The notes beneath the pieces were generated by a model. It saw only the letters and a list, made by a program, of their open reading frames with translations, searched no databases and had not been told where the DNA came from. From Aurantiacibacter rhizosphaerae (GTDB lineage Bacteria > Pseudomonadota > Alphaproteobacteria > Sphingomonadales > Sphingomonadaceae), in assembly GCF_009807005.1 (NCBI RefSeq), contig NZ_WUBR01000001.1, positions 1-64,000 on the forward strand: DNA of 64,000 nucleotides, written 5' to 3'. A program made the translations under genes and the position numbers. Positions 1 to 64,000 of the stretch are shown here, piece after piece. Position 1 is the stretch's first letter; each line of letters opens with the position of its first letter.

Positions 1-793
1 GCACGGCGCCATCGCCGGTGTGGAGAAGGTGCTGGTGGCAGACGATGCCGCCTATGCCGATGGCCTGGCCGAGAACGTCGCCCCGCTGATCGCCGGGCTG
101 ATGGACGGTTATGATGCCGTGCTGGCGCCTGCCACCACCACGGGCAAGAACGTGCTGCCGCGCGTTGCCGCGCAGCTCGATGTGATGCAGGTGTCCGACA
201 TCATCAGCGTGGAAGGGCCCAAGAGCTTTACCCGCCCGATCTATGCAGGCAACGCCATCGCCACGGTGGAGAGCAGCGATCCCAAGCTGGTGATCACCGT
301 GCGCACCACCGCCTTTGACAAGGCAGAGGCCAGCGGCGGCAGCGCCGCAACAGAGGCCGCCAGCGGTCCCGGCGATGCGGGGCTCTCCAGCTTCGTGGGG
401 CTGGATGCGGTGAAGTCCGACCGTCCCGAACTCACCAGCGCAGGCATCGTCGTATCCGGCGGGCGGGCGCTGAAGGATGCAGAGACGTTCGAGCAATATA
501 TCACCCCGCTCGCAGACAAGCTGGGCGCCGCCATCGGCGCATCGCGCGCGGCGGTGGATGCAGGCTATGTGCCCAATGATTACCAGGTCGGCCAGACCGG
601 CAAGATCGTGGCGCCCGAAGTCTACATCGCCGTGGGCATCTCCGGCGCGATCCAGCACCTTGCAGGCATGAAGGACAGCAAGACCATCGTCGCCATCAAC
701 AAGGACCCGGACGCACCCATCTTCCAGGTCGCCGACATCGGCCTGGTGGCAGACCTGTTCAACGCCGTCCCGGAACTGACCGAGAAGCTGTAG
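1..793 (+). CDS. etfA: Electron transfer flavoprotein subunit alpha, 5'-truncated by window edge
   Basis: This is the alpha subunit of the heterodimeric FAD/AMP flavoprotein that carries electrons from acyl-CoA and other dehydrogenases to ETF:quinone oxidoreductase. The open frame runs in from the left edge, so the true start is outside the window and the GTG at 20 is internal. About 264 codons are visible, compared with roughly 310 for the family. The C-terminal FAD-binding half is complete and contains [10 protein letters not shown], the [14 protein letters not shown] segment, [11 protein letters not shown] and [16 protein letters not shown]. etfB would be expected just upstream, outside the window. 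A hairpin follows directly after the stop. Confidence 0.96.
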
Positions 794-815
794 GTTTTTC
801 CGCTATTTGACAACC

Positions 816-850
816 AGGGCCTCCCCCGTATGTTTGCGGACGGAGGCCCT
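816..850 (+). terminator. Terminator-like hairpin after etfA, overlapping the next gene's RBS
   Basis: A perfect 9-bp inverted repeat (AGGGCCTCC at 816-824, GGAGGCCCT at 842-850) lies 22 bases after the etfA stop. The run of T after it is weak (TTCTTGT). Its 3' arm contains GGAGG, which is also the only Shine-Dalgarno for the TTG start at 853. Confidence 0.6.
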
Positions 851-852
851 TC

Positions 853-1797
853 TTGTATCAACGCACAGTCCTGCCGGTATTTGCCGTCCTTACCGCGGTT
901 TTTGCCATTCCCGTTGCCGCGCAGGAGGATCTGCATCCCATCAATCCAGAAGCGCAGGAGCTGATAGACAGCGGAGCGATCCATATGCCCGACGGCCTGT
1001 GGTCGCTCAGCGAAGCCGTCGATGGCTGCTCCTTGCAACGGAACTTCCTGCTCGACGACAATCGCGTCACACTGGCCATGAAGCGCCTGCAGGGCGGCTA
1101 TCCGATAGAGTTCGCTCTGGTCGGCGGCGAGTTTGAACCCGATGAACCGCTGCAGGCAGGATTCCAGCCGGGTCGCAACGGGCTGGAGGAGCACAGGTTT
1201 ATCGGTGCGGCGTCGGCAGGAGATCGCAAGGGCGTATTCTTTTCCGCCCAACCATTTCCGCGCGGCGGTTTCGCCGCCCCAGCGCAAAGCGTGCTGGCGC
1301 CCGACACGCAATACTTCATCGCCCAAAATGACGAGGGTTATGCCGTGGTTCTGCGCACAGGGCGGATCGACCTTGCGCTCGACGCGCTGGAGCAATGTGG
1401 CGAGCGACAGCTGGCCAGCCTCGGTGTCGACCTGAATCGTCCCAACGGGATTTCCCGCAGTGCCGTTTTGCTCAACGCGGATGAGTTTTCCGACCAGTTT
1501 TCGCGCGCCTACGGCCGAGTCATTCAGCAACAACGCAGGAATGTAGAGAGCGATCTCCATATCCGGCTGGTGATCGATGGCGATGGCACGCTGGCCCACT
1601 GTCACGCAGGCGACGGCCTGACGCCACGGGCGCTTCGCGAAGCGGTTTGCGACATGGTGCGCAAGAATGGCGAGTTCCGGACTGCGCTGGACAATAATGG
1701 CCAGCCTATCGCGGATACATGGTCCACCAGGGTGGCATTCCGTATCATGATGGACCAACCCGGCGCCGATGGCACCATCCATCGTGCGCGGGACTAG
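853..1797 (+). CDS. Secreted protein with TonB C-terminal-like domain
   Basis: The 314-residue protein has a signal peptide (about residues 1-23, ending PVAAQ) and is therefore probably periplasmic. The last ~75 residues (hydrophobic strand, [35 protein letters not shown]) resemble the TonB_C / energy-transducer fold found in many sphingomonad secreted proteins, including its paired cysteines. There is no N-terminal TonB membrane anchor or proline-rich spacer, so it is unlikely to be a working TonB. The TTG start at 853 was chosen because GGAGG lies 7 bases upstream and a signal peptide follows at once. The stop overlaps that of the convergent DUF445 gene at CTAG. The substrate and role are unknown. 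Confidence 0.75.
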
Positions 1798-3044
1798 AAG
1801 ACCTGCGTTAGAAGGTGAATCGTAACACCAACCAGGCCGCCAACCAGCGTGCCGTTGATACGGATGAATTGCAGGTCGCGGCCCACGGCGCTTTCGATGC
1901 GGCCCGTCACCGTGCTGGCGTCCCAGCTTTTGACGGTGTGTGACACCAGCCCAACGATTTGCTCTCCATAGCGGTTCACCACGCCCACCAGCGTGCGGCG
2001 AGCAAAGCGGTTTATCTGCAGTTGCAGGCGAGGATCCTGCCGCAGGGTTTCGCCCAGTTCCGCCAGCGAGTGGCCGATCTCGCCGTTCATTGCGTCGTCC
2101 GGATTGCGGATCTTTTCAATCAGCGAGCGGCGCAAACGCTCCCACACGCCCATCCACCAGTCGGATACGGCGGGATTGGCCAGCAGGTCATTCTTCATCC
2201 GCTCCACCTTGGCGCGGGTTTCGGGATCGTGCTGCAGATCATGCGCCAGCTTTTCCAGTCCCTGCTGCACCTTGCTGCGCAGCGGATGATCGGGATCGAC
2301 CAGAATTTCAGCCAGCAGGCGATACAGGCCATCCAGCACCGAATTGGCGAGGCGCCCGTCCAGCCCCGCCCAGCGGATGATGGAATTGGCGCGATCCTGC
2401 ACCATGGTGCGCACCATCTCCTCGTTATCTTCCAGCGTCAGCCCGGCCCAGCGGATCATGCTGTCCATCAGCGGACGATGGCGATTGTCGGCAATGGCGG
2501 CTTCCAGCATGCGGCCCAGCAGCGGAGACACATCCAGCTTTTCCGCCTGCCGTGCGAGGCCTGCCTTCACCTGCAGGCCAAGCCTGTCCGGATCGAGCGA
2601 TTCGAGCAATTCCACGAACAATTGCGCAGCACCCGCGCGCAGGCGCCCTTCGGTAGAATCGCCGCGCTTCACCAGGAAATCACCCGCCGCGCGGGCCACA
2701 TTCATATCCCGCATGCGGCGCGCCACCACGATGGGGGTGAGGAAATTGGTGCGCAGGAACTGCGCCATCGTATCCGCAATCCGATCCTTGTTTTGCGGAA
2801 TGATGGCGGTGTGCGGGATGGGAATGCCCATGGGATGGCGGAACAGGGCTGTCACGGCGAACCAGTCTGCCAACCCGCCAACCATCGCAGCCTCCGCAAA
2901 GGCGTGCACATAGCCCCAGGCCGGATGCACGCTCAGCATGTTGTGCGCCAGCAGGAACACGCCCGCCATCCCTACCAGCAGCAGCGTGGCGGCGATCCGC
3001 ATGCGGCGCGCGCGATCGGGCGGCAGGGCGCCGCCGCCCTGCAT
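1794..3044 (-). CDS. DUF445 family membrane protein (YjiN-like)
   Basis: The 416-residue protein begins with one or two membrane segments ([19 protein letters not shown], then the [22 protein letters not shown] motif typical of DUF445). A long, mostly helical domain follows, and a C-terminal hydrophobic end ([20 protein letters not shown]) completes it. The family's function is poorly defined. The ATG at 3044 was chosen over the longer frame from 3098 because it lies 13 bases after the RND pump stop, with an AAGGG Shine-Dalgarno overlapping that stop. It is thus the third gene of the adaptor/pump operon, which may link it to envelope function. Confidence 0.88.
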
Positions 3045-3057
3045 CGTCAGGCTGCCC

Positions 3058-6000
3058 TTACTCGGCAGGCTGGGCCTCCGCATTGGAAGGTATTTCATCG
3101 CCTGGCTTGTATGTCAGCAGCCTTTCGCGCAGCCACGGGCCAAGCTTCTTCTCCAGCCCGTCTGCCAGGCTGAAGCCCGCGGGCACGATCAGCAGGGTCA
3201 GCAGGGTGGAAAGCAGCAGACCGCCGATCACCACCGTACCCATTGGCGCGCGCCACGCGCTGTCTCCGGTAAGCGATAGCGCGGTGGGCACCATGCCCGC
3301 CGTCATCGCCACGGTCGTCATCACGATTGGCTGTGCACGCTTGTGTCCAGCCTCGATAATGGCGGCCAGCTTGCCCGTGCCATCGTTCATCTCCTCGATC
3401 GCGAAATCGATGAGGAGGATGGAGTTCTTCGCCACGATACCCAGCAGCATCAGCATGCCGATGAAGACCGGCATCGAAATCGGGTCTGGCTGGCCGTTCT
3501 TCACAAGGCCCACCACAACCAGCGCAACGAAGCCGCCAAGAGGCGCGAGGAACAGCGAGCCCATGTTGACCAATGGAGATACAAGGCGGCGATAGAGCAG
3601 CACCAGCACTGCAAAAACCAGCAGCAGGCCGGTGATTACGGCGATGATGAAGCTTTCGATCAGTTCGCCCTGCCATTCATCCGCGCCAACCGGCTGATTG
3701 GAAACGCCGGTGGGCAGGTTCTGCATGATCGGCAGGTTGTTGATGGCGTTCAGCACATCTCCGCGCGCCACGTTTGGTGCGATATCCAGGCCCACGAAAA
3801 CGCGCCGGTTCTGGTTATACCGTTCAATCGAGGTTGGCCCCATGCCAAGCGAGATATCGGCCACGCGGCTGAGCGGGACGGAGCCGCCGCTGGCCGTTGG
3901 AACGGGCAGGTTCTCGATCGTGGAAAGGCTGCGCCGGTCGTTCTCTGCCAGGCGCACGCGGATCGGGATCTGCCTGTCGGACAAGGAGAACTTCGCCGCG
4001 TTCTGATCGATATCGCCCAGCGTGGCGATGCGGATCGCCTGGCTCAGCGCGCTGGTGCTGACGCCGAGGCTGGAAGCCAGATCCTCGCGCGGTTCGATCA
4101 GCAGTTCAGGCCGCTGGAGATCGTAATCGATCCGTGGTGCAACGGCACCTTGAACGCTTTCCATCTGCTCCACCAACGTATTTGCCGTGTTGAAAAGCAG
4201 ATCGGGATCGGAGCCGGACAGCATGATGGAGATGGCCCGGCCCGTGCCGCCACCGCCGCCCTGGTTGTTACGAAAATTGACGCGGGCATCGGGAATGTCC
4301 TGCAGCACCGGCGTCATCTCGCGTTCGAATTCCAGGCTGGTGCGCACACGATCATCGCGCAGCACCATGGAGATACGGCCCGAACCCTCATTGGCCACGC
4401 CCAGCGCCAGCGCCACTTCCTGTTCCTGGCTCAGGCGCTCGGTAATATTGTCGATGACTCTCTCGGTCTGCTCCAGCGTGGTGCCCGGCACCATGGAAAC
4501 GTCGATGCGGCTGAAATCGCTGTCATTATCGGGGAAGAATTGCTGCGGAACATTGCCGGCAATCACTATCGTCAGGCCCAGCGCGGCAACGCCCACCAGC
4601 ATCATCCAAACACGGTGATCGAGGAACCGCGCGCCCAGCCAGCGGGCCCTTGCGGTAAAGGGCGTGGAATAGCCGACGAGGCGGCCATAGATGATGCCGA
4701 CGAGGAAATTGACGAGGCCGCCAACGATGTAGGCCGGAATGGCCATCAGCAGGAACGTGGAGAAGGACGGGAATTCCACTCCGCTGGAGACTTCGGCCCC
4801 TTCCTGCGCAACTGCCGCAGATTGCTCCGCACCGCTGCCCAGCAGCATGGGAAGCCCCAGCAGCAGGAAATAACCCACCAGCAATGCCGCCACATGGAAA
4901 TACCAGCGCGTGGGCGCATGGCCGATGCGTTCGCGCATGGCGGAGAACGCCGTTGTATCCAGCGACCAGCGCAGAACGCGCATATAGCGATCCATCATCG
5001 GGCCTTCGCCATGTTCGGCCACGCCCTTCGCCTTCAGGAAATACGCCGCCACCATGGGCGTGATCATGCGCGCAACCGCCAGCGACATGAGGACCGACAC
5101 CACCACGGTGAGGCCGAAGTTCTTGAAGAACTGGCCGGAAATGCCCGGCATCAGGCCCACGGGCAGGAATACCGCGACGATACAGAACGTGGTCGCCACC
5201 ACGGGCAGGCCGATTTCATCGGCAGCATCGATGCTGGCCTGATAGGCGCTTTTGCCCATGCGCATGTGGCGCACGATATTCTCGATCTCGACAATGGCAT
5301 CGTCCACAAGGACACCTGCCACCAGTCCGAGTGCGAGCAGCGACAGCGTGTTCAGCGAAAAGCCGAGCAGATCCATGAAATAGAAGGTGGGAATGGCCGA
5401 GAGCGGGATGGCCAGCGCAGCGATGATCGTTGCCCGCCAGTCACGCAGGAACAGGAACACCACCACCACGGCCAGCAACGCGCCTTCCACCAGCAGCGCC
5501 ATGGAGCTTTCGTACTGGTCCTTCGTATAGTCGACCTCTGTGAACAGGCGCGTGAAGGTGACGCCGGGATTGGCCTCCTGCACCTGTTCCAGCACGGCGA
5601 CGGCATCATCGTAAACGCGGACATCGCTCTCCCCGCGGGCACGCGTGATGGAGAAGGTGACGACCTGCTTGCCATCCACTTTGGCCAGCGTGCGCACTTC
5701 GCCGAATGAATCGGTGACGCGGGCAATGTCGGCCAGCTTGATCGAGCGGCCACCGCCAAGGGCGATCTGCGCCTGCGAGAGTGCATAGGCATCCTTCGCA
5801 TTGCCCAGCACGCGCACGGACTGGCGCGATCCGGCGATCTCTGCCTGGCCGCCCGCGGCATTCAGATTGAGCTGGCGCAGCGCGCTGTTCACCTGGCTGG
5901 CCGTGACGCCCAGCGATTGCATGCGGCCGGGATCGAGGATCACCAGTATCTCGCGATCCACACCGCCGCTGCGGCGCACTTCGGCCAGTCCTTCCACCGT

Positions 6001-6507
6001 CAGCAATTGCTTGGTGACGGTGTCATCGATGAACCAGCTCAATTGCTCCAGCGTCATGTCGTCGGCAGAGACACCGAAGGACACGATGGGCTGAGAACTG
6101 GTCTGCTGCTTGAAGACGCGCGGCTCCAGAATGCCATCCGGCAATTCGCCGCGGATATTGTCTATCTCGCTTTTCACCTCGTTCACGGATTCGGCGATGT
6201 CCGTGCCAAGGGCGAATTCGATAACCGTTTGCGAGCTGCCTTCCGCCGCGGTGGAGCGGATTGTTTCCACGCCGTCGATCGTCTGGACGGCAGCCTCCAC
6301 CCGCTGCGTGATCTGGTTCTCAACCTCCGGCGGCGCGGCACCGGGTTGGGAAATGACGACAATCACCACCGGAAATTCGATATCCGGCTGATCCTGCACG
6401 TCCATGCCACGAAACGCCAGAATGCCCGCCAGCATCAGGCCGATGAAGGCAAGTATCGGGACGATCGGATTGCGGATCGACCAGGCAGAGATCTGGTTGA
6501 AGTTCAT
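3058..6507 (-). CDS. RND efflux transporter permease with extra membrane insertion
   Basis: This is an inner-membrane proton-driven efflux pump of the AcrB/HAE family. The canonical start ([14 protein letters not shown]), the first TM, the porter domain with the [10 protein letters not shown] loop and the TM4 proton-relay motif [13 protein letters not shown] (Asp pair at 402-403) are all present. At 1149 residues it is about 100 longer than usual. The excess sits between TM6 and TM7 (about 512-625) and contains two extra hydrophobic stretches, near 536-557 and 583-608. The adaptor gene lies 19 bases upstream and DUF445 follows. No outer-membrane factor gene is nearby, so it probably shares a TolC-type channel encoded elsewhere. 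The substrate cannot be told from sequence. Confidence 0.95.
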
Positions 6508-6526
6508 GTTGCGGAGCCTGCCGTAC

Positions 6527-7711
6527 CTATTCGGTTACTGGGCGAACCGTTTCGCCCTCCGTAAGGAAGCCGCCAGCGCGCAGCACGACCCGCTCTTTCC
6601 CGGAAAGCCCCGATGCCACCACGATGCCTTCATCGCTGATCATGCCGACTTCGATGGGGCGGCGAACCACGGTGTTGTCCTTGTCCACGATATAGACATA
6701 GCTGCCGTTGTCGTCGGAAAGGATGGCGCTTTCGGGAAGGCGCGGGGCGACCACGGTTTCGCTGGCCAGTTCGATGCTGGCAAAGCCGCCGGGGCGCAGC
6801 GCGGGATCATAGCTGAGCGCGCAGCGCGCCGTGCCCTGCCGGGATTGTTCATCCACCACGGGTGATTTCTGCCAGACGGTGCAGCTGAACTGCTCGTCCC
6901 CGCCCACCGGCGTGATCGTGCCGACTGCGCCGACATCGACGAGGTTAAGCTCTGCCTCGCCAATACGGGCCAGCAGTTCCATCTCGCCGCCGCGCGCGAT
7001 GGTGAACAATGCGCCTGCGCCCGGCCCTACGACCTGACCCGGCTCCACTGCGCGCGTCAGCACGAGGCCGGCGGCGGGTGCCACGATATTCAGCTGGGCG
7101 TTTCGGGCACGGCGTTCGCCCAATTGCGCGCGGGCAACCGATACACGCGCAACGGCGGCGTCACGGGTGGCGGTAAGACGGTCGATATCGGCCTGGCTGA
7201 TAAAGCCGCGCTCCACCAGTTGCAGGGCACGGTCCAGATTGGCCTGCGCCAGTTCGGCATCGGCCTGCGCCACCTTGATTTGTGCTGCCTGCGCGGATTC
7301 CTGCTGGCTTTGGACAGAGCGATCGATCACGGCCAGCACCTGTCCCTGGCGAACCCAGTCGCCCGCATCGACTGGCACCGAAACCACCCGGCCACCTTCG
7401 CCAACAGCGCCGACGGGAATTTCACGGCGAGCGGCCAGCGTCCCGGTCGCGTTGATCGCGCCCTGCAGCGTGCCCGCACCGGGCGCCAGAACGGTGACGG
7501 CAGGGACCGTGGTGTCTTCCGATGGTGCGAAAGCCACTTCTTCTTCGCCGCCGCTCAACATAAGCGCAGCGATCAGCGCGCCTGCCACCAGGATTGCCAG
7601 CACGATCCACATGCGCTTGCGCCCCTCGCGCCGGTCATCGGCGGAAGGCTCATCGTCCAGGATAATGCGGTCTTCGGTATCGACCGGATCGACTCGGCTC
7701 TCGTAATTCAT
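6527..7711 (-). CDS. RND efflux periplasmic adaptor subunit (membrane fusion protein)
   Basis: This protein links an RND pump to an outer-membrane channel. It has a short cytoplasmic tail, one TM (WIVLAILVAGALIAALML), a barrel-sandwich/lipoyl half-motif (GRVVSVPVDAGDWVRQGQVLAVID), a helical hairpin (residues about 125-190), the second lipoyl half (NAQLNIVAPAAGLVL) and a beta-barrel/membrane-proximal domain. An upstream ATG at 7720 exists, but AGAGG is only one base from it. The ATG at 7711 has a 10-base spacing and is preferred, giving 394 residues. It is the first gene of the operon with the pump and DUF445. Confidence 0.93.
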   Translation of the reverse strand: MNYESRVDPVDTEDRIILDDEPSADDRREGRKRMWIVLAILVAGALIAALMLSGGEEEVAFAPSEDTTVPAVTVLAPGAGTLQGAINATGTLAARREIPVGAVGEGGRVVSVPVDAGDWVRQGQVLAVIDRSVQSQQESAQAAQIKVAQADAELAQANLDRALQLVERGFISQADIDRLTATRDAAVARVSVARAQLGERRARNAQLNIVAPAAGLVLTRAVEPGQVVGPGAGALFTIARGGEMELLARIGEAELNLVDVGAVGTITPVGGDEQFSCTVWQKSPVVDEQSRQGTARCALSYDPALRPGGFASIELASETVVAPRLPESAILSDDNGSYVYIVDKDNTVVRRPIEVGMISDEGIVVASGLSGKERVVLRAGGFLTEGETVRPVTE

Positions 7712-7882
7712 CGGCACCATGCCTCTTTATGCGCGCGCAGGTATCATAACACGAGTGGCGACCCCGCGCGACCGGCCCGTTTGGCCGTTATTTCGCGCCA
7801 TAGACCGATGTTGGTGCACTGCGCAACGCGCCGCTCTGCCAATGCGCAACCCTGTCCGATGAAAGGCAGGGTCGTGAACGGC

Positions 7883-7917
7883 AAAAGGGACGGAAAGCCG
7901 CAGCTTCCCGCCCCTTT
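7883..7917 (-). terminator. Rho-independent terminator of the GlsB/YeaQ gene
   Basis: A 12-bp stem with two G-U wobbles (arms 7887-7898 and 7903-7914) closes a 4-base TGCG loop. Read on the minus strand, TTTT follows it. It lies about 75 bases after the stop of the YeaQ-type gene and before the promoter region of the RND operon. The rest of 7712-7990 holds no gene that I can see. Confidence 0.75.
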
Positions 7918-7990
7918 GGCGCGAATTGTATCAATTTGTCGTTTCAGTGTGCCGGCAGGGGCCAGCAGCAGTGATCAACGGCAGCAGTGA

Positions 7991-8254
7991 TTAACGAACG
8001 CGACCGCGCTGAACCAGATTTACGATACCAAGCAGGACAACGGCGCCCAGCAGGCTCATCAGCAGGCCGGGGACGCTGAATTCGGTAAGGGTGGCGCCAA
8101 CGCCGATCAGTGAACCGATGAAACGGCCGATGAAAGAGCCGATAACACCGACAACGATATTCCAGAAAATGCCCATCGAGGCATCACGGCTCATGATCAT
8201 GCTGGCAATCCAGCCGATGATGCCGCCTACGATAATCGCGATAATCCAACCCAT
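7991..8254 (-). CDS. GlsB/YeaQ/YmgE family stress-response membrane protein
   Basis: An 87-residue, three-segment hydrophobic protein: MGWIIAIIVGGIIGWIASMIM, then a glycine-rich middle (GVIGSFIGRFIGSLIGVG), then VPGLLMSLLGAVVLLGIVNLV. This matches the transglycosylase-associated/YeaQ family, small inner-membrane proteins often induced by stress, with no established biochemical activity. The start at 8254 has a perfect AGGAGG seven bases upstream. The open frame continues to 8353 but has no further Shine-Dalgarno. Confidence 0.92.
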   Translation of the reverse strand: MGWIIAIIVGGIIGWIASMIMSRDASMGIFWNIVVGVIGSFIGRFIGSLIGVGATLTEFSVPGLLMSLLGAVVLLGIVNLVQRGRVR

Positions 8255-8377
8255 TATATTCCTCCTGCGTAATGCCCCCATTTGTGGAGGTTGCAGGAAA
8301 GGAAACGCCGATTGCAGTAGGTTGTTCCGGTCACTCGATCCCGGCTGCTGCAATTTTGTTCAAAACGCGAGAATTGT

Positions 8378-8677
8378 TCAATATTTCAACTGGCGCTCAT
8401 ACAGGTCGCGATAATGCTGGATGCGGGTAACGCGCAGGCCCTGCATGCCGGAACGATCGACGGCGCGCTGCCAGCCGGCGAACTCTTCCAGCGTGAGGTT
8501 GTAGCGTTCGAGGACCTCGTCAATCGTCAGCAACCCGCCGTTTACGGCCGCAACAACCTCCGCCTTGCGACGCACGACCCAGCGCTTCGTCTTGGGAGAA
8601 GGAAGATCGTTGATCGTTAGCGGTTCCCCCAGGGGGCCGATCACTTGCGCTGGTCGGATTTTCTGGTTTTCGATCAT
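8378..8677 (-). CDS. sciP: SciP-type CtrA inhibitor (DUF1153)
   Basis: The 99-residue helix-turn-helix protein matches SciP, the small protein that in Caulobacter binds DNA and CtrA and blocks CtrA-dependent transcription. The signature is all here: VIGPLGEPLTINDLP, RWVVRRKAEVV (32-42), GGLLTIDEVLERYNLTLEEF and the C-terminal TRIQHYR. The ATG at 8677 has GAGGA six bases upstream. That ATG overlaps the stop of the upstream unknown gene as ATGA, so the two are probably translationally coupled. The divergent region ahead of the pair carries a CtrA-like box. Confidence 0.93.
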   Translation of the reverse strand: MIENQKIRPAQVIGPLGEPLTINDLPSPKTKRWVVRRKAEVVAAVNGGLLTIDEVLERYNLTLEEFAGWQRAVDRSGMQGLRVTRIQHYRDLYERQLKY

Positions 8678-9036
8678 GTGTTTCCTCGGGTGGCCCTTGT
8701 GTCGCAATCATTGTCGCAATCAACGTCGCGATCAGCGTGTGGACTATGTTGTGCAGCGTGGCCTTTGCGATTGGCTAAATCATCAGGGTTAACAACAGGT
8801 TCGTTTTCGCCCTGCAGGTGACATTCGTGTTGCGAGGCAAGATGCCGCGCGGAGTCGGCATCGAAGCTGGCAAGCACACTCGATCCGCAGGCGGCCAGCT
8901 CTGCGCGCAGCTCTCTGGCTGCGGTCAGCCGGGCGACGAGATCGGCCCATTGCAATTCGCACAGCGTATCCTCCGGCATTTCGCCGGTGGCGGAATTGCG
9001 CGAGTCGAGCGCTTCTGGAATATTCCCTTCGAACAT
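8674..9036 (-). CDS. Small hypothetical protein coupled to sciP
   Basis: This is a 120-residue soluble protein that I cannot assign to a characterised family. It has an acidic start (MFEGNIPEALDSRNSATGE), a helical middle rich in Leu and Ala, and a His/Asp/Cys-rich tail (HSPHADRDVDCDNDCD) encoded by a 12-bp tandem repeat. The ATG at 9036 is preferred to the GTG at 9042, though neither has a good Shine-Dalgarno. Its ATGA overlap with sciP suggests a shared transcript and co-translation. It could instead be an extended leader frame, but its coding character and position argue for a real gene. Confidence 0.65.
   Translation of the reverse strand: MFEGNIPEALDSRNSATGEMPEDTLCELQWADLVARLTAARELRAELAACGSSVLASFDADSARHLASQHECHLQGENEPVVNPDDLANRKGHAAQHSPHADRDVDCDNDCDTRATRGNT
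8701..8736. repeat. 12-bp tandem repeat, three copies, in the sciP-coupled gene
   Basis: Three consecutive 12-mers: GTCGCAATCATT, GTCGCAATCAAC, GTCGCGATCAGC. The period is a multiple of three, so copy-number change would lengthen or shorten the acidic, Cys-containing tail (DRDVDCDNDCD) without shifting frame. Confidence 0.85.
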
Positions 9037-9072
9037 GCCCACTGTATCTAGGCAGCAAGCGTCAAGATCGGG

Positions 9073-9088
9073 TAAATCTTGTTTTAAC
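9073..9088. promoter_or_regulatory. CtrA-like binding site between sciP operon and mnmA
   Basis: TAAA, seven bases, then TTAAC matches the alphaproteobacterial CtrA consensus TTAA-N7-TTAAC except for one base in the first half. It lies 37 bases ahead of the unknown gene's start on the minus strand and 65 bases ahead of mnmA. In Caulobacter the sciP promoter is itself controlled by CtrA, so the position makes sense. The match is short and could be chance. Confidence 0.4.
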
Positions 9089-9152
9089 CGAAACTTGACG
9101 TGCGCATTGGGGATTTTGCGTGATGCCCCGTGTAGTGTAGGGGCGCTGCATT

Positions 9153-10319
9153 ATGTCCAGCATCGCCGACTTTCCTCTTTCGGTTAACGCCGAGCAGCTT
9201 TTCGACCTGCCGCGCCCCGCGTCTGAATGCCGGATCGTGGTGGCCATGTCCGGCGGCGTGGATTCCTCCGTCGTCGCGGCGCTGGCTGCGCGCAGCGGCG
9301 CGGAAGTGATGGGCATCACCCTGCAATTATACGATTATGGCGCGGCCACGGGGCGCAAGGGCGCGTGCTGTGCGGGCGATGATATCAACGATGCGCGCAT
9401 GGTGGCAGACAGGCTGGGCATCGCCCATTACGTGTTCGATCACGAAAGCAGCTTTCGCGAAGACGTGGTCGAGACATTTGCCGATGAATACCTGGCCGGT
9501 CGCACGCCCATCCCCTGCATCCGTTGCAACATGGGGCCCAAGTTCACCGATCTGCTGCGCATGGCGAAGGAACTGGGCGCCGACTGCCTCGCCACCGGCC
9601 ATTACGTGCGCCGCGTGGAAGGCGAAGCTGGCCCGGAACTGCACCGCGCGCTGGATCCGGCGCGGGACCAGTCGTATTTCCTCTATGCCACGACCGAAGA
9701 ACAGCTGGATTACCTGCGTTTTCCTCTGGGCGGCCTGCCCAAGACAGAGGTACGCGCGATTGCCGAGGAATTCGGCCTGCGCGTGGCGAACAAGCCCGAC
9801 AGCCAGGATATCTGCTTCGTTCCCGATGGCGATTACGCCAAGATCGTGAAGTCCATGCGGCCCGAAGGCGCGCGCGCGGGCAACATCGTGCATGCCGAAA
9901 CGGGCGATGTGCTGGGCCAGCATCCCGGCATCATCCACTACACCGTTGGCCAGCGGCGCGGCCTGGACATCGGCGGCCAGCCGGAACCGCTCTATGTGGT
10001 TGGAATGGATGCTGAAAAGGCAGAAGTGCTGGTGGGCCCGCGCCGCATGCTGGCGGTGCAGGCGGCTGAGATTATCGAAACCAATCGCATCGGCCCGCTG
10101 CCCGAAGCGCCGCTGACGGCAAAGGTGCGATCACTGGCACAGCCGGTGCCGGTCACGCTGGAAGGCAAGCCCGGCGATGGCGAGACCATAACGATCCGCT
10201 TCGCATCGCCCGAATTTGGCGTTGCGCCCGGACAGGCGGCGGTGATCTATGCAGGAGACCGCGTCATCGGCGGTGGCTGGATCGAGGAAACCGAAAAGGC
10301 CGTTGCGGCTCAAGGCTAG
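9153..10319 (+). CDS. mnmA: tRNA 2-thiouridine(34) synthase MnmA
   Basis: This cytosolic ATP-dependent enzyme puts sulfur on C2 of U34 in Lys, Glu and Gln tRNAs. It has the PP-loop SGGVDSS at residues 33-39, the first catalytic Cys in the CN motif (C125) and the second in SQDIC (C221), followed by the C-terminal barrel domain. The length of 388 is slightly more than the usual ~370 because of an N-terminal extension. The Shine-Dalgarno before the ATG is weak (AGGGG, ten bases away). mnmE and mnmG, which modify the same wobble uridine at C5, lie 51 kb away in this window. Its stop overlaps the convergent gene's stop at CTAG. Confidence 0.96.
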
Positions 10320-10663
10320 CCGTCCCATTCCTCCAGCGCGCAGCCCGCGCCCTCGCTATATGTCGCGGTGGTGCTCTCGATCAGGGGCACGCTGGCGGTA
10401 ACGCTTTTCGCGTCGGCATCCTCGCTGATCCACAGGGTGCCCATCCCGGCCAGCAGATCATCCTGACAACTGCCCATGTCCCGCCCGCCGATATAGCGGC
10501 AGGAGCAGGTGTATTTCGCGGCATAGCCCGTGCTCGCCTGCGAATAGCCGGCAATCACTTCTGCATAATACCATGCCACGCCGCCGATGATCGCGGCCAG
10601 CACGACGAGAAGTTTCAGCCATGGGAGGCCGCGCGTCTCGCGCGCCTGTTTTGCGGTTGCCAT
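10316..10663 (-). CDS. Hypothetical single-pass membrane protein
   Basis: A 115-residue protein with a basic N terminus, one TM ([24 protein letters not shown]) and an outer domain with four to five cysteines ([28 protein letters not shown]). This suggests a disulfide-containing periplasmic domain. I do not recognise the family. The ATG at 10663 is used, since the frame to 10696 would overlap the divergent hydrolase start. Only 32 bases separate it from that gene, so promoters must overlap. A functional link with the adjacent serine hydrolase is possible but not shown. Confidence 0.7.
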
Positions 10664-10695
10664 TTGCCGGATCCTGCAGGAAAGGGTGAGCGCCA

Positions 10696-11868
10696 ATGAC
10701 GCTTCGCTCCCTCCCTAGCCGCCCACCTGCCCGCTCGCCAAGGGTGTTTCCATCAATCCTGTCGGGATTGGGGCTGGCGGCGCTGGCCCTGCTGGCCGCC
10801 TGTTCGCAGGACGGGCCGCCACCCGATCCGCCGCTGCCCGAAGGCGCGCTGGAGGCGGTGGTGGACGATCCCGGCGTGCCGCGGGAAAAGCTGGCCCGCG
10901 CGGTGGACGCCTTGTTCTCTGACGACGATGTGGGCGAGACGCAGGCCGTCGTCGTGATGCACGCGGGCGAAGTGGTGGCGGAACGCTACGCCGAAGGGTT
11001 TGAGCCGGAGATGCGCTTTGTCGGCTGGTCCCTTTCCAAAAGCGTGACCGCCGTTCTTACAGGCATGATGGTGGCCGATGGGCGCATGGCGCTGAACGGT
11101 GCCGCCCACGTGCCGCAATGGCAACGCATGGGCGATCCGCGCAGTGGCATAACCCTGCGCCACCTGCTGCAGATGCGGTCCGGCCTCAGGCACAAGGAAG
11201 GCAGCGAGCCTGCCTACAAGTCGGACGATGTGCGCATGCTGTTTCTGGACGGGCGCGCAAACACCGCCGGATGGGCGGAGGCGCAATCGCTGGAACACGA
11301 ACCCGGCACGACCTTCGCCTATTCCAGCGCGACCACGGCGATCCTCAGCGATATCCTGGCAGACACGGTGGCGCCCGATGCCGACAGCGAAACCCGCCAG
11401 CAAGCGATGCAGGAATTTGTCGACGCGCGGCTTGCCGTGCCATTGGGCATGACGTCGCTAACCGGGGAATATGACGCCAGTGGCACATTGCTGGGCGCCA
11501 GCAGTTTCTGGGCAACGGCGCGCGACTGGGCGAAGTTTGGCGAATTCCTGCGCAATTACGGCTCTATCGCGGGCGCGCAGATCGTGCCGCGCGGGTGGAT
11601 CGAATTCATGCGCAGCCCCAGCCCGGCCTCCCCCGATTACGGCGGGCAACTCTGGCTCAATCGCCCATCCGGCACAGAGCGGGAAGTGCTTTTCGGCGGA
11701 AACCACGGAGAGGATATCTTCGGCGCGGTGGGCCATCTGGGCCAGTACATCATCGTCGCCCCGGAACGCCGCCTTACCATCGTGCGCCTGGGGTGGACGC
11801 AGGAGGAAAACCGCGATTCCTTGACGCAGGACCTTGCCGATATCGTGGCGCTCTACCCCTCCAGGTAA
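10696..11868 (+). CDS. Serine hydrolase lipoprotein, beta-lactamase class C fold
   Basis: A 390-residue protein with a signal peptide ending in a lipobox (LALLAAC), so it is probably lipid-anchored on the periplasmic side. The catalytic SxxK is SLSK in RFVGWSLSKSVT, and the Tyr motif appears as YSS in TFAYSSATT. A GHLGQYIIV segment takes the place of the KTG strand. This pattern is shared by class C beta-lactamase-like esterases and peptidases (6-aminohexanoate-dimer hydrolase type). True beta-lactamase activity is not implied. It overlaps the convergent PhzF gene by 16 bases. Confidence 0.87.
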   Translation: MTLRSLPSRPPARSPRVFPSILSGLGLAALALLAACSQDGPPPDPPLPEGALEAVVDDPGVPREKLARAVDALFSDDDVGETQAVVVMHAGEVVAERYAEGFEPEMRFVGWSLSKSVTAVLTGMMVADGRMALNGAAHVPQWQRMGDPRSGITLRHLLQMRSGLRHKEGSEPAYKSDDVRMLFLDGRANTAGWAEAQSLEHEPGTTFAYSSATTAILSDILADTVAPDADSETRQQAMQEFVDARLAVPLGMTSLTGEYDASGTLLGASSFWATARDWAKFGEFLRNYGSIAGAQIVPRGWIEFMRSPSPASPDYGGQLWLNRPSGTEREVLFGGNHGEDIFGAVGHLGQYIIVAPERRLTIVRLGWTQEENRDSLTQDLADIVALYPSR

Positions 11869-12668
11869 AAGCGCCCCTCCACCACCGTTACACAATCGCC
11901 GGACAGGATCGCGCGGTCGCCTTCGAGCCGGCAGGTCGCATGCCCGCCGCGCTTCGACGCCTGAAACGCGGTGAAGCTGTCGCGGCCCAGCCGCTCTGTC
12001 CAGAACGGCGTGAGCACGGCGTGGGCGGAGCCTGTGAAGCTGTCTTCATCCACCCCGCCGCCGGGCACGAAATTGCGGCTGATCACATCAGTCTCCCTGC
12101 CCGGCGCGGTGCAGATGAATTGCGCGTCGCCCAGTTTGGCGAGGCCGCGCAAATCCGGATCCAGCGCGCGGATGGCGGCGGCATCGCGGTATGCGAAGAT
12201 GTGATAGCCATCGGGATTGCTCCAAACCTCTTTCGGCTCTGCGCCCAGCAGGGCGATGGCTTCTGCGTGATCCGCAGGGTCTGCCTTTTCGGTCGGGATG
12301 GCGGGCAAGGCCAGCTCGTACCCCGCATCAGCCCGCCGCACTTCCAGAATGCCCGCCTTGCGCGTGGAGAAGGTCACCACATCGCGCGCGGCGTTTTGTG
12401 ACAGCAGCACATGGCCGGACGCCAGTGTTGCATGGCCGCAAAGGGCCACTTCCAGCGTTGGCGTAAACCAGCGCAGGGCATAATCCGCATCGCCATCGCG
12501 CGTTTCCACAAGGAACGCCGTCTCGGCGAACATGTTCTCCTCTGCAATCGCCACCATGGTGGCATCATCGGGCCACCTGTCCACGTTCACCACGGCGGCC
12601 TGGTTGCCGGAGAAGGGTTTGGAAGCAAAGGCATCCACATGCCAATAGGGGATAGACTTGCGGGTCAT
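11853..12668 (-). CDS. PhzF family isomerase/epimerase-like protein
   Basis: A 271-residue member of the PhzF fold (two diaminopimelate-epimerase-like halves). Family marks are HVDAFASKPFSGNQAAVV, the catalytic-type Glu at 49 (FAETAF), RWFTPTLEVALCGHATLA and GGVDEDSFTGSAHA. Members outside phenazine clusters have largely unknown substrates and no phenazine genes lie nearby, so a biosynthetic role is not inferred. The start at 12668 overlaps the stop of the CDF transporter as ATGA. Confidence 0.9.
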   Translation of the reverse strand: MTRKSIPYWHVDAFASKPFSGNQAAVVNVDRWPDDATMVAIAEENMFAETAFLVETRDGDADYALRWFTPTLEVALCGHATLASGHVLLSQNAARDVVTFSTRKAGILEVRRADAGYELALPAIPTEKADPADHAEAIALLGAEPKEVWSNPDGYHIFAYRDAAAIRALDPDLRGLAKLGDAQFICTAPGRETDVISRNFVPGGGVDEDSFTGSAHAVLTPFWTERLGRDSFTAFQASKRGGHATCRLEGDRAILSGDCVTVVEGRFYLEG

Positions 12669-13600
12669 TCGGTATCCTTGAGATGGGCAAATTCATTGGT
12701 TTCGGCCAGCGGATTGTCAGGCTCATCCACATGGCCAAGCGGATCGATATGGATCAGCAATTCCAGGTCGGGAAACTGGCTGCGCAGGTCTTCCTCCACC
12801 CGCTCTATGATATCGTGCGCATCGTTCACGGTCATGCTGCCCGGCAGATCGACATGGAACTGCGCGAAATCGTGATAACCGCTGGTGCGCGTGCGCAGAT
12901 CGTGCAGGTTGGACAGTTCCGGGTGCTTTGCCGCCGCTTCCACGAATGCGCGGCGCTTTTCCTCAGGCCATTCGCGGTCCATCAGGTGATCGATCGCCTC
13001 CGTCGCGGCAGACCATGCATTCCACAATAGCCACGCCGCAATGGCCAGGCCGAACAGCGGATCGGCCTTGGTAAAGCCCATGTACTGATCCAGCACCAGC
13101 GCCGCGATCACCGCGACATTCAGCAGCAGATCGGATTGATAATGCACCGAATCCGTCTTGATCGCGACGGAGCCGGTGCGCCGGATTACATAGCGTTGCC
13201 ACGCGATCAGGCCGAAGGTGGCGGCGATGGCGATCACCGAAACGGCGATGCCTTCTTCCGCGGCCCGCGTCTCTCCACCCTCTGCCAGGCGCTGTATCGC
13301 GCGAAAACCGATGGCGCTGGCCGACAGCACGATAAGGATGATCTGGAACATCGCCGCCACAGGCTCTGCCTTGCCGTGGCCGAAGCGGTGATCCTCGTCA
13401 GCAGGCTGCGCGGCGACCCACACGCCCACCAATGTAGCCACGCTGGCAACGAAATCCAGCGAGGTATCGGCAAGGCTGCCCAGCATCGCGGTGGAGCTGG
13501 TCTGCCACACGGCCCACAGCTTCAGCGCGCCAAGAAACAGCGCGGTCAGCATCGATGCCATGGCCGCACTGCGGGTGAGGGAGGCACGCGTATCGCTCAT
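12665..13600 (-). CDS. Cation diffusion facilitator family transporter (FieF-like)
   Basis: A 311-residue inner-membrane antiporter exporting divalent metal (Zn, Fe, Co or Mn) against protons. It has six predicted TMs. Metal-site residues are visible in TM2 (D45 and D49, in SLADTSLDF) and TM5 (HYQSD). The HRFGHGKAEP motif lies between TM2 and TM3, and the cytoplasmic C-terminal domain has the usual His/Asp pattern (HDLRTRTSGYHDFAQFHVDL). The ATG at 13600 forms ATGA with the pdxH stop, which decides it over the longer frame from 13624. It is sandwiched in a coupled chain pdxH-CDF-PhzF. Confidence 0.93.
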   Translation of the reverse strand: MSDTRASLTRSAAMASMLTALFLGALKLWAVWQTSSTAMLGSLADTSLDFVASVATLVGVWVAAQPADEDHRFGHGKAEPVAAMFQIILIVLSASAIGFRAIQRLAEGGETRAAEEGIAVSVIAIAATFGLIAWQRYVIRRTGSVAIKTDSVHYQSDLLLNVAVIAALVLDQYMGFTKADPLFGLAIAAWLLWNAWSAATEAIDHLMDREWPEEKRRAFVEAAAKHPELSNLHDLRTRTSGYHDFAQFHVDLPGSMTVNDAHDIIERVEEDLRSQFPDLELLIHIDPLGHVDEPDNPLAETNEFAHLKDTE

Positions 13601-14208
13601 GGGTACAACAAACTGCTGGTCCACGCGCCGTTCCCGCTATCACGCTCGAAACGGCGGCGTTCGTGCAGGCGGTTCGGGCGATCCATCCAGAATTCAATGG
13701 CATGCGGAGACAGGCGAAATCCGGTCCAGTGCGGCGGGCGCGGCACTTCGCCCGCATCCTCATATGCCTCGCGAAGCTCTGTAACGCGGGCATCATAGGT
13801 GGCCCGGCTATCCAGCACCCGCGACTGTTCGCTGGCGGCAGAGCCGACCTGGCTGACGAAGGGGCGCGAATGGAAATAGGCATCGGCCTCCTCCTTGCTC
13901 ACCTCCTCCAGCGGGCCTTCGATGCGGATCTGGCGGCGCAGGCTTTTCCAGTGAAACAGCAGGGCCGCCTGCGGATTGGCGAGGATTTCACCGCCCTTGC
14001 GGCTTTGCGCATTGGTGTAAAATACAAAGCCGCGCGCATCATGGCCTTTCAGCAGCACCATGCGCACCGACGGTGCGCCAGTCGGCGTGGCCGTGGCCAG
14101 CGCCATGGCATTGGGATCGTTGGGCTCGCTCTCCTGCGCCTCGGCAAACCAGCTGTCGAACAGATCGAAGGGATCGCCTTGCGGGATGGCATTTGCGGTT
14201 TGGGTCAT
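13597..14208 (-). CDS. pdxH: Pyridoxamine 5'-phosphate oxidase
   Basis: This FMN enzyme oxidises pyridoxine or pyridoxamine phosphate to pyridoxal phosphate, the last step of the DXP-dependent and salvage B6 routes. The sequence shows the FMN-binding block (MVLLKGHDARGFVFYTNAQSRKGGEILANP), LLFHWKSLRRQIRIEG, the SRPFVSQVGSAASEQS loop and the C-terminal FWMDRPNRLHERRRF. The ATG at 14208 gives 203 residues, normal for the family. The longer frame to 14259 would use TTG. It is the first gene of the pdxH-CDF-PhzF chain. Confidence 0.95.
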   Translation of the reverse strand: MTQTANAIPQGDPFDLFDSWFAEAQESEPNDPNAMALATATPTGAPSVRMVLLKGHDARGFVFYTNAQSRKGGEILANPQAALLFHWKSLRRQIRIEGPLEEVSKEEADAYFHSRPFVSQVGSAASEQSRVLDSRATYDARVTELREAYEDAGEVPRPPHWTGFRLSPHAIEFWMDRPNRLHERRRFERDSGNGAWTSSLLYP

Positions 14209-14288
14209 ATACGGCGGAGTAATCCCGCTTTGGGGCTTATGAAAGGCCCTGCTTGCCAAATATCATTGCCCTACCTAGCTAACACACC

Positions 14289-15293
14289 ATGGCTGATCCC
14301 TATTCAACTCTCGGCGTGAGCCGTTCTGCGAGCGAGAAGGACATCAAGTCCGCCTATCGCACGCTCGCCAAGAAACTGCATCCGGACCGCAACAAGGACA
14401 ATCCGCAAGCGACGGAGCGGTTCGGCAAGGTCACGCAGGCGTATGATCTGCTGTCCGACAAGGACAAGCGTGCCCAGTTCGATCGCGGTGAGATCGATGC
14501 CGATGGCAACCCCACCAGCCCGTTTGGCCACGGCGGATTCGGCGGCGGTTACGGCGGCGGACCGCGGCCGGGCGGACCGGGTGGACCGGGCGGCGGATAT
14601 GCATCGCGCGGGCAGCAGGGCTTTGGCGGCAATGCGGAGGAAATGGATCTCAGCGGCCTTTTCGAAGGGCTGTTCGGCCGCGGCGGCAATCCGCGCGGCG
14701 GGGGCCCATCGGGTATGGGCGGAAATATGGGAGGCGGGCAGCAGGGCTTTCGCCGTCCGCCACCGCCGCCGCAAAAGGGCGCCGATATCCGCTACAAGCT
14801 GGCCGTTCCCTTCGTGGATGCAGCCACCGGCGCCAAGCAGCGCATTACGCTGAATGACGGCAAGACCATCGATCTCTCCCTGCCGGAAGGGGTGGAGGAT
14901 GGCACCACCATGCGCCTGAAGGGCAAGGGTCAGCCGGGGCCGCGCCAAAATGGTGATGGCATCGTGGTGGTCGATATTCAGCCGCATGCCTTCTTCTACC
15001 GCGATGGCAATGACGTTCGCCTGGACCTGCCCATCTCGCTGGACGAGGCGGTGAATGGCGCCAAGGTGAAGGTGCCAACCGTCGATGGTGCGGTGATGCT
15101 GACCGTCGCTGCCGGTTCCAGTTCCGGCAAGGTGCTGCGCCTGAAAGGCAAGGGTTTCAAGGCCAAGGGCGGGAAGCGCGGCGATCAGCTCGTTACGCTG
15201 GAAATTCACCTGCCGGACGATGTCTCTGAGCTTTCCGAAAAGCTGAAAGGCTGGAGCGATAGCGACAACCATAGAGAGAATATGGGCGGTTGA
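14289..15293 (+). CDS. DnaJ-like co-chaperone without zinc finger (CbpA type)
   Basis: A 334-residue class II J protein. The J domain is at about 1-70 with the HPD triad in LHPDRN, which stimulates DnaK ATPase. A long Gly/Phe-rich linker follows (about 78-155). The rest is the two-part client-binding C-terminal domain (DIRYKLAVPFVDAATG, LPEGVEDGTTMRLKGKG, DLPISLDEAVNGAKVKVPTVDG). No CxxCxGxG zinc motifs are present, which separates it from DnaJ proper. It is divergent from pdxH with an 80-base gap. Confidence 0.92.
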   Translation: MADPYSTLGVSRSASEKDIKSAYRTLAKKLHPDRNKDNPQATERFGKVTQAYDLLSDKDKRAQFDRGEIDADGNPTSPFGHGGFGGGYGGGPRPGGPGGPGGGYASRGQQGFGGNAEEMDLSGLFEGLFGRGGNPRGGGPSGMGGNMGGGQQGFRRPPPPPQKGADIRYKLAVPFVDAATGAKQRITLNDGKTIDLSLPEGVEDGTTMRLKGKGQPGPRQNGDGIVVVDIQPHAFFYRDGNDVRLDLPISLDEAVNGAKVKVPTVDGAVMLTVAAGSSSGKVLRLKGKGFKAKGGKRGDQLVTLEIHLPDDVSELSEKLKGWSDSDNHRENMGG

Positions 15294-15353
15294 TCGCCGA
15301 ACATATCCGCTCAGCGCTCGACACCGCCGTCGTTACTGGTAGATATCAAGCCA

Positions 15354-16385
15354 ATGGCTCCACCCGGCATCTCCGACGCTGAAGCGTCTTCGGGACCGCC
15401 CATGCGGGACTTTTCGCCGGAGGCGCGCAAGAAGGCCGCCGTGGAAAATCCCGGCAAGCTCAACCGCTGGCGCGGCAAGCTTCACATTCACGACAGGGCC
15501 TGGGAAGTCATAAAGCGCGTGGCCGTGGGCTGTTTCAATGACGGGCTGATCCACGCGGGCAACCTTGCCTATATGTCCGTGCTGGCGATTTTCCCCTTCT
15601 TCATCACCGCAGCCGCCATCTTCTCCGTCATCGGAGAGGAAGGGGAGCGCGCAGCCACGATTAACGCCATTCTCACCGCGCTGCCGCCGGTGGTGGGCGA
15701 GGTGATTGGCCCGGTGGCGCGCAATGTAGTAGAATCGCGCAGCGGATGGCTGTTGTGGATCGGCGGTTTGTTCGGATTGTGGACGGTGGGCAGCCTGATC
15801 GAGACGATTCGCGACATCCTGCGCCGTGCCTATGGCACACGTCCCACCCATGCCTTCTGGAAATACCGCCTGTTCTCCACCGGCATCATCATTGCCGCCG
15901 TGCTGATGTTGATGACATCGCTGCTGGCACAGGTGATGATCGGTGCCGCACAGGAAGTGATCGCCGCCTATTTCCCCGAATTGAACCAGGCGCTGGGCAG
16001 CCTTGCATGGTCTCGCATCGTGCCTGCCATCGGCCTGTTCGGTTCGATCTTCCTGCTGTTTTATGCGCTGACCCCGGCCAAATATCGCCAGCGCCGCTAT
16101 CCCAAGTGGCCCGGCGCGCTGCTTGTCACCGTGTGGTGGATCACCGTCACCATTGCCCTGCCGCCGGTGCTGCGCAGCGTGTTTTCGTACAATCTCACCT
16201 ATGGTTCGCTGGCTGGCATCATGATCGCGCTTTTCTTTTTCTGGCTGGTCGGCTTAGGGGTGGTGGCAGGCGGAGAATTGAACGCCGCACTTGCCGAAAC
16301 GCCGGAGGAAGAGCGCGAACGCAAGAAGCATGAAAATCCGGATGATTCCGGAAACGCGCACGAAACGGAGGAAACGGTCGCATGA
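15354..16385 (+). CDS. YihY/virulence factor BrkB family membrane protein
   Basis: A 343-residue inner-membrane protein with about six TMs and the family pattern: LIHAGNLAYMSVLAIFPFF early, a TVGSLIETIRDILRRAYG motif, LTPAKYRQRRYPKWPGALL, and a final SLAGIMIALFFFWLVGLGVVAGGELNA. The name 'ribonuclease BN' sometimes attached to this family is a known misassignment and the true role is unsettled. Both tails are charged and cytoplasmic. Its TGA overlaps the fabI ATG (ATGA), so the two are coupled. A second, shorter family member lies at 50283. Confidence 0.9.
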   Translation: MAPPGISDAEASSGPPMRDFSPEARKKAAVENPGKLNRWRGKLHIHDRAWEVIKRVAVGCFNDGLIHAGNLAYMSVLAIFPFFITAAAIFSVIGEEGERAATINAILTALPPVVGEVIGPVARNVVESRSGWLLWIGGLFGLWTVGSLIETIRDILRRAYGTRPTHAFWKYRLFSTGIIIAAVLMLMTSLLAQVMIGAAQEVIAAYFPELNQALGSLAWSRIVPAIGLFGSIFLLFYALTPAKYRQRRYPKWPGALLVTVWWITVTIALPPVLRSVFSYNLTYGSLAGIMIALFFFWLVGLGVVAGGELNAALAETPEEERERKKHENPDDSGNAHETEETVA

Positions 16386-17185
16386 GTGGATTGATGGCAG
16401 GCAAGAAGGGCCTGATCATGGGGCTCGCCAATGACAAGTCGCTGGCATGGGGTATTGCCAAAAAGCTGCACGAACAGGGCGCCGAAATGGCTTTCTCCTA
16501 TCAGGGAGAGGCGCTGAAGAAGCGCGTCGGCCCGCTGGCAGAGCAGGTGGGCAGCGATTTCCTGATCGAATGCGACGTTTCCAACATGGATGCGATGGAC
16601 ACCGCCTTCGCCGAGATAGAGGCGCGCTGGGGCAAGCTGGATTTCCTCGTCCACGCGATCGGCTTTTCGGACAAAAGTGAGCTGCGCGGCAAATATGTCG
16701 ATACCAGCCTCGACAATTTCCTGATGACGATGAACATCTCCGCCTATTCGCTGGTGGCCGCGGCAAAACGCGCGCGCCCGCTGATGAGCGAAGGTGGCTC
16801 CATCGTCACGCTCACCTACTACGGCGCGGAAAAAGTGGTGCCCCATTACAATGTGATGGGCGTGGCCAAGGCGGCGCTGGAAACCAGCGTGCAATATCTG
16901 GCCAATGATCTTGGCCCCGAAGGCATTCGCGTCAACGCGATCAGCGCCGGCCCGATCAAGACGCTGGCCGCCAGCGGGATCGGCGATTTCCGCTATATCC
17001 TGAAATGGAACGAGCTGAACGCACCCCTGCGCCGCAATGTCACCATCGAGGATGTGGGCGGCGCGGGACTCTATTTCTGCTCAGACCTTTCGTCCGGCGT
17101 CACCGGGGAAACCCATCACGTGGATGCAGGCTATCACGTCGTTGGCATGAAGCAGGAAGACGCGCCCGATATCGCGCTTACCTGA
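16382..17185 (+). CDS. fabI: Enoyl-[acyl-carrier-protein] reductase (NADH) FabI
   Basis: This enzyme performs the last reduction of each fatty-acid elongation round and is the target of triclosan and isoniazid-like inhibitors. The 267-residue short-chain reductase has the FabI-type nucleotide site (GLANDKSLAWGIA, 14-26) and active-site residues Y146, Y156 and K163, which fall at the same numbers as in E. coli FabI. SAGPIKTLAASGI forms the mobile substrate loop. It starts within the end of the YihY gene and so is translated from the same message. Confidence 0.97.
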   Translation: MSGLMAGKKGLIMGLANDKSLAWGIAKKLHEQGAEMAFSYQGEALKKRVGPLAEQVGSDFLIECDVSNMDAMDTAFAEIEARWGKLDFLVHAIGFSDKSELRGKYVDTSLDNFLMTMNISAYSLVAAAKRARPLMSEGGSIVTLTYYGAEKVVPHYNVMGVAKAALETSVQYLANDLGPEGIRVNAISAGPIKTLAASGIGDFRYILKWNELNAPLRRNVTIEDVGGAGLYFCSDLSSGVTGETHHVDAGYHVVGMKQEDAPDIALT

Positions 17186-17253
17186 GCGCGACCGGCGTAA
17201 ACCTTATCCATCAGAGGGCTTAATTCGCACAGGCCTTCCGGGCGAAAAGCGGC

Positions 17254-17838
17254 TCAGCTTTCGGGAATGTCATCCGGGTTGACGACTTCGGGCAACGCCT
17301 CGGTGTCCTCACCTGGCAGGGCTGCTCCCTGCGCATCACGGCGACGCTGCAATTCAGCCTCTTCCAGCTGCTCCACGCGGTCTTGCGTGGCCGCAGCTTC
17401 TGCATCGATCGTCCCCAGCCGTTCGGCCCGTTCTTCCGCGATCAATTCGGCAAAGCGAATATCGCTGGAATTGGCGCGCTCTGCATAGGCTGCCTCGATC
17501 ATCTTCATCGTGCAGCCCAGGTCGCCGCCCGCACCGACAGGCGTACAGCTGAGCGGACCGAAATCGCCCACGGCCTCCAGCGCCAGCGCGCGATTGGTCC
17601 AGCTGTCGTTTTGAGGAGAGTTGCTGGTGCGCAGGTTTGGCGGAATGCGATAGCGCTCGCTCTCGTCCAGCCGGGCGCAGACCGTGATCGTGTCGCCGGT
17701 ACTTTCCGGGCATGCATCATCACCGAAGATGATGACCTGGTTCACGCGATCCCCGCCGGTTTCCTGCGCTGCGGCAGGCATGGAGCCCAGCCCCATGGCA
17801 AAGGCGGAGGCGGCAGTCAGGGCGAGCAAGCGGTTCAT
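17254..17838 (-). CDS. Hypothetical secreted protein with coiled C-terminal region
   Basis: A 194-residue protein with a clear signal peptide (MNRLLALTAASAFAMGLGSMPAAAQ), four cysteines in the middle (ACPES, TVCARL, LSCTP, LGCTM) and a helical Glu/Arg-rich tail (residues about 135-180). Proteins of this build are common in sphingomonads but I know no function. GAGGA lies seven bases ahead of the ATG at 17838, which supports this start over the longer open frame. Confidence 0.78.
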   Translation of the reverse strand: MNRLLALTAASAFAMGLGSMPAAAQETGGDRVNQVIIFGDDACPESTGDTITVCARLDESERYRIPPNLRTSNSPQNDSWTNRALALEAVGDFGPLSCTPVGAGGDLGCTMKMIEAAYAERANSSDIRFAELIAEERAERLGTIDAEAAATQDRVEQLEEAELQRRRDAQGAALPGEDTEALPEVVNPDDIPES

Positions 17839-17912
17839 GGTGTATCCTCGGGTTCTGGTAATATTCGCAATTGGCGCTTCGTCGCTTGAACGCATGATGA
17901 AGGCCGAGTGTT

Positions 17913-18443
17913 TCAGATTTTCTCCGAAATCCGGATTGCGGCACGGCAACCCAGGCGAATAGCGGCGGACAACAGCGGATAGCCGGGCGCCTTCTCGGCT
18001 CCTGCTTCAAAAGCGGCATCGCGATGCTCACGCTCATCCTCGCGGAAGCGATGGATCATGGCAGCCAATTCCGGATCGTCGCCATCCTTCTCCAGTTCGT
18101 CCAGCTGGGCGGAATAATGCGCGTCGATCTCCGTTTCCACGGCTGCCGTGCAGGCCATGGCCGCTTCCGGGCCGATCAGCGCGGTTCCCGCGCCCAGCGC
18201 ATAGCCGGCAAGGTTCCAGAACGGTTGCAGCGCCGTGGGACGAACGCCGCGGCGCGCCATCAGCGCATCAAATTCGGCACGATGTCCGGCTTCCTGTTCC
18301 GCCATGCCGCGAATTTCGGCAGAATGCGGACCACGGTCGCCCATCACGGCCAGCTGTCCGGCATAGATGCGCGTCGCGCCAAATTCTCCCGCCTGATCGA
18401 CGCGGATCATCTCGGTGCGGTCCTTGGCGAAATTATCGGTCAT
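17913..18443 (-). CDS. coq7: Demethoxyubiquinone hydroxylase, Coq7 family
   Basis: This di-iron monooxygenase hydroxylates demethoxyubiquinone at C6 in ubiquinone synthesis. The 176-residue protein shows the carboxylate/His ligands of the ferritin-like bundle: VDQAGEFGA, EQEAGHRAEF, VETEIDAHY and EDEREHRDA. It is membrane-associated rather than membrane-spanning in the family. The start at 18443 has GGGGA nine bases upstream. A 15-bp tandem repeat fills most of the 48-base gap back to the dsbB-like gene. Confidence 0.94.
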   Translation of the reverse strand: MTDNFAKDRTEMIRVDQAGEFGATRIYAGQLAVMGDRGPHSAEIRGMAEQEAGHRAEFDALMARRGVRPTALQPFWNLAGYALGAGTALIGPEAAMACTAAVETEIDAHYSAQLDELEKDGDDPELAAMIHRFREDEREHRDAAFEAGAEKAPGYPLLSAAIRLGCRAAIRISEKI

Positions 18444-18457
18444 GCGCGTTTGTCCCC

Positions 18458-18502
18458 GTGTCTGTCTGCGGCGTGTCTGTCTGTCGCGTGTCTATCTGTC
18501 GC
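18458..18502. repeat. 15-bp tandem repeat across the dsbB-like stop codon
   Basis: Three adjacent 15-mers: GTGTCTGTCTGCGGC, GTGTCTGTCTGTCGC, GTGTCTATCTGTCGC. On the minus strand the copy nearest the gene reads CGA CAG ATA G in the repeat context, where one base difference makes the TAG stop of the dsbB-like gene. The other two copies have C there and lie in the gap to coq7. Confidence 0.85.
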
Positions 18503-18941
18503 GAGCCAGCAACAATATCCATATGGCGATTGCACTGCCGATGGAAACCAGCGCGTTATAGCCAGCCAGCGAAATGCCGAAAAGCGTCCACGCCGCCTGA
18601 TCGCAGCGCACGAATTCCAGCGAGAACGGATCGCCGCCCGTGCAGCCCAGCGGGCTTTCCCACCACTGGTACTCCACGCCTGCATGATAGGCACCGATGG
18701 CGCCGGACACCATGATGGCCAGAGCCGCGAGGCAGATCCATACCCGCTTTGGCGGGGCGACAGTCGATACCAGCGCCAGCGCCACGGCGGCAAAATGCGG
18801 ATAGCGTTGCCACCAGCACATCTCGCACGGGAACAGGCCAAATCCGTATTGCGAGATATAGGCACCGGCAAGCAGCAGCGCAGGAATGGCCAGGGCCAGT
18901 CGCTGGGCCAGCTTGTCGGATCGGGATAGCACAGAGGTCAT
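18492..18941 (-). CDS. DsbB-like disulfide bond formation protein
   Basis: A 149-residue, four-TM inner-membrane protein that would reoxidise a DsbA partner with ubiquinone. The first redox pair is CEMC in GLFPCEMCWWQRYPH, directly after TM1. The second pair is the spaced Cys in LGCTGGDPFSLEFVRCDQ between TM3 and TM4. Length and order match the alphaproteobacterial DsbB/DsbI group. Placing it next to the quinone-biosynthesis gene coq7 fits shared membrane redox chemistry, but no dsbA is seen here. Confidence 0.9.
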   Translation of the reverse strand: MTSVLSRSDKLAQRLALAIPALLLAGAYISQYGFGLFPCEMCWWQRYPHFAAVALALVSTVAPPKRVWICLAALAIMVSGAIGAYHAGVEYQWWESPLGCTGGDPFSLEFVRCDQAAWTLFGISLAGYNALVSIGSAIAIWILLLARDR

Positions 18942-18964
18942 GATTGCCCTCTTAGGCTATGCGA

Positions 18965-20299
18965 TCACTTCCTCGCAATCGAAACGCCCGATGTGCGCCG
19001 CAAAGTGCGCGCGGCATAATCCAGCTGGAAATCCTCGATGCCCTGCTCTTCCAGTTCGGCAGCCGTCAGCTGGAAGCGCGGATCATCGACACGGTCCCGC
19101 TCCAGATTCTCGTCCTTCACACCGATTTCGCCCACCAGATGGCCGCGCAGGTCACTTTCGCGCAGGGCCAGTTTCTGGCGGCGTTCTGCGTCGGGATCGG
19201 AAAGCTGCGGCACGCGGATGTCAGGCTCGATCCCGCCTTCCTGCACGCTGCGCCCAGATGGCGTGTAATAGCGTGCCGTGGTCAGCTTCAGCGCGGTATC
19301 GCGGCTAAGTGGCAGCAGTGTCTGCACGCTGCCCTTGCCGAAGCTGCGCTCTCCCATCACCAGCGCGCGGCGGTGATCCTGCAAGGCGCCTGCCACAATT
19401 TCACTGGCAGAGGCAGAGCCTTCGTCGATGAGCACGATGATGGGCAGGCCTTCCGCCGCATCGCCGCGATAGACGGTCTCGGCATCGTAATAGATGGTCT
19501 CGCGGCGCGAACGCCCGCGTTGCGATACGATCTGCCCGTCGGAAAGGAACAGGTCAGACAGTGCCACGGCCTCATCCAGAGAGCCGCCGGGATTGCGCCG
19601 CAGATCCAGCACCAGCCCGCCCAGTCGACCCGTTGCCTGCTCCTGCAATTCGCGCAGGCCCTGGCGCACATCAGCGCCGACATCGGCAGAAAACTCGTTC
19701 ACGCTGATATGGCCGATATTGCCGTCCAGCAGCTCCCACGTCACCGGTTCCAGCTCGATCACGCCGCGCGTCACCACGACGTCAAAGCTTTCCGGGCGGC
19801 CGGGGCGGAAAATCGTCACCTCGATATCGGTGCCCGCAGGCCCGCGCATCTGCGCCACGGCATCGTTCAGTTCCAGGCCGTAGATCAGTTCACCGTTGAT
19901 GTGGGTGATGAAATCTCCAGCCTTCACGCCCGCTTCTTCGGCAGGGCTGCCGCGGAAGGGAGAAATCACCTTCACCGCGCCATCTTCCATCTGCACCGAA
20001 ATGCCCAACCCCTGGTAATTGCCGTCCATCATCGTGATCAGCCGTTCCAGTGCGGTGCCATCCAGATAGGCCGAATGCGGATCGAGCGAGGCAAGCATGC
20101 CATCGATCGCCCCGCGAATCAGCACATCATCGTCCACCGGCTCCACATAGCTTGCCTTGATACGCTGATAGGTTGCGAACAGCTTGGCAAATTCTGGGGA
20201 GGCACGCCCTTCCACCTGCGCAATGGCAGCGGTGGTGGCGGGCACGAGCGCAACTGCGGTACACAGGGCAGCGGCGCGGATGGCGGGTGCAAACTTCAT
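18965..20299 (-). CDS. ctpA: S41 family C-terminal processing peptidase (CtpA-like)
   Basis: A periplasmic Ser/Lys protease with a signal peptide (about 1-28), a short helical N domain, a PDZ domain (about 85-165: GLGISVQMEDGAVKV, GVKAGDFITHINGE), and the S41 catalytic core with EGSASASEIVAG (Ser) and ERSFGKGSVQ (Lys). Family members trim C termini of envelope proteins and often regulate cell-wall hydrolases. The EnvC-like LytM gene directly upstream on the same strand fits that. The ATG at 20299 is preferred to TTG at 20320. Confidence 0.94.
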   Translation of the reverse strand: MKFAPAIRAAALCTAVALVPATTAAIAQVEGRASPEFAKLFATYQRIKASYVEPVDDDVLIRGAIDGMLASLDPHSAYLDGTALERLITMMDGNYQGLGISVQMEDGAVKVISPFRGSPAEEAGVKAGDFITHINGELIYGLELNDAVAQMRGPAGTDIEVTIFRPGRPESFDVVVTRGVIELEPVTWELLDGNIGHISVNEFSADVGADVRQGLRELQEQATGRLGGLVLDLRRNPGGSLDEAVALSDLFLSDGQIVSQRGRSRRETIYYDAETVYRGDAAEGLPIIVLIDEGSASASEIVAGALQDHRRALVMGERSFGKGSVQTLLPLSRDTALKLTTARYYTPSGRSVQEGGIEPDIRVPQLSDPDAERRQKLALRESDLRGHLVGEIGVKDENLERDRVDDPRFQLTAAELEEQGIEDFQLDYAARTLRRTSGVSIARK

Positions 20300-20387
20300 A
20301 AAATCTTTCGTCCTCGACAAGGAGGGAGTCCCAACGGACGTGTTTATCGCATGGCAGGGCTTAACGCCAGATGAGGAGTGCGCGCCG

Positions 20388-21593
20388 CTATTGCGTGTAG
20401 CGCAGCGGGTTCACGGGCTCTCCATCACGGCGCAGTTCCAGGGTGATACTGGGCTGCGCAGGCGTGGCAGAACCGATCGGAGCGCCGCCCACCACGGTTT
20501 CCCCGATCTCCACATCGCTGCGGGCAAGGCCTGTTACAAGGCTGGTCCACCCGTTGCCGTGTTCGATGATCACGATATTGTCATAGCCGCGATAGGGCCC
20601 GGCAAAGGCGATGCGACCCGCGGCGGGCGCCACCACCTGCGCGCCCGCAATAGGGGCAAGTGTCAAACCCCGGCTGACGCCGGAGTCCTGCGGCGCCCCG
20701 AAACCCGTTAGCGTCCGCCCGAACACGGGCAGCATGTAGGGAGAAGGCGCATTGGTTCGCGCCGCACTGGGTGAAGCGGTCGCGCTTTCGGCTACCTGAG
20801 ACTGGCCCGGCTGTGCTGGGCGCAGGCGCGGCCCCGGCAAGGCTGCAAGCCGTTGGCGCAGGCTCGCCGCCCGGTCCAGCTCGTCCACCAGCCCATCAAG
20901 ATCGCGCACTTCCTCTGCCATGGCCAGCGCCCGGTCCGCCTCCCTGCTGGCAGAGCCGCCAGCCGCGCGCGCGGCCAGACGCTGGCGCGTTTCTATCTCG
21001 GCCAGTTTCTTGCGCCGCTCAGCCAGCAGTTCTTCTTCGGCTTCGAGGACTTGCGCGGCGGCCAGCGCTTCGCGCCGCAATTCGCGTGCGCGGCCAATCC
21101 TGTCCCGCAATTCCGATGTGCCTGCGCGCACCTGCGGAATGGTGTCATGCAGCATGGCGCGAAGGTACACCACGTCCTTCACCGATCCGGGCCGCAATAT
21201 GGAAAGGCCCAGCGGGCGGCGGGAAAACTGCTGCAGGGCGGCGGTCAATTCCACCACCGGCTGCTGTTCTCGGCCCAGTTCCTCTCTCAGGAAAAGCTGT
21301 TCTCGATCGATCATCGCCGTGCGTGCGCGGGCGGCGGCTATTCCGGATTCGGCCTGCTGAATGCGCGCGGCCAGCGCGGCGGCCTGTCTGGCAGCACGCT
21401 CGGCGGCATCCTGCGCCGCCTTGGCCTCTTCATCGAAACGCTGGCTGCGGGCATCGGCATTTTCACGTTCCGCCAGCGCCTCTGCCAGCAATTTTCGCAT
21501 CTCTTCCGGGCTGTCACTGGCGGGCGCGCCCTGGCCAAGCGCAGCGGCGGCGCAGAAAACGAAGGAGCCCAGAAGGAGGAGAACGCGGTGCAT
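20388..21593 (-). CDS. EnvC/LdpF-like murein hydrolase activator with degenerate LytM domain
   Basis: A 401-residue secreted protein: signal peptide (MHRVLLLLGSFVFCAAAALG), long coiled coil (about 30-270, Glu/Ala/Arg-rich), proline-rich linker and a C-terminal LytM/M23 fold. The metal ligands are missing: the first HxxxD is replaced by SRGLTLA, and HLH by ITL in PSITLELRRDGEPVNP. This is the pattern of EnvC/NlpD-type activators, which lack peptidase activity and switch on amidases during division. It sits in the conserved nadD-rsfS-rlmH-envC-ctpA order of alphaproteobacteria. Confidence 0.88.
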   Translation of the reverse strand: MHRVLLLLGSFVFCAAAALGQGAPASDSPEEMRKLLAEALAERENADARSQRFDEEAKAAQDAAERAARQAAALAARIQQAESGIAAARARTAMIDREQLFLREELGREQQPVVELTAALQQFSRRPLGLSILRPGSVKDVVYLRAMLHDTIPQVRAGTSELRDRIGRARELRREALAAAQVLEAEEELLAERRKKLAEIETRQRLAARAAGGSASREADRALAMAEEVRDLDGLVDELDRAASLRQRLAALPGPRLRPAQPGQSQVAESATASPSAARTNAPSPYMLPVFGRTLTGFGAPQDSGVSRGLTLAPIAGAQVVAPAAGRIAFAGPYRGYDNIVIIEHGNGWTSLVTGLARSDVEIGETVVGGAPIGSATPAQPSITLELRRDGEPVNPLRYTQ

Positions 21594-21598
21594 CGCAC

Positions 21599-22021
21599 CT
21601 ACCCTGCCCGATGATAGGGATGGCCTGCAAGGATGCTGGTGGCGCGGAACAATTGCTCTGCCAGCATGGCGCGCGCCAGAAGATGGGGCCAGGTGGCCTT
21701 GCCGAAGGATATCAGCAGATCGGCATCGTCCCGCTCTGCGCGTGAATGTCCGTCTGCTGCGCCGATCACGAAGCGGCATTCCCGCATGCCGTCATCACGC
21801 CAGCGTTCAAGGATGCGCGCAAATTCATCAGAGCCGAGGTTCTTGCCCCGCTCATCCAGCAGCACGGTTTTAAACGGGGTTTGCGGTTCGGGAATGCGAC
21901 CGCCGGTTTCGGGCAATTCGGTAAGTTTCAGCGGCCACTGAATACGCTTGGCATAGCGTTCGACCAGGTCTTCCTCAGGCGAACGGGCTATCTTGCCGCG
22001 AGCGATGACATGGAGAAGCAT
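21599..22021 (-). CDS. rlmH: 23S rRNA (pseudouridine(1915)-N3)-methyltransferase RlmH
   Basis: This SPOUT-fold methyltransferase modifies pseudouridine 1915 in helix 69 of 23S rRNA on assembled 70S ribosomes. The 140-residue length is slightly short of the usual ~155. The SAM-binding knot is visible (LLDERGKNLGSDEFA, FVIGAADGH, ISFGKATWPHLLARAMLAEQLFRA, ending GHPYHRAG). It lies five bases ahead of the LytM gene. Confidence 0.96.
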   Translation of the reverse strand: MLLHVIARGKIARSPEEDLVERYAKRIQWPLKLTELPETGGRIPEPQTPFKTVLLDERGKNLGSDEFARILERWRDDGMRECRFVIGAADGHSRAERDDADLLISFGKATWPHLLARAMLAEQLFRATSILAGHPYHRAG

Positions 22022-22086
22022 CTGTCGATGGGTACCTTACCTGTCGATCGACGAGGACGAATGCCCCCAGACGCACCCAGAGCGAA

Positions 22087-22470
22087 TCAGGCGCTGAACA
22101 TGTGCCGCGTTTCGCCGTCTTCGCCAAAGCCCCACATACGCTCCAGATTATAGAAGCTGCGCACTTCGGGGCGGAACAGATGGACGACGACGTCGCCGGC
22201 ATCGATCAGCACCCAGTCCGCGGCGGGCAGGCCTTCGATGCGCGGGCTTGGCTCTCCCGATTTCTTCAGCCGTTCTGCCAGCTTGTTGGCCATGGCGGCC
22301 ACTTGGCGCGTGGACCGGCCCGATGCCACGATCATGTGATCGGCAATCGAGCTTTTGCCTTCAAGCGGGATGGAAATGATCTCCTGCGCCTGATCATCAT
22401 CGAGCTGTTCGAGGATCAGGGCGTGGAGAGAGCCGGGTTCGGCTTCGATAGGGGTTTGTTGGTCAGGCAT
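22087..22470 (-). CDS. rsfS: Ribosomal silencing factor RsfS
   Basis: RsfS binds uL14 and blocks subunit joining under nutrient limitation. The 127-residue form begins MPDQQTPIEAEPG. The domain is clear: LDDDQAQEIISIPLEGKSSIADHMIVASGRSTRQVAAMANKL, PAADWVLIDAGDVVVHLF and FYNLERMWG. The open frame continues upstream with another ATG at 22548, but neither start has a convincing Shine-Dalgarno. The shorter form matches family length better. Confidence 0.94.
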   Translation of the reverse strand: MPDQQTPIEAEPGSLHALILEQLDDDQAQEIISIPLEGKSSIADHMIVASGRSTRQVAAMANKLAERLKKSGEPSPRIEGLPAADWVLIDAGDVVVHLFRPEVRSFYNLERMWGFGEDGETRHMFSA

Positions 22471-22608
22471 GGCGATGATGCTGGCTGTTGCGGTGCGTGT
22501 GCCATTGCTGGCGGAACGCGTCGGCGTTCCAGAATTGGCAGGTGTCATCGCGTAAGTACATGCTCCGTATAAGGTGTGGCAGGGCAAAGCGTTCCGATTC
22601 AGTGCGCG

Positions 22609-23280
22609 TCATGCGCCTGCACCGTTGCCGCTATCATGGATAAGGGAACGCGTCACTTCATCCCGTGGGGCAGGTTCGGCAAGGCCATCTTCCCAATCAG
22701 GATCCGCCCGGCGTATCTGTGTGGCCGAACGCGGATCGGGATCAAAACGCAGTTCTATCAGCGCAGGTGCGCTCCATTCGCCCCGGTTGCGTAATCGGGC
22801 TGCGGATAACCGGTAATCTCGCAGCCAGGCCATTGCGGGGCTCGCAATAGCATCATCGTCATACCCCGGCCGCGCGATAACGGCAATGGGCATTTCCCGC
22901 GCGATCTGCCGCCAGTTCTTCCAGCGATGGAATTGCGCCAGATTATCAGACCCCATCAGCCACACGAAGCGGCGGCGGGGAAAGCGCCGTTTCAGCGCGC
23001 GCAGCGTATCGACGGTGTAGCGCGTCCCCAGCTCCCGCTCGATTGCCGTCACCTTTATCGGCGCGCGCTTGCTCATCGCCTTGGCGGATCGCACGCGAGC
23101 GGCCAGCGGCGCCATGCCCTTTTTCGGTTTGAGCGGATTGCCGGGCGAAACCATCCACCACACCTCGTCCAGCTGCAGCGCGGCGATGGTGAACAGGGTG
23201 ATTCGGCGATGGCCCGCATGCGCGGGATTGAAACTGCCGCCCAGCAGGCCGGTGATGGGACCAGTAGTGGGGCCAAGCAT
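22609..23280 (-). CDS. nadD: Nicotinate-nucleotide adenylyltransferase NadD
   Basis: This enzyme transfers AMP to nicotinate mononucleotide in NAD synthesis. The nucleotidyltransferase motif is GLLGGSFNPAHAGH near the start, with MGSDNLAQFHRWKNW in the middle and STxxR replaced by SATQIRR near the end. The C-terminal tail is divergent. At 223 residues the length is normal. Its ATG overlaps the aldo/keto reductase stop as TAATG, so they are probably co-translated. Confidence 0.94.
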   Translation of the reverse strand: MLGPTTGPITGLLGGSFNPAHAGHRRITLFTIAALQLDEVWWMVSPGNPLKPKKGMAPLAARVRSAKAMSKRAPIKVTAIERELGTRYTVDTLRALKRRFPRRRFVWLMGSDNLAQFHRWKNWRQIAREMPIAVIARPGYDDDAIASPAMAWLRDYRLSAARLRNRGEWSAPALIELRFDPDPRSATQIRRADPDWEDGLAEPAPRDEVTRSLIHDSGNGAGA

Positions 23281-24332
23281 TATTCGGCAGGCCGCCGCTC
23301 TGACACGCGAAAACCGTGGCGATGGTTCTGCGATTCAATCGCCCAAGATGGATATTCATGATCCAGCTGGCCGATGGCATTCAACGTCGCCAGCTCATGA
23401 GAAGACAGCTCGACATCGGTCGCGCTGATGTTTTGTTCCAATTGATCCGGGCGCTTTGCCCCGATAATAACCGATGCGGTTACAGGCTGGTGCAACAGCC
23501 ATGCCAAGGCGATGGCCGGTACCGAAACGTCGCGCTGCTGCGCCATCGGGCGCATCGCGTCCACCGCCTGCGCCGCAAGATGCTTGTCCGCCCTGGGGAA
23601 ATCCAGCTTGGCCCGGCGGCCCTGACCGCTCATGTCGCCATCGCCGTCAAAGTCATATTTGCCCGACAGCAGGCCGCCCAGCAGCGGGCTCCACACCATC
23701 AGACCCAATCCTTCGGACTCCATCATGGGCACCAGTTCCCGCTCCAGCTCCCTGGCGGTAACGGCGTATAGCGCCTGGTTGGAGATGAACTTGTCCCACC
23801 CGCGCCGTTCGGCAATGCCCATCGCCTTGGCAATCTGCCACGCGGCCCAGTTGGAAACCCCGATGTAACGCGCCCGGCCAGATCGCACGATATCCTCCAT
23901 CGCGCGCAGGCCTTCTTCCATCGGGGCGTGCGGATCCCAGCCGTGAATCTGGTATAGATCGACATGGTCCAGCTGCAGCCGCTGCAGGCTGGCATCCATC
24001 TGGTTCATCAGGTGATAGCGCGAATAGCCCGAATCATTCGGCCCTTCGCCCATCGGGCCCATGCCTTTCGTCGCGATCACCACCTGATCGCGCGCCACGC
24101 CGATATCGCGCAGCGCATTGCCGACGAATTGCTCGCTCTGCCCTGCGGAATAGACATTGGCCGTGTCGATGAAATTCACCCCGGCATCCAGCGCTTGGCG
24201 CAGCAGGGCAGTGGAGCCGGACTGGTCCAGATCGTGTTGGAAAAAGGCGGAAGGCGCGGTTCCGAATGTCATCGTGCCAAGGCACAGCTCGGATACCACG
24301 AGGCCGGAATTGCCCAGCCGGTTATAACGCAT
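23280..24332 (-). CDS. Aldo/keto reductase
   Basis: A 350-residue NADPH-dependent oxidoreductase of the TIM-barrel AKR family. The catalytic tetrad is placed by DTANVYSAGQSE (Asp, Tyr), VIATKG (Lys) and YQIHGWDP (His). The coenzyme segment near the C terminus is SVIIGAKRPDQLEQN. It resembles YajO/AKR11-like proteins, but the substrate is not predictable. It sits between proA and nadD in one minus-strand run with 18 bases to proA. Confidence 0.93.
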   Translation of the reverse strand: MRYNRLGNSGLVVSELCLGTMTFGTAPSAFFQHDLDQSGSTALLRQALDAGVNFIDTANVYSAGQSEQFVGNALRDIGVARDQVVIATKGMGPMGEGPNDSGYSRYHLMNQMDASLQRLQLDHVDLYQIHGWDPHAPMEEGLRAMEDIVRSGRARYIGVSNWAAWQIAKAMGIAERRGWDKFISNQALYAVTARELERELVPMMESEGLGLMVWSPLLGGLLSGKYDFDGDGDMSGQGRRAKLDFPRADKHLAAQAVDAMRPMAQQRDVSVPAIALAWLLHQPVTASVIIGAKRPDQLEQNISATDVELSSHELATLNAIGQLDHEYPSWAIESQNHRHGFRVSERRPAE

Positions 24333-24350
24333 TGCCGCCTCTCCCCAATA

Positions 24351-25625
24351 TCAGGGTCGAGCCTGTCCCGATCCCTTCACCTGCCACTTGTACGTCGTCA
24401 GGCCTTCCAAGGCTACCGGCCCGCGCGCATGCAGGCGGCCAGTAGCAATGCCGATCTCTGCGCCCAGCCCGAATTCGCCGCCATCGGCAAACTGGGTGGA
24501 GGCATTGTGCATCACGATGGCGCTGTCCACTTCGCCCAGGAAACGGCTGGCAGCATCATCACTATCGGTGATGATAGCCTCGGTATGGCCGGAACTGTGC
24601 GCGGCGATATGTTCCATCGCGCCATCGATATCGTCCACCACCGATACGGCCAGGATGGCATCGAGATATTCGGTGTCCCAATCCTCTGACGTGGCGGTTT
24701 TCACCCGGCTATCCAGCTTTTGCGCGCGATCGTCTCCGCGCAGTTCGCAGCCTGCATCGGCAATGGCGGCCAGCACGCTCTCGCCCGCGGGGAAGTTTGC
24801 ATCGATCAGCAGCGTTTCCATGGCGCCGCAAATGCCGGTGCGGCGCATTTTTGCATTCACCGCAATCTCTCGCGCCATATCGGGGTTGGCGTCTGCATGA
24901 ATGTAGGTGTGGCAGATACCGTCGAGATGGGCGAGCACGGGGACGCGCGCATCCTGCTGCACGCGAGCCACCAGCCCCTTGCCCCCGCGCGGCACGATCA
25001 TATCCACCAAGCCTGCGGCCTTCAGCATGGCGCCAACGGCCTCCCGATCCTGCGTCGGCATCAGCTGGATCGCCTTTTCCGGCAGGCCGACTTCGGCCAG
25101 CCCCTTTGTGAAGGCAGCGTGCAGTGCGCGGTTGGAATGGATGGCTTCGCTACCCCCGCGCAGCAACGCGGCATTGCCGGATCGCAAGCACAGAGCAGCG
25201 GCATCGGCGGTAACGTTCGGGCGGCTTTCATAGATGATGCCGATCAGGCCGATGGGAATGCGCACCCGTTCCAGCCCAAAGCCCGAAGGCGATGTGCGGC
25301 TGTCGATCACCTCGCCAACAGGGTCCGGCAGGCTGGCGACATTCTCGATGGCGCAGGCGATGGCTTCCAGCCGGTCTTCGTCCAGCTTCAGCCGGTCCAG
25401 CAGGGCGCCGGTCAGGCCATTGGCCCTGCCAGCGTCCATGTCCTTTTCGTTTGCTGCCAGAATGGCCGCTGCATCGGCGCGGATTACCTTGGCCGCGGCG
25501 CGCAGGCCGTCTGCCTTCTCGGCATCGGTGGCGCGGGCAAGCTTTCGCTGGGCGAGGCGGCCAGCGGTGGCCAGCTCCGTAATAAGGGATGTATGGTCGG
25601 TCTTGCTGTGTGTTTTGTCAGTCAT
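24351..25625 (-). CDS. proA: Glutamate-5-semialdehyde dehydrogenase
   Basis: ProA reduces gamma-glutamyl phosphate to the semialdehyde in proline synthesis. The 424-residue aldehyde-dehydrogenase-fold protein has IGLIGIIYESRPNVT, LRSGNAALLRGGSEAIHSN, the IPVLAHLDGICHTY-type active-site Cys segment (as VPVLAHLDGICHTYI) and GAMETLLID. proB is not next to it. It is the first gene of the long minus-strand block, and the 249 bases upstream to the divergent peptidase hold both promoters but no gene that I can see. Confidence 0.97.
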   Translation of the reverse strand: MTDKTHSKTDHTSLITELATAGRLAQRKLARATDAEKADGLRAAAKVIRADAAAILAANEKDMDAGRANGLTGALLDRLKLDEDRLEAIACAIENVASLPDPVGEVIDSRTSPSGFGLERVRIPIGLIGIIYESRPNVTADAAALCLRSGNAALLRGGSEAIHSNRALHAAFTKGLAEVGLPEKAIQLMPTQDREAVGAMLKAAGLVDMIVPRGGKGLVARVQQDARVPVLAHLDGICHTYIHADANPDMAREIAVNAKMRRTGICGAMETLLIDANFPAGESVLAAIADAGCELRGDDRAQKLDSRVKTATSEDWDTEYLDAILAVSVVDDIDGAMEHIAAHSSGHTEAIITDSDDAASRFLGEVDSAIVMHNASTQFADGGEFGLGAEIGIATGRLHARGPVALEGLTTYKWQVKGSGQARP

Positions 25626-25874
25626 GCGCGCGCCTCTAACATCCCATCAACTGCCTGTCAGGTCGATTCGAGAAGGACCAAACAGTGCCGGAACGGGACA
25701 GAAAGAAGCAGTTCGCGGCGATTTGTTCCCGGAAAAACAGATTTTTTTCGCGAATTGGAACGATTCATCCCGCGATGGGTTCAACTCGCCCCAAAGGTTA
25801 ATTTCGTCTCTCGACGTCCCCCGCCCCATAGGTAACACCCCTCAACATAATTTAAGCGGACTGACGGGGTCGAC

Positions 25875-27053
25875 TTGGAAAAACTAACGACGGGCGGATA
25901 TCTGAACCGCCTGCGCAGCTGGTTTCCGGAGCGTGAATTTTTCATGCGCTCGCAAGGGCAGGTGCGCTTTCTCACCATCACCACGAAAATGCAGATGACG
26001 GTTGCCGGCACGGCCGCTGCCATCGTTCTGGCCTGGGCCGCATCTCTTGGCGTGATGGGCATCAGCCAGTGGCAAGCGAATGTGGAACGCGCTTCCCTGC
26101 TGGAGCGTGAGGCGCAGGTGGCAACGGCGGAAGATCGTTTCAGCCAGTATTCCGACAATCTTGCCACTACCGTTGCCGATCTTCAGGCGCGGCAGGACCT
26201 GCTTGATGGCATGGTGGACATGCTGCCCGAAGATCTGACCGCGGAAATCGACAGCACCGTCACCGATTCCACCGCGGAGAGCGAAGAGCTGATCAGCATG
26301 ATCCGCGAAGTCTTCCCGGAAGCCGAAGGGCTGGCGAAGATGGAAGCCCGCCAGCTGGCCTTTGCCGAACGGCTGACCCTTTATGCCGATCGCCGCGCTG
26401 CGCGCGCACAAGAGGCGATGCGCCAGCTTGGCCTGGATCCGCACGCCGTGATGCGCGCCAATGAAACCGCCATGGGTGGTCCGCTGGAAAGCCTCGCTTC
26501 CGACAGCGACGGCACGCTCGATCCCCGATTTGAACGCCTCGGCCTCAGCCTGGCGCGGATGAGCGCGCTGGAGCGTGGGCTGAGCCAGATCCCGCAGGTG
26601 ATGCCTGCCGATCTGAACTCGATCTCCTCAGGCTTCGGCCCGCGCCGCGATCCGTTCCGCGGCACGGCCGCCATGCATCGCGGGCTGGATTTCCGCGCGC
26701 CGCACGGCTCCCCCATTCATGCTGCCGCCGATGGCCGCGTATCCTACGTTGGCTGGAAATCCGGCTATGGCAAAGTGGTGGAGATTGATCACGGCGCTGG
26801 CATGGTGACCCGTTATGCCCATATGTCGTCCTTCAATTCCAAGGTCGGGGTGAAGGTCGACGCGGGCGATGTGATCGGTGCGATTGGCAGCACCGGCCGC
26901 TCCACCGGGCCTCACCTGCATTTCGAAGTGCGCATCAACAACAAGGCGGTAAACCCGCGTCCTTTCCTGGAGACAGCTCCCCATGTTCTCGAGCAAGTCA
27001 GAGCCGAATTCGCCCCGGGCGACGGACAAATCAACGGTGAAATCAATGGCTAA
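25875..27053 (+). CDS. M23 family peptidoglycan endopeptidase
   Basis: A 392-residue membrane-anchored LytM peptidase. A basic cytoplasmic tail carries a WFPEREFFMRS motif conserved in this group, then comes a TM (about 40-62), a coiled coil (about 70-185) and an intact zinc site: H268 and D272 in HRGLDF, H316 in YAHM, H347/H349 in HLHF. The TTG start is preferred over ATG at 25944 because the WFPER motif would otherwise be lost. Its 3' end overlaps the bactofilin gene by 71 bases, a pairing typical of bactofilin-recruited LytM enzymes in cell-shape control. Confidence 0.92.
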   Translation: MEKLTTGGYLNRLRSWFPEREFFMRSQGQVRFLTITTKMQMTVAGTAAAIVLAWAASLGVMGISQWQANVERASLLEREAQVATAEDRFSQYSDNLATTVADLQARQDLLDGMVDMLPEDLTAEIDSTVTDSTAESEELISMIREVFPEAEGLAKMEARQLAFAERLTLYADRRAARAQEAMRQLGLDPHAVMRANETAMGGPLESLASDSDGTLDPRFERLGLSLARMSALERGLSQIPQVMPADLNSISSGFGPRRDPFRGTAAMHRGLDFRAPHGSPIHAAADGRVSYVGWKSGYGKVVEIDHGAGMVTRYAHMSSFNSKVGVKVDAGDVIGAIGSTGRSTGPHLHFEVRINNKAVNPRPFLETAPHVLEQVRAEFAPGDGQINGEING

Positions 27054-27447
27054 TCCCGGCGGAACCTTCTCGGTTCTTGGTACCGACGTAATCATTCGCG
27101 GCGATGTGGAAGCATCCGCAGATCTGCACGTGGATGGCAAGGTGGTGGGCAACATCGCCTGCGCCAGCCTGGTGCAAGGCGAAGACAGCCGTATCGAAGG
27201 CGAGATCAAGGCAGAAACCGCGCGCCTTTCAGGCGAAGTGAAAGGCACGATTGCCGTGCGCAATCTGGTGGTTCTGAAGACCGCGCAGATTGATGGCGAT
27301 GTCAGCTATGACACGCTGACGATCGAGCAGGGTGCTTCTGTCGAAGGGCGCTTTGCCCCGCTCAGTTCCAAGTCAGGATCGGCCTCGAAGCCTGCCACCG
27401 ATGGCAAGCAAGGCGACGGGCAGCCGGGCCTTACGCTGGCAAGCTAA
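26983..27447 (+). CDS. Bactofilin (BacA-type polymer-forming protein)
   Basis: Bactofilins form nucleotide-free cytoskeletal filaments and act as scaffolds for cell-wall enzymes. The 154-residue protein has a disordered N terminus (MFSSKSEPNSP), the beta-helix core (FSVLGTDVIIRGDVEASADLHVDGKVVGNI through YDTLTIEQGASVEGRF) and a Ser/Gly-rich tail. The start at 26983 lies inside the M23 gene with GGAGA ten bases upstream, and its MFS start resembles Caulobacter BacA. An internal ATG at 27046 (MANPGG) would avoid the overlap. A strong terminator follows. Confidence 0.92.
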   Translation: MFSSKSEPNSPRATDKSTVKSMANPGGTFSVLGTDVIIRGDVEASADLHVDGKVVGNIACASLVQGEDSRIEGEIKAETARLSGEVKGTIAVRNLVVLKTAQIDGDVSYDTLTIEQGASVEGRFAPLSSKSGSASKPATDGKQGDGQPGLTLAS

Positions 27448-27474
27448 AGCCCGAATACAGTTTGTGGAGGGGAT

Positions 27475-27506
27475 GGGGCGGTTCGCAAGGACCGCCCCTT
27501 TTCTTT
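27475..27506 (+). terminator. Rho-independent terminator of the M23-bactofilin operon
   Basis: A perfect 8-bp stem (GGGGCGGT at 27475-27482, ACCGCCCC at 27491-27498) with an 8-base loop is followed at once by TTTTCTTT. It lies 28 bases after the bactofilin stop. Confidence 0.88.
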
Positions 27507-27559
27507 GGCAATTGGCCGCTGAGGGGCCCCGTTTAAGCGCCCCATGCAGACCCAATTAA

Positions 27560-28306
27560 TCAGGCGCCCTGTTCAGGCTCAGCCTCGCCCTTTTCTTCTG
27601 CCGCACGCTTGGCTTCCAGCCATGCCTCGGCCTCTGCTTCCTGCGCGGCGCGCGCGGCAGCTTTCACCGATTCCTCACGCTCCCGACGCAGTTCAGCGAT
27701 CAGTTCCTGCTTGTCATCACGCGGAGCTACGACATCGACTGCTTCAACTTCGCCCTCTTCAGCGGCAGGTTCGGTCGCGGCAACACGCTTGGCAGCCTTG
27801 GCCACCGCTGCATCCAGTTCGCGCTGCGAGCACAGGCCCAGCGTTACCGGGTCCTTCGGCTGGATGTTGGCGATATTCCAGTGGCTGCGATCGCGGATCG
27901 CGTTGATCGTGTTGCGCGTGGTGCCGATCAGGCGGCCGATCTGCGCATCGGAGATTTCCGGGTGGTTGCGCAGGATCCAGGCGATGCCATCGGGCTTGTC
28001 CTGCCGCTTCGACACCGGCGTGTAGCGCGGTCCCTTGGTTCGGCTGACATCGACGGGGGCCTTCTGCATCTTCAGCGCGTAGTTCGGATCTTCCTGCCCG
28101 CGCTCGATTTCCGCATGAGTCAACTCACCCGAATGCACAGGATCACGGCCGGTGTATTTGGCGCTTGCCAGATCATCCGCCATTGCCTGCACTTCGAGGA
28201 TATGCAGACCGCAGAAATCGGCGATCTGGGTAAAGCTGAGTGCGGTGTGATCCACCAGCCAGCTGGCGGTGGCATGAGGCATCAGGGGCGTGGGCTGGTT
28301 AGCCAC
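27560..28306 (-). CDS. trcR: Cell cycle transcriptional regulator TrcR (DUF1013)
   Basis: A 248-residue alphaproteobacterial regulator reported to associate with RNA polymerase and cell-cycle promoters. It carries the family hallmarks HATASWLVDHTALSFTQIADFCGLH, the LTHAEIERGQEDPNYALKM block, KGPRYTPVSKRQDKPDGIAWILRNHPEISDAQIGRLIGTTRNTINAIRDR-type helix-turn-helix and DPVTLGLCSQRELDAAVAKA. An acidic coiled tail follows. The GTG at 28306 is chosen because GGAG sits seven bases upstream, while the ATG at 28282 has none. A terminator hairpin lies only 17 bases before this start. Confidence 0.93.
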   Translation of the reverse strand: MANQPTPLMPHATASWLVDHTALSFTQIADFCGLHILEVQAMADDLASAKYTGRDPVHSGELTHAEIERGQEDPNYALKMQKAPVDVSRTKGPRYTPVSKRQDKPDGIAWILRNHPEISDAQIGRLIGTTRNTINAIRDRSHWNIANIQPKDPVTLGLCSQRELDAAVAKAAKRVAATEPAAEEGEVEAVDVVAPRDDKQELIAELRREREESVKAAARAAQEAEAEAWLEAKRAAEEKGEAEPEQGA

Positions 28307-28322
28307 AGCAATTCTCCAAACT

Positions 28323-28355
28323 GAAAATAAAAGGGCCGCCCCTCGCGGGACGGCC
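28323..28355 (-). terminator. Rho-independent terminator between glycosyltransferase and trcR
   Basis: On the minus strand the arms at 28351-28355 and 28334-28338 (GGCCG/CGGCC), extended by a CCC/GGG pair across one mismatch, close a 4-base loop. CTTTTATTTT follows. It is 124 bases after the glycosyltransferase stop, and the trcR GTG begins 17 bases after the T tract. Either trcR's promoter lies upstream of it, making it an attenuator, or the promoter overlaps the T tract. Confidence 0.75.
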
Positions 28356-28478
28356 ATCGTGCACGATCATGTAGAGTGTTTGCAGGCGTACGGCAAGCAT
28401 TTGGCACCTGGCGCAATGTAATAGGCGCATTTGATCAGCCGGAAGGACTGCAAACTGGCAAATGAAGCTTGCTGCGAC

Positions 28479-29528
28479 TCAGCCCGGCGCGGGATGATGG
28501 GCAAAGGCGGGCGCGCCCCGTTCTTGCGGTATCGGGGCAAGGCCGGACAGGAACTGATCCGCGCTGGCCTCCCAGGTGAAGGCGCCGCCGATCCGGTGGC
28601 AGGCATCGCGATTGAGTTGCAGGGCACCGGCAATCGCATCGCCAAGATTGTCCGCCATCACGCCGCCACCGCCCGCCAGAACGTCCAGCGGGCCCGGCAC
28701 GGGATAGGCGGCAACGGGCGTGCCGCAGGCCAGCGCCTCTATCATCACCAGGCCAAAGGTATCCGTTCGGCTGGGAAACACGAACACATCCGCCCCGGCA
28801 TAGCAGGCCGCCAGCTCGTCTCCCGCGCGTCTGCCCAGGAAATGCGTATCGGAAAACTTCGCTCTCAGCTTCTCCAGCGCCGGGCCATCTCCCACCACCA
28901 CCTTCGTCCCGGGATGGGGGTTGGAAAGGAACGCCTCGATATTCTTCTCCACCGCCACGCGCCCCACGTAAAGCTGGATGGGTCGCGGAAGGTGGAAGAA
29001 CAGGTCTGGCGGGGGATGATCCGGGTGAAAGACATCCGTCGCCACGCCGCGGCTCCAGTGATGCAAGGGGCCGATATTCTGGTCGCTCAATTGCCCGCGG
29101 ATGGTGTCGGTGGACACCATGATGCGGGTGGCAGGCGCGTGAAAGCGCCGGATCAGCGGCCAGAACCAGCCTGCTGAAATGCTGCAGCGGCGCGCCATAT
29201 ATTCGGGAAACTGCGTGTGATAGGCGGTGGTGAAAGGCAAATTGCGGCGCATGCAATACCCCCGCGCCGCCCAGCCCAGCGGCCCTTCCGTGGCGATATG
29301 GATCGTGTCGGGTGCGAACCGCTCCAGCCGCCGGGCAATGCTGCGCTGCCCCGCCAGCGCGAGGCGGATTTCAGGGTAGGAGGGCGCGGGGATGGAGCGG
29401 AAGAGATCGGGCGATATCACTGCGATCTCGTGCCCTCTGCCACGCAGCTCGGTGATCACTGCAGAAAGGGTGCGCACCACCCCGTTGACCTGCGGATGCC
29501 AGGCATCGGTTATCAAAGCGATCTTCAT
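28479..29528 (-). CDS. Glycosyltransferase family 4 (GT-B) protein
   Basis: A 349-residue cytosolic or membrane-associated transferase that probably adds a sugar to a lipid acceptor. The N-terminal domain starts KIALITDAWHPQVNGVVRTL, and the donor domain shows PIQLYVGRVAVEKNIEAFL, VVVGDGPALEKL and the EX7E region in FPSRTDTFGLVMIEALACGTPVAAYPVPGP. It resembles SqdX/alpha-monoglucosyldiacylglycerol synthase-type enzymes. The LpxH-like gene lies 27 bases upstream on the same strand. The ATG at 29528 is used in place of TTG at 29534. Confidence 0.88.
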   Translation of the reverse strand: MKIALITDAWHPQVNGVVRTLSAVITELRGRGHEIAVISPDLFRSIPAPSYPEIRLALAGQRSIARRLERFAPDTIHIATEGPLGWAARGYCMRRNLPFTTAYHTQFPEYMARRCSISAGWFWPLIRRFHAPATRIMVSTDTIRGQLSDQNIGPLHHWSRGVATDVFHPDHPPPDLFFHLPRPIQLYVGRVAVEKNIEAFLSNPHPGTKVVVGDGPALEKLRAKFSDTHFLGRRAGDELAACYAGADVFVFPSRTDTFGLVMIEALACGTPVAAYPVPGPLDVLAGGGGVMADNLGDAIAGALQLNRDACHRIGGAFTWEASADQFLSGLAPIPQERGAPAFAHHPAPG

Positions 29529-29555
29529 GGGCAATGCTCCCGCAACTAGGCCGGA

Positions 29556-30467
29556 TCAGGCGGCGACCGCGGCGGGTGTGGCTGCGGCCTCGGCCTCAGC
29601 AGCCTCCTGCGCTTCGCGCCGGGCAATTTCCTCTGGCCAATGGAGGATTTCCATCGTGCCGTCGGCATGCTCCACCAGGGCGTTGCAGCCTTCCACCCAA
29701 TCGCCATCATTCCAGTATTCGATATCGTCGATCATGCGGTGTTCGGCGGTGTGGATATGGCCGCAGACCACGCCGTCCACCCCGCGCTCGGCCGCGGCAC
29801 GGGCCACCACCTCTTCATACTTGCCGATGAATTCGACGGCGTTCTTCACCTTGTGCTTCGCCATGCGAGACAATGACCAATAGGGTAGGCCCAGCGCCTT
29901 GCGCCCTGCGTTCACCCAATTGTTCAGCCCCATCATGAAATGATAAAGCGCATCCCCCACGAAGGCGAGCCAGCGGTGTGACAGCATGACGGTATCGAAT
30001 TCATCGCCGTGCAGCACCATCAGCCTGCGCCCGTCTGCGGTATCGTGAAAGGCGGCGCGGCGGATTTCAATGCCGCCGAAGTTCAGGCCAGTGAACTGGC
30101 GAAACATCTCGTCATGATTGCCGGGAATATAGACAATGCGCGTGCCGCGTTTCGCACGTTTCAATATGCGCCAGACGATATCGTTATGTGCCGCGGGCCA
30201 GTAGAACTTCTTTTTCAGCCGCCAGCCATCGATGATATCGCCCACCAGATAGAGCGTTTCTGAATCCACCCGATCGAGAAAATCGATCAGCAATTCGGCA
30301 TTGCAGCCTTTGGTGCCAAGGTGGATGTCGGAAATCCAGATCGTGCGATATTTGCGCCGCCCTTCCGGTGATCGTTCAGGGGTCGCGGGTTCATGGCGGT
30401 CCGGGTCTGGAAAGGCGGAAATGACGCCGCTATTGCCGAATTCACCATCGAGATAATTGCCAAACAT
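29556..30467 (-). CDS. LpxH-like metallophosphoesterase
   Basis: A 303-residue calcineurin-type phosphoesterase with the di-metal site motifs SDIHLGTKG, GDIIDGW, PGNHD and GHIHTAEH. Automatic annotation usually names this family UDP-2,3-diacylglucosamine diphosphatase. Many alphaproteobacteria use the unrelated LpxI for that lipid A step, so this protein may act on a different lipid pyrophosphate or phosphate. Pairing with a lipid-type glycosyltransferase supports a joint glycolipid role. The tail is Ala/Glu-rich and looks disordered. Confidence 0.85.
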   Translation of the reverse strand: MFGNYLDGEFGNSGVISAFPDPDRHEPATPERSPEGRRKYRTIWISDIHLGTKGCNAELLIDFLDRVDSETLYLVGDIIDGWRLKKKFYWPAAHNDIVWRILKRAKRGTRIVYIPGNHDEMFRQFTGLNFGGIEIRRAAFHDTADGRRLMVLHGDEFDTVMLSHRWLAFVGDALYHFMMGLNNWVNAGRKALGLPYWSLSRMAKHKVKNAVEFIGKYEEVVARAAAERGVDGVVCGHIHTAEHRMIDDIEYWNDGDWVEGCNALVEHADGTMEILHWPEEIARREAQEAAEAEAAATPAAVAA

Positions 30468-30530
30468 ATCGTGCCGCGCCTCATCGCTGCCTGTTTGGCT
30501 AAGAGTCTATGGTTGCACGATATTACAGGC

Positions 30531-30583
30531 TGACCACAATTCGCGGTCAATTGCGCGACAGTGTGACATTTCGCGGTCACACT
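30531..30583. promoter_or_regulatory. Nested inverted and direct repeats ahead of the phosphoesterase gene
   Basis: The 143-base gap between the DUF8021-like gene and the phosphoesterase gene contains TGACC-N9-GGTCA (30531-30549), AGTGTGAC-N8-GTCACACT (30560-30583) and a 10-base direct repeat TTCGCGGTCA at 30540 and 30570. No T tract follows in either direction, so an operator is more likely than a terminator. It lies 63 to 116 bases upstream of the phosphoesterase start. Confidence 0.5.
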
Positions 30584-30610
30584 TCGATTCGGCCGATCAG
30601 GACAGGATAG

Positions 30611-31516
30611 TCAGCGCACGATATAGGGCTGCGGCGCGATCCACGGGGATGGCATGTTGTAAGGCACGGTAACGAACACGGCCTCCACATCGGCGATCTT
30701 GCCGTCGATGATCTTGAACATCTCCAGCAGGGCAAAGCTGTGCGGGAAATGGAAGATGGAATCGTGCTGGCTGCCATCGGTCCATGTGACCTCGGTAAGC
30801 CGTCCCGAATGATCGATGAAGCCGGCTGCCACCACCAGGCCTTTCTGCTCGTCAACCAAGGGAAAGCGGCGGTCGCGCAGCCGATCGTCATATTTGTACT
30901 GGCCTAGGCGGAACTGGTCTGCCGTGCCCATGGCAGCGATGGGATAGCCTTCGATCTCGACATTGGTGGTTTGCAGGCCGTTCTCGATCCGGTCGCAATC
31001 GTCGGTGAAATGGGTGAACAGCGTGCCATCGTTCAGTTGCAGCGTATCGAAATAGCCATTCGCAAGGCTGATCATCCGCTCCCGCCCTACCCGGCGATCC
31101 TCCGGCACATCGGCCAGCAGGCTTTCACGCGGGCGGCGCGCCGGATCATAAACCGGGAAAGGGCCGAATTCGTGCGGGCGGGAAATGATCGCCTCCATCT
31201 CTGCAAGGTGCGCGCCTGTAAAGCGCAGGCGAATGCAGGCGACGGCGGTGTCGGGCCCTTCCTTGATATGGCCGATCCAGCACACCTGCCCGGTGGCGGG
31301 GTCCGCAGCTTTCAGATCATAACTGTCCTGCACGGCGGTCACCGTGTTCCAGCAGCCATCGCCCACCGCCAGCTGGACGTTGTTTTCCGTAAAAACAACG
31401 TGCTCGGCCCATTCCACTTGCGAGGGATTGCGCGCTGCCAATGCCTGAAGAACGCGGTCCGCAAGTGCGCAAAGATCTGTGCGCGCCATTGCGCTTTCAG
31501 CCATGGAGTTCGCCAT
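30611..31516 (-). CDS. DUF8021-like hypothetical protein
   Basis: A 301-residue soluble protein with no signal peptide. The segment VVFTENNVQLAVGDGCWNTV followed by a glycine- and acid-rich stretch (DPATGQVCWIGHIKEG) resembles the DUF8021 domain, and the second half (GYFDTLQLNDGTLFTHFTDDCDRIENG ... FKIIDGKIADVEAVFVTVPYN) looks like an NTF2/SnoaL-type fold. The function is unknown. Its ATG overlaps the upstream oxidoreductase stop as TGATG, so they are probably co-translated and may act on related substrates. Confidence 0.75.
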   Translation of the reverse strand: MANSMAESAMARTDLCALADRVLQALAARNPSQVEWAEHVVFTENNVQLAVGDGCWNTVTAVQDSYDLKAADPATGQVCWIGHIKEGPDTAVACIRLRFTGAHLAEMEAIISRPHEFGPFPVYDPARRPRESLLADVPEDRRVGRERMISLANGYFDTLQLNDGTLFTHFTDDCDRIENGLQTTNVEIEGYPIAAMGTADQFRLGQYKYDDRLRDRRFPLVDEQKGLVVAAGFIDHSGRLTEVTWTDGSQHDSIFHFPHSFALLEMFKIIDGKIADVEAVFVTVPYNMPSPWIAPQPYIVR

Positions 31517-32517
31517 CAGTTCGCCCCCAACACCGCCTCTTGCACCTGCAGCACGATCTTGCCGATGTGATCGCCGTCTTCCATGCGTGCATGGGCCCTG
31601 GCGGCATCGGACAGGGCGAAAACCTCATCCATGACGGGGCGCAGTTCTCCGCCCTCCACCATGGGCCAGACTTCGCGGAACAGCTCGTCCGCCAGCATCC
31701 CTTTGAAGGCATTGCTGCGGGCGCGCATGGTGGAGCCGGTGATGGATTGACGTCGCACCATCATTTTCGCCACGTTGATCTCGGACTTTGGGCCGCCCAG
31801 CACGGCAATCACCACAAGCCTGCCATCTTCCCCCAGCGCATCCAGATTTCGCTGAGTATAATTGCCCGCCACCATATCCAGCACCAGATGCGCGCCCCGG
31901 CCATCTGTGAAGCCCACGGTTTTCTCGACGAAATCCTGCGTCTTGTAATTGATGGCCAGATCGGCACCGATCTCGCGTGAGGCTGCGCATTTCTCGTCAG
32001 ACCCGCTGGTGGTGATCACCGTCATGTCGAACAGCTTGGCAAGCATTGTCGCCATGGTGCCGATGCCGGAGGTTCCGCCATGGATCAGGATCGTCTCCCC
32101 ATCGCGGGCATATCCGCGCTGGAACACATTGTGCCATACGGTGAACAGCGTTTCGGGAATCGCTGCGGCCTCTGCCATCGGCAGCCCGTCCGGCACGATC
32201 AGGCAATGTTCGGGCCGGGCGATGCAATATTCGGCGTAACCGCCGCCGTTCACCAATGCGCACACATTCTTGCCGAGTTCCGACGGATCGACGCCATCGC
32301 CAAGGGCAACCACGGTGCCGGAAATTTCCAGCCCCGGCAGATCCGATGCGTTTTCGGGCGGCGGATATGATCCGGCACGCTGCAGGCAATCGGGCCGGTT
32401 TACGCCTGCGTGGCTGACCCTGACCAGCACTTCCCCCGGCGCCGGTGCAGGAACATCGCGCTGCTCCATCGCCAGCACTTCCGGCCCCCCTGGCCGGGTA
32501 ATTGCAATAACGGACAT
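31516..32517 (-). CDS. NAD(P)H:quinone oxidoreductase, zinc-free MDR family
   Basis: A 333-residue medium-chain reductase of the PIG3/QOR type. The N terminus has MSVIAITRPGGPEVL, NRPDCLQRAGSYPPP and PGLEISGTVVALG, with no zinc-site cysteine cluster. The cofactor motif is ILIHGGTSGIGTMA. The QOR identity follows from the family, but the true substrate is unknown. The open frame extends to 32796, but the conserved start MSVIAI at 32517 is used. The 117 bases to the divergent DUF1192 gene hold the promoters. Confidence 0.92.
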   Translation of the reverse strand: MSVIAITRPGGPEVLAMEQRDVPAPAPGEVLVRVSHAGVNRPDCLQRAGSYPPPENASDLPGLEISGTVVALGDGVDPSELGKNVCALVNGGGYAEYCIARPEHCLIVPDGLPMAEAAAIPETLFTVWHNVFQRGYARDGETILIHGGTSGIGTMATMLAKLFDMTVITTSGSDEKCAASREIGADLAINYKTQDFVEKTVGFTDGRGAHLVLDMVAGNYTQRNLDALGEDGRLVVIAVLGGPKSEINVAKMMVRRQSITGSTMRARSNAFKGMLADELFREVWPMVEGGELRPVMDEVFALSDAARAHARMEDGDHIGKIVLQVQEAVLGAN

Positions 32518-32634
32518 GGTCTTCGGCAAGTCTTCGGCCACCAAGGCTCCCCCCTGTTCGATGCCTTCAAGATGCACAGCCCTAGTGACAGCCACCATTG
32601 ACAGCAAGCGCGCGGTTGGGGATGCTGCCAGGCA

Positions 32635-32841
32635 ATGGAAGATGATGACCTTCCCCGGATGCGTTCCGACGCGGCCAGCCAGTTGGCCGGTGAAAGCCTC
32701 GATACCTATTCGCAGGACGAGTTGATGGCGCGCATCGCCTTGCTGGAGGCGGAAATCGCCCGCGTGAAGGCGCATCACCAAAAGGCCGAATCGCACCGCA
32801 AGTTTGCAGATACGCTGTTCAAGCCCAGAGAAACCGACTGA
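32635..32841 (+). CDS. DUF1192 domain-containing small protein
   Basis: A 68-residue protein matching DUF1192: MEDDDLPRMR, then LDTYSQDELMARIALLEAEIARVKAHHQKAESHRKFADTLFK, a short coiled coil. The family is widespread in Alphaproteobacteria and has no known function. It lies upstream of clpA on the same strand. The 180 bases between them hold a short 53-codon frame at 32841 that I do not believe is a gene. Confidence 0.85.
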   Translation: MEDDDLPRMRSDAASQLAGESLDTYSQDELMARIALLEAEIARVKAHHQKAESHRKFADTLFKPRETD

Positions 32842-33021
32842 TGGGCCGCCTACGGTCCTTCGCCCCTCTCGAAATTGCGCGAAAGCGCACCATATTCAAT
32901 TCAGACACGCAGCGCAGTGCAAGCACGCGCCAGTTTACCACCCGCGTTAGGCCGATATTCACCACGCCTCACGCACATTCAACCAGACCCCTCTCGGCCT
33001 AAGGCTGCCCTAAGGACATAC

Positions 33022-35388
33022 ATGCCAAGTTTCGCGCAAAATCTCGAAAAGACCCTCCACACGGCAATCCAGCATGCGATTGATCGCAGCCATGAATATG
33101 CCACGCTGGAACACCTGCTGCTGGCACTGGTGGACGATAGCGATGCGGGCGATGTGATGAATGCCTGCGGCGTCGACATGGAAGAGCTGGGCGGCGTTGT
33201 GCGCCAGTATCTGGATCAGGAATACCAGTCCCTGAAAACGGATGAGGATGCAGATCCGCAGCCCACCGCCGGTTTCCAGCGCGTGATCCAGCGCGCCATC
33301 CTGCACGTGCAATCTTCCGGCAAGGACACGGTTACCGGGGCAAACGTGCTGGTGGCGCTGTTCTCTGAACGCGATTCCTACGCCGTTTATTTCCTGCAAC
33401 AGCAGGATATGAGCAGGCTGGACGCTGTCAGCTTCATCAGCCACGGCATCGGCAAGGGCGGTCGCCAGCTGGAGGATCGCTCCCCCGGCGGCGCGGAAGA
33501 CGAAGGCCAGGTTCGCGGCGAGGAAAAGCCGGAAAAGAACAAGAAGGATTCCGCGCTCGACCAGTTCTGCGTGAACCTCAATCAGAAGGCGCTGGACGGC
33601 AAGGTCGATCCGCTGATCGGGCGTGGTCCCGAAGTGGATCGCACGGTGCAGATCCTGTGTCGCCGCTCCAAGAACAACCCGCTCTACGTGGGCGATCCCG
33701 GCGTTGGCAAAACGGCCATTGCAGAGGGGCTGGCGCGCAAGATCGTGGAAGGCGAAGTTCCCGAAGTGCTGGAAGATGCCGTCATCTACTCGCTCGACAT
33801 GGGCGCATTGCTTGCCGGCACGCGCTATCGCGGCGATTTCGAGGAGCGGCTGAAGCAGGTCGTGAACGAGCTTGAAAAGATGCCGGAAGCCATTCTTTTC
33901 ATTGACGAAATTCATACCGTGATCGGCGCTGGTGCCACCAGTGGCGGCGCTATGGATGCATCCAATCTGCTGAAGCCCGCGCTATCCAGCGGGGCGATCC
34001 GCTGCGTGGGTTCCACCACCTACAAGGAATTCCGCAATCACTTCGAGAAGGATCGCGCCCTGCTGCGCCGCTTCCAAAAGATCGACGTGAATGAGCCGAC
34101 GATTGAAGACACGATCAAGATCCTGAAGGGCCTGAAAAGCGCCTTTGAGGAGCATCATGGCGTTAAATACACGCCCGATGCGCTGAAAACCGCCGTGGAA
34201 ATGAGCGCGCGCTACATCAATGATCGCAAGCTGCCCGACAAAGCGATTGACGTGGTGGACGAAGTGGGCGCGATGCAGATGTTGGTGCCGCCCAGCCGCC
34301 GCCGCAAGACGATCACCGCCAAGGAGATCGAAAAGGTGGTGGCGACGATGGCGCGCATCCCGCCCAAATCCGTCTCCAAGGACGACAAGAAGGCGCTGGG
34401 CACTCTCGACAAGGATCTGAAGCGTGTCGTCTTCGGGCAGGACCAGGCGATTGAACGCCTCTCCACCGCCATGAAGCTGAGCCGTGCGGGCCTGCGCGAT
34501 GCGGATAAGCCCATCGGCTCCTTCCTCTTCTCCGGCCCTACCGGCGTCGGCAAGACAGAGGTTGCCCGCCAGCTGGCCAGCATCATGGGTATCGAGCTGA
34601 AGCGGTTCGACATGTCGGAATATATGGAGCGGCACAGCGTCTCCCGCCTGATCGGTGCGCCTCCGGGCTATGTCGGTTATGATCAGGGCGGCCTGTTGAC
34701 CGATGCCATCGACCAGCATCCGCATTGCGTGTTGCTGCTGGACGAGATCGAGAAGGCGCATCCGGATCTCTTCAACATCCTGTTGCAGGTGATGGATAAC
34801 GGCAAGCTGACCGATCATCACGGCAAGACCGTGGATTTCCGCAATGTCGTGCTGATCATGACGACCAATGCGGGTGCCTCCGACGCTGAAAAGCAGGGCA
34901 TCGGCTTTGGTGCCGGGCAGAAGACGCAGGCTTCGGAAGAGGCGGTGAAGAAGATGTTCACGCCGGAATTCCGCAATCGCCTCGATGCCGTTGTGCCGTT
35001 TGGCTACCTCGGCAGCGATACGATCAGCCGCGTGGTCGACAAGTTCATCCTGCAGCTGGAACTGCAGCTTTCGGATCAGAACGTGCACATCCAGTTCGAC
35101 AGCGATGCGCGCGAATGGCTGGGTAAGCGCGGCTATGACAAGCTTATGGGTGCCCGCCCGATGTCTCGCCTGATCCAGGAAAAGGTGAAGCAGCCGCTGG
35201 CCGAAGAACTCCTGTTCGGAAAGCTGTCCGGCGGCGGCGAGGTGCATGTCAGCGTGAAGGACGATAATCTCGCCTTTGAACTGACCTCCGCACCGCCCAA
35301 GGCAAAGCCCAAGCGCAAGAAGCCTGCCGCCAAGAAGCCGGAAACACCAACGGCGGACAAGGATGCGGATCGCAATTCGGACGATTAG
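33022..35388 (+). CDS. clpA: ATP-dependent Clp protease ATP-binding subunit ClpA
   Basis: ClpA unfolds substrates, including N-degron proteins delivered by ClpS, into ClpP. The 788-residue protein has the Clp N domain (1-145), AAA-1 with Walker A GDPGVGKT (224-231) and FIDEIHTVIGAG, and AAA-2 with GPTGVGKT (about 505-512), LLLDEIEKAH and the C-terminal D2 small domain. An IGF-type loop for ClpP appears as QGIGFGAGQK. A Lys/Pro/Ala-rich tail of about 30 residues is unusual. The ATG at 33022 has AAGGA five bases upstream. No clpS is seen nearby. Confidence 0.97.
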   Translation: MPSFAQNLEKTLHTAIQHAIDRSHEYATLEHLLLALVDDSDAGDVMNACGVDMEELGGVVRQYLDQEYQSLKTDEDADPQPTAGFQRVIQRAILHVQSSGKDTVTGANVLVALFSERDSYAVYFLQQQDMSRLDAVSFISHGIGKGGRQLEDRSPGGAEDEGQVRGEEKPEKNKKDSALDQFCVNLNQKALDGKVDPLIGRGPEVDRTVQILCRRSKNNPLYVGDPGVGKTAIAEGLARKIVEGEVPEVLEDAVIYSLDMGALLAGTRYRGDFEERLKQVVNELEKMPEAILFIDEIHTVIGAGATSGGAMDASNLLKPALSSGAIRCVGSTTYKEFRNHFEKDRALLRRFQKIDVNEPTIEDTIKILKGLKSAFEEHHGVKYTPDALKTAVEMSARYINDRKLPDKAIDVVDEVGAMQMLVPPSRRRKTITAKEIEKVVATMARIPPKSVSKDDKKALGTLDKDLKRVVFGQDQAIERLSTAMKLSRAGLRDADKPIGSFLFSGPTGVGKTEVARQLASIMGIELKRFDMSEYMERHSVSRLIGAPPGYVGYDQGGLLTDAIDQHPHCVLLLDEIEKAHPDLFNILLQVMDNGKLTDHHGKTVDFRNVVLIMTTNAGASDAEKQGIGFGAGQKTQASEEAVKKMFTPEFRNRLDAVVPFGYLGSDTISRVVDKFILQLELQLSDQNVHIQFDSDAREWLGKRGYDKLMGARPMSRLIQEKVKQPLAEELLFGKLSGGGEVHVSVKDDNLAFELTSAPPKAKPKRKKPAAKKPETPTADKDADRNSDD

Positions 35389-35420
35389 GTGAATTGCATG
35401 GCGCGCGATAAGCTTGTGCC

Positions 35421-37124
35421 ATGATCTGGAAGGCAGCAATCACATTACTGGCGGCGGGGGCTCTGGCTCCCGCCGCTGTCGTTTCAGCCCAGGATGCGCC
35501 AGAACCGCTGCACGAACGCACCGCGCTGACGGACCTTCCGCTGGAAGGAGCGCGGGCGGCGATGCAGCTTGAGCATGTAACGCTCTCCATCTCAGTCAAT
35601 CCGCAAAGCCGGCAAATCGCGGGCGATGCCAGCTATCGGGTGCTGGCTGAGGATACGCTGGACGAGCTGGTGTTCGATCTCGATCCGCGCTTCGCCGTAC
35701 GCGGGGTATCAGTGGCCGGTGAGCAGCTTGATGATGGGCGATGGACAAGCGCCGAGGGTTTGCTGACGATCCACCTGGCCGAACCGCTGCTGTCCGGTGC
35801 ACCGATTGACGTGCGCATCACTTACGATGGCGCGCCGCACGTGGCGCGCAATGCGCCGTGGGAGGGTGGCTTCGTCTGGTCGGAAACGCCGGAAGGAAAA
35901 CCCTGGATTGCCACTGCCGTTCAGGGTGAGGGTTGTGACCTCATCTGGCCCTGCATCGATCACTCATCAAAACAGATCGGCACGCTGGACCTTATTGTCA
36001 GCGTGCCAAAGGGGTTGGTGGCAGCGGGCAATGGTCGTCTTATCGGTACGCGCGATGATGGTGACAGGACGGTGTTCCACTGGCAGGCGCGGGACCCCAG
36101 CAATTATGGCATCGCCCTGCAGATCGCGCCCTATGAAGTTGCGCGGCGCGACTATGACAGCCGCTTTGGCAATGCCATTCCCATGATGTTCTTCTACCTT
36201 CCCGGCAAGGAGGAAGGTGCCAATCGCCTGCTCGGTGAAATGTCCGATCAGATCGCCTTCATGGAAGATCGCTTCGGCCCCTACCCCTTCGCGGACGAGA
36301 AGGTGGGCGTGGCGGAAACGCCGCTGCTGGGCATGGAGCACCAGACCATCCTCGCATATGGCAATGGCTATCCCCGCGAAGCCTATGGCCACGATCAGCT
36401 GTTGCAGCATGAGCTGGCGCATGAGTGGTTCGCCAACCAGCTGCGCCATGCCACGATCAACCACATGTGGATGCCGGAGGGGATCACCACCTGGACCCAG
36501 CCACTGTATCTGGAGCATGTACGTGGGACGATGTTCTACGATGCCGAGATGTGGAGGCTGCGCCAGCGCGTGTGGAGTAGGGTGCCGCTGGTGCCGCCCG
36601 AAGGTGACCTGCCCGATTATAACGACCGGGAGGCGAAGTGGGGCGATGACATCTACTTCAAGGGCGCGTGGATCATGCACACGCTGCGCTATCTGGTGGG
36701 GGAGCAGGCGCTGTTTCCCGCGCTGACACGGCTGACATATGGCAACAGCAATCCGGTGCCGGGCGAGACGAAGCCGATCTCCCGCACCACGCATGATTTT
36801 CGCCTCATTCTTGAGGATATCACTGCGCAAGACCTGCGCTGGTTCTTCGATGCCTATTTCTATCAGGCAGATCTGCCGCGGCTGGCCGTGAAGCGCGATG
36901 GCCGCACTCTGACAATGGACTGGATAACCCCCTCGCCATTCCCCTTCGCCATGCCGGTGGAGGTGCGGATCGATGGCAGGAACCGCACGCTGATGATGGA
37001 AGGCGGGCACGGCGAACTGACCTTGCCCGCTGCGGATACGCATTTCCTGATCGATCCCGGCAACCGGATTCTGAAACACGATGCCGCAATCGAGGCATGG
37101 CAGAACCGCGATTCAAGGGACTAG
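35421..37124 (+). CDS. M1 family zinc aminopeptidase, secreted
   Basis: A 567-residue protein with a signal peptide (about 1-22) and the M1 fold. The beta N-domain is followed by the GMEHQT exopeptidase loop, the zinc site HELAH at 330-334 in LLQHELAHEWFANQL, and the downstream Glu in TQPLYLEHVRG. The C-terminal helical domain is short, as in bacterial secreted M1 peptidases. It probably trims peptides in the periplasm. Start at 35421, 32 bases after clpA. Confidence 0.92.
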   Translation: MIWKAAITLLAAGALAPAAVVSAQDAPEPLHERTALTDLPLEGARAAMQLEHVTLSISVNPQSRQIAGDASYRVLAEDTLDELVFDLDPRFAVRGVSVAGEQLDDGRWTSAEGLLTIHLAEPLLSGAPIDVRITYDGAPHVARNAPWEGGFVWSETPEGKPWIATAVQGEGCDLIWPCIDHSSKQIGTLDLIVSVPKGLVAAGNGRLIGTRDDGDRTVFHWQARDPSNYGIALQIAPYEVARRDYDSRFGNAIPMMFFYLPGKEEGANRLLGEMSDQIAFMEDRFGPYPFADEKVGVAETPLLGMEHQTILAYGNGYPREAYGHDQLLQHELAHEWFANQLRHATINHMWMPEGITTWTQPLYLEHVRGTMFYDAEMWRLRQRVWSRVPLVPPEGDLPDYNDREAKWGDDIYFKGAWIMHTLRYLVGEQALFPALTRLTYGNSNPVPGETKPISRTTHDFRLILEDITAQDLRWFFDAYFYQADLPRLAVKRDGRTLTMDWITPSPFPFAMPVEVRIDGRNRTLMMEGGHGELTLPAADTHFLIDPGNRILKHDAAIEAWQNRDSRD

Positions 37125-37163
37125 GCCGGAACGAAACTTGCGCCGCGCAACTTTCTACACTCG

Positions 37164-38168
37164 ATGGCAGCACCTTTTTCCTGGATCCGGCCCGAACCGC
37201 ATGGCGTGCATGTCGTGCCTGCCGATGCGTGGATCGATCCTTCCAAGGCGGTGGACCGCGCGCTGGTGACCCACGGCCATGCAGACCATGCGCGCGGCGG
37301 GCATGGGCAAACCGTCGCCACGCCGGAAACGCTGGCCATTATGGAACTGCGATACAACACGCGCGATGGCGCAACCCCTGTGGAATATGGCGAAACGATC
37401 CGGCTGAAAGGCGGAGTGGATGCCACGTACATCCCCGCCGGACACGTGCTCGGCAGCGCGCAGATCCTGCTGGAGCATGCAGGAGAGCGCGTTGTCATCA
37501 CCGGCGATTACAAGCGCCGCGCCGATCCCACCTGCCCGCCATTCCAGGTAACGCCCTGCGATATCTTCATTACGGAGGCGACATTCGGCCTGCCGCTGTT
37601 CTCCCACCCACCGATTGCAGACGAGATGGCAAAGCTGCTGGACCGGCTGGAGGCGCATCCGGACAGGTGCGTGCTGGTGGGCGCCTATGCGCTGGGAAAG
37701 GCGCAGCGCGTGATCGCGGAACTGCGCGCCGCCGGACATTCGCAGCCGATTTACCTGCACGGCGCGATGGAGAAGATGTGCCGCCTATACGAAGAATTCG
37801 GCGTCGATCTGGGTGAACTGCGGCTGGTGGCCGATCATGAGAAGGATGATATGCGCGGATCAATCATCATCTCCCCGCCCTCTGCCCTGAATGACCGGTG
37901 GAGCCGCCGATTGCCCGATCCCATCACCGCCATGGCCAGCGGCTGGATGCGCGTGCGCCAGCGCGCCCGGCAGCGCAATGTGGAGCTGCCCCTCGTCATA
38001 TCCGATCACGCCGACTGGGAAGAGCTGACGCGCACCATCCAGGAAGTGGATCCGCACGAAACATGGATCACCCACGGGCGCGAGGAAGCGTTGCTGCGCT
38101 GGCACCAGCTGCACCAGCGCCGCGCCCGCGCGCTGGCGATGGTGGGTTACGAGGATGAGGACGACTAG
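37164..38168 (+). CDS. Ligase-associated DNA exonuclease (metallo-beta-lactamase/beta-CASP)
   Basis: A 334-residue MBL-fold nuclease with THGHADHARGG, the AGHVLGSAQI strand, the TGDYKRR motif and a beta-CASP-like insert (YALGKAQRVI). This family is normally found next to an ATP-dependent DNA ligase, as here, where only two bases separate it from the ligase GTG. The pair is thought to act in DNA end processing and repair. In many bacteria an Lhr-type helicase and a phosphoesterase are also adjacent, but neither is here. Confidence 0.92.
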   Translation: MAAPFSWIRPEPHGVHVVPADAWIDPSKAVDRALVTHGHADHARGGHGQTVATPETLAIMELRYNTRDGATPVEYGETIRLKGGVDATYIPAGHVLGSAQILLEHAGERVVITGDYKRRADPTCPPFQVTPCDIFITEATFGLPLFSHPPIADEMAKLLDRLEAHPDRCVLVGAYALGKAQRVIAELRAAGHSQPIYLHGAMEKMCRLYEEFGVDLGELRLVADHEKDDMRGSIIISPPSALNDRWSRRLPDPITAMASGWMRVRQRARQRNVELPLVISDHADWEELTRTIQEVDPHETWITHGREEALLRWHQLHQRRARALAMVGYEDEDD

Positions 38169-38170
38169 GC

Positions 38171-39781
38171 GTGGAAGCCTTCGCCGCCCTGATCGATGCG
38201 CTGATCTACACGCGCAGCCGCAATGAAAAGCTGCGGCTGATTGCCGAATATCTGCGCGCAACGCCCGATCCCGATCGCGGCTATGCCCTTGCCGCGCTGA
38301 CCGATGGGCTGGATTTCAAGGCCGTGAAATCCTCCACCATCCGCAATCTGCTGAAAGAGCGGGTCGATCCGGTGCTCTGGTCGCTCAGCCGCGATTTCGT
38401 GGGCGATACGGCGGAAACCGCCAGCTTCCTGTGGCCTGAACCGGTCGGCGCGGTCGCCCAGCCGCCTACGGTTGGCGAAGCGGTGGATGCCTTGTCCGGC
38501 ATGACCCGCGCAAATGCGATGGTGGAACTGCCCCGCTTGCTGGACAGGCTGGATTCCGCGGGCCGCTATGCGTTCTTCAAACTGGCGACCGGCGGCATGC
38601 GCGTGGGCGTTTCCAGCCGCCTTGCCAAGGTGGCTTTCGCGCAGGCCTTTGATGTGTCCGTGGATGATGTGGAGGAATACTGGCACGCGCTGGAGCCGCC
38701 CTATGGGCAGCTTTTCGCCTGGGGCGCCGATGGCGAAGACCCGCCGGACACCGCCAATATGCCGCTGTTCAAGCCATTCATGCTGGCGCATCCGCTGGAA
38801 GAAACGGTGGTGGACCTCGCGGATTTTGCTGCCGAGTGGAAGTGGGATGGCATCCGCGTGCAGCTTGTCCATGTGGCGGGCGAGACGCGCGTCTATTCCC
38901 GCAGTGGCGACGATATCAGCGCCACCTTCCCCGAAATGGTGACCGCGCTGGATTTTCCCGCCGTGCTGGATGGAGAGCTGCTGGTGCGCGGGAATGTGCA
39001 GGGCGGCGATGCCAATGATCTGACGCAGGGCGGTGCCGCCAGCTTCAACGCGCTGCAGCAACGGCTGGGCCGCAAGACCGTGAGCAAGAAGATGCTAGCC
39101 GAGAGCCCCGCCTTCGTGCGGCTGTACGATGTCCTGTCGGCAGATGGCGAGGATCTGCGCAGCCTGCCGTGGCAGCAGCGCCGCCAGCGGCTGGAACAGC
39201 TGCTGCCCCGCCTGCCCGATACGCATTTCGATCTCAGCAAGGTCGTGGAGGCGGAGGATTTCGAGCAGCTTGCCCAGATCCGCGAAGGCACGCGCGACGA
39301 TGCCATCGAAGGGCTGATGCTGAAGCGGCGGGACAGCCCCTACGTCGCGGGCCGCAAGACCGGGCTGTGGTACAAGTGGAAGCGCGATCCGCTGCTGATC
39401 GATTGCGTGCTGATGTACGCCCAGCGCGGCAGCGGCAAACGCTCCAGCTTCTATTCCGACTACACTTTCGGCTGCTGGGATGGCGATCCCGATCAGGGCG
39501 CGGAACTGCTGCCGGTGGGGAAGGCCTATTCGGGCTTCACCGATGCCGAGCTGAAGAAGCTGGACAAGATCGTGCGCCAGAACACACTGAACCGCTTTGG
39601 CCCGGTGCGGGAGGTGGAGCGGACCCTGGTGTTCGAGGTCGCCTTCGATTCTGTGCATTCCAGCAAGCGCCACAAATCCGGCCTGGCCATGCGTTTCCCG
39701 CGCATTCACCGCATCCGCTGGGACAAGCCCGTGCATGAGGCCGATCGCCTGGAGACACTGCGCGCGTTGATCCGCGACTGA
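38171..39781 (+). CDS. ATP-dependent DNA ligase, cisplatin-damage-response type
   Basis: A 536-residue LigB/C-like ligase. An N-terminal helical DNA-binding domain (about 1-190) precedes the adenylation domain with the AMP-lysine motif EWKWDGIR, then VLDGELLV, EGLMLKRRDSPYVAGRKTGLWYKWKRD, and an OB-fold domain ending in RFPRIHRIRWDK. The start is GTG at 38171. The gene is in tight tandem with its exonuclease partner. It would supplement the NAD-dependent replicative ligase in repair. Confidence 0.94.
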   Translation: MEAFAALIDALIYTRSRNEKLRLIAEYLRATPDPDRGYALAALTDGLDFKAVKSSTIRNLLKERVDPVLWSLSRDFVGDTAETASFLWPEPVGAVAQPPTVGEAVDALSGMTRANAMVELPRLLDRLDSAGRYAFFKLATGGMRVGVSSRLAKVAFAQAFDVSVDDVEEYWHALEPPYGQLFAWGADGEDPPDTANMPLFKPFMLAHPLEETVVDLADFAAEWKWDGIRVQLVHVAGETRVYSRSGDDISATFPEMVTALDFPAVLDGELLVRGNVQGGDANDLTQGGAASFNALQQRLGRKTVSKKMLAESPAFVRLYDVLSADGEDLRSLPWQQRRQRLEQLLPRLPDTHFDLSKVVEAEDFEQLAQIREGTRDDAIEGLMLKRRDSPYVAGRKTGLWYKWKRDPLLIDCVLMYAQRGSGKRSSFYSDYTFGCWDGDPDQGAELLPVGKAYSGFTDAELKKLDKIVRQNTLNRFGPVREVERTLVFEVAFDSVHSSKRHKSGLAMRFPRIHRIRWDKPVHEADRLETLRALIRD

Positions 39782-39801
39782 CCACGCCTTAGGGCGGGAC
39801 G

Positions 39802-40446
39802 ATGGAACGATTCGACCCCGACCGACGCCGCCTGGCCATCGGCATCGCCCTGCTCGCCGGTTTCGTCGATGCGACGGGATATCTGCAGGTAGACGGGTAT
39901 TTCGTGTCTTTCATGACGGGCAACACGACGCTGTTTGCGCATGATCTTGTCACAGGCGCGCCACGTGTGCTGGTGCCCGCCTTGCTGATTCTGGGCTTTA
40001 TTCTGGGCGTTTCGCTGGGCACCTGGCTTGGCGATTTGCGGGAGGATGGCCGCAAGCGGCGCGTATTGTCGCTTGTCATCGCATTGCTGGCCGCAGCAGC
40101 GGCGGCACGCGGGTCTGGCTGGCAAACGCCTTCGCTGGCCTGCCTCGTTATCGCCATGGGCGCGCTCAACACCGCTCTCAGCGGTAATCGCCGCAACCCC
40201 GTGGGCCTGACATATATGACGGGCGCATTGGTACGGCTGGGCCAGGCATTGGGAGACAGGTTGGGCGGCAGACGCAGCGGCGGCTGGTCCCCTTTCATGC
40301 TGTTGTGGCTGGCACTGATGGCAGGCGCGGTGCTGGGCGTGGTGGTGACATTGCATGCACGCGGCGCGGGCCTGTGGGTGGCGGTGGTCTATGCGGCAGG
40401 GCTGCTGATCTTCAGCGAACGGCTGTCAGCGCGGAAGACTTCCTGA
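39802..40446 (+). CDS. YoaK family membrane protein (DUF1275)
   Basis: A 214-residue, six-TM protein. The DUF1275 signature is GFVDATGYLQVDGYFVSFMTGNTTLFAHDL near the start and a repeat-like second half with NRRNPVGLTYMTGALVRLGQALGD. The family has no settled function. It is the last gene of the plus-strand run after the ligase and converges with the DUF167 gene. Confidence 0.9.
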   Translation: MERFDPDRRRLAIGIALLAGFVDATGYLQVDGYFVSFMTGNTTLFAHDLVTGAPRVLVPALLILGFILGVSLGTWLGDLREDGRKRRVLSLVIALLAAAAAARGSGWQTPSLACLVIAMGALNTALSGNRRNPVGLTYMTGALVRLGQALGDRLGGRRSGGWSPFMLLWLALMAGAVLGVVVTLHARGAGLWVAVVYAAGLLIFSERLSARKTS

Positions 40447-40470
40447 CCCGCGAGACATCGGCCCCGCGCT

Positions 40471-40746
40471 TCAGATGCGAAAGCTCTTGTCCCGCGAAGT
40501 TGCGCCGCGCAACAATTGAACCGCCGATGGCGCGCAGCCCAGCGCCTTTGCCAACAGCGCGGCAACTGCCGCATTCGCCGCGCCATCCTGCGGCTTCGTG
40601 CGTGTTTTCACCAGCACGCGCCCTTCCCTGACTTCTACACCCTCGCTCCGCGCGCCAGCGGTGACGCGCACGGCCAGCCGGCCTTCGCTGTCTGCAAGGG
40701 CGCGAATCTCTTCTGGAGGCGGGAAATCAGTCTTCGGGCGTGCCAT
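40471..40746 (-). CDS. DUF167 (YggU-like) family protein
   Basis: A 91-residue protein of the DUF167 fold: GRLAVRVTAGARSEGVEVREGRVLVKTRTKPQDGAANAAVAALLAKALGCAPSAVQLLRGATSRDKSF matches the family from end to end. The function is unknown. Its start overlaps the carbonic anhydrase gene by 20 bases, so it closes the hemB chain of overlapping genes. Confidence 0.92.
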   Translation of the reverse strand: MARPKTDFPPPEEIRALADSEGRLAVRVTAGARSEGVEVREGRVLVKTRTKPQDGAANAAVAALLAKALGCAPSAVQLLRGATSRDKSFRI

Positions 40747-41320
40747 TGAGCTGTGCCAGATGCTTTTGCGCCAGCTTGCAATATCGCTCTGTCTGGAACT
40801 TGATCTTGGCGATCTGCGCTTCGTCCTGCGTGCGATAATATTTGGCCGGGCGCCCGATCCAGATTTCGCCCGGTCCGATCTGCTTGCCGGGACTGAGTAA
40901 TGCGCCTGCCCCCAGCATGCCGCCTTCGGCTATGCGCGCGCCATCCATGGCAACCGCGCCCATGCCAACGAACGCCCGATCCGCAAGCTGGCAGCCATGC
41001 ACCACCGCCATGTGGCCGATAACGCAATCCTCGCCGATGATCGTGGGCTCTCCTTCGGTATCGGGTCGCGGACCTTCTACGTGGAAGACGCTGCCGTCCT
41101 GCACATTGCTGCGCGCGCCCACCACGATGCGATGGATATCGCCGCGCAGCACGCAATTGTACCACACACTGGCCTCCGCCCCGATGGTGACATCGCCGAT
41201 GATCCGGGCTCCCGGCGCAACAAAGGCGGTGGGGTGGACTTGCGGCACCTTGCCTTCGAACGGCATGATCGTGGCGCCGGGAAAGCGGGGGTCGCTGATC
41301 GCGTTATCGTGCTGGCTCAC
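40727..41320 (-). CDS. Gamma-type carbonic anhydrase family protein
   Basis: A 197-residue left-handed beta-helix (hexapeptide-repeat) protein. The metal-ligand histidines appear in the right places: SVFHVEG and GHMAVVHGC. Family members include CamH-like enzymes and PaaY/YrdA proteins of uncertain activity. The start is GTG at 41320, which forms GTGA with the upstream stop. An internal ATG at 41266 is the alternative. Confidence 0.92.
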   Translation of the reverse strand: MSQHDNAISDPRFPGATIMPFEGKVPQVHPTAFVAPGARIIGDVTIGAEASVWYNCVLRGDIHRIVVGARSNVQDGSVFHVEGPRPDTEGEPTIIGEDCVIGHMAVVHGCQLADRAFVGMGAVAMDGARIAEGGMLGAGALLSPGKQIGPGEIWIGRPAKYYRTQDEAQIAKIKFQTERYCKLAQKHLAQLNGTPED

Positions 41321-43512
41321 AAGAAATTCTCCCAGACGAGGTAGGGCAGAACGGATGCGTAATCATCCGTCCAGACGGGGCCTTCGGGCGGGGCAAGCAG
41401 GCGCCAGTCGGCCATGACAGAAAGCCTGTCCAGCGGCCCGCGCGACGGTGATAGCGCAATCCAGGTGGAGGGGTAGAGGTGTTTTTGCCGGTCCGGCTGA
41501 TCCTGCCACACCATCGCAAACAGCCCGCGTTTTTCCGCCAGCCGGGCAACAACCGGCTCCAGCCGGACATAGCGATTGGAAATGTGCAACAGCAGCAGCC
41601 CGTCTGGCGCAAGGGCGCGTTCGTAAATCGCCGTGGCTTCCAGCGTCAGCAGATGGAGGGGAATGGCGTCGGACGAAAAGGCATCGATCACCAGCACATC
41701 GAAACTGGCAGGCGGCAGATCCTGCAACCGCAGGCGCGCATCGCCGATCAGCATTTTGGCCTCCGGCGCGCACTCCTCGATAAAACCGAACTGGCCAGAG
41801 CGGGAAAGCGCCACGATCTCCGGATCGATCTCGAAAAAGGTCCAGCGCTGGCCCGGCTGGCGATAGCAGGCCAGCGTTCCCACACCCAGGCCAATGCTGC
41901 CGATGCGCGCGCTGGGGCCAACAATCCGCTCTGCCTGCGCCAGCGCCAGCCCTACGCCGGAACCGGTGCCGTAATATGCCGTCGGCTCCTGCGCTGCGGC
42001 CCCGGCGCGCTGAATGCCGTGGATGGTGGTGCCATGCATCAGGATCCTGACGCCATCGTCGCGCTGCGTAATCGAATAGGTGCCGAAATAGCTGCGCTGG
42101 CGCTCTCCATTCACACTGGCGATCAGATTGCTGAGGCCACCCAGCGCCAGCAGCAGGGATGCGCAGGCCAGCACGAAAGACAGGCGGCGCGCTGCCAGCA
42201 CCATGGCAAGGCACAGGATCACCAGCAGCGCCAGCCAATCAATCCACTCCAGGCCCGCCTCTGTCTGCACCCGCGCATACAGCAGGAGCGCAGCATTGAA
42301 GACGAGGAACACGCCGACCACCAGAATGACGCGCGCCGATTGCCTGTCCTTCGTCAGCGAACCCAGCAATCTGCGCCATACGCCAAGGGGTATCAGCGCC
42401 GCAGCCGCCAGGATCAGCAGCGGATGCTCCCACGTCCAGTCAAACAGCAGTGGCGCAAGAATGGCAGTGAACACGCCGCCCAACGCTCCGCCAGCGGCCA
42501 TGTAAAGGTAGAATTGCGACAGGCGCGCCGGGCTTGGGCGCAGATCGTAAAGCCGCGCGTGCAGCGCCGTCGCCACCACGAACAGCAGCAGCAGGCTGGC
42601 AATCGCCGCCAGCAGATCGGCTCGCCCGGCGGCGAACATGGCGATGCCGCCATCCACCAACAGCACGAGTGGTGCGAGGAAAAGGAAGACCTTCGCCATG
42701 CCGCGCTTCCGGGCAAAGGCCACCGTATAGCTGAGCAGATAGAGCCCCAGCGGTATCACCCACAGCAGCGGGATCGCCATGATATCCGTGGTGAGAAATG
42801 TCGTGGTCGACAGCATCAGCCCCGATGGCACCGCAGGCAACAGCAGCCACAGGGCCTTGCGCTTCCAGTTCACCGCGACATCGTCAGCCGCGTCTTCCTG
42901 CAAATCTGGTGCGGCATCGCGGCGATTGAATATGGCAAAGCCGATCAGCACCAGCAGCGCGATATAGCCGAGGGTCCAGCCCCAGCTTTGCTGGCCTAAG
43001 GTGAGGAAAGGCTCGGCCAGCAACGGATATGTCAGCAACCCGGCAAAGCTGCCGAGGTTGGATGCGGCGTAGAGCGGATAGGGATTTCCAGCCTGCGGGT
43101 GCGCGGCAAACCAGCGTTGTATCAGCGGGGCCTGCGCGGAAACCGCAAAGAACGCAGGGCCGACGGTCAAAAGGAACAGCCACGGCACCCACAGCACTTC
43201 CCACCCTGTTTGCAGCTGGGCAACGGGCGCCAGAGCCAGTGGAAGGGTAAGCCCAGCGAGGGCCAGAACGCCGAGGTGAATGAGCCCCTGCTGGCGCACG
43301 GAAAAGCGCCCTATTGCGTGGGCATAGGCATATCCTGCCAGAAGCAGCGCCTGATACACCAGCATGGCGCTGTTCCACACATTGGGCGCGCCGCCCAATT
43401 GCGGCAGGGCCATGCGCGCCACCATCGGTTGCACCAGGAAAAGCAGGAAACTGCCGGCAAAGATCGTTGCCGAGAAAAGCCAGCGCCGCGGTGCCCCGGC
43501 GGTTTCAGCCAT
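41317..43512 (-). CDS. Fused MFS-like membrane / spermidine synthase-like protein
   Basis: A 731-residue fusion. The first ~470 residues hold about a dozen TMs starting LFSATIFAGSFLLFLVQPMVARMALPQLGG. The rest is a methyltransferase-fold polyamine synthase-like domain: GSGVGLALAQAERI, IGSIGLGVGTLACY, FFEIDPEIVALS, LIGDARLRL and VLVIDAFSSDAIPLHLLT. Such fusions are common in bacteria, but whether they make spermidine or transport a product is not known. It overlaps its neighbours at both ends (ATGGCTGA upstream, GTGA downstream). Confidence 0.92.
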   Translation of the reverse strand: MAETAGAPRRWLFSATIFAGSFLLFLVQPMVARMALPQLGGAPNVWNSAMLVYQALLLAGYAYAHAIGRFSVRQQGLIHLGVLALAGLTLPLALAPVAQLQTGWEVLWVPWLFLLTVGPAFFAVSAQAPLIQRWFAAHPQAGNPYPLYAASNLGSFAGLLTYPLLAEPFLTLGQQSWGWTLGYIALLVLIGFAIFNRRDAAPDLQEDAADDVAVNWKRKALWLLLPAVPSGLMLSTTTFLTTDIMAIPLLWVIPLGLYLLSYTVAFARKRGMAKVFLFLAPLVLLVDGGIAMFAAGRADLLAAIASLLLLFVVATALHARLYDLRPSPARLSQFYLYMAAGGALGGVFTAILAPLLFDWTWEHPLLILAAAALIPLGVWRRLLGSLTKDRQSARVILVVGVFLVFNAALLLYARVQTEAGLEWIDWLALLVILCLAMVLAARRLSFVLACASLLLALGGLSNLIASVNGERQRSYFGTYSITQRDDGVRILMHGTTIHGIQRAGAAAQEPTAYYGTGSGVGLALAQAERIVGPSARIGSIGLGVGTLACYRQPGQRWTFFEIDPEIVALSRSGQFGFIEECAPEAKMLIGDARLRLQDLPPASFDVLVIDAFSSDAIPLHLLTLEATAIYERALAPDGLLLLHISNRYVRLEPVVARLAEKRGLFAMVWQDQPDRQKHLYPSTWIALSPSRGPLDRLSVMADWRLLAPPEGPVWTDDYASVLPYLVWENFL

Positions 43513-44083
43513 TGCTGCGCTGCGCCCACTCCTGCGCAGTGATGGCGTAGATTATCGTGGGGTTAAGCTCCGGCCCCCAACGGTCATCCTGAAAATCCAG
43601 ATCTTCGCGGCGTTTCATGCCCAGCCGCCGCATCAGGCCCCAGCTGGCCGCATTCCCCTGAACCGTCAGCGCGACGATTTCGTCATAGCCGAACTTGCCA
43701 AAACCCAGATCCAGAGAAGCCGTCGCCGCTTCCTTTGCATAGCCATGGCCCCAGGCGTCTTCCCGCATGCGCCAGCCTACTTCCGCCATGCCGAACACGG
43801 GTGACCCCTCAACATTGCCGCGCTTCAATCCGCAGAAGCCCAGCATCTCTCCCGACAGGTGACCGCCATCGTCCTTGCGCTGCATCACCCACAAGGTGTG
43901 GCCGAAATCGCGCGCATAACTCTCAAGGCGCTCCTGTGATCCGTTGCGAAGCGTATCGTCCGCCAGTCCGCCCAGCCAGCGCATCACGGCAGGCGTGTTC
44001 GTCAGCTGCCAGAAGCGCGGCCAGTCTTCCGCGCGCCAGTCGCGCAGGATCAGGCGATCCGTCTGGTGCGAGAAGTCAGCCAT
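43505..44083 (-). CDS. GNAT family N-acetyltransferase (RimJ/RimL-like)
   Basis: A 192-residue acetyltransferase. The pattern TDRLILRDWRAEDWPRFWQL, GFCGLKRGN, AEVGWRMREDAWGHGYAKEAATASL (acetyl-CoA loop) and NAASWGLMRRLGMKRRED is that of the Acetyltransf_3 group that acetylates protein N termini or small amines. The substrate is unknown. The ATG at 44083 lies inside the end of hemB. Confidence 0.9.
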   Translation of the reverse strand: MADFSHQTDRLILRDWRAEDWPRFWQLTNTPAVMRWLGGLADDTLRNGSQERLESYARDFGHTLWVMQRKDDGGHLSGEMLGFCGLKRGNVEGSPVFGMAEVGWRMREDAWGHGYAKEAATASLDLGFGKFGYDEIVALTVQGNAASWGLMRRLGMKRREDLDFQDDRWGPELNPTIIYAITAQEWAQRSNG

Positions 44084-45071
44084 TGAGAATACGTGCTGCC
44101 ACCGGTGCATGATAGCTCAAAACGCCGGAACACCCGGCGCGTTTGAATGCGATCAGCTTTTCCATCAGCAAGGCGTCGCGATCCCCCACGCCGGCCGCGG
44201 CGCCCGCTTCCAGCAGGGCATATTCGCCGCTCACCTGATAGGCGAATACGGGCACTTCGAACCGCTGCTTCACGCGCCAGATAAGGTCAAGATAGGCGAG
44301 GCCCGGCTTCACCATCACGCTATCCGCACCCTCTGCAAGGTCCATTTCCACCTCGGCCAGCGCTTCCATCGCATTGGCGGGATCCATCTGATAGGTCTTC
44401 TTGTCGCCCACCAGCCGATCGCCAGAGCCCACCGCATCGCGGAACGGGCCGTAGAAGGCGGAGGCATATTTCGCGGCGTAGCTCATGATCTGGATATTGT
44501 GATGCCCACCCATCTCCAGAGCCATGCGGATCACCTTCACGCGGCCATCCATCATGTCGGACGGGGCGATAATGTCTGCGCCCGCCTCCGCCTGGTTGAT
44601 CGCCTGATCCACCAGCATGGCAACGGTATCGTCGTTGACGACGTAGCCTGCATCATCCAGCAGCCCGTCCTGCCCATGCGTGGTGTAGGGATCCAAGGCC
44701 ACATCGGTGAGAATGCCGATATCGCTGCCGCAGGCATCGCGCACGGCGCGAATGGCTCGGCACATCAGATTGTCCGGGTTCAGCGCCTCGTCACCACCAG
44801 TGCTGCGCAGTTCGGGCTGGGTGTTGGGAAACAGCGCGATGCAGGGAATGCCCAGTTCCATCGCCTCTTTCGCGCGGCTTGCAATCCCATCAACAGACCA
44901 GCGCGAAACGCCGGGCAGGCTGGCGACGGGGTCTTCCACCCCCTGCCCATCGGTGACGAACAGCGGCCAGATCAGATCCGCCGGTGTCAGCACGGTTTCG
45001 CGGTGCATCGAACGGCTCCATGCGCTGGCACGGGTGCGACGAAGGCGGGTGTTGGGATAGCTGCGTGTCAT
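44076..45071 (-). CDS. hemB: Porphobilinogen synthase (delta-aminolevulinate dehydratase)
   Basis: HemB condenses two 5-aminolevulinates to porphobilinogen in haem synthesis. The 331-residue TIM barrel shows RLRRTRASAWSRSM, ADLIWPLFV, PDNLMCRAI, the Schiff-base lysines in SYAAKYASAFYGPFRDA and VMVKPGLAY, and VSGEYALLEAG. The zinc-site cysteine cluster of the zinc-type enzymes is replaced by Asp (VALDPYTTHGQDG), so it is probably magnesium-dependent. The ATG at 45071 is used. The next gene starts within its final codons. Confidence 0.96.
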   Translation of the reverse strand: MTRSYPNTRLRRTRASAWSRSMHRETVLTPADLIWPLFVTDGQGVEDPVASLPGVSRWSVDGIASRAKEAMELGIPCIALFPNTQPELRSTGGDEALNPDNLMCRAIRAVRDACGSDIGILTDVALDPYTTHGQDGLLDDAGYVVNDDTVAMLVDQAINQAEAGADIIAPSDMMDGRVKVIRMALEMGGHHNIQIMSYAAKYASAFYGPFRDAVGSGDRLVGDKKTYQMDPANAMEALAEVEMDLAEGADSVMVKPGLAYLDLIWRVKQRFEVPVFAYQVSGEYALLEAGAAAGVGDRDALLMEKLIAFKRAGCSGVLSYHAPVAARILNG

Positions 45072-45114
45072 CGGGCGCCACCTCTGCCGCAAAAGCGCGG
45101 CGCGGGCAATCCGA

Positions 45115-46836
45115 CTAGTTCACGACCTGGCGGTTCTCGATCCGGTCGATCTCTCGCACCGGCTCTTGCGTCATGGAGGGATCGGGCGCCAGATCGGACA
45201 GTGCCTCTCCCGGTTTCACCATTTGCAGACGCACCAGTTGCTGGCGGAAATTTGCCATCTCCTGCGCCGAAAGCTGCGCGCGCTGGACGAACTTTACGCT
45301 GGCTGGATCGATCTTCTTGCCATTGCGGTACATTTCGTAATGCAGGTGCGGCCCGGTGGAGAGGCCGGTTGACCCGACATAGCCGATCACCTGCCCGCGC
45401 CGCACGGATTCGCCATTGCGCACGGCGATCCGGCTCATATGCGCATAACCCGTGGACAGGCCGCCGCCGTGGCGAATGCGCACGAAATTGCCGTAGCCGC
45501 CATTGCGGCCGGAGAAATTCACCGTGCCATCGGTGGCGGCATAAATGGGCGTGCCATGACGGGCGCGGAAATCCAGCCCGGAATGCATGCGGCGATAGCC
45601 CAGGATGGGATGGCGACGCATGCCATAGCGGGACGAGATGCTGCCCGGCACAGGCGCGATCAGCCCCTCCTGAACCACACCCTCGCCCGCGGCATCGTAA
45701 AAACGGCCTTCCCGGCCAAAGCGCATCATTTGCTTGCGCGGGCGATCATCGCGGATGATGGCTGCGTAAAGCAGATCGCCCACCTCCACCTCGCCCGTGG
45801 CGGCGCGGCGATAATCCACGATCATGTCGAATTCGTCGCCTGCGGCAATTTCGCGGTCCATATCCAGATCGCCGTTCAGCGTGCGGAGGAATTGCTGCAC
45901 CGCGCTTGGCGGAGCACCGGCAGCGCGGGCGGATCGGTACAGGCTATCCCCCACCGTGGCGCGGATGCGCAGCGGCGTGGTGTCCACCTTGATGGGGCGC
46001 GGGTTCAGCACCAGCTGGCCATTGCGCCGCTCCACCACCAGTTGCAGATCGAAGCGGGCGCGGAAGGACAGTGCATCCACGGGGCGCGGCGCGTCAGGCG
46101 CGATGCGGCGGCCCAGCGTGATATCCACCGGCGTGCCCGAAGCGATTTCATCCAGCGAGACGGCGTTGCCCACCATGCGCGCAATGAGTTGCGCCTCCCC
46201 CGTGCTGACGCCTGCACGGCGCAGCATACGGTCAAAGCCGTCGCCCTGCGCCAGCGTGGCGACAAGATCCACGCTTGGCCGTTCCGGCGCGGCGGCCAGC
46301 GGTTGCACCGCCATGGTTGCGCCCATGCGGCGGCCCGTATCTGCGCCCAGCGCCAGTGGCATGATCATCTGGCTGCGAAATTCATCGCGAACCCTGTCAT
46401 CGATACGCATCGCTGGGGCGGCTTCCACGGTGGAAAATCCCGGCCAGCCGGCAATGGCGACGGCGGAAAGCCCCACCAGCGTGGCAACCCCGCGCAGCCA
46501 TCGCTTAGAACCGATATCGCGGCCAAGATCAGGCGCAAGATCCGCGCGTGAAAGCTTCGCAGACACGGCATTGCGCCAGCTGCCATAGCTTTGGGAGATG
46601 CTGGCAGCCTTGCGTGATCGGCGCTTCGGGCTGGCTTCGCCTTCGTCCAGAACTTGCGAGAGCGTGAGTTCGGTGGGCGCGTGATCGCGCGGCACCGAAG
46701 CCTGCTCCTGCTTGTCATCGTCCGTTGGCAAGGCGCCCTCCTGATTGGCCGCAAGGGTTTGGCTTACACCCCGTGTCGTGGCGCGACTGTAATTGTTCGA
46801 AAGCCTGAAGCAATAAAGTAAATTTCGCTTTAACAT
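45115..46836 (-). CDS. MepM-like M23 peptidoglycan endopeptidase
   Basis: A 573-residue membrane-anchored D,D-endopeptidase. It has a cytoplasmic N terminus of about 115 residues (acidic and Ser-rich), one TM (RGVATLVGLSAVAIAGW), a periplasmic region with an OapA/LysM-like block (LRIRATVGDSLYRSARAAGAPPSAVQQFL) and an intact M23 site (HSGLDFRA, YAHM, HLHYE). It probably makes cuts in crosslinked wall for growth. The ATG at 46836 is chosen because the longer frame would run through the divergent helicase start. hemB follows the stop at a 43-base distance. Confidence 0.88.
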   Translation of the reverse strand: MLKRNLLYCFRLSNNYSRATTRGVSQTLAANQEGALPTDDDKQEQASVPRDHAPTELTLSQVLDEGEASPKRRSRKAASISQSYGSWRNAVSAKLSRADLAPDLGRDIGSKRWLRGVATLVGLSAVAIAGWPGFSTVEAAPAMRIDDRVRDEFRSQMIMPLALGADTGRRMGATMAVQPLAAAPERPSVDLVATLAQGDGFDRMLRRAGVSTGEAQLIARMVGNAVSLDEIASGTPVDITLGRRIAPDAPRPVDALSFRARFDLQLVVERRNGQLVLNPRPIKVDTTPLRIRATVGDSLYRSARAAGAPPSAVQQFLRTLNGDLDMDREIAAGDEFDMIVDYRRAATGEVEVGDLLYAAIIRDDRPRKQMMRFGREGRFYDAAGEGVVQEGLIAPVPGSISSRYGMRRHPILGYRRMHSGLDFRARHGTPIYAATDGTVNFSGRNGGYGNFVRIRHGGGLSTGYAHMSRIAVRNGESVRRGQVIGYVGSTGLSTGPHLHYEMYRNGKKIDPASVKFVQRAQLSAQEMANFRQQLVRLQMVKPGEALSDLAPDPSMTQEPVREIDRIENRQVVN

Positions 46837-46935
46837 CGGCGAACCGCGTCTCGCCAGCGCCGAGTGGAGGTTGCGGGGGTAAGCCGCCCGGTCAGCTTGC
46901 ACAGCAGACGCCAAAGCGCCATGTGATGTAACACT

Positions 46936-49578
46936 GTGAATTCTCTCCGCTCCGACAGCCACATCCGCGCGGTCCTCGGCCCGACGAACACCGGCAAGAC
47001 GCATCTCGCTATCGAGAGGATGTGCGGACATTCATCCGGCACGATAGGTTTTCCGCTGCGACTGCTGGCGCGGGAGGTTTATGATAAGGTGTGCCGCATC
47101 AAGGGCGAAGATGCCTGCGCGCTGATCACGGGGGAGGAGCGGATCGAGCCGCCCAATGCGCGCTATTTCCTGTGCACCGCAGAAGCCATGCCCCGCAACG
47201 GCGGCAACCGGGCATTCGTGGCGCTGGACGAAGCGCAGATCGGCGCGGACAGAGAGCGCGGCCATATCTTTACCGACAGACTGCTGAACGCGCGCGGGCG
47301 GGAGGAGACGATGCTGCTCGGTTCCTCCACGCTGGAGCCGATGGTGCGCAAGCTGGTGCCAGAAGCGCAGATCGAGGAGAGGCCGCGCTTTTCCACCCTC
47401 ACTCACGCGGGCAGTGCCAAGCTTTCCCGCCTGCCGCCGCGCTCTGCCATCGTCGCCTTTTCAATCGAGCAGGTTTACCAGGTGGCAGAACTGCTGCGCC
47501 GGTTTCGCGGGGGTGCAGCGGTTGTTATGGGCGCACTTTCACCGCAAACGCGAAATCGACAGGTGGAATTGTTCCAATCCGGTGAGGTTGATTACATCGT
47601 CGCCACCGATGCGATTGGCATGGGCCTCAATCTGGATGTTCACCACGTGGCCTTTGCTGCCCTCTCCAAATTCGACGGGCTGCGGCAGCGCCGGCTGGTG
47701 CCCGCCGAAATGGCGCAGATCGCCGGGCGCGCCGGGAGGCACCAGACCGATGGCAGCTTCGGCACGCTGTCGGGCAGCAGGCGCGGCGCCCCGCTGGAAT
47801 TGAGCGAGGACGAGATCCACGCCATCGAGAACCACCAGTTCGCGCCTGTCACGCACCTGTTCTGGCGAGAGCCGAACCCCCGCTTCGATACGCTCGATGT
47901 GCTGATCGGCGATCTGGAATCGCGCCCGATGGAAGAAGGCCTGGCTTTGGCGCCGGAAGCCATAGACCTCGCCGTGCTGAAGCGCTTGGCGGAGCAGCCC
48001 GATATCGCCGCAGACGTCAAGACAGCGGGAAATGTCCGCCGGTTCTGGGAAGCATGCCAATTGCCGGATTTCCGCCAGCAGGGCGCGGATGCGCACGCCC
48101 GCTTCGTGGCCCGCCTGTGGAGCGATCTGCGCCATGATTACATCGGCGCGGACTACGTGGCCGCCCGCATTTCAGAGCTGGACAATCCTTCCGGCGATAT
48201 CGACACGCTGCAGGGCCGCCTGTCCGCCATTCGCAGCTGGGCCTATATCTGCCAGAGGCCGGACTGGGTGCTGGCCCGCGATGAAATGGCTGCGCGGGCG
48301 CGCTCTGCCGAAGCGAAATTGTCGGATGCATTGCATCAGAAGCTCACGGAACGTTTCGTAAATCGGCGAACATCGGTATTGATGAAGGGTATGGGAAAGG
48401 ATGCAGGACTTTTGCGCGTTGAATTGAAAGACGATGGCCAGGTTACCGTGGAGGATCAGCCGATCGGCCATCTCGATGGCTTCCGCTTCGTGGTTGATGC
48501 CGATGCCAGCAGCGAAGAGCGCAAGCTGATGCTTGCCGCTGCGGAAAAGCACATGGCCAGCCTGCTGGCGCAAAAGGCGCAGAAGCTGGTCGCGGATGAG
48601 CTGGGCGAACTGCGAATCGAGAACGGGTGCATCCTTCGGGGTGATCAGCCCGTGGCGCAGCTGGAGAAGGGAAAGAGCCCCAGCCGCCCTCGCCTCCTCA
48701 TGGCAAAGGAGCTGGGCCAGCTCGACCCTGCGCATCGCACCCGGCTGGAGGATGCGCTGCAACTCTGGCTGGAAGAACAGCTTGCCCCGCTCGCCCCGCT
48801 CCGCGCGCTGGAAGATGCCGCGACAGATCCCGAGGCCGGCACCGAAGTGCGCGCGCTGCTCCTGACGCTGGCGGATCGCAACGGCACGACCAGGCGCGAA
48901 GATGCAGGCCTTGCCCATGTGCCCAAGGAAAAGCGCCCTTTCCTGCGCCGCCTTGGCGTCACCATCGGATCGCTGGACGTTTTCGTGCCAGCCTTGCTGA
49001 AGCCCGCCCCGCGCCAGCTTCTCAAACGTCTGGGCATCGATAACCGCCCGGTTAGAGACGCGATGGAAGCCGTGCATGATGGTGAAAACCAGCTTGCCGC
49101 AGGGTATCGCCGCGCTGGCAAGCAGGCCATTCGTATCGACATGGCGGAAAAGCTGTTCCGCGCCGCGCATGAAAGCCGCGCCAAGGCTCCACAGAGTAAG
49201 GATGCACGCGGGTTCCGCGTCGATAGCGCGCTGGCAACCAGCATGGGTCTGCTACCCGAAAGTTTCCGCAGCCTGATGCGCGATGCGGGCTTCCGCCCGG
49301 GCCAGCCGGTGGAACTGGCTGAGGGTGCACTCGGGCCGCCGCAGCCCGTTGCCTGGACCTGGCGTGCCCCGCGCAAGGACTTCGCACCCAGGAAAACAGA
49401 TCGTGGCCCGCGCAAGCCCCGTAAAGATTTCAAGGGCAAAGATTTCAAGGGCAAGGATTTTAAGGGCAAGGGTGGCAGAAATGCAAACCCGTCCGAGCCC
49501 GTACCAGCCCGGCGCGAGCCAAAGGGCGATGGCGGGCAAGCATTCGCAGGGCTTGCGGACCTGCTTAAAAAGGGCTGA
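46936..49578 (+). CDS. SUV3-like DEAD/DEXH-box RNA helicase
   Basis: An 880-residue helicase related to mitochondrial SUV3, which in alphaproteobacteria is thought to act in RNA turnover. Walker A is GPTNTGKTH near the start, with GFPLRLLAREVYDK, the DEAQ box, and helicase C motifs VATDAIGMGLNLD and QIAGRAGRH. The second half is the alphaproteobacterial extension, ending in a Lys-rich tail with three KDFKG repeats. The start is GTG at 46936; the P-loop follows 15 residues later. An S4 protein gene overlaps its stop. Confidence 0.93.
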   Translation: MNSLRSDSHIRAVLGPTNTGKTHLAIERMCGHSSGTIGFPLRLLAREVYDKVCRIKGEDACALITGEERIEPPNARYFLCTAEAMPRNGGNRAFVALDEAQIGADRERGHIFTDRLLNARGREETMLLGSSTLEPMVRKLVPEAQIEERPRFSTLTHAGSAKLSRLPPRSAIVAFSIEQVYQVAELLRRFRGGAAVVMGALSPQTRNRQVELFQSGEVDYIVATDAIGMGLNLDVHHVAFAALSKFDGLRQRRLVPAEMAQIAGRAGRHQTDGSFGTLSGSRRGAPLELSEDEIHAIENHQFAPVTHLFWREPNPRFDTLDVLIGDLESRPMEEGLALAPEAIDLAVLKRLAEQPDIAADVKTAGNVRRFWEACQLPDFRQQGADAHARFVARLWSDLRHDYIGADYVAARISELDNPSGDIDTLQGRLSAIRSWAYICQRPDWVLARDEMAARARSAEAKLSDALHQKLTERFVNRRTSVLMKGMGKDAGLLRVELKDDGQVTVEDQPIGHLDGFRFVVDADASSEERKLMLAAAEKHMASLLAQKAQKLVADELGELRIENGCILRGDQPVAQLEKGKSPSRPRLLMAKELGQLDPAHRTRLEDALQLWLEEQLAPLAPLRALEDAATDPEAGTEVRALLLTLADRNGTTRREDAGLAHVPKEKRPFLRRLGVTIGSLDVFVPALLKPAPRQLLKRLGIDNRPVRDAMEAVHDGENQLAAGYRRAGKQAIRIDMAEKLFRAAHESRAKAPQSKDARGFRVDSALATSMGLLPESFRSLMRDAGFRPGQPVELAEGALGPPQPVAWTWRAPRKDFAPRKTDRGPRKPRKDFKGKDFKGKDFKGKGGRNANPSEPVPARREPKGDGGQAFAGLADLLKKG
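49423..49467. repeat. 15-bp tandem repeat in the helicase tail
   Basis: Two identical copies of AAAGATTTCAAGGGC and a third with two changes encode KDFKG three times, followed by a partial GKG. The repeat is in frame, so unit gain or loss would only change the length of the basic tail, which may bind RNA. Confidence 0.9.
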
Positions 49579-49901
49579 TGCGGCTCGATCTGCTCCTCGT
49601 GCGGCTACGCTTTGCCAAAAGCCGCACGATTGCCCAGCGCTGGATCGCGGACGCGCACATGCGCTGCAACGGGCAGCGCGTAACCCGTGCCGATCGCGGC
49701 ATGACAGTCGGCGATGTGCTGACCCTGCCGATCGGACGCGGGGTTCGCGTTATCGCGCTGGAGAGCCTTCCGGAACGGCGCGGCCCGGCAAAAGAGGCCC
49801 GCACACACTATCGGGAGCTTGACGCTAGACCGTCTATCGCCATAGCAGGGGCCGAATCGCGGCCACGCATGGCCGAGCATGAAGGACGAACGAACCAATG
49901 A
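49578..49901 (+). CDS. S4 domain RNA-binding protein (Hsp15-like)
   Basis: A 107-residue protein. The S4 fold is [23 protein letters not shown] ... [24 protein letters not shown], followed by a basic tail. Hsp15-type proteins bind stalled 50S subunits carrying nascent chains. Its ATG overlaps the helicase stop as TGATG, and its own stop overlaps fdxA as ATGA, so helicase, S4 protein and ferredoxin are coupled. Confidence 0.9.
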
Positions 49902-50236
49902 CCTATGTCGTCACCGACGCCTGCATCAAATGCAAGTACACAGACTGCGTTGAAGTCTGCCCGGTGGATTGCTTTTACGAAGGCGACAACATGCTCGTCA
50001 TCAACCCGTCCGAATGCATCGATTGCGGTGTGTGCGAACCCGAATGCCCGGCAGAGGCGATTCTGCCGGATACCGAAGGCGGCATCGAGAAATGGCTGGA
50101 GATCAACACGAAGTTCTCCGCCGAATGGCCGAACATCACCGAAAAGAAGGACCCGCCCGCCGATGCTGATGAGCATAAGGGCGAAGAGGGCAAGTTCGAG
50201 AAATTCTTCTCCGAGGAGCCGGGCGAAGGCGATTGA
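49898..50236 (+). CDS. fdxA: Seven-iron ferredoxin FdxA
   Basis: A 112-residue soluble electron carrier with [3Fe-4S] and [4Fe-4S] clusters. The cysteines are in [19 protein letters not shown] and [13 protein letters not shown], in the FdxA arrangement. The acidic tail ([21 protein letters not shown], then [14 protein letters not shown]) is typical of the alphaproteobacterial form. It is translationally coupled to the S4 protein. Confidence 0.96.
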
Positions 50237-50282
50237 GTTCTGTCGGCTTTGAACCAATCGCCGCTGTTTGCGTTGGCGGGTA

Positions 50283-51107
50283 ATGGGCATTCTCGATAAA
50301 CTGAATCGCGCTTGGGCCGCTTCCGCCAAGGACAATATCTCCATCCTCGCGGCGGGCGTTGCCTATTACGCCTTTCTTGCCATGGTGCCATTGCTGGCGG
50401 CCATCGTGCTCACCTATGGGCTGGTGGCCGATCCGGCATCGGTTGCGCAGGACATCAGGTCGCTTGCATCCAGCCTGCCGCAATCTGCAGCCGAGCTTAT
50501 CGGCGGGCAGCTGAAATCGATGGTCCAGACCTCCGGCACCGCCAAGGGACTTGGTCTGCTGCTGGCAATTGCCCTGGCCCTGTTCGGTGCGCGCAATGGT
50601 GCAGGCGCGGTGATCACGGCAATTTCCTTGGCTTTCAACGATACGCAGAGCCGCGGATTTCTGCGGGCGAACCTGCTGGCACTTGCCATTACGGTGGGCG
50701 CAATTGTGGGTATGGGGTTGGTGGCCGTGGCCCTGACGGCGACGGCGGCGATCACCGATCTGATCCCCAGCCTGTCTGGCGCTGGCAAGATATTGGGGCA
50801 GATTGCCACGCACGTCGTTCTCGCCGGGCTTGGCGCAGTTGGGGCAGCCGCCCTTTATCGTAAAGTTCCGAACGACATTACGCCCACCTATCGCGATGTC
50901 CTGCCCGGCGCGCTGGTGGCCAGTGCCGGCCTTGTGCTGCTGACGCTGGCATTCGGCTTCTACGTTGCCAATTTCGGCAGCTACAACGCGACGTACGGAT
51001 CGCTTGGCGCGGTGATCGTGCTGCTGACCTGGCTGTATCTATCGGCCTATGTCCTTCTGTTCGGCGCTGAAATTGCTGCGGTCACCACGCAATCCCGGTC
51101 CGACTGA
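50283..51107 (+). CDS. YihY/BrkB family membrane protein, second copy
   Basis: A 274-residue, six-TM protein. It shares the family elements ISILAAGVAYYAFLAMVPLLAA, LFGARNGAGAVITAISLAFND, LYRKVPNDITPTYRDVLPGAL and YGSLGAVIVLLTWLYLSAYVLLFGAEIAAV with the protein at 15354, but is shorter at both ends. The ATG at 50283 is 46 bases after fdxA. The function of the family is unsettled. Confidence 0.88.
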   Translation: MGILDKLNRAWAASAKDNISILAAGVAYYAFLAMVPLLAAIVLTYGLVADPASVAQDIRSLASSLPQSAAELIGGQLKSMVQTSGTAKGLGLLLAIALALFGARNGAGAVITAISLAFNDTQSRGFLRANLLALAITVGAIVGMGLVAVALTATAAITDLIPSLSGAGKILGQIATHVVLAGLGAVGAAALYRKVPNDITPTYRDVLPGALVASAGLVLLTLAFGFYVANFGSYNATYGSLGAVIVLLTWLYLSAYVLLFGAEIAAVTTQSRSD

Positions 51108-51126
51108 AGGCAGCAAAGCCCAAGTG

Positions 51127-51168
51127 AATTGCAAGACTCGCAATTGACCAGAGAATGTGCTATATAAT
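51127..51168 (+). promoter_or_regulatory. carD promoter region with overlapping inverted repeat
   Basis: A consensus TATAAT stands at 51163-51168, with a TTGACC at 51144-51149 only 13 bases upstream, shorter than the usual 16-18. The TTGACC overlaps the right arm of an inverted repeat AATTGC-N7-GCAATT (51127-51145). This would leave a leader of about 145 bases before carD. The hexamers are my reading, not mapped. Confidence 0.4.
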
Positions 51169-51320
51169 CCGCCAACTGCACGATCTTCACGGATCGGCAG
51201 GCGGATAGGAAGGCAGGTCTCCGCTTTTAGCTACAGGAACGGCACTCAACAAACGTCGCGAGAATTTGCGGCGCAGAGAGAGCTTTTCAGCTGCGGAACC
51301 TCCTTAAGAAAGGAATGTCC

Positions 51321-51854
51321 ATGGCCGCGAATGCGACCGCCTTTGAAGTTGGCGATTACGTTGTTTACCCAAAGCACGGCGTTGGCCGTGTGATCGAACT
51401 GCAGAATGAAGAAATTGCCGGGATGCAGCTCGAACTTTACGTGCTCCGGTTCGAAAAAGAACGCATGACCCTGCGCGTGCCGACCAACAAGGTCGAAAGC
51501 ATCGGCATGCGCAAGCTTTCCAGCGACAAGACGCTGAAGGAAGCGATGGAAACGCTGAAGGGCAAGCCCAAGGTCAAGCGTACCATGTGGAGCCGCCGCG
51601 CCCAGGAATATGAAGCGAAGATCAATTCGGGCGACCTGGTATCCATCGCCGAAGTGACGCGCGACCTGTTCCGCCCGGAAGACCAGCCGGAGCAGAGCTA
51701 TTCGGAGCGGCAGATTTTCGAGGCAGCATCCTCTCGCCTTGCGCGCGAACTGGCGGCGATGGAGAAAACCGATGAGCCGACCGCGCTCACCAAGATTCTC
51801 GACGTGCTGAAAGAGCATGCGCCGCAATATTACGAGAACACCGAAGACGCCTGA
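51321..51854 (+). CDS. carD: CarD family transcriptional regulator (CdnL)
   Basis: CarD/CdnL binds the RNA polymerase beta subunit and stabilises open complexes, chiefly at rRNA and growth promoters. The 177-residue protein has the Tudor-like RNAP-binding domain (FEVGDYVVYPKHGVGRVIEL, LELYVLRFEKERMTLRVPTNK) and the helical DNA-binding domain with the conserved Trp segment TMWSRRAQEYEAKINSGDL. The second ATG (51321) is chosen because AAGGA lies six bases away. It abuts the first ATG (51315). A terminator follows. Confidence 0.96.
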   Translation: MAANATAFEVGDYVVYPKHGVGRVIELQNEEIAGMQLELYVLRFEKERMTLRVPTNKVESIGMRKLSSDKTLKEAMETLKGKPKVKRTMWSRRAQEYEAKINSGDLVSIAEVTRDLFRPEDQPEQSYSERQIFEAASSRLARELAAMEKTDEPTALTKILDVLKEHAPQYYENTEDA

Positions 51855-51887
51855 TTCCTGTCGCAAGACGGGTTGGTGACTGAAAAG

Positions 51888-51924
51888 GGGCCGTTCGCAT
51901 TGCGCGAGCGGCCCGTTTCTCTTT
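51888..51924 (+). terminator. Rho-independent terminator of carD
   Basis: An 11-bp stem with one G-U wobble (51888-51898 and 51904-51914) and a 5-base loop is followed by GTTTCTCTTT. It lies 33 bases after the carD stop. Confidence 0.88.
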
Positions 51925-52038
51925 GCCTCACCGCATGCCCTCAGTCTGCCAACGGAGAAGCCGGCTCGACCAGCGGCTTTGCGAAAATACCCGCATCAGT
52001 GTATTGTTCGGGTAACACGCAAAGGACAGGAGTGGGGA

Positions 52039-52779
52039 ATGGGTTTCGAGACTTTCTTCAGCAAGGCGGCCACTTTGACAGCGCTGGCGGCGGCAACCGT
52101 GTTGGGTGGCTGCGATAATCTGGACGTGGATATCGATACCGACGGCGTGCCGCTGGCGGAGCTTGATATGAGCGGCGGTGCACCATCCGGCGTGGTGCTG
52201 GCCGGTTCCGACACGGTAATGATCACCACCGGGGACGAATTCGACATTGACGTGGAGGGCACTTCGGGGGCGCGTGACAGGATGCGTTTTTCATTCAAGG
52301 ACGATGCGCTGGTGATCCATCGGGAGAACGGTGACTGGAGCAGCGACGATGGCACGGCCACCGTAAACATCACCATGCCCGCGCCTGAAACGCTGGTGAT
52401 GGCCGGATCGGGCACGATGAACACCGATGGCATGGCCGAAAAAGCGGAAATCGTCATCGCCGGTTCCGGCACGGTTACCGCCGCCAGCATTGCTGCGACG
52501 AAGATGGAGGTGACAGTGGGGGGCAGCGGCACGCTCAGTGCGTCAGGCACCACGCGGGATCTCGAGTTGAACATGGCCGGCAGCGGCAAGGCGGATATGG
52601 CGGGCCTTCAGGTTGACGATGCGGAGGTCACCATCGCCGGTTCGGGAAACGCTGAATTCGCGTCGGACGGGAAAGTTCACGCCAATCTGGCAGGCTCCGG
52701 CACGGTGCGCGTGCGTGGATCGGCGACGTGTGAACGCAAAAGTATCGGTTCAGGAGAACTTATTTGCGAAGATGGATAG
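52039..52779 (+). CDS. Lipoprotein with DUF2807 (head GIN) beta-helix domain
   Basis: A 246-residue protein with a lipobox (LAAATVLGGC), so it is probably an outer- or inner-membrane lipoprotein. The body is built of repeated short beta strands with AGSGT/AGSG turns (VMAGSGTMN, VIAGSGTVT, VGGSGTLS, NMAGSGKAD, IAGSGNAE, LAGSGTVR), the DUF2807 pattern. The family may bind surfaces, but the function is unknown. AGGAGTGGGGA precedes the ATG at 52039. Confidence 0.87.
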   Translation: MGFETFFSKAATLTALAAATVLGGCDNLDVDIDTDGVPLAELDMSGGAPSGVVLAGSDTVMITTGDEFDIDVEGTSGARDRMRFSFKDDALVIHRENGDWSSDDGTATVNITMPAPETLVMAGSGTMNTDGMAEKAEIVIAGSGTVTAASIAATKMEVTVGGSGTLSASGTTRDLELNMAGSGKADMAGLQVDDAEVTIAGSGNAEFASDGKVHANLAGSGTVRVRGSATCERKSIGSGELICEDG

Positions 52780-52817
52780 GCGGACCTCCACTCCGACGTA
52801 TCCTGGGGCGGCCAGCC

Positions 52818-52864
52818 GCAATACGTATTGCAAACAGTCATTTGCCCATCCATGATGGACAAAT
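52818..52864. promoter_or_regulatory. Perfect palindrome and hairpin between the two lipoprotein genes
   Basis: GCAATACGTATTGC (52818-52831) is a perfect 14-bp palindrome. It is followed by an 11-bp inverted repeat with one mismatch (ATTTGCCCATC at 52840-52850, GATGGACAAAT at 52854-52864). No T tract follows the hairpin, so it is not a typical terminator. It could be an operator plus a leader structure ahead of the small lipoprotein at 52885. Confidence 0.5.
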
Positions 52865-52884
52865 CTCCTGTAGCGGATCCGCAA

Positions 52885-53214
52885 ATGACGAAATCTTCGC
52901 TGACTCTTGCCATTATGGCAGCGCTGACATTGAGTGGCTGCGTAGCAAAGACAGCCTTCGACATTGCGACTGCGCCTGTTCGGGCCGGAGCCAAAGTGGC
53001 CGATTGGGCCACCACCAGCCAAGATGAAGCCGATCGCGCGCGCGGCCGGGAAATTCGCCGCCGGGAAGAGCGGTTGGGTGAATTGACCGAAGACCTTGAT
53101 AAACTCGAGGACGACTGCTTGGCCGGAAACGATCGCGCCTGCCGTGATGCCGTGGCCACCCGGCAGGAGATCGAGGCGCTGCTGCCTTCCGTACCGGTAG
53201 AGCCCGAACCCTAG
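52885..53214 (+). CDS. Small hypothetical lipoprotein
   Basis: A 109-residue protein with a short signal peptide and lipobox (AIMAALTLSGC), then an amphipathic helical region rich in Arg and Glu (RARGREIRRREERLGELTEDLDKLEDDCL) and a second short helix. I do not recognise a family. The start at 52885 is taken because the signal peptide begins there; there is no clear Shine-Dalgarno. Its stop overlaps the convergent sua5 stop at CTAG. Confidence 0.72.
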   Translation: MTKSSLTLAIMAALTLSGCVAKTAFDIATAPVRAGAKVADWATTSQDEADRARGREIRRREERLGELTEDLDKLEDDCLAGNDRACRDAVATRQEIEALLPSVPVEPEP

Positions 53215-54152
53215 GGCGCGGCGGCGCGCTCCAACCTGTCATTAATCGCCCGGCCCATCCCCTCTGCCGGGATCGGCGCGACATATATGGCCTTGCAACC
53301 CGATGCCGCGGCCTGATGCAGCGCCGCGAAAAGCCGTGATGCGGCCTCCGCCAGATCGCCGGTGGCAGACAGGTTCACATCGCCCGCAACTTCACCAAAC
53401 CCGATCATGAAGCCATCTTGGTCGGCGCGGATACGGCCCAGTAGTACGGGCTTTCCGGGAGAATAGTGTTTCTTGAGCTGGCCGGGCGCCTCAATAGTCG
53501 CGCCGCGCGACTTTTCTGGCGGGCCGAGCGTCTCCGTCAATTCTTCTGCCGTGATCGGCCCCGGTCGCAACAACCGCCAGCCGCCGTCTGTATCAAGGGC
53601 CACGATGGTGGATTCGAGGCCAGCATCGCAAGCACCACCATCCAGCACCGGGGGTGACTGGCCGCCAAAGGAGGCGAACACATGATCGGAATGGGTGGGG
53701 CTCACTCCATTGCTGCGATTGGCCGATGGTGCGGCCAGTGGAATGCCCAGTTCACGCAGCAATCGCGCGGCGATGGGATGTGCCGGTTGCCGCAGCGCGA
53801 TGGTGCCCAGCCCCGCCGTCACCGCCGGGACGATATCGGCCCCCTCCCTTAGTGGGAGGACGAGCGTCAACGGTCCGGGCCAGTATGTGTCAGCCAACTG
53901 CTCCGCCGCGGAATTGAAAATCGCCAGCTTTCGCGCCATTTCCGGGGAAGCGACGTGAACGATCAGCGGATTGAAATCCGGCCTGCCCTTCGTGCGGTAG
54001 ATCTCCGCGACCGCGTCCGGCCTGTCCGCCCTTGCGGCAAGGCCGTAAACCGTCTCCGTCGGCATGGCGACAAGGCCGCCATCGCGCAGGATATCGGCCG
54101 CGCGCGCAATGCCCTCTTTATCAGGCGAAATGGTCGTTTGCTTGCCGCTCAT
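53211..54152 (-). CDS. L-threonylcarbamoyladenylate synthase, Sua5 type
   Basis: This enzyme makes the threonylcarbamoyl-AMP used for t6A37 of ANN-decoding tRNAs. The 313-residue length indicates the two-domain Sua5 form: YrdC domain (MPTETVYGLAARAD, KGRPDFNPLIVHV, WPGPLTLVLP, APSANRSNGVSPT) and a C-terminal SUA5 domain reached through SPGKPVLLGRIRAD. It is divergent from the DUF815 gene with 26 bases between. Confidence 0.95.
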   Translation of the reverse strand: MSGKQTTISPDKEGIARAADILRDGGLVAMPTETVYGLAARADRPDAVAEIYRTKGRPDFNPLIVHVASPEMARKLAIFNSAAEQLADTYWPGPLTLVLPLREGADIVPAVTAGLGTIALRQPAHPIAARLLRELGIPLAAPSANRSNGVSPTHSDHVFASFGGQSPPVLDGGACDAGLESTIVALDTDGGWRLLRPGPITAEELTETLGPPEKSRGATIEAPGQLKKHYSPGKPVLLGRIRADQDGFMIGFGEVAGDVNLSATGDLAEAASRLFAALHQAAASGCKAIYVAPIPAEGMGRAINDRLERAAAP

Positions 54153-54178
54153 GACGCTCGGCTATAGGGACGATCGCG

Positions 54179-55006
54179 ATGGAAGACCAAGCCCAACTCC
54201 TCGCCCGAATTGCCAAAGCGCTGGAAAATCTTGCCCCCGGCGCGATGAACGATGTCGATTGGTGTGCATCCCCTGCCTATGTCTGGGATGCCACCGGGGC
54301 CCGAGGCATCGCGAAGATCGATGCACCCGCGCTCGATCTGCTGCGCAGCGTGGACAAGCAGAAGGCTGCCGTGGTCCGCAACATACAGCGTTTGGCCAAG
54401 GGTGATCCGGCGCATGACATGCTGCTGTGGGGCTCTCGCGGGATGGGCAAATCCGCACTGCTGCGGTCCGCAATTGCGAGTGCGCAGGATCAGGGCGGCA
54501 ATATCGCGCTGGTTCAGGTGGCGACCGATGCGGTGGCATCCCTGCCCGCCCTCTTTATGCAGCTGGCAGGTGTGCAGCGCAACTTCCTCGTCTTCCTCGA
54601 CGATCTTGGCTTTGCCGAAACCGATACCGCCACCCCGCGCCATTTGCGCAGCTGGCTGGACGGCGGAGTGGAAGCGCGGCCCGACAATGTGCGCATCGCC
54701 GTTACCGCAAACCGGCGCGCCATCCTGTCACGCCATGCTGCCGAGCAGGACGACCCGGTCAATCCGAGAGACGCCGTGGATGACAATCTGGCGCTGGCGG
54801 ACCGTTTCGGCCTGTCCTTGGGCTTCCACAACGCCAGCCAGGATGATTACCTTGAAATCCTGCGCGGCTATGCGCAGCAATACGGCCTGGATCTGGATGA
54901 GGGCGAGGCACTGGAATGGGCCAAGCGTCGCGGTGCCCGATCTGGCCGCATCGCCTGGCATTTCATCACGGAACTAGCGGGGCGCGCCGGGAAACCGCTC
55001 TCCTGA
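54179..55006 (+). CDS. DUF815 family AAA-type ATPase
   Basis: A 275-residue cytosolic P-loop protein. Walker A is GSRGMGKSAL, Walker B is FLVFLDDLGF, and VTANRRAILS plus the DRFGLSLGFHNASQDDYLEIL segment complete the AAA+ core. Proteins of this family are conserved in proteobacteria without a defined partner. A helicase loader-like role has not been shown. Confidence 0.88.
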   Translation: MEDQAQLLARIAKALENLAPGAMNDVDWCASPAYVWDATGARGIAKIDAPALDLLRSVDKQKAAVVRNIQRLAKGDPAHDMLLWGSRGMGKSALLRSAIASAQDQGGNIALVQVATDAVASLPALFMQLAGVQRNFLVFLDDLGFAETDTATPRHLRSWLDGGVEARPDNVRIAVTANRRAILSRHAAEQDDPVNPRDAVDDNLALADRFGLSLGFHNASQDDYLEILRGYAQQYGLDLDEGEALEWAKRRGARSGRIAWHFITELAGRAGKPLS

Positions 55007-55026
55007 GAGCAACACGCCCGCCGCGA

Positions 55027-56490
55027 TTACATGATATCGCTGGGATCGATGGCGCCTTCCTCAAATGCGCGGGAGGGGTCGTCCGTCAACTGGCGGCGCG
55101 GCGGCAGGCGATCGCCAGTGTTGCGCTCAATCGCGGCGGCTCCGGTGGCGCCGGGTGCAGTAACGCGCCAGATGATGTTGCCGGTGTCATCACTCACCAA
55201 CAGGCCGCCGGTACGGTCCCACTCCACCCATGTCGGCCGACCAAAAGTCTCTCCCTCGCGGGCGAGGAAGGGGGCCAGCACGCTGCGCGGTTCGCCAACG
55301 GGATTGCCCCGCTCGTCAAATTCAATGAAGACCACGTCATAGCCCGACGCAGGAATGCGGTTCCATGAACCGTGGCGGGCAACAAAAGCGCCCTGCCCGA
55401 ACATGTCACCCATCTTGCTGCCTTCTTCGGTAAACACCATGCCCAGCGCGGCGACATGCGCGCCCAGCGCATATTGCGGCGTGCGGGTATATTCGGTGAG
55501 GTAACGCGGCATCGGCGCTTCCACCCGCTCATCGATCACGTCGTTGTAATAAACCCACGGCCAGCCGTAATGCACGCCGATGGGCACGTTAGACATATAA
55601 TCCGGCACCAGGTCCGATCCCAGCATGTCGCGCTCATTCACGGTTGTCCAAAGCTCTCCGGTCCAGGGGTTGAACGCCATGCCATTGGGATTGCGAAGGC
55701 CCGCACCATACAGCCGTGCCTGGCCCGTTTTCACATTCAGCTCGTGAATGGCGGCGCGGCCTTCCTCGATATCCATGCCGCCTTCGCCGATGTTGGAGGC
55801 GGAACCGACAGCGACAAACAGCCGCTCTCCATCTTCGGAAAGGATGATATTGCGCATCCAGTGGTTTCCGGCGGGCGGCAGATCGGCCAGCTTTTCCGGA
55901 GCGCCCGACACCACGTTCGCACCCTCCTCGTAATCGAAGCGCAGCACCGCGTTGTGATTGGCGATGTAAAGCTTGCCATCGGCCCAGGCGATGCCGGAGG
56001 GCGAATCAAGATCGTCCTCGCGCAGGATGTGACGCTCGTCCGCAACGCCATCCTCATCGGTATCACGCAGCAGAACAAGCTGGTTCGCCGATGGTCCGGA
56101 GGACCCCGCTTCGCTGAACAGGATGCCAGCGATGAAATTGGTGAGCCATCCGCCGCTTACTTCGCCTTCGGGCGCGCGCGTGAGAGTGACGAGCACATCG
56201 CCATTGGGCATGGAGTAAATCACACGGGGATGATCAAGACCTTCGGCAAACCGATTCACCACCAGCCCCTCCGCCGCTTGCGGAGCCGCGCCTTCGGGCC
56301 AGCCGATCGGCTTGGCGATCTCTACCGTGGGCACAGTCTGCGGGTCCGGCGCGGCCAGCACCGGCTCTGTACCGGTCGTCTCTTCCAGTGTGAAAGTGGC
56401 CGGTTCTCCCTGGAACATCCACCAGATAACAGCCGCTGCCAGCAGCAGCAGAACGACGATTGCGATGATGATCTTCTTCATAGTGCTCAT
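55027..56490 (-). CDS. Sorbosone dehydrogenase-like beta-propeller protein, membrane-anchored
   Basis: A 487-residue protein with an N-terminal anchor (KKIIIAIVVLLLLAAAVIWWMF) and a large PQQ/soluble-glucose-dehydrogenase-type propeller: EGLDHPRVIYSMPNGDVLVTLTR, DSPSGIAWADGKLYIANH, GLRNPNGMAFNPWTGELWTTVNERD, GVHYGWPWVYY, FVARHGSWNRIPASGYDV. The RNPNG and GWP motifs match L-sorbosone/aldose sugar dehydrogenases. The cofactor and substrate are inferred from family only. The start could also be 56481. Confidence 0.85.
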   Translation of the reverse strand: MSTMKKIIIAIVVLLLLAAAVIWWMFQGEPATFTLEETTGTEPVLAAPDPQTVPTVEIAKPIGWPEGAAPQAAEGLVVNRFAEGLDHPRVIYSMPNGDVLVTLTRAPEGEVSGGWLTNFIAGILFSEAGSSGPSANQLVLLRDTDEDGVADERHILREDDLDSPSGIAWADGKLYIANHNAVLRFDYEEGANVVSGAPEKLADLPPAGNHWMRNIILSEDGERLFVAVGSASNIGEGGMDIEEGRAAIHELNVKTGQARLYGAGLRNPNGMAFNPWTGELWTTVNERDMLGSDLVPDYMSNVPIGVHYGWPWVYYNDVIDERVEAPMPRYLTEYTRTPQYALGAHVAALGMVFTEEGSKMGDMFGQGAFVARHGSWNRIPASGYDVVFIEFDERGNPVGEPRSVLAPFLAREGETFGRPTWVEWDRTGGLLVSDDTGNIIWRVTAPGATGAAAIERNTGDRLPPRRQLTDDPSRAFEEGAIDPSDIM

Positions 56491-56552
56491 ATCGGCAGGA
56501 TTACGCGAGGTCCGGCTTTGCGGCAATCTCTTTGCCAGCTAAGGGCGTGTCC

Positions 56553-57035
56553 ATGTTCGATTTCACACCCGATCCCGATGCCAGCAAGGCAGAGCTATAT
56601 CAGGAGCTGCTGAGCGCGGCTGATGCCTTGACGTCGGATGAGCCCGATGGCGTCGCCAATATGGCGAATGTCGCATCCCTGCTGGGCGAGTTTCTGCCCG
56701 ACTGCAACTGGACAGGTTTCTATCGCATGGTGGATGGGGAGCTGGTTCTAGGGCCATTCACCGGCAGGCCGGCTTGCATCCGTATTCCCCTTGGTGTGGG
56801 CGTGTGCGGCGTTGCCGCGCAAACCGGTGAAACGCAGTTGGTGGAGGATGTGCAAGCCTTCCCCGGCCATATCGCCTGCGACGCGCGCAGCCGATCCGAA
56901 CTTGTCGTTCCCATCGTGAAGGATGGGGCGGTAAAGGGCGTAATTGATCTCGACAGTCCGGATCTCTCCCGCTTCGACGAGGATGACCGTGCCGGTATCG
57001 AAAGCCTTGCAAGGATGCTTTCCGACCGCGTGTGA
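56553..57035 (+). CDS. Free methionine-(R)-sulfoxide reductase (GAF domain)
   Basis: A 160-residue GAF-fold enzyme reducing free Met-R-sulfoxide. The three redox cysteines of fRMsr are present: C75 (PACIRI), C85 (GVCGVAAQ) and C109 (HIACDARSRSE), and NWTGFYRM matches the family N terminus. The ATG at 56553 has AAGGG eight bases upstream. It is divergent from the propeller protein gene. Confidence 0.94.
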   Translation: MFDFTPDPDASKAELYQELLSAADALTSDEPDGVANMANVASLLGEFLPDCNWTGFYRMVDGELVLGPFTGRPACIRIPLGVGVCGVAAQTGETQLVEDVQAFPGHIACDARSRSELVVPIVKDGAVKGVIDLDSPDLSRFDEDDRAGIESLARMLSDRV

Positions 57036-57118
57036 CCAGCGCATCCTGCCCCTGAACGGGACAGCTTTCCAGAAACTCTGGGATTCCCGCGTGTTTCGTA
57101 GGTAAATATGGGGTTAAC

Positions 57119-57147
57119 CGGGCCTTGGCCCGATTCCTCATGAGGAA
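57119..57147 (+). promoter_or_regulatory. Adjacent palindromes covering the RBS of the glycine-zipper gene
   Basis: CGGGCC-TT-GGCCCG (57119-57132) is followed at once by the perfect palindrome TTCCTCATGAGGAA (57134-57147). The GAGGAA arm is the Shine-Dalgarno for the ATG at 57157, nine bases further on. Folding would hide the ribosome site, so this may be a control element or a protein-binding operator. Confidence 0.5.
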
Positions 57148-57156
57148 CCCTGCACG

Positions 57157-58065
57157 ATGTCGACCCGCTTTACCTTGCTGCTTTCCAGCGCAGCCCTGAT
57201 GGCAGTTGCCACACCGGCCGCCGCGCAGGACGAGCCCGTGATCCAGGCAGATTATGTCGAAAATAACGGCATATCAGGAGCTTACGATGGCGAATGGCAG
57301 GGGGACTGGTCAGCCGACGATAGCTGGCGAGGCACGTGGACTGGCCGCTACACCACGCCCAGCGGGGAAGTCTTGGAAGGCGAGTATGTCGGCAGGTTTG
57401 TGGGCGAAGGCCGCTTCATCACCGATGACGGCCGCACTTTCACATTTGGTGACAGCGGATGGCGTGGTGACGACGGCGGTTACGAAATTCAAGGCGCCGC
57501 AAGCCAGCTGGGCCTCGCCGCATCGCCGGATGGTCGGTTGGCGTACACATTGGCCGAAAGAGAAGCCTGGCTCTCGGACTGCCGCCTGCTGATGGCAGAC
57601 CAAGGTGGCTACGCCCGCTATCACGACAGGGACGATGATATCGGCGGCGGATTGATCGGCGGATTGCTGGGCGCAGTGGTAGGCGGATTTGCAGGAAATC
57701 GCATCGATGACGACGGCAGCCGACTTGCTGGCACCCTGATCGGCGCTGGGCTTGGCGGTGTCGCCGGCGCGGTGATCGGATCGGCCATAGATTCCGCAGA
57801 CGAAGATGATGGTTACGCATATCGCGAAATGGACGCCAACGAGCTTTGGGCTGCCCGCTATTGCGATGCCTATCTGCGGCGTTACGAAATGAGCAGTGCG
57901 GTTGGCCCGTCCCATGGCCATCACCACAACCGTCACGGCCCGGAATGCACCACCACAGTTCGCGAAGAATGGGTCGAGGTTGAGCAGCCGGCACCCGCTC
58001 CGCGCCCGGCAAGCAGGATCATCCCTCGCCCACAACCAAGCGGCAAAACTGCACGCGTCAAATAA
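57157..58065 (+). CDS. Secreted protein with glycine-zipper segment
   Basis: A 302-residue protein with a signal peptide (about 1-23), an aromatic/Gly/Asp-rich beta region (GEWQGDWSADDSWRGTWTGRY), then a double glycine zipper (IGGGLIGGLLGAVVGGFAGNRI and LAGTLIGAGLGGVAGAVIGSAID) of the outer-membrane 2TM type. Two cysteines flank it. The end is Pro/Arg-rich and basic. The function is unknown. Confidence 0.8.
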   Translation: MSTRFTLLLSSAALMAVATPAAAQDEPVIQADYVENNGISGAYDGEWQGDWSADDSWRGTWTGRYTTPSGEVLEGEYVGRFVGEGRFITDDGRTFTFGDSGWRGDDGGYEIQGAASQLGLAASPDGRLAYTLAEREAWLSDCRLLMADQGGYARYHDRDDDIGGGLIGGLLGAVVGGFAGNRIDDDGSRLAGTLIGAGLGGVAGAVIGSAIDSADEDDGYAYREMDANELWAARYCDAYLRRYEMSSAVGPSHGHHHNRHGPECTTTVREEWVEVEQPAPAPRPASRIIPRPQPSGKTARVK

Positions 58066-58089
58066 CGCGTCGCCTCCGCGGGCGGTGGC

Positions 58090-59091
58090 TTAAATTCCCC
58101 CGCCGGTAAGGCGCTGGCAGATCAGATCCAGCTGATCCAACGTGCGGAACCGCACGGTAACGGAGCCTGATCTTGGATCGTCATCTGCGGTGATCTTCAC
58201 AGGCAGGCCGAGAAATTCTTCAAGGTGATTCTCCACCGCCGCAATGTCAGCGTCCTGCGCCGGATCGCGCGAAGGCCGCGCCTGCCGACGGACCGGAGCC
58301 TCCCCACCATTGCGGGCCTTGCGCGCAAGCTTCTCCACATCGCGAACGGAGAGATTCTCCTTCACCGCCTTGTCGGCAATTTCCGTTGCCTCATCCAGAC
58401 CGATCAGTGCACGGCCATGACCCATGTCGAGGCGGCCAGCCTGCAGATGATCCAGCACACCCTCCGGCAGTGAGAGTAAACGCTGGAGATTGGCCACGTG
58501 GCTGCGTGATTTCTCCACTAGGCCGGCAATTTCGGCCTGCGTCATATCTTCCAGATCGGAGAGGCGCTGATACGCCCTCGCCTCTTCGACAGGGTTCAGG
58601 TCTTCGCGCTGAACATTCTCGATCAGCGCCAGCGCCATGACGTCACGATCGTCCAGTTCGCGGATTATCGCTGGAATCTCATGCATTTGCGCCTTTTGAG
58701 ACGCACGCCAGCGACGTTCGCCGGCAACAAGCTGATATTTGCCCGTATCGGTCGGCCGAACGATGACAGGCTGGATCACGCCCCGCGATGCAATTGATGC
58801 GGCAAGCTCGGCCAGCGTTTCATCATCGAAATGGGTGCGTGGCTGATCGGGATGCGGTTCGATATCGGCAATTGCCAACATCGCCAGCCCATCAGCACGC
58901 GGCGCGCTATCGCTTGAACCGCCAGATGATGATGAACCCGCTGAGCCCGGTGAGACCAAGGGCTCCTCACGCTTCATATCACCCATCAGCGCGCCCAACC
59001 CCTTGCCCAGCTTGCGCCGTGGTGCGGGCGGGCGAGATGTCACGGTATTCTCGGTATCGCTATCGTCTGCGGCGTTCTTCGCTTTGCTCAT
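58090..59091 (-). CDS. parB: Chromosome partitioning protein ParB
   Basis: ParB is the CTP-dependent DNA clamp that loads at parS and spreads. The 333-residue protein has a Ser/Lys-rich start, the CTP-binding N domain (GERRWRAS and ENVQREDLNPVEEA motifs), the helix-turn-helix (MTQAEIAGLVEKSRSHVANLQRLLSLP) that reads parS, and the C-terminal dimer domain. ATG at 59091 overlaps the parA stop as ATGA. Five matching parS sites lie 0.8 to 4.4 kb upstream. Confidence 0.97.
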   Translation of the reverse strand: MSKAKNAADDSDTENTVTSRPPAPRRKLGKGLGALMGDMKREEPLVSPGSAGSSSSGGSSDSAPRADGLAMLAIADIEPHPDQPRTHFDDETLAELAASIASRGVIQPVIVRPTDTGKYQLVAGERRWRASQKAQMHEIPAIIRELDDRDVMALALIENVQREDLNPVEEARAYQRLSDLEDMTQAEIAGLVEKSRSHVANLQRLLSLPEGVLDHLQAGRLDMGHGRALIGLDEATEIADKAVKENLSVRDVEKLARKARNGGEAPVRRQARPSRDPAQDADIAAVENHLEEFLGLPVKITADDDPRSGSVTVRFRTLDQLDLICQRLTGGGI

Positions 59092-59864
59092 GCCGCTTTC
59101 CTCTCTTCGGGCAGGCGTCCAATCAGCTCTCGCGCCAGCGCCATATATGCACGGCTGCCGGGGCATGAATGGTCGTAAATCAATGCGGGAAGCCCATGGC
59201 TCGGAGCCTCCGACAAACGGACATTGCGCGGGATCACGGACTGGAAGACCAGATCTCCCAGGCACTCCCGCACATCGTCGGAAACCTGATCGGTCAACCG
59301 GTTACGGCGATCGAACATTGTCAGCGCAACACCGATAATGCCGAGATCAGGGTTGAACCGCTGCTGCACCTGTTCAACCGTCTGCAACAGCTGGCTAAGG
59401 CCTTCCAAGGCGAAAAATTCGCATTGTAGTGGTACCAACAGTGTATCGGCGGCGCATAATGCGTTCAGCGTCAGGAGGCCCAGCGAAGGCGGGCAATCAA
59501 TGAAACAGATGTCGTGGCCCGTGTGATTAGCGAATGCTCGGCGGAGGCGATGGGTGCGCTCTTCAACATTCACCAGCTCGATCTCGGCGCCACTGAGGTC
59601 CACCGTGGCTGGCAGCAGATCAAGGCCGGGAATGGTCGATGCCACTATGCATTCTTCAACCGGCACTTGGTCCACAAGCACGTCGTAGCTCGACATATCT
59701 CGCTCTGCTGAGCCCAACCCCACGCCCGTGGACGCATTGCCCTGCGGATCGAGATCGACCAGCAAGGTACGCCATCCGCTCGCGGCCATCGCCGTTGCGA
59801 CGTTGATGGCAGAGGTGGTTTTTCCCACCCCGCCCTTCTGATTGGCAATGGCTATGACGATCAT
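59088..59864 (-). CDS. parA: Chromosome partitioning ATPase ParA
   Basis: A 258-residue deviant-Walker ATPase that pulls ParB-parS complexes. The motif NQKGGVGKTT (8-17) contains the signature Lys at 10. LVDLDPQGNAS and CFIDCPPSLGLLTLNA are the other nucleotide motifs. The ATG at 59864 was chosen because the P-loop must be near the N terminus; the open frame to 60005 runs through a parS site. It overlaps the rsmG stop as ATGA. Confidence 0.97.
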   Translation of the reverse strand: MIVIAIANQKGGVGKTTSAINVATAMAASGWRTLLVDLDPQGNASTGVGLGSAERDMSSYDVLVDQVPVEECIVASTIPGLDLLPATVDLSGAEIELVNVEERTHRLRRAFANHTGHDICFIDCPPSLGLLTLNALCAADTLLVPLQCEFFALEGLSQLLQTVEQVQQRFNPDLGIIGVALTMFDRRNRLTDQVSDDVRECLGDLVFQSVIPRNVRLSEAPSHGLPALIYDHSCPGSRAYMALARELIGRLPEERKAA

Positions 59865-60487
59865 CGAAGCGTAGGCCTCCCCTTGCCGATTAAGATCCCT
59901 GCGTCGGGATCGGTGGCCGATTGTTCCACGTGGAACATTTCTTGGATCCCTGCAGGTTGCTCTGACAGTTCCATCGCTCCCCTGCGGCCTTTCGGCAATA
60001 ACCACACGGTAGAGCGTGTGGAAAAGCGTGCGGATAACTCAAGCAGTTTACCAAGGGGAGCAAAGGCTCTCGCTGTTATAACACCCACATCGCGGCTTTC
60101 CACACTTTCGAGACGTGCGCCCAAAACAGTGCAGTTTGTCAGCGCAAATTGATCGCAAATCCGCTTTAGCCATTCAACCCGACGCTTGCGCGATTCGACA
60201 AGGATCATGGGCATATCGGGCCGCACTATCGCTATTGCCAAACCGGGGAAGCCTGCGCCGGTGCCTAGGTCCAGCCATGGCTCTATTCCACGTGGAACAT
60301 GGTCCAGCAATTGCAAACTGTCCGCAATGTGGCGGGTCCAGACTTCTGACAAACTCTGCTTGGACACGAGGTTCTGCCGCTCATTCTCTTCAGCTAAAAG
60401 CGGTGTGAAGCGTTCAAGGCGGTCAATCGCGCCAGCGTCGCACCTTTCGGCACAGAAAGCGCGCGCCTGTTCCTCTGTCGTGATCAT
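59861..60487 (-). CDS. rsmG: 16S rRNA (guanine(527)-N7)-methyltransferase RsmG
   Basis: RsmG methylates G527 of 16S rRNA; its loss gives low-level streptomycin resistance. The 208-residue protein has the SAM-binding [16 protein letters not shown] and the [15 protein letters not shown] strand. Two parS-type palindromes lie within the coding sequence and are read as FHVEQ and VPRGIE. It overlaps the mnmG stop as ATGA. Confidence 0.96.
59922..59937. promoter_or_regulatory. parS site 1 (perfect palindrome) in rsmG
   Basis: TGTTCCACGTGGAACA is a perfect 16-bp palindrome of the parS class with CC/GG in place of the TTTC/GAAA of the Bacillus consensus. It lies 58 bases upstream of the parA start. 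Confidence 0.92.
60284..60299. promoter_or_regulatory. parS site 2 (one mismatch) in rsmG
   Basis: TATTCCACGTGGAACA differs from the perfect site at position 2 only. It is within the rsmG coding region. Confidence 0.8.
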
Positions 60488-62337
60488 GCCGCCTGGTTCC
60501 GGCGCTTCGCATGAACCAACAACGCCGCAAGCGCCGCAGGGGTGATCCCGCGCACGCGCCCTGCCGCTGCGAGATTATGCGGCTGAGCGGTACTCAACCG
60601 CTCCACCATCTCATTCGACAGTCCGGGAACCTCGGCGAATGGAAAATCCTCTCCAAGGAGCAAGCCTTCGCTGCTGCGCAGATCACGCAGTTCTGCATCT
60701 TGGCGTGCCAGATAGGGTGCGTAAGCTGCATCCTCGACCAGCTCGTCCGCCAGCGGCGTACTTGTATCACACTCAGCAGGGAGCCACGGTGTAAGACTTG
60801 CAAGCGTAATGTCAGGCATGGAGAGCCACTCCGACAGGGTCTTGCGCCCCGCGTCTCTCTTCAAGTGAAGTCCCGCGCTGTGCAATTCGGTCGCAGAAAT
60901 CTCGCGCGCCAGCGCGGTGTTCCACGTGGAACGTTCGTCTTCACGGCGAGCGAACCACTCCGCGCGTTCAGTACCGACGCAGCCACTTTCCAGCGCAATA
61001 GGAGTAAGCCGCGAAGTCGTATTGTTGGCGCGCAACCGCAGCCGGTACTCTGCCCTCGCCGTGAGCATACGATAGGGCTCACTCACGCCGTGCAGGGTGA
61101 GATCGTCAATCATCACGGCCATGTAGCTGTTTGAACGATCTATAGCAGGCGGAGCTTGCTCACGGATGGCAGCAGATGCATTCAAGCCTGCAATCAGCCC
61201 CTGTGCGGCTGCTTCTTCATAGCCTGTCGTGCCATTGATCTGACCAGCGCAATAAAGTCCGCCAATGGCCTTCAGTTGCAAGTCCGGGCCCAGAGCGCGT
61301 GGATCGATATGATCATACTCCACGGCGTAGCCCGGCACCTCCATGACGACCTGTTCCAGACCCTCCATCTCTCGAAGCATTCCGAGTTGGACATCAACCG
61401 GAAGCGACGTGCTGATGCCATTTGGATAGACCAGATGCGTATCCAGTCCTTCAGGCTCGAGAAAAACCTGGTGCCCGTCCCTATCGGCAAAACGATGGAT
61501 CTTGTCCTCGATCGATGGGCAATAGCGTGGTCCGGCCGCATCGATGGCGCCGCTGAATAGTGGTGAACGGTCAAGGTTTTGTGCGATGATATCATGCGCG
61601 CGGGGATTGGTCCGCGTGATTGCACAGAACACCTGGGGGTTGACGCGCCGCGTGGTGAGATCGGACATCGTCCAATGCTCCGCGTCAGACGGCTGCTCTT
61701 GCAAGCGCGCCCAATCAATAGTTCGCCCGTCGAGTCTTGGGGGCGTGCCTGTCTTAAGCCGAGCCATCGGAAGTTCCGCGCCGCGAAGCTGTTCCGCCAA
61801 CTTCTGCGCGGAGTTCTCTCCTATCCTGCCACCCTCCAAACGCTCCTCACCGCGAAAGAGTGTGCCGCCAAGGAATGTGCCGGTACACAGGATCACGGCG
61901 TTGGACCGAAGCTCTGATCCGTCGGAAAGTCGAACTCCCCCTACGCGATCACCGGAAAGGATCAGCTCACTCGCCTCTCCTTCCACCACGTGCAGGTTTT
62001 CCAATTGCGCCAGCATCGCCTGCACGGCGCGTTTGAACAGCTTGCGATCCGCTTGAACGCGCGGACCCTGAACCGCGCTTCCCTTGGAACGGTTGAGCAT
62101 GCGGTAGTGTATCGCGCCTGCGTCTGCTGCGCGACCGATCAGGCCGTCAAAAGCATCAACCTCCCGCACCAGGTGGCCCTTGCCCAGCCCGCCGATGGCC
62201 GGGTTGCAGCTCATCGCACCAAGCGTCGCGGCGTCAAATGTGACAAGCGCGGTGCGCAGCCCGGTGCGCGCGGACGCCGCTGCAGCCTCGCACCCGGCAT
62301 GTCCGCCGCCAATGACTATGACATCGAAATGGTTCAT
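60484..62337 (-). CDS. mnmG: tRNA uridine-5-carboxymethylaminomethyl modification enzyme MnmG
   Basis: The FAD partner of MnmE in forming (c)mnm5U34. The 617-residue protein has the FAD motif [11 protein letters not shown] (9-19), the [23 protein letters not shown]-type segment (as [14 protein letters not shown]), [10 protein letters not shown]-like block ([13 protein letters not shown]) and [20 protein letters not shown]. One parS-type site lies in its coding sequence. The stop overlaps the rsmG start as ATGA. Confidence 0.97.
60918..60933. promoter_or_regulatory. parS site 3 (one mismatch) in mnmG
   Basis: TGTTCCACGTGGAACG differs from the perfect site only at the last base. It falls in the C-terminal half of mnmG. 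Confidence 0.82.
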
Positions 62338-62360
62338 TGCATGAAAGCGTTTAGCCGATC

Positions 62361-62376
62361 TGTTCCACGTGGAACA
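62361..62376. promoter_or_regulatory. parS site 4 (perfect palindrome) between mnmE and mnmG
   Basis: TGTTCCACGTGGAACA is identical to site 1 and fills much of the 41-base gap between the mnmE stop and the mnmG start. Confidence 0.92.
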
Positions 62377-62378
62377 GG

Positions 62379-63653
62379 CTATTTCCCGATACAGAAGCGA
62401 CCAAAAAGCGTGTCGAGCACGTCTTCCGTCGAAGTTCTGCCGACGAGCGCGTCAAAGGCCTGGCGCGCACGGCGAAGGTTCTCCGCGATAAGCAACGGAT
62501 CGCGCTCGTCACGCGCGGTGGCCAAGGCTTCTGCGGCATCACTCAATCGCTCCCGCTGACGGGCATTCAGAACGGCGACGCCTGCCTTCGGCATCGCCGA
62601 TCGAGCGACTTCAATCAATCTGGCGCGCAAGACCCCCATCCCCTCACCCGTATGGGCGGAGATTGAGATGTCAGGATTTGACTTTCGAATCAGGTCAGCC
62701 CGGTCAATCTGCGCATCGATATTCCAGCTTCCAGCAGGAGCTGCGCACTCCTCACCCAGCCAGAGCACCAGGTCTGCCCTGGCGATCTCATCATGCGCGC
62801 GTGCGATACCGATCGTCTCGATGGCGTCGTCGCCCTCTGCCCGCAGGCCGGCCATATCGGCGAAGGTAAAGGGTATGCCCGCAAGCGAGACGGATTGCGT
62901 CAGAACATCACGAGTCGTGCCGGCTATATCCGCCGTAATCGCCGCCTCGCTCTCCACCAGCGCGTTGAACAAGGTCGATTTACCGGCATTGGGCGGCCCG
63001 GCCAGCGCCACACGAAAACCTTCTTTCAACGTCTCAGCATGCGGTGCGGCCATAGTCTCATGAAGGGAACCGTGGAGCGCAGCCAGCGAGTTTGCGAAGC
63101 TATCCGGCAAAGTCGACACATCGTCCTCGTCATCAAAATCGAGGACGGCCTCGCACAGAGCCGATAGCCGGAGCAACTCGACGCGCCATTCCTCGACTTG
63201 CCGCGATAGTGCGCCGCCTGCCATCGCCATGGCACTGCGCCGCTGAAACTCTGTTTCGGCTGATAGAAGGTCCGCCAGCCCTTCGGCCTCAGCCAGATCG
63301 ATGCGGCCATTTGCGAAAGCGCGGCGAGTGAACTCGCCAGGCTCTGCCCGCCGGCATCCGTCGATTTGACCAATCGCATGTTCCACAGCAGCGATAACTG
63401 CCCTGCCGCCGTGACAATGGAATTCGGCCAGATCGTCACCCGTCACGGAGTTTGGACCAGGGAAGTACAGCGCCAGCCCATCATCCAATGTTTCACGTGA
63501 AACACTGCGGAATGTCGTTCGCTTTGCCCGGCGCGGTGCAGGTATGCCGCCCGCGATTGTCTCCAAGACCGTGGTCACGGCCGGGCCGGTAATGCGGATA
63601 ACGCCTATGCCGGCAGGTGGCTGCCCGCTGGAGAGCGCGAAAATCGTGTCCAT
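62379..63653 (-). CDS. mnmE: tRNA modification GTPase MnmE
   Basis: This GTPase partners with MnmG in wobble-uridine modification. The 424-residue protein has an N-terminal folate-binding domain, helical domain and inserted G domain ([28 protein letters not shown]). It ends in the catalytic CIGK tail. The G4 motif NKxD is not seen in its usual form in this divergent sphingomonad sequence ([12 protein letters not shown] follows [12 protein letters not shown]). A parS site lies near its 5' end. Confidence 0.95.
63489..63504. promoter_or_regulatory. parS site 5 (canonical Bacillus-type palindrome) in mnmE
   Basis: TGTTTCACGTGAAACA is exactly the classic parS consensus and a perfect palindrome, differing at two symmetric positions from sites 1 and 4. 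It is the outermost site, about 4.4 kb from the parB start. Confidence 0.92.
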
Positions 63654-63660
63654 GGAATGT

Positions 63661-63930
63661 TTATTCGGATGAACCCCTGGGCTTGTCGGTCGGAACGGCG
63701 CCCGCGCCCTTGGCCGCGTTCTCCATGAAGTTCTGGAACATCTTCATGCCCATCTGTCCCATCGGCGCGATCTGCTTTGCATATTGCTCAAGCTGATCGA
63801 TGTTGGACACGCCCTTCATCGCCTTGGAAATGGATTCGATATAGATCTCATTCGCCTGCTCCACATCGGGCAGGCCCATGAAACGCCGCGCCTCTTCTGG
63901 CGAGCAGTCGATCTCGATATTGACCTTCAT
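63661..63930 (-). CDS. DUF6489 family small protein
   Basis: An 89-residue protein: MKVNIEIDCSPEEARRFMGLPDV, then helices ending GQMGMKMFQNFMENAAKGAG. It matches the DUF6489 family seen beside mnmE in sphingomonads; function unknown. The ATG at 63930 has AAAGG eight bases upstream, against GTG at 63939 without one. Seven bases separate its stop from mnmE on the same strand. Confidence 0.85.
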   Translation of the reverse strand: MKVNIEIDCSPEEARRFMGLPDVEQANEIYIESISKAMKGVSNIDQLEQYAKQIAPMGQMGMKMFQNFMENAAKGAGAVPTDKPRGSSE

Positions 63931-63987
63931 TGCGGACACCTTTCTCGATACGCGCGTAGTCTAAACACAAGACCATTTCTGACGCCC

Positions 63988-64000
63988 AGGAGAACCATAT
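63988..64000 (+). promoter_or_regulatory. Likely Shine-Dalgarno and first two start-codon bases of a divergent gene at the window edge
   Basis: AGGAG at 63988-63992 is followed by six bases and then AT as the last two bases of the window. If the next base is G, a plus-strand gene starts at 63999. A minus-strand 23-codon frame (63998-63927) overlaps the same stretch and is less likely. Confidence 0.4.

Follow-up and report, generated by a model that had tools for sequence, protein, structure and literature searches.

The gene sciP of Aurantiacibacter rhizosphaerae is probably served by two CtrA-type promoters. One of them, P1, lies ahead of an unnamed small-protein gene situated immediately upstream of sciP and would drive a leaderless message through both genes, while the other, P2, is embedded in the small-protein gene itself. 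We put the probability of this arrangement at roughly two in three, with CtrA binding, the transcription start sites and the regulatory loop all deduced from sequence. Directly observed in the window (the complete stretch of 64,000 nucleotides from contig NZ_WUBR01000001.1 that was analyzed) and in its relatives are a conserved gene, its adjacency to sciP, two conserved DNA blocks, a freeze of synonymous sites across one of them and a change of the frame in which that block is read. The output of CtrA is shaped by a feedback of which SciP forms one half. Should Sphingomonadaceae indeed possess two CtrA-type sciP promoters, one of them inside an uncharacterized gene, this loop would be wired differently than in the model drawn from Caulobacter.

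A small-protein gene conserved upstream of sciP

The sciP gene (DUF1153) occupies positions 8378-8677 on the minus strand and encodes a 99-residue protein of the CtrA inhibitor family (PF06627, E 2.5e-41) that also passes the NCBIfam model for 'CtrA inhibitor SciP', NF051866, with 140.6 bits at a cut-off of 100 and is thus a full family member by score. The small-protein gene resides at 8674-9036 (minus strand) and specifies 120 residues from its ATG; an alternative GTG start would extend it to 8674-9042. Its neighbor on the other side is the divergently oriented mnmA gene for tRNA 2-thiouridine synthase (9153-10319, plus strand; NF001138, 407 bits, cut-off 284). As the original prediction had it, the stop codon of the 120-residue frame overlaps the SciP start: the small ORF ends with ACA TGA, SciP begins with ATG ATC, and the ATGA at 8674-8677 is shared.

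A tblastn search detected the small ORF in all 37 genomes examined from the same genus and in none of the 24 from other families of the same order. Within the family, 58 of 249 genomes were found with the single sequence (tblastn) versus 95 of 249 with a profile. Fifty-six loci, here termed first type, were fetched for the 38 tblastn places in the genus and the 58 in the family, the remaining places being without a locus, and sciP follows directly downstream in every one of them (56/56). The junction is an ATGA in 38 cases, a one-base overlap in six, an eight-base overlap in one, a zero gap in ten and a gap of 8 nt in one, meaning that the small ORF overlaps or abuts sciP in 55/56 loci. For alignment A1 the locus L007 was omitted, being near-identical to L006. 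The reading frame at this place is conserved in relatives, both throughout the genus (37/37) and beside sciP (56/56), and 8674-9036 is a real, conserved and unnamed gene. Its co-expression with sciP is likely because the two overlap or abut in 55/56 loci and a conserved CtrA-type box is located upstream. To this extent, a conserved gene coupled to sciP behind a CtrA-type box, the original prediction stands, whereas the C-terminal tail to which it attached meaning does not hold up as a protein feature.

Selection at the protein level is confined to about the first 76 residues. Codons 1-76 (8809-9036, minus strand), featuring the stretches MFEG.., L..L.W.DLVARL.AAR.LR and ASFDA.SARHLA, have free synonymous sites, with a pS of 0.531, a pN of 0.245, a pN/pS of 0.46 and a dN/dS of about 0.32 among the nine closest relatives; the pN/pS of SciP is 0.013. 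M1, W30 and F58 are invariant in the alignment of the small protein. An AlphaFold2 model of the latter contains two longer helices (residues 30-49 and 60-75) and two helices of four residues each, has a mean pLDDT of 69 and a pTM of 0.31, and yields no confident fold. The window protein has no match in Pfam, NCBIfam or the PDB. DUF6222 (PF19731), matched by 12 of 55 aligned proteins with a best E-value of 0.001, was rejected as a relative in view of the weak E-values, the helix-rich composition and the missing match for the window protein. Three designed three-helix bundles in the PDB, retrieved with the alignment profile (best E 0.0015), were judged to be compositional.

A frozen element within the coding sequence

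Codons 82-91 of the small-protein gene (VNPDDLANRK) overlap the element TTAACC-N8-TTAG-N7-CAAA at 8764-8792 (minus strand), which we term P2, and their pS among the nine closest relatives is as low as 0.063 versus 0.531 in codons 1-76. At the third position, codons 82, 83, 86, 87 and 89 show no variation across the 55 aligned rows. Wherever codon 82 specifies valine it is GTT (43/43), and it is otherwise ATT for isoleucine (11 rows) or GGT for glycine (one row); asparagine at codon 83 is AAC in 55/55 rows, and leucine at codon 87 is TTA in 46/46, with the serine codon TCA in the other nine rows. In the background usage of these genes, TTA makes up 0.3% of leucine codons and GTT 12.3% of those for valine.

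The element is found near sciP throughout the family. Our collection comprises 146 sciP loci, i.e. the 56 first-type loci plus L087-L176, with some genomes counted twice; removing duplicates and sequences shorter than 300 nt leaves 138 distinct upstream regions. By tblastn, mnmA was located upstream of sciP in all but two of the loci L087-L176 (88/90). P2 scores at least 10/12 in 137/146 loci and below 10/12 in 9/146, and in the 137 loci the block, TTWACC-N7-TTYAG plus AAA, is positioned 55-135 nt before sciP. Among the distinct upstream regions, 119/138 reach at least 11/12, compared with none for the reversed pattern and 1/690 for shuffles. The G of GTTAACC is 92 nt away from the sciP ATG in most first-type loci. 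A possible, if weak, -10 of P2 in the window would be CAACATAG at 8744-8751 (minus strand), suggested by position +41 of the element, which is A in 80% of the 137 loci.

All first-type ORFs read P2 in a single frame (VNPDDLANGK, 56/56). Among the remaining loci, ORFs of a second type (MDMxF..GSFNP) were delimited in 42 cases, with their starts chosen by script and eye; 34 of these went into the frame count, which covers 90/146 family loci, and 25 into alignment A3, while L121, L124, L125, L134, L135, L141, L144 and L148 were excluded (of these, L124 and L125 resemble members ending before P2). Ten of the 34 have P2 in the first-type frame, three read it in another frame (FTRGFQ), four stop inside it (FTLAF-stop, FTLRG-stop), 15 end before it and two are without P2. 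Because relatives shift the frame, stop inside the element or leave it outside the ORF, the stretch is conserved as DNA and not as a protein motif. It may be that the ORF found between mnmA and sciP in second-type loci is the first-type gene. The first type is matched at 1e-7 to 1e-12 by three intermediates that have a second-type-like start; in a direct comparison of the two types, hhalign returned a probability of 2.6, with shuffled decoys ranking higher.

Some further features touch upon this stretch. L053 carries a second VN/GTTAAC copy about 113 nt before sciP, ahead of P2, and an extra TTAAC occurs about 21 nt upstream of P2 in several loci. In the window, an antisense ORF of 75 codons (8565-8792, plus strand) ends exactly at a TAA inside P2. 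That the sites are frozen on account of antisense coding was judged by eye to be unlikely, since the DNA crossed by this ORF varies, and a hammerhead-like reading of P2 (CUGAUGA..AAA) was discarded with a core that, by eye, is not conserved. A search of 8300-9250 against Rfam returned only a sub-threshold match to a CRISPR repeat and no family at P2.

Counterparts of P2 in other families and orders

The CtrA box is TTAA-N7-TTAA (PMC4287350, PMC9437464; these papers and PMC7987155 are cited here for the parts of their text available to us). The half-sites of P2 in the window, TTAG-N7-CAAA, agree with TTAG-N7-TTAA in six of eight letters and have the 7-bp spacing of the CtrA type. A perfect TTAG-N7-TTAA is located before sciP in 22 of 29 loci hand-picked from genomes with sciP in other families of the order (reversed 1, shuffles 1/290) and in 18 of 27 loci from other orders (reversed 0, shuffles 2/270), the latter being the best-scoring loci of the matching genomes (60 of 152 genomes matched, three of these in the window's family). 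Typical loci of other families read TTAACC-N7-TTAG-N7-TTAA, followed by a -10-like TAT. The perfect box is present in 0/146 loci of the window's family, where the second half-site has drifted, mostly to NMAA, and the gap between TTWACC and TTAG is, by eye, one base longer than in the other-order loci. When the family form TTWACC-N8-TYAG-N7-NMAA is used, 12/13 is reached in 56/56 and 71/90 family loci (reversed 0, shuffles 0/560 and 1/900). As to the genomic context, 24/29 other-family loci have no open frame of 80 codons on the same strand that terminates close to sciP. In four of six that were inspected sciP follows flgE, all four frames having been identified as FlgE, as opposed to mnmA-ORF-sciP here.

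We read P2 as a CtrA-type promoter because its out-of-family counterpart TTAG-N7-TTAA has CtrA spacing. Most likely, 8764-8792 is sciP's own CtrA-type promoter that was overrun by the small ORF, with CtrA as its presumed ligand, and P2 apparently represents the class-wide, ancestral sciP promoter. CtrA is encoded in the genome of A. rhizosphaerae (424.7 bits, cut-off 350). In Caulobacter and Brevundimonas sciP is activated by CtrA, and mutating both half-sites of the Brevundimonas sciP promoter (TAAA and TTAG, N7) abolished transcription (PMC7987155). The Brevundimonas box may be taken as support for P2 and not as identity; TTAG may be the downstream half-site there. The sciP promoters of Caulobacter crescentus and Brevundimonas subvibrioides (PMC7987155) share with P2 the two-half-site box, the 7-bp spacing and the TTAG half-site. 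Unlike in these species, the box described here lies inside a small gene (the available part of PMC7987155 mentions no gene overlapping the box), its second half-site is degenerate, and a second promoter-like block is located about 295 nt upstream. The shared promoter with a CtrA-like box that the original prediction assigned to both genes would be only one part of the picture: the upstream box is real, but the second CtrA-type promoter-like element inside the ORF had been overlooked. With a probable class-wide CtrA-type promoter inside the ORF, coupling to the small gene is probably neither the only nor the ancestral mode of sciP expression.

The upstream box and a putative leaderless message

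P1 comprises the box TTAA-N7-TTTA-N7-TTGA(C) at 9061-9087 (minus strand), again with CtrA-type spacing. It includes the near-consensus CtrA box already proposed ahead of the ORF, TAAATCTTGTTTTAA at 9073-9087, which is indeed present and deviates from TTAA-N7-TTAA by one mismatch. Upstream of the ORF, TTTA-N7-TTGA is found in 56/56 loci and the overlapping TWAA-N7-TTTA, corresponding to the proposed box, in 45/56, with reversed patterns in none. The window contains five one-mismatch TTAA-N7-TTAA sites versus 2.04 expected, a count reached by 6 of 100 shuffles and unremarkable on its own; we regard the P1 box as real because it is conserved across loci. On the family level, TTTACC-N4-CTTGAC scores at least 11/12 in 81 of the 138 distinct sciP-upstream regions (reversed 0, shuffles 1/690), and second-type loci contain TTTACC-N-TTCA/TTAT variants of P1.

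The box is followed by a -10-like CTAGATA (9045-9051, minus strand), from which transcription would start at the adenine of the start codon (9036), rendering the message leaderless. A TA step is located 10-14 nt before the small-ORF ATG in 56/56 loci; the control stretch -33 to -21 has one in 6/56 and the stretch -60 to -48, which lies over the box, in 48/56. Position -1 of the small ORF is C in 51/56 loci, and a Shine-Dalgarno-like 4-mer precedes the small ORF in 11/56 loci versus 47/56 for sciP. The distance from the second half-site to the -10-like letters amounts to 14-16 nt and is roughly equal in P1 and P2. Taken from the letters, P1 reads as the CtrA-type promoter of a leaderless mRNA.

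In Caulobacter, 209 operons have internal start sites, sciP is among the genes with a CtrA motif, and CCNA_01391 is leaderless with TTAT-N7-TCAA at -32 (PMC4287350). The situation described here resembles these internal and leaderless CtrA transcripts in that a CtrA-type box is found near -35 of a (here putatively) leaderless gene and promoters lie within operons. It differs in that, in many species, protein-coding DNA is visibly shaped by the putative promoter; in the available text of PMC4287350, the Caulobacter sciP promoter is not placed inside a gene. L170 and L173 contain a P1-like box and an ORF and have no recognizable P2 (8/12); sciP may depend on P1 alone in these two cases.

The His/Asp/Cys tail and the sciP leader

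The remaining part of the small-protein gene up to the ribosome-binding site of sciP, 8689-8763 (minus strand), would largely be sciP leader when transcribed from P2. The repeat tail rich in histidine, aspartate and cysteine that had originally been pointed out is present, with 12-nt tandem repeats at 8700-8723 encoding DCDNDCD, but it is not conserved: its pN/pS among the nine closest relatives is 1.08, and the distance from P2 to sciP is 116 nt in the window, L020 and L044 versus 92 nt in most of the 56 loci. We regard the tail as unconstrained leader DNA with private repeats that happens to be read as part of the ORF, and not as a domain. The Shine-Dalgarno sequence of sciP, GAGGAA (8682-8687, minus strand), lies within the last codons of the small ORF. 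GCGAC is the SciP half-motif in Caulobacter (PMC4287350). Autoregulation by SciP via GCGAC/GTCGC in the tail was considered and dropped: 55 copies in the last 90 nt compare with 34 in shuffles but with 86 in a control stretch.

Proposed regulation of sciP and alternative readings

In the two-promoter model, P1 (9061-9087) would give rise to a leaderless mRNA that begins at the ATG of the small protein and runs on into sciP; the latter shares the ATGA with the stop of the small gene and would be served by its own Shine-Dalgarno sequence. P2 (8764-8792), in the 3' half of the small gene, would produce an mRNA for sciP only. The codons crossing P2 would be dictated by it, and the C-terminal part of the small protein would be promoter and leader read as protein. 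Upon a rise of CtrA~P both promoters would fire, SciP would accumulate and exert a negative loop on CtrA-activated promoters, and the small protein would be made together with SciP. Against this model stand the just 81/138 regions in which P1 reaches at least 11/12, the perfect TTAG-N7-TTAA box in 0/146 family loci, and the number of P1 and P2 strings in the organism's own genome (three and one sites), which is smaller than a CtrA regulon might show.

It is conceivable that the ligand of the frozen codons 82-91 is a factor different from CtrA, or that these codons function at the level of the mRNA, in which case P2 would regulate sciP without being a CtrA box. The low frequency of TTAACC-NT-N5-TTNAG (one site in the own genome and 0-3 in 22 other genomes of the genus), that of the canonical TTAA-N7-TTAA (two places in the own genome) and the degenerate second half-site throughout the family sample would be in line with this. 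The class-wide counterpart with canonical CtrA half-sites and spacing, the CtrA activation of sciP in Caulobacter and Brevundimonas (PMC7987155) and the lack of an Rfam family at the place speak against this reading, however, and we consider it unlikely. Far less credible is that codons 82-91 form a conserved protein motif with incidental conservation of the DNA. N83 and K91 are indeed invariant in 55 rows, but synonymous sites are frozen and rare codons fixed, some relatives have the same DNA in another frame or outside the ORF, and 24/29 other-family loci lack a same-strand frame of 80 codons ending near sciP. This case may serve as a warning that conserved 'motifs' of small proteins can be promoters, as became apparent here from relatives in which this DNA is read in a different frame.

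Possibly, the small protein works together with SciP or CtrA, in that it binds or stabilizes SciP or adapts it for a protease, and is kept adjacent for the sake of stoichiometry via translational coupling, which would be compatible with two promoters. Overlap or abutment in 55/56 first-type loci, protein-level selection on codons 1-76 and the invariant M1, W30 and F58 point in this direction. We nevertheless think of a partner as rather doubtful, as the ORF ends before P2, uncoupled, in 15/34 second-type loci, diverges fast (pN/pS 0.46 versus 0.013 for SciP) and has an AlphaFold2 model without a confident fold. A role of the His/Asp/Cys tail as a domain for metal binding or interactions is suggested by its residue composition only and is highly improbable with a pN/pS of 1.08 and a spacing that is 24 nt shorter in most of the 56 loci. 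A more speculative combination, to which we attach little likelihood, is that Sphingomonadaceae possess a new small protein, timed by CtrA, with an effect on the SciP/CtrA switch, that its leaderless message carries the class-old sciP promoter and that read-through from P1 may tune P2.

Literature searches on SciP, CtrA, DUF1153 and Sphingomonadales topics, mostly outside subscription journals, yielded no publication on this locus.

Genome-wide occurrence of the P1 and P2 strings and of SciP

A genome-wide regulon under the P1 and P2 strings was considered and rejected, with one P2 site and three P1-like sites (TWAA-N7-TTTACC) in the own genome, two of the latter not at genes recognized by eye as cell-cycle genes. 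One of the three, at 57101-57117 (minus strand), is situated between two plus-strand ORFs. The canonical TTAA-N7-TTAA is found in two places in the own genome versus 28 for the reversed pattern; the base order differs between the two, making this a hint at most, and no depletion is claimed. The region upstream of ctrA contains TTAACC and no strict full CtrA box. PF06627 finds no match in any of the four genomes of genus g45 (G083, G167, G227 and G272) and several copies in some family genomes, e.g. four matches in G068.
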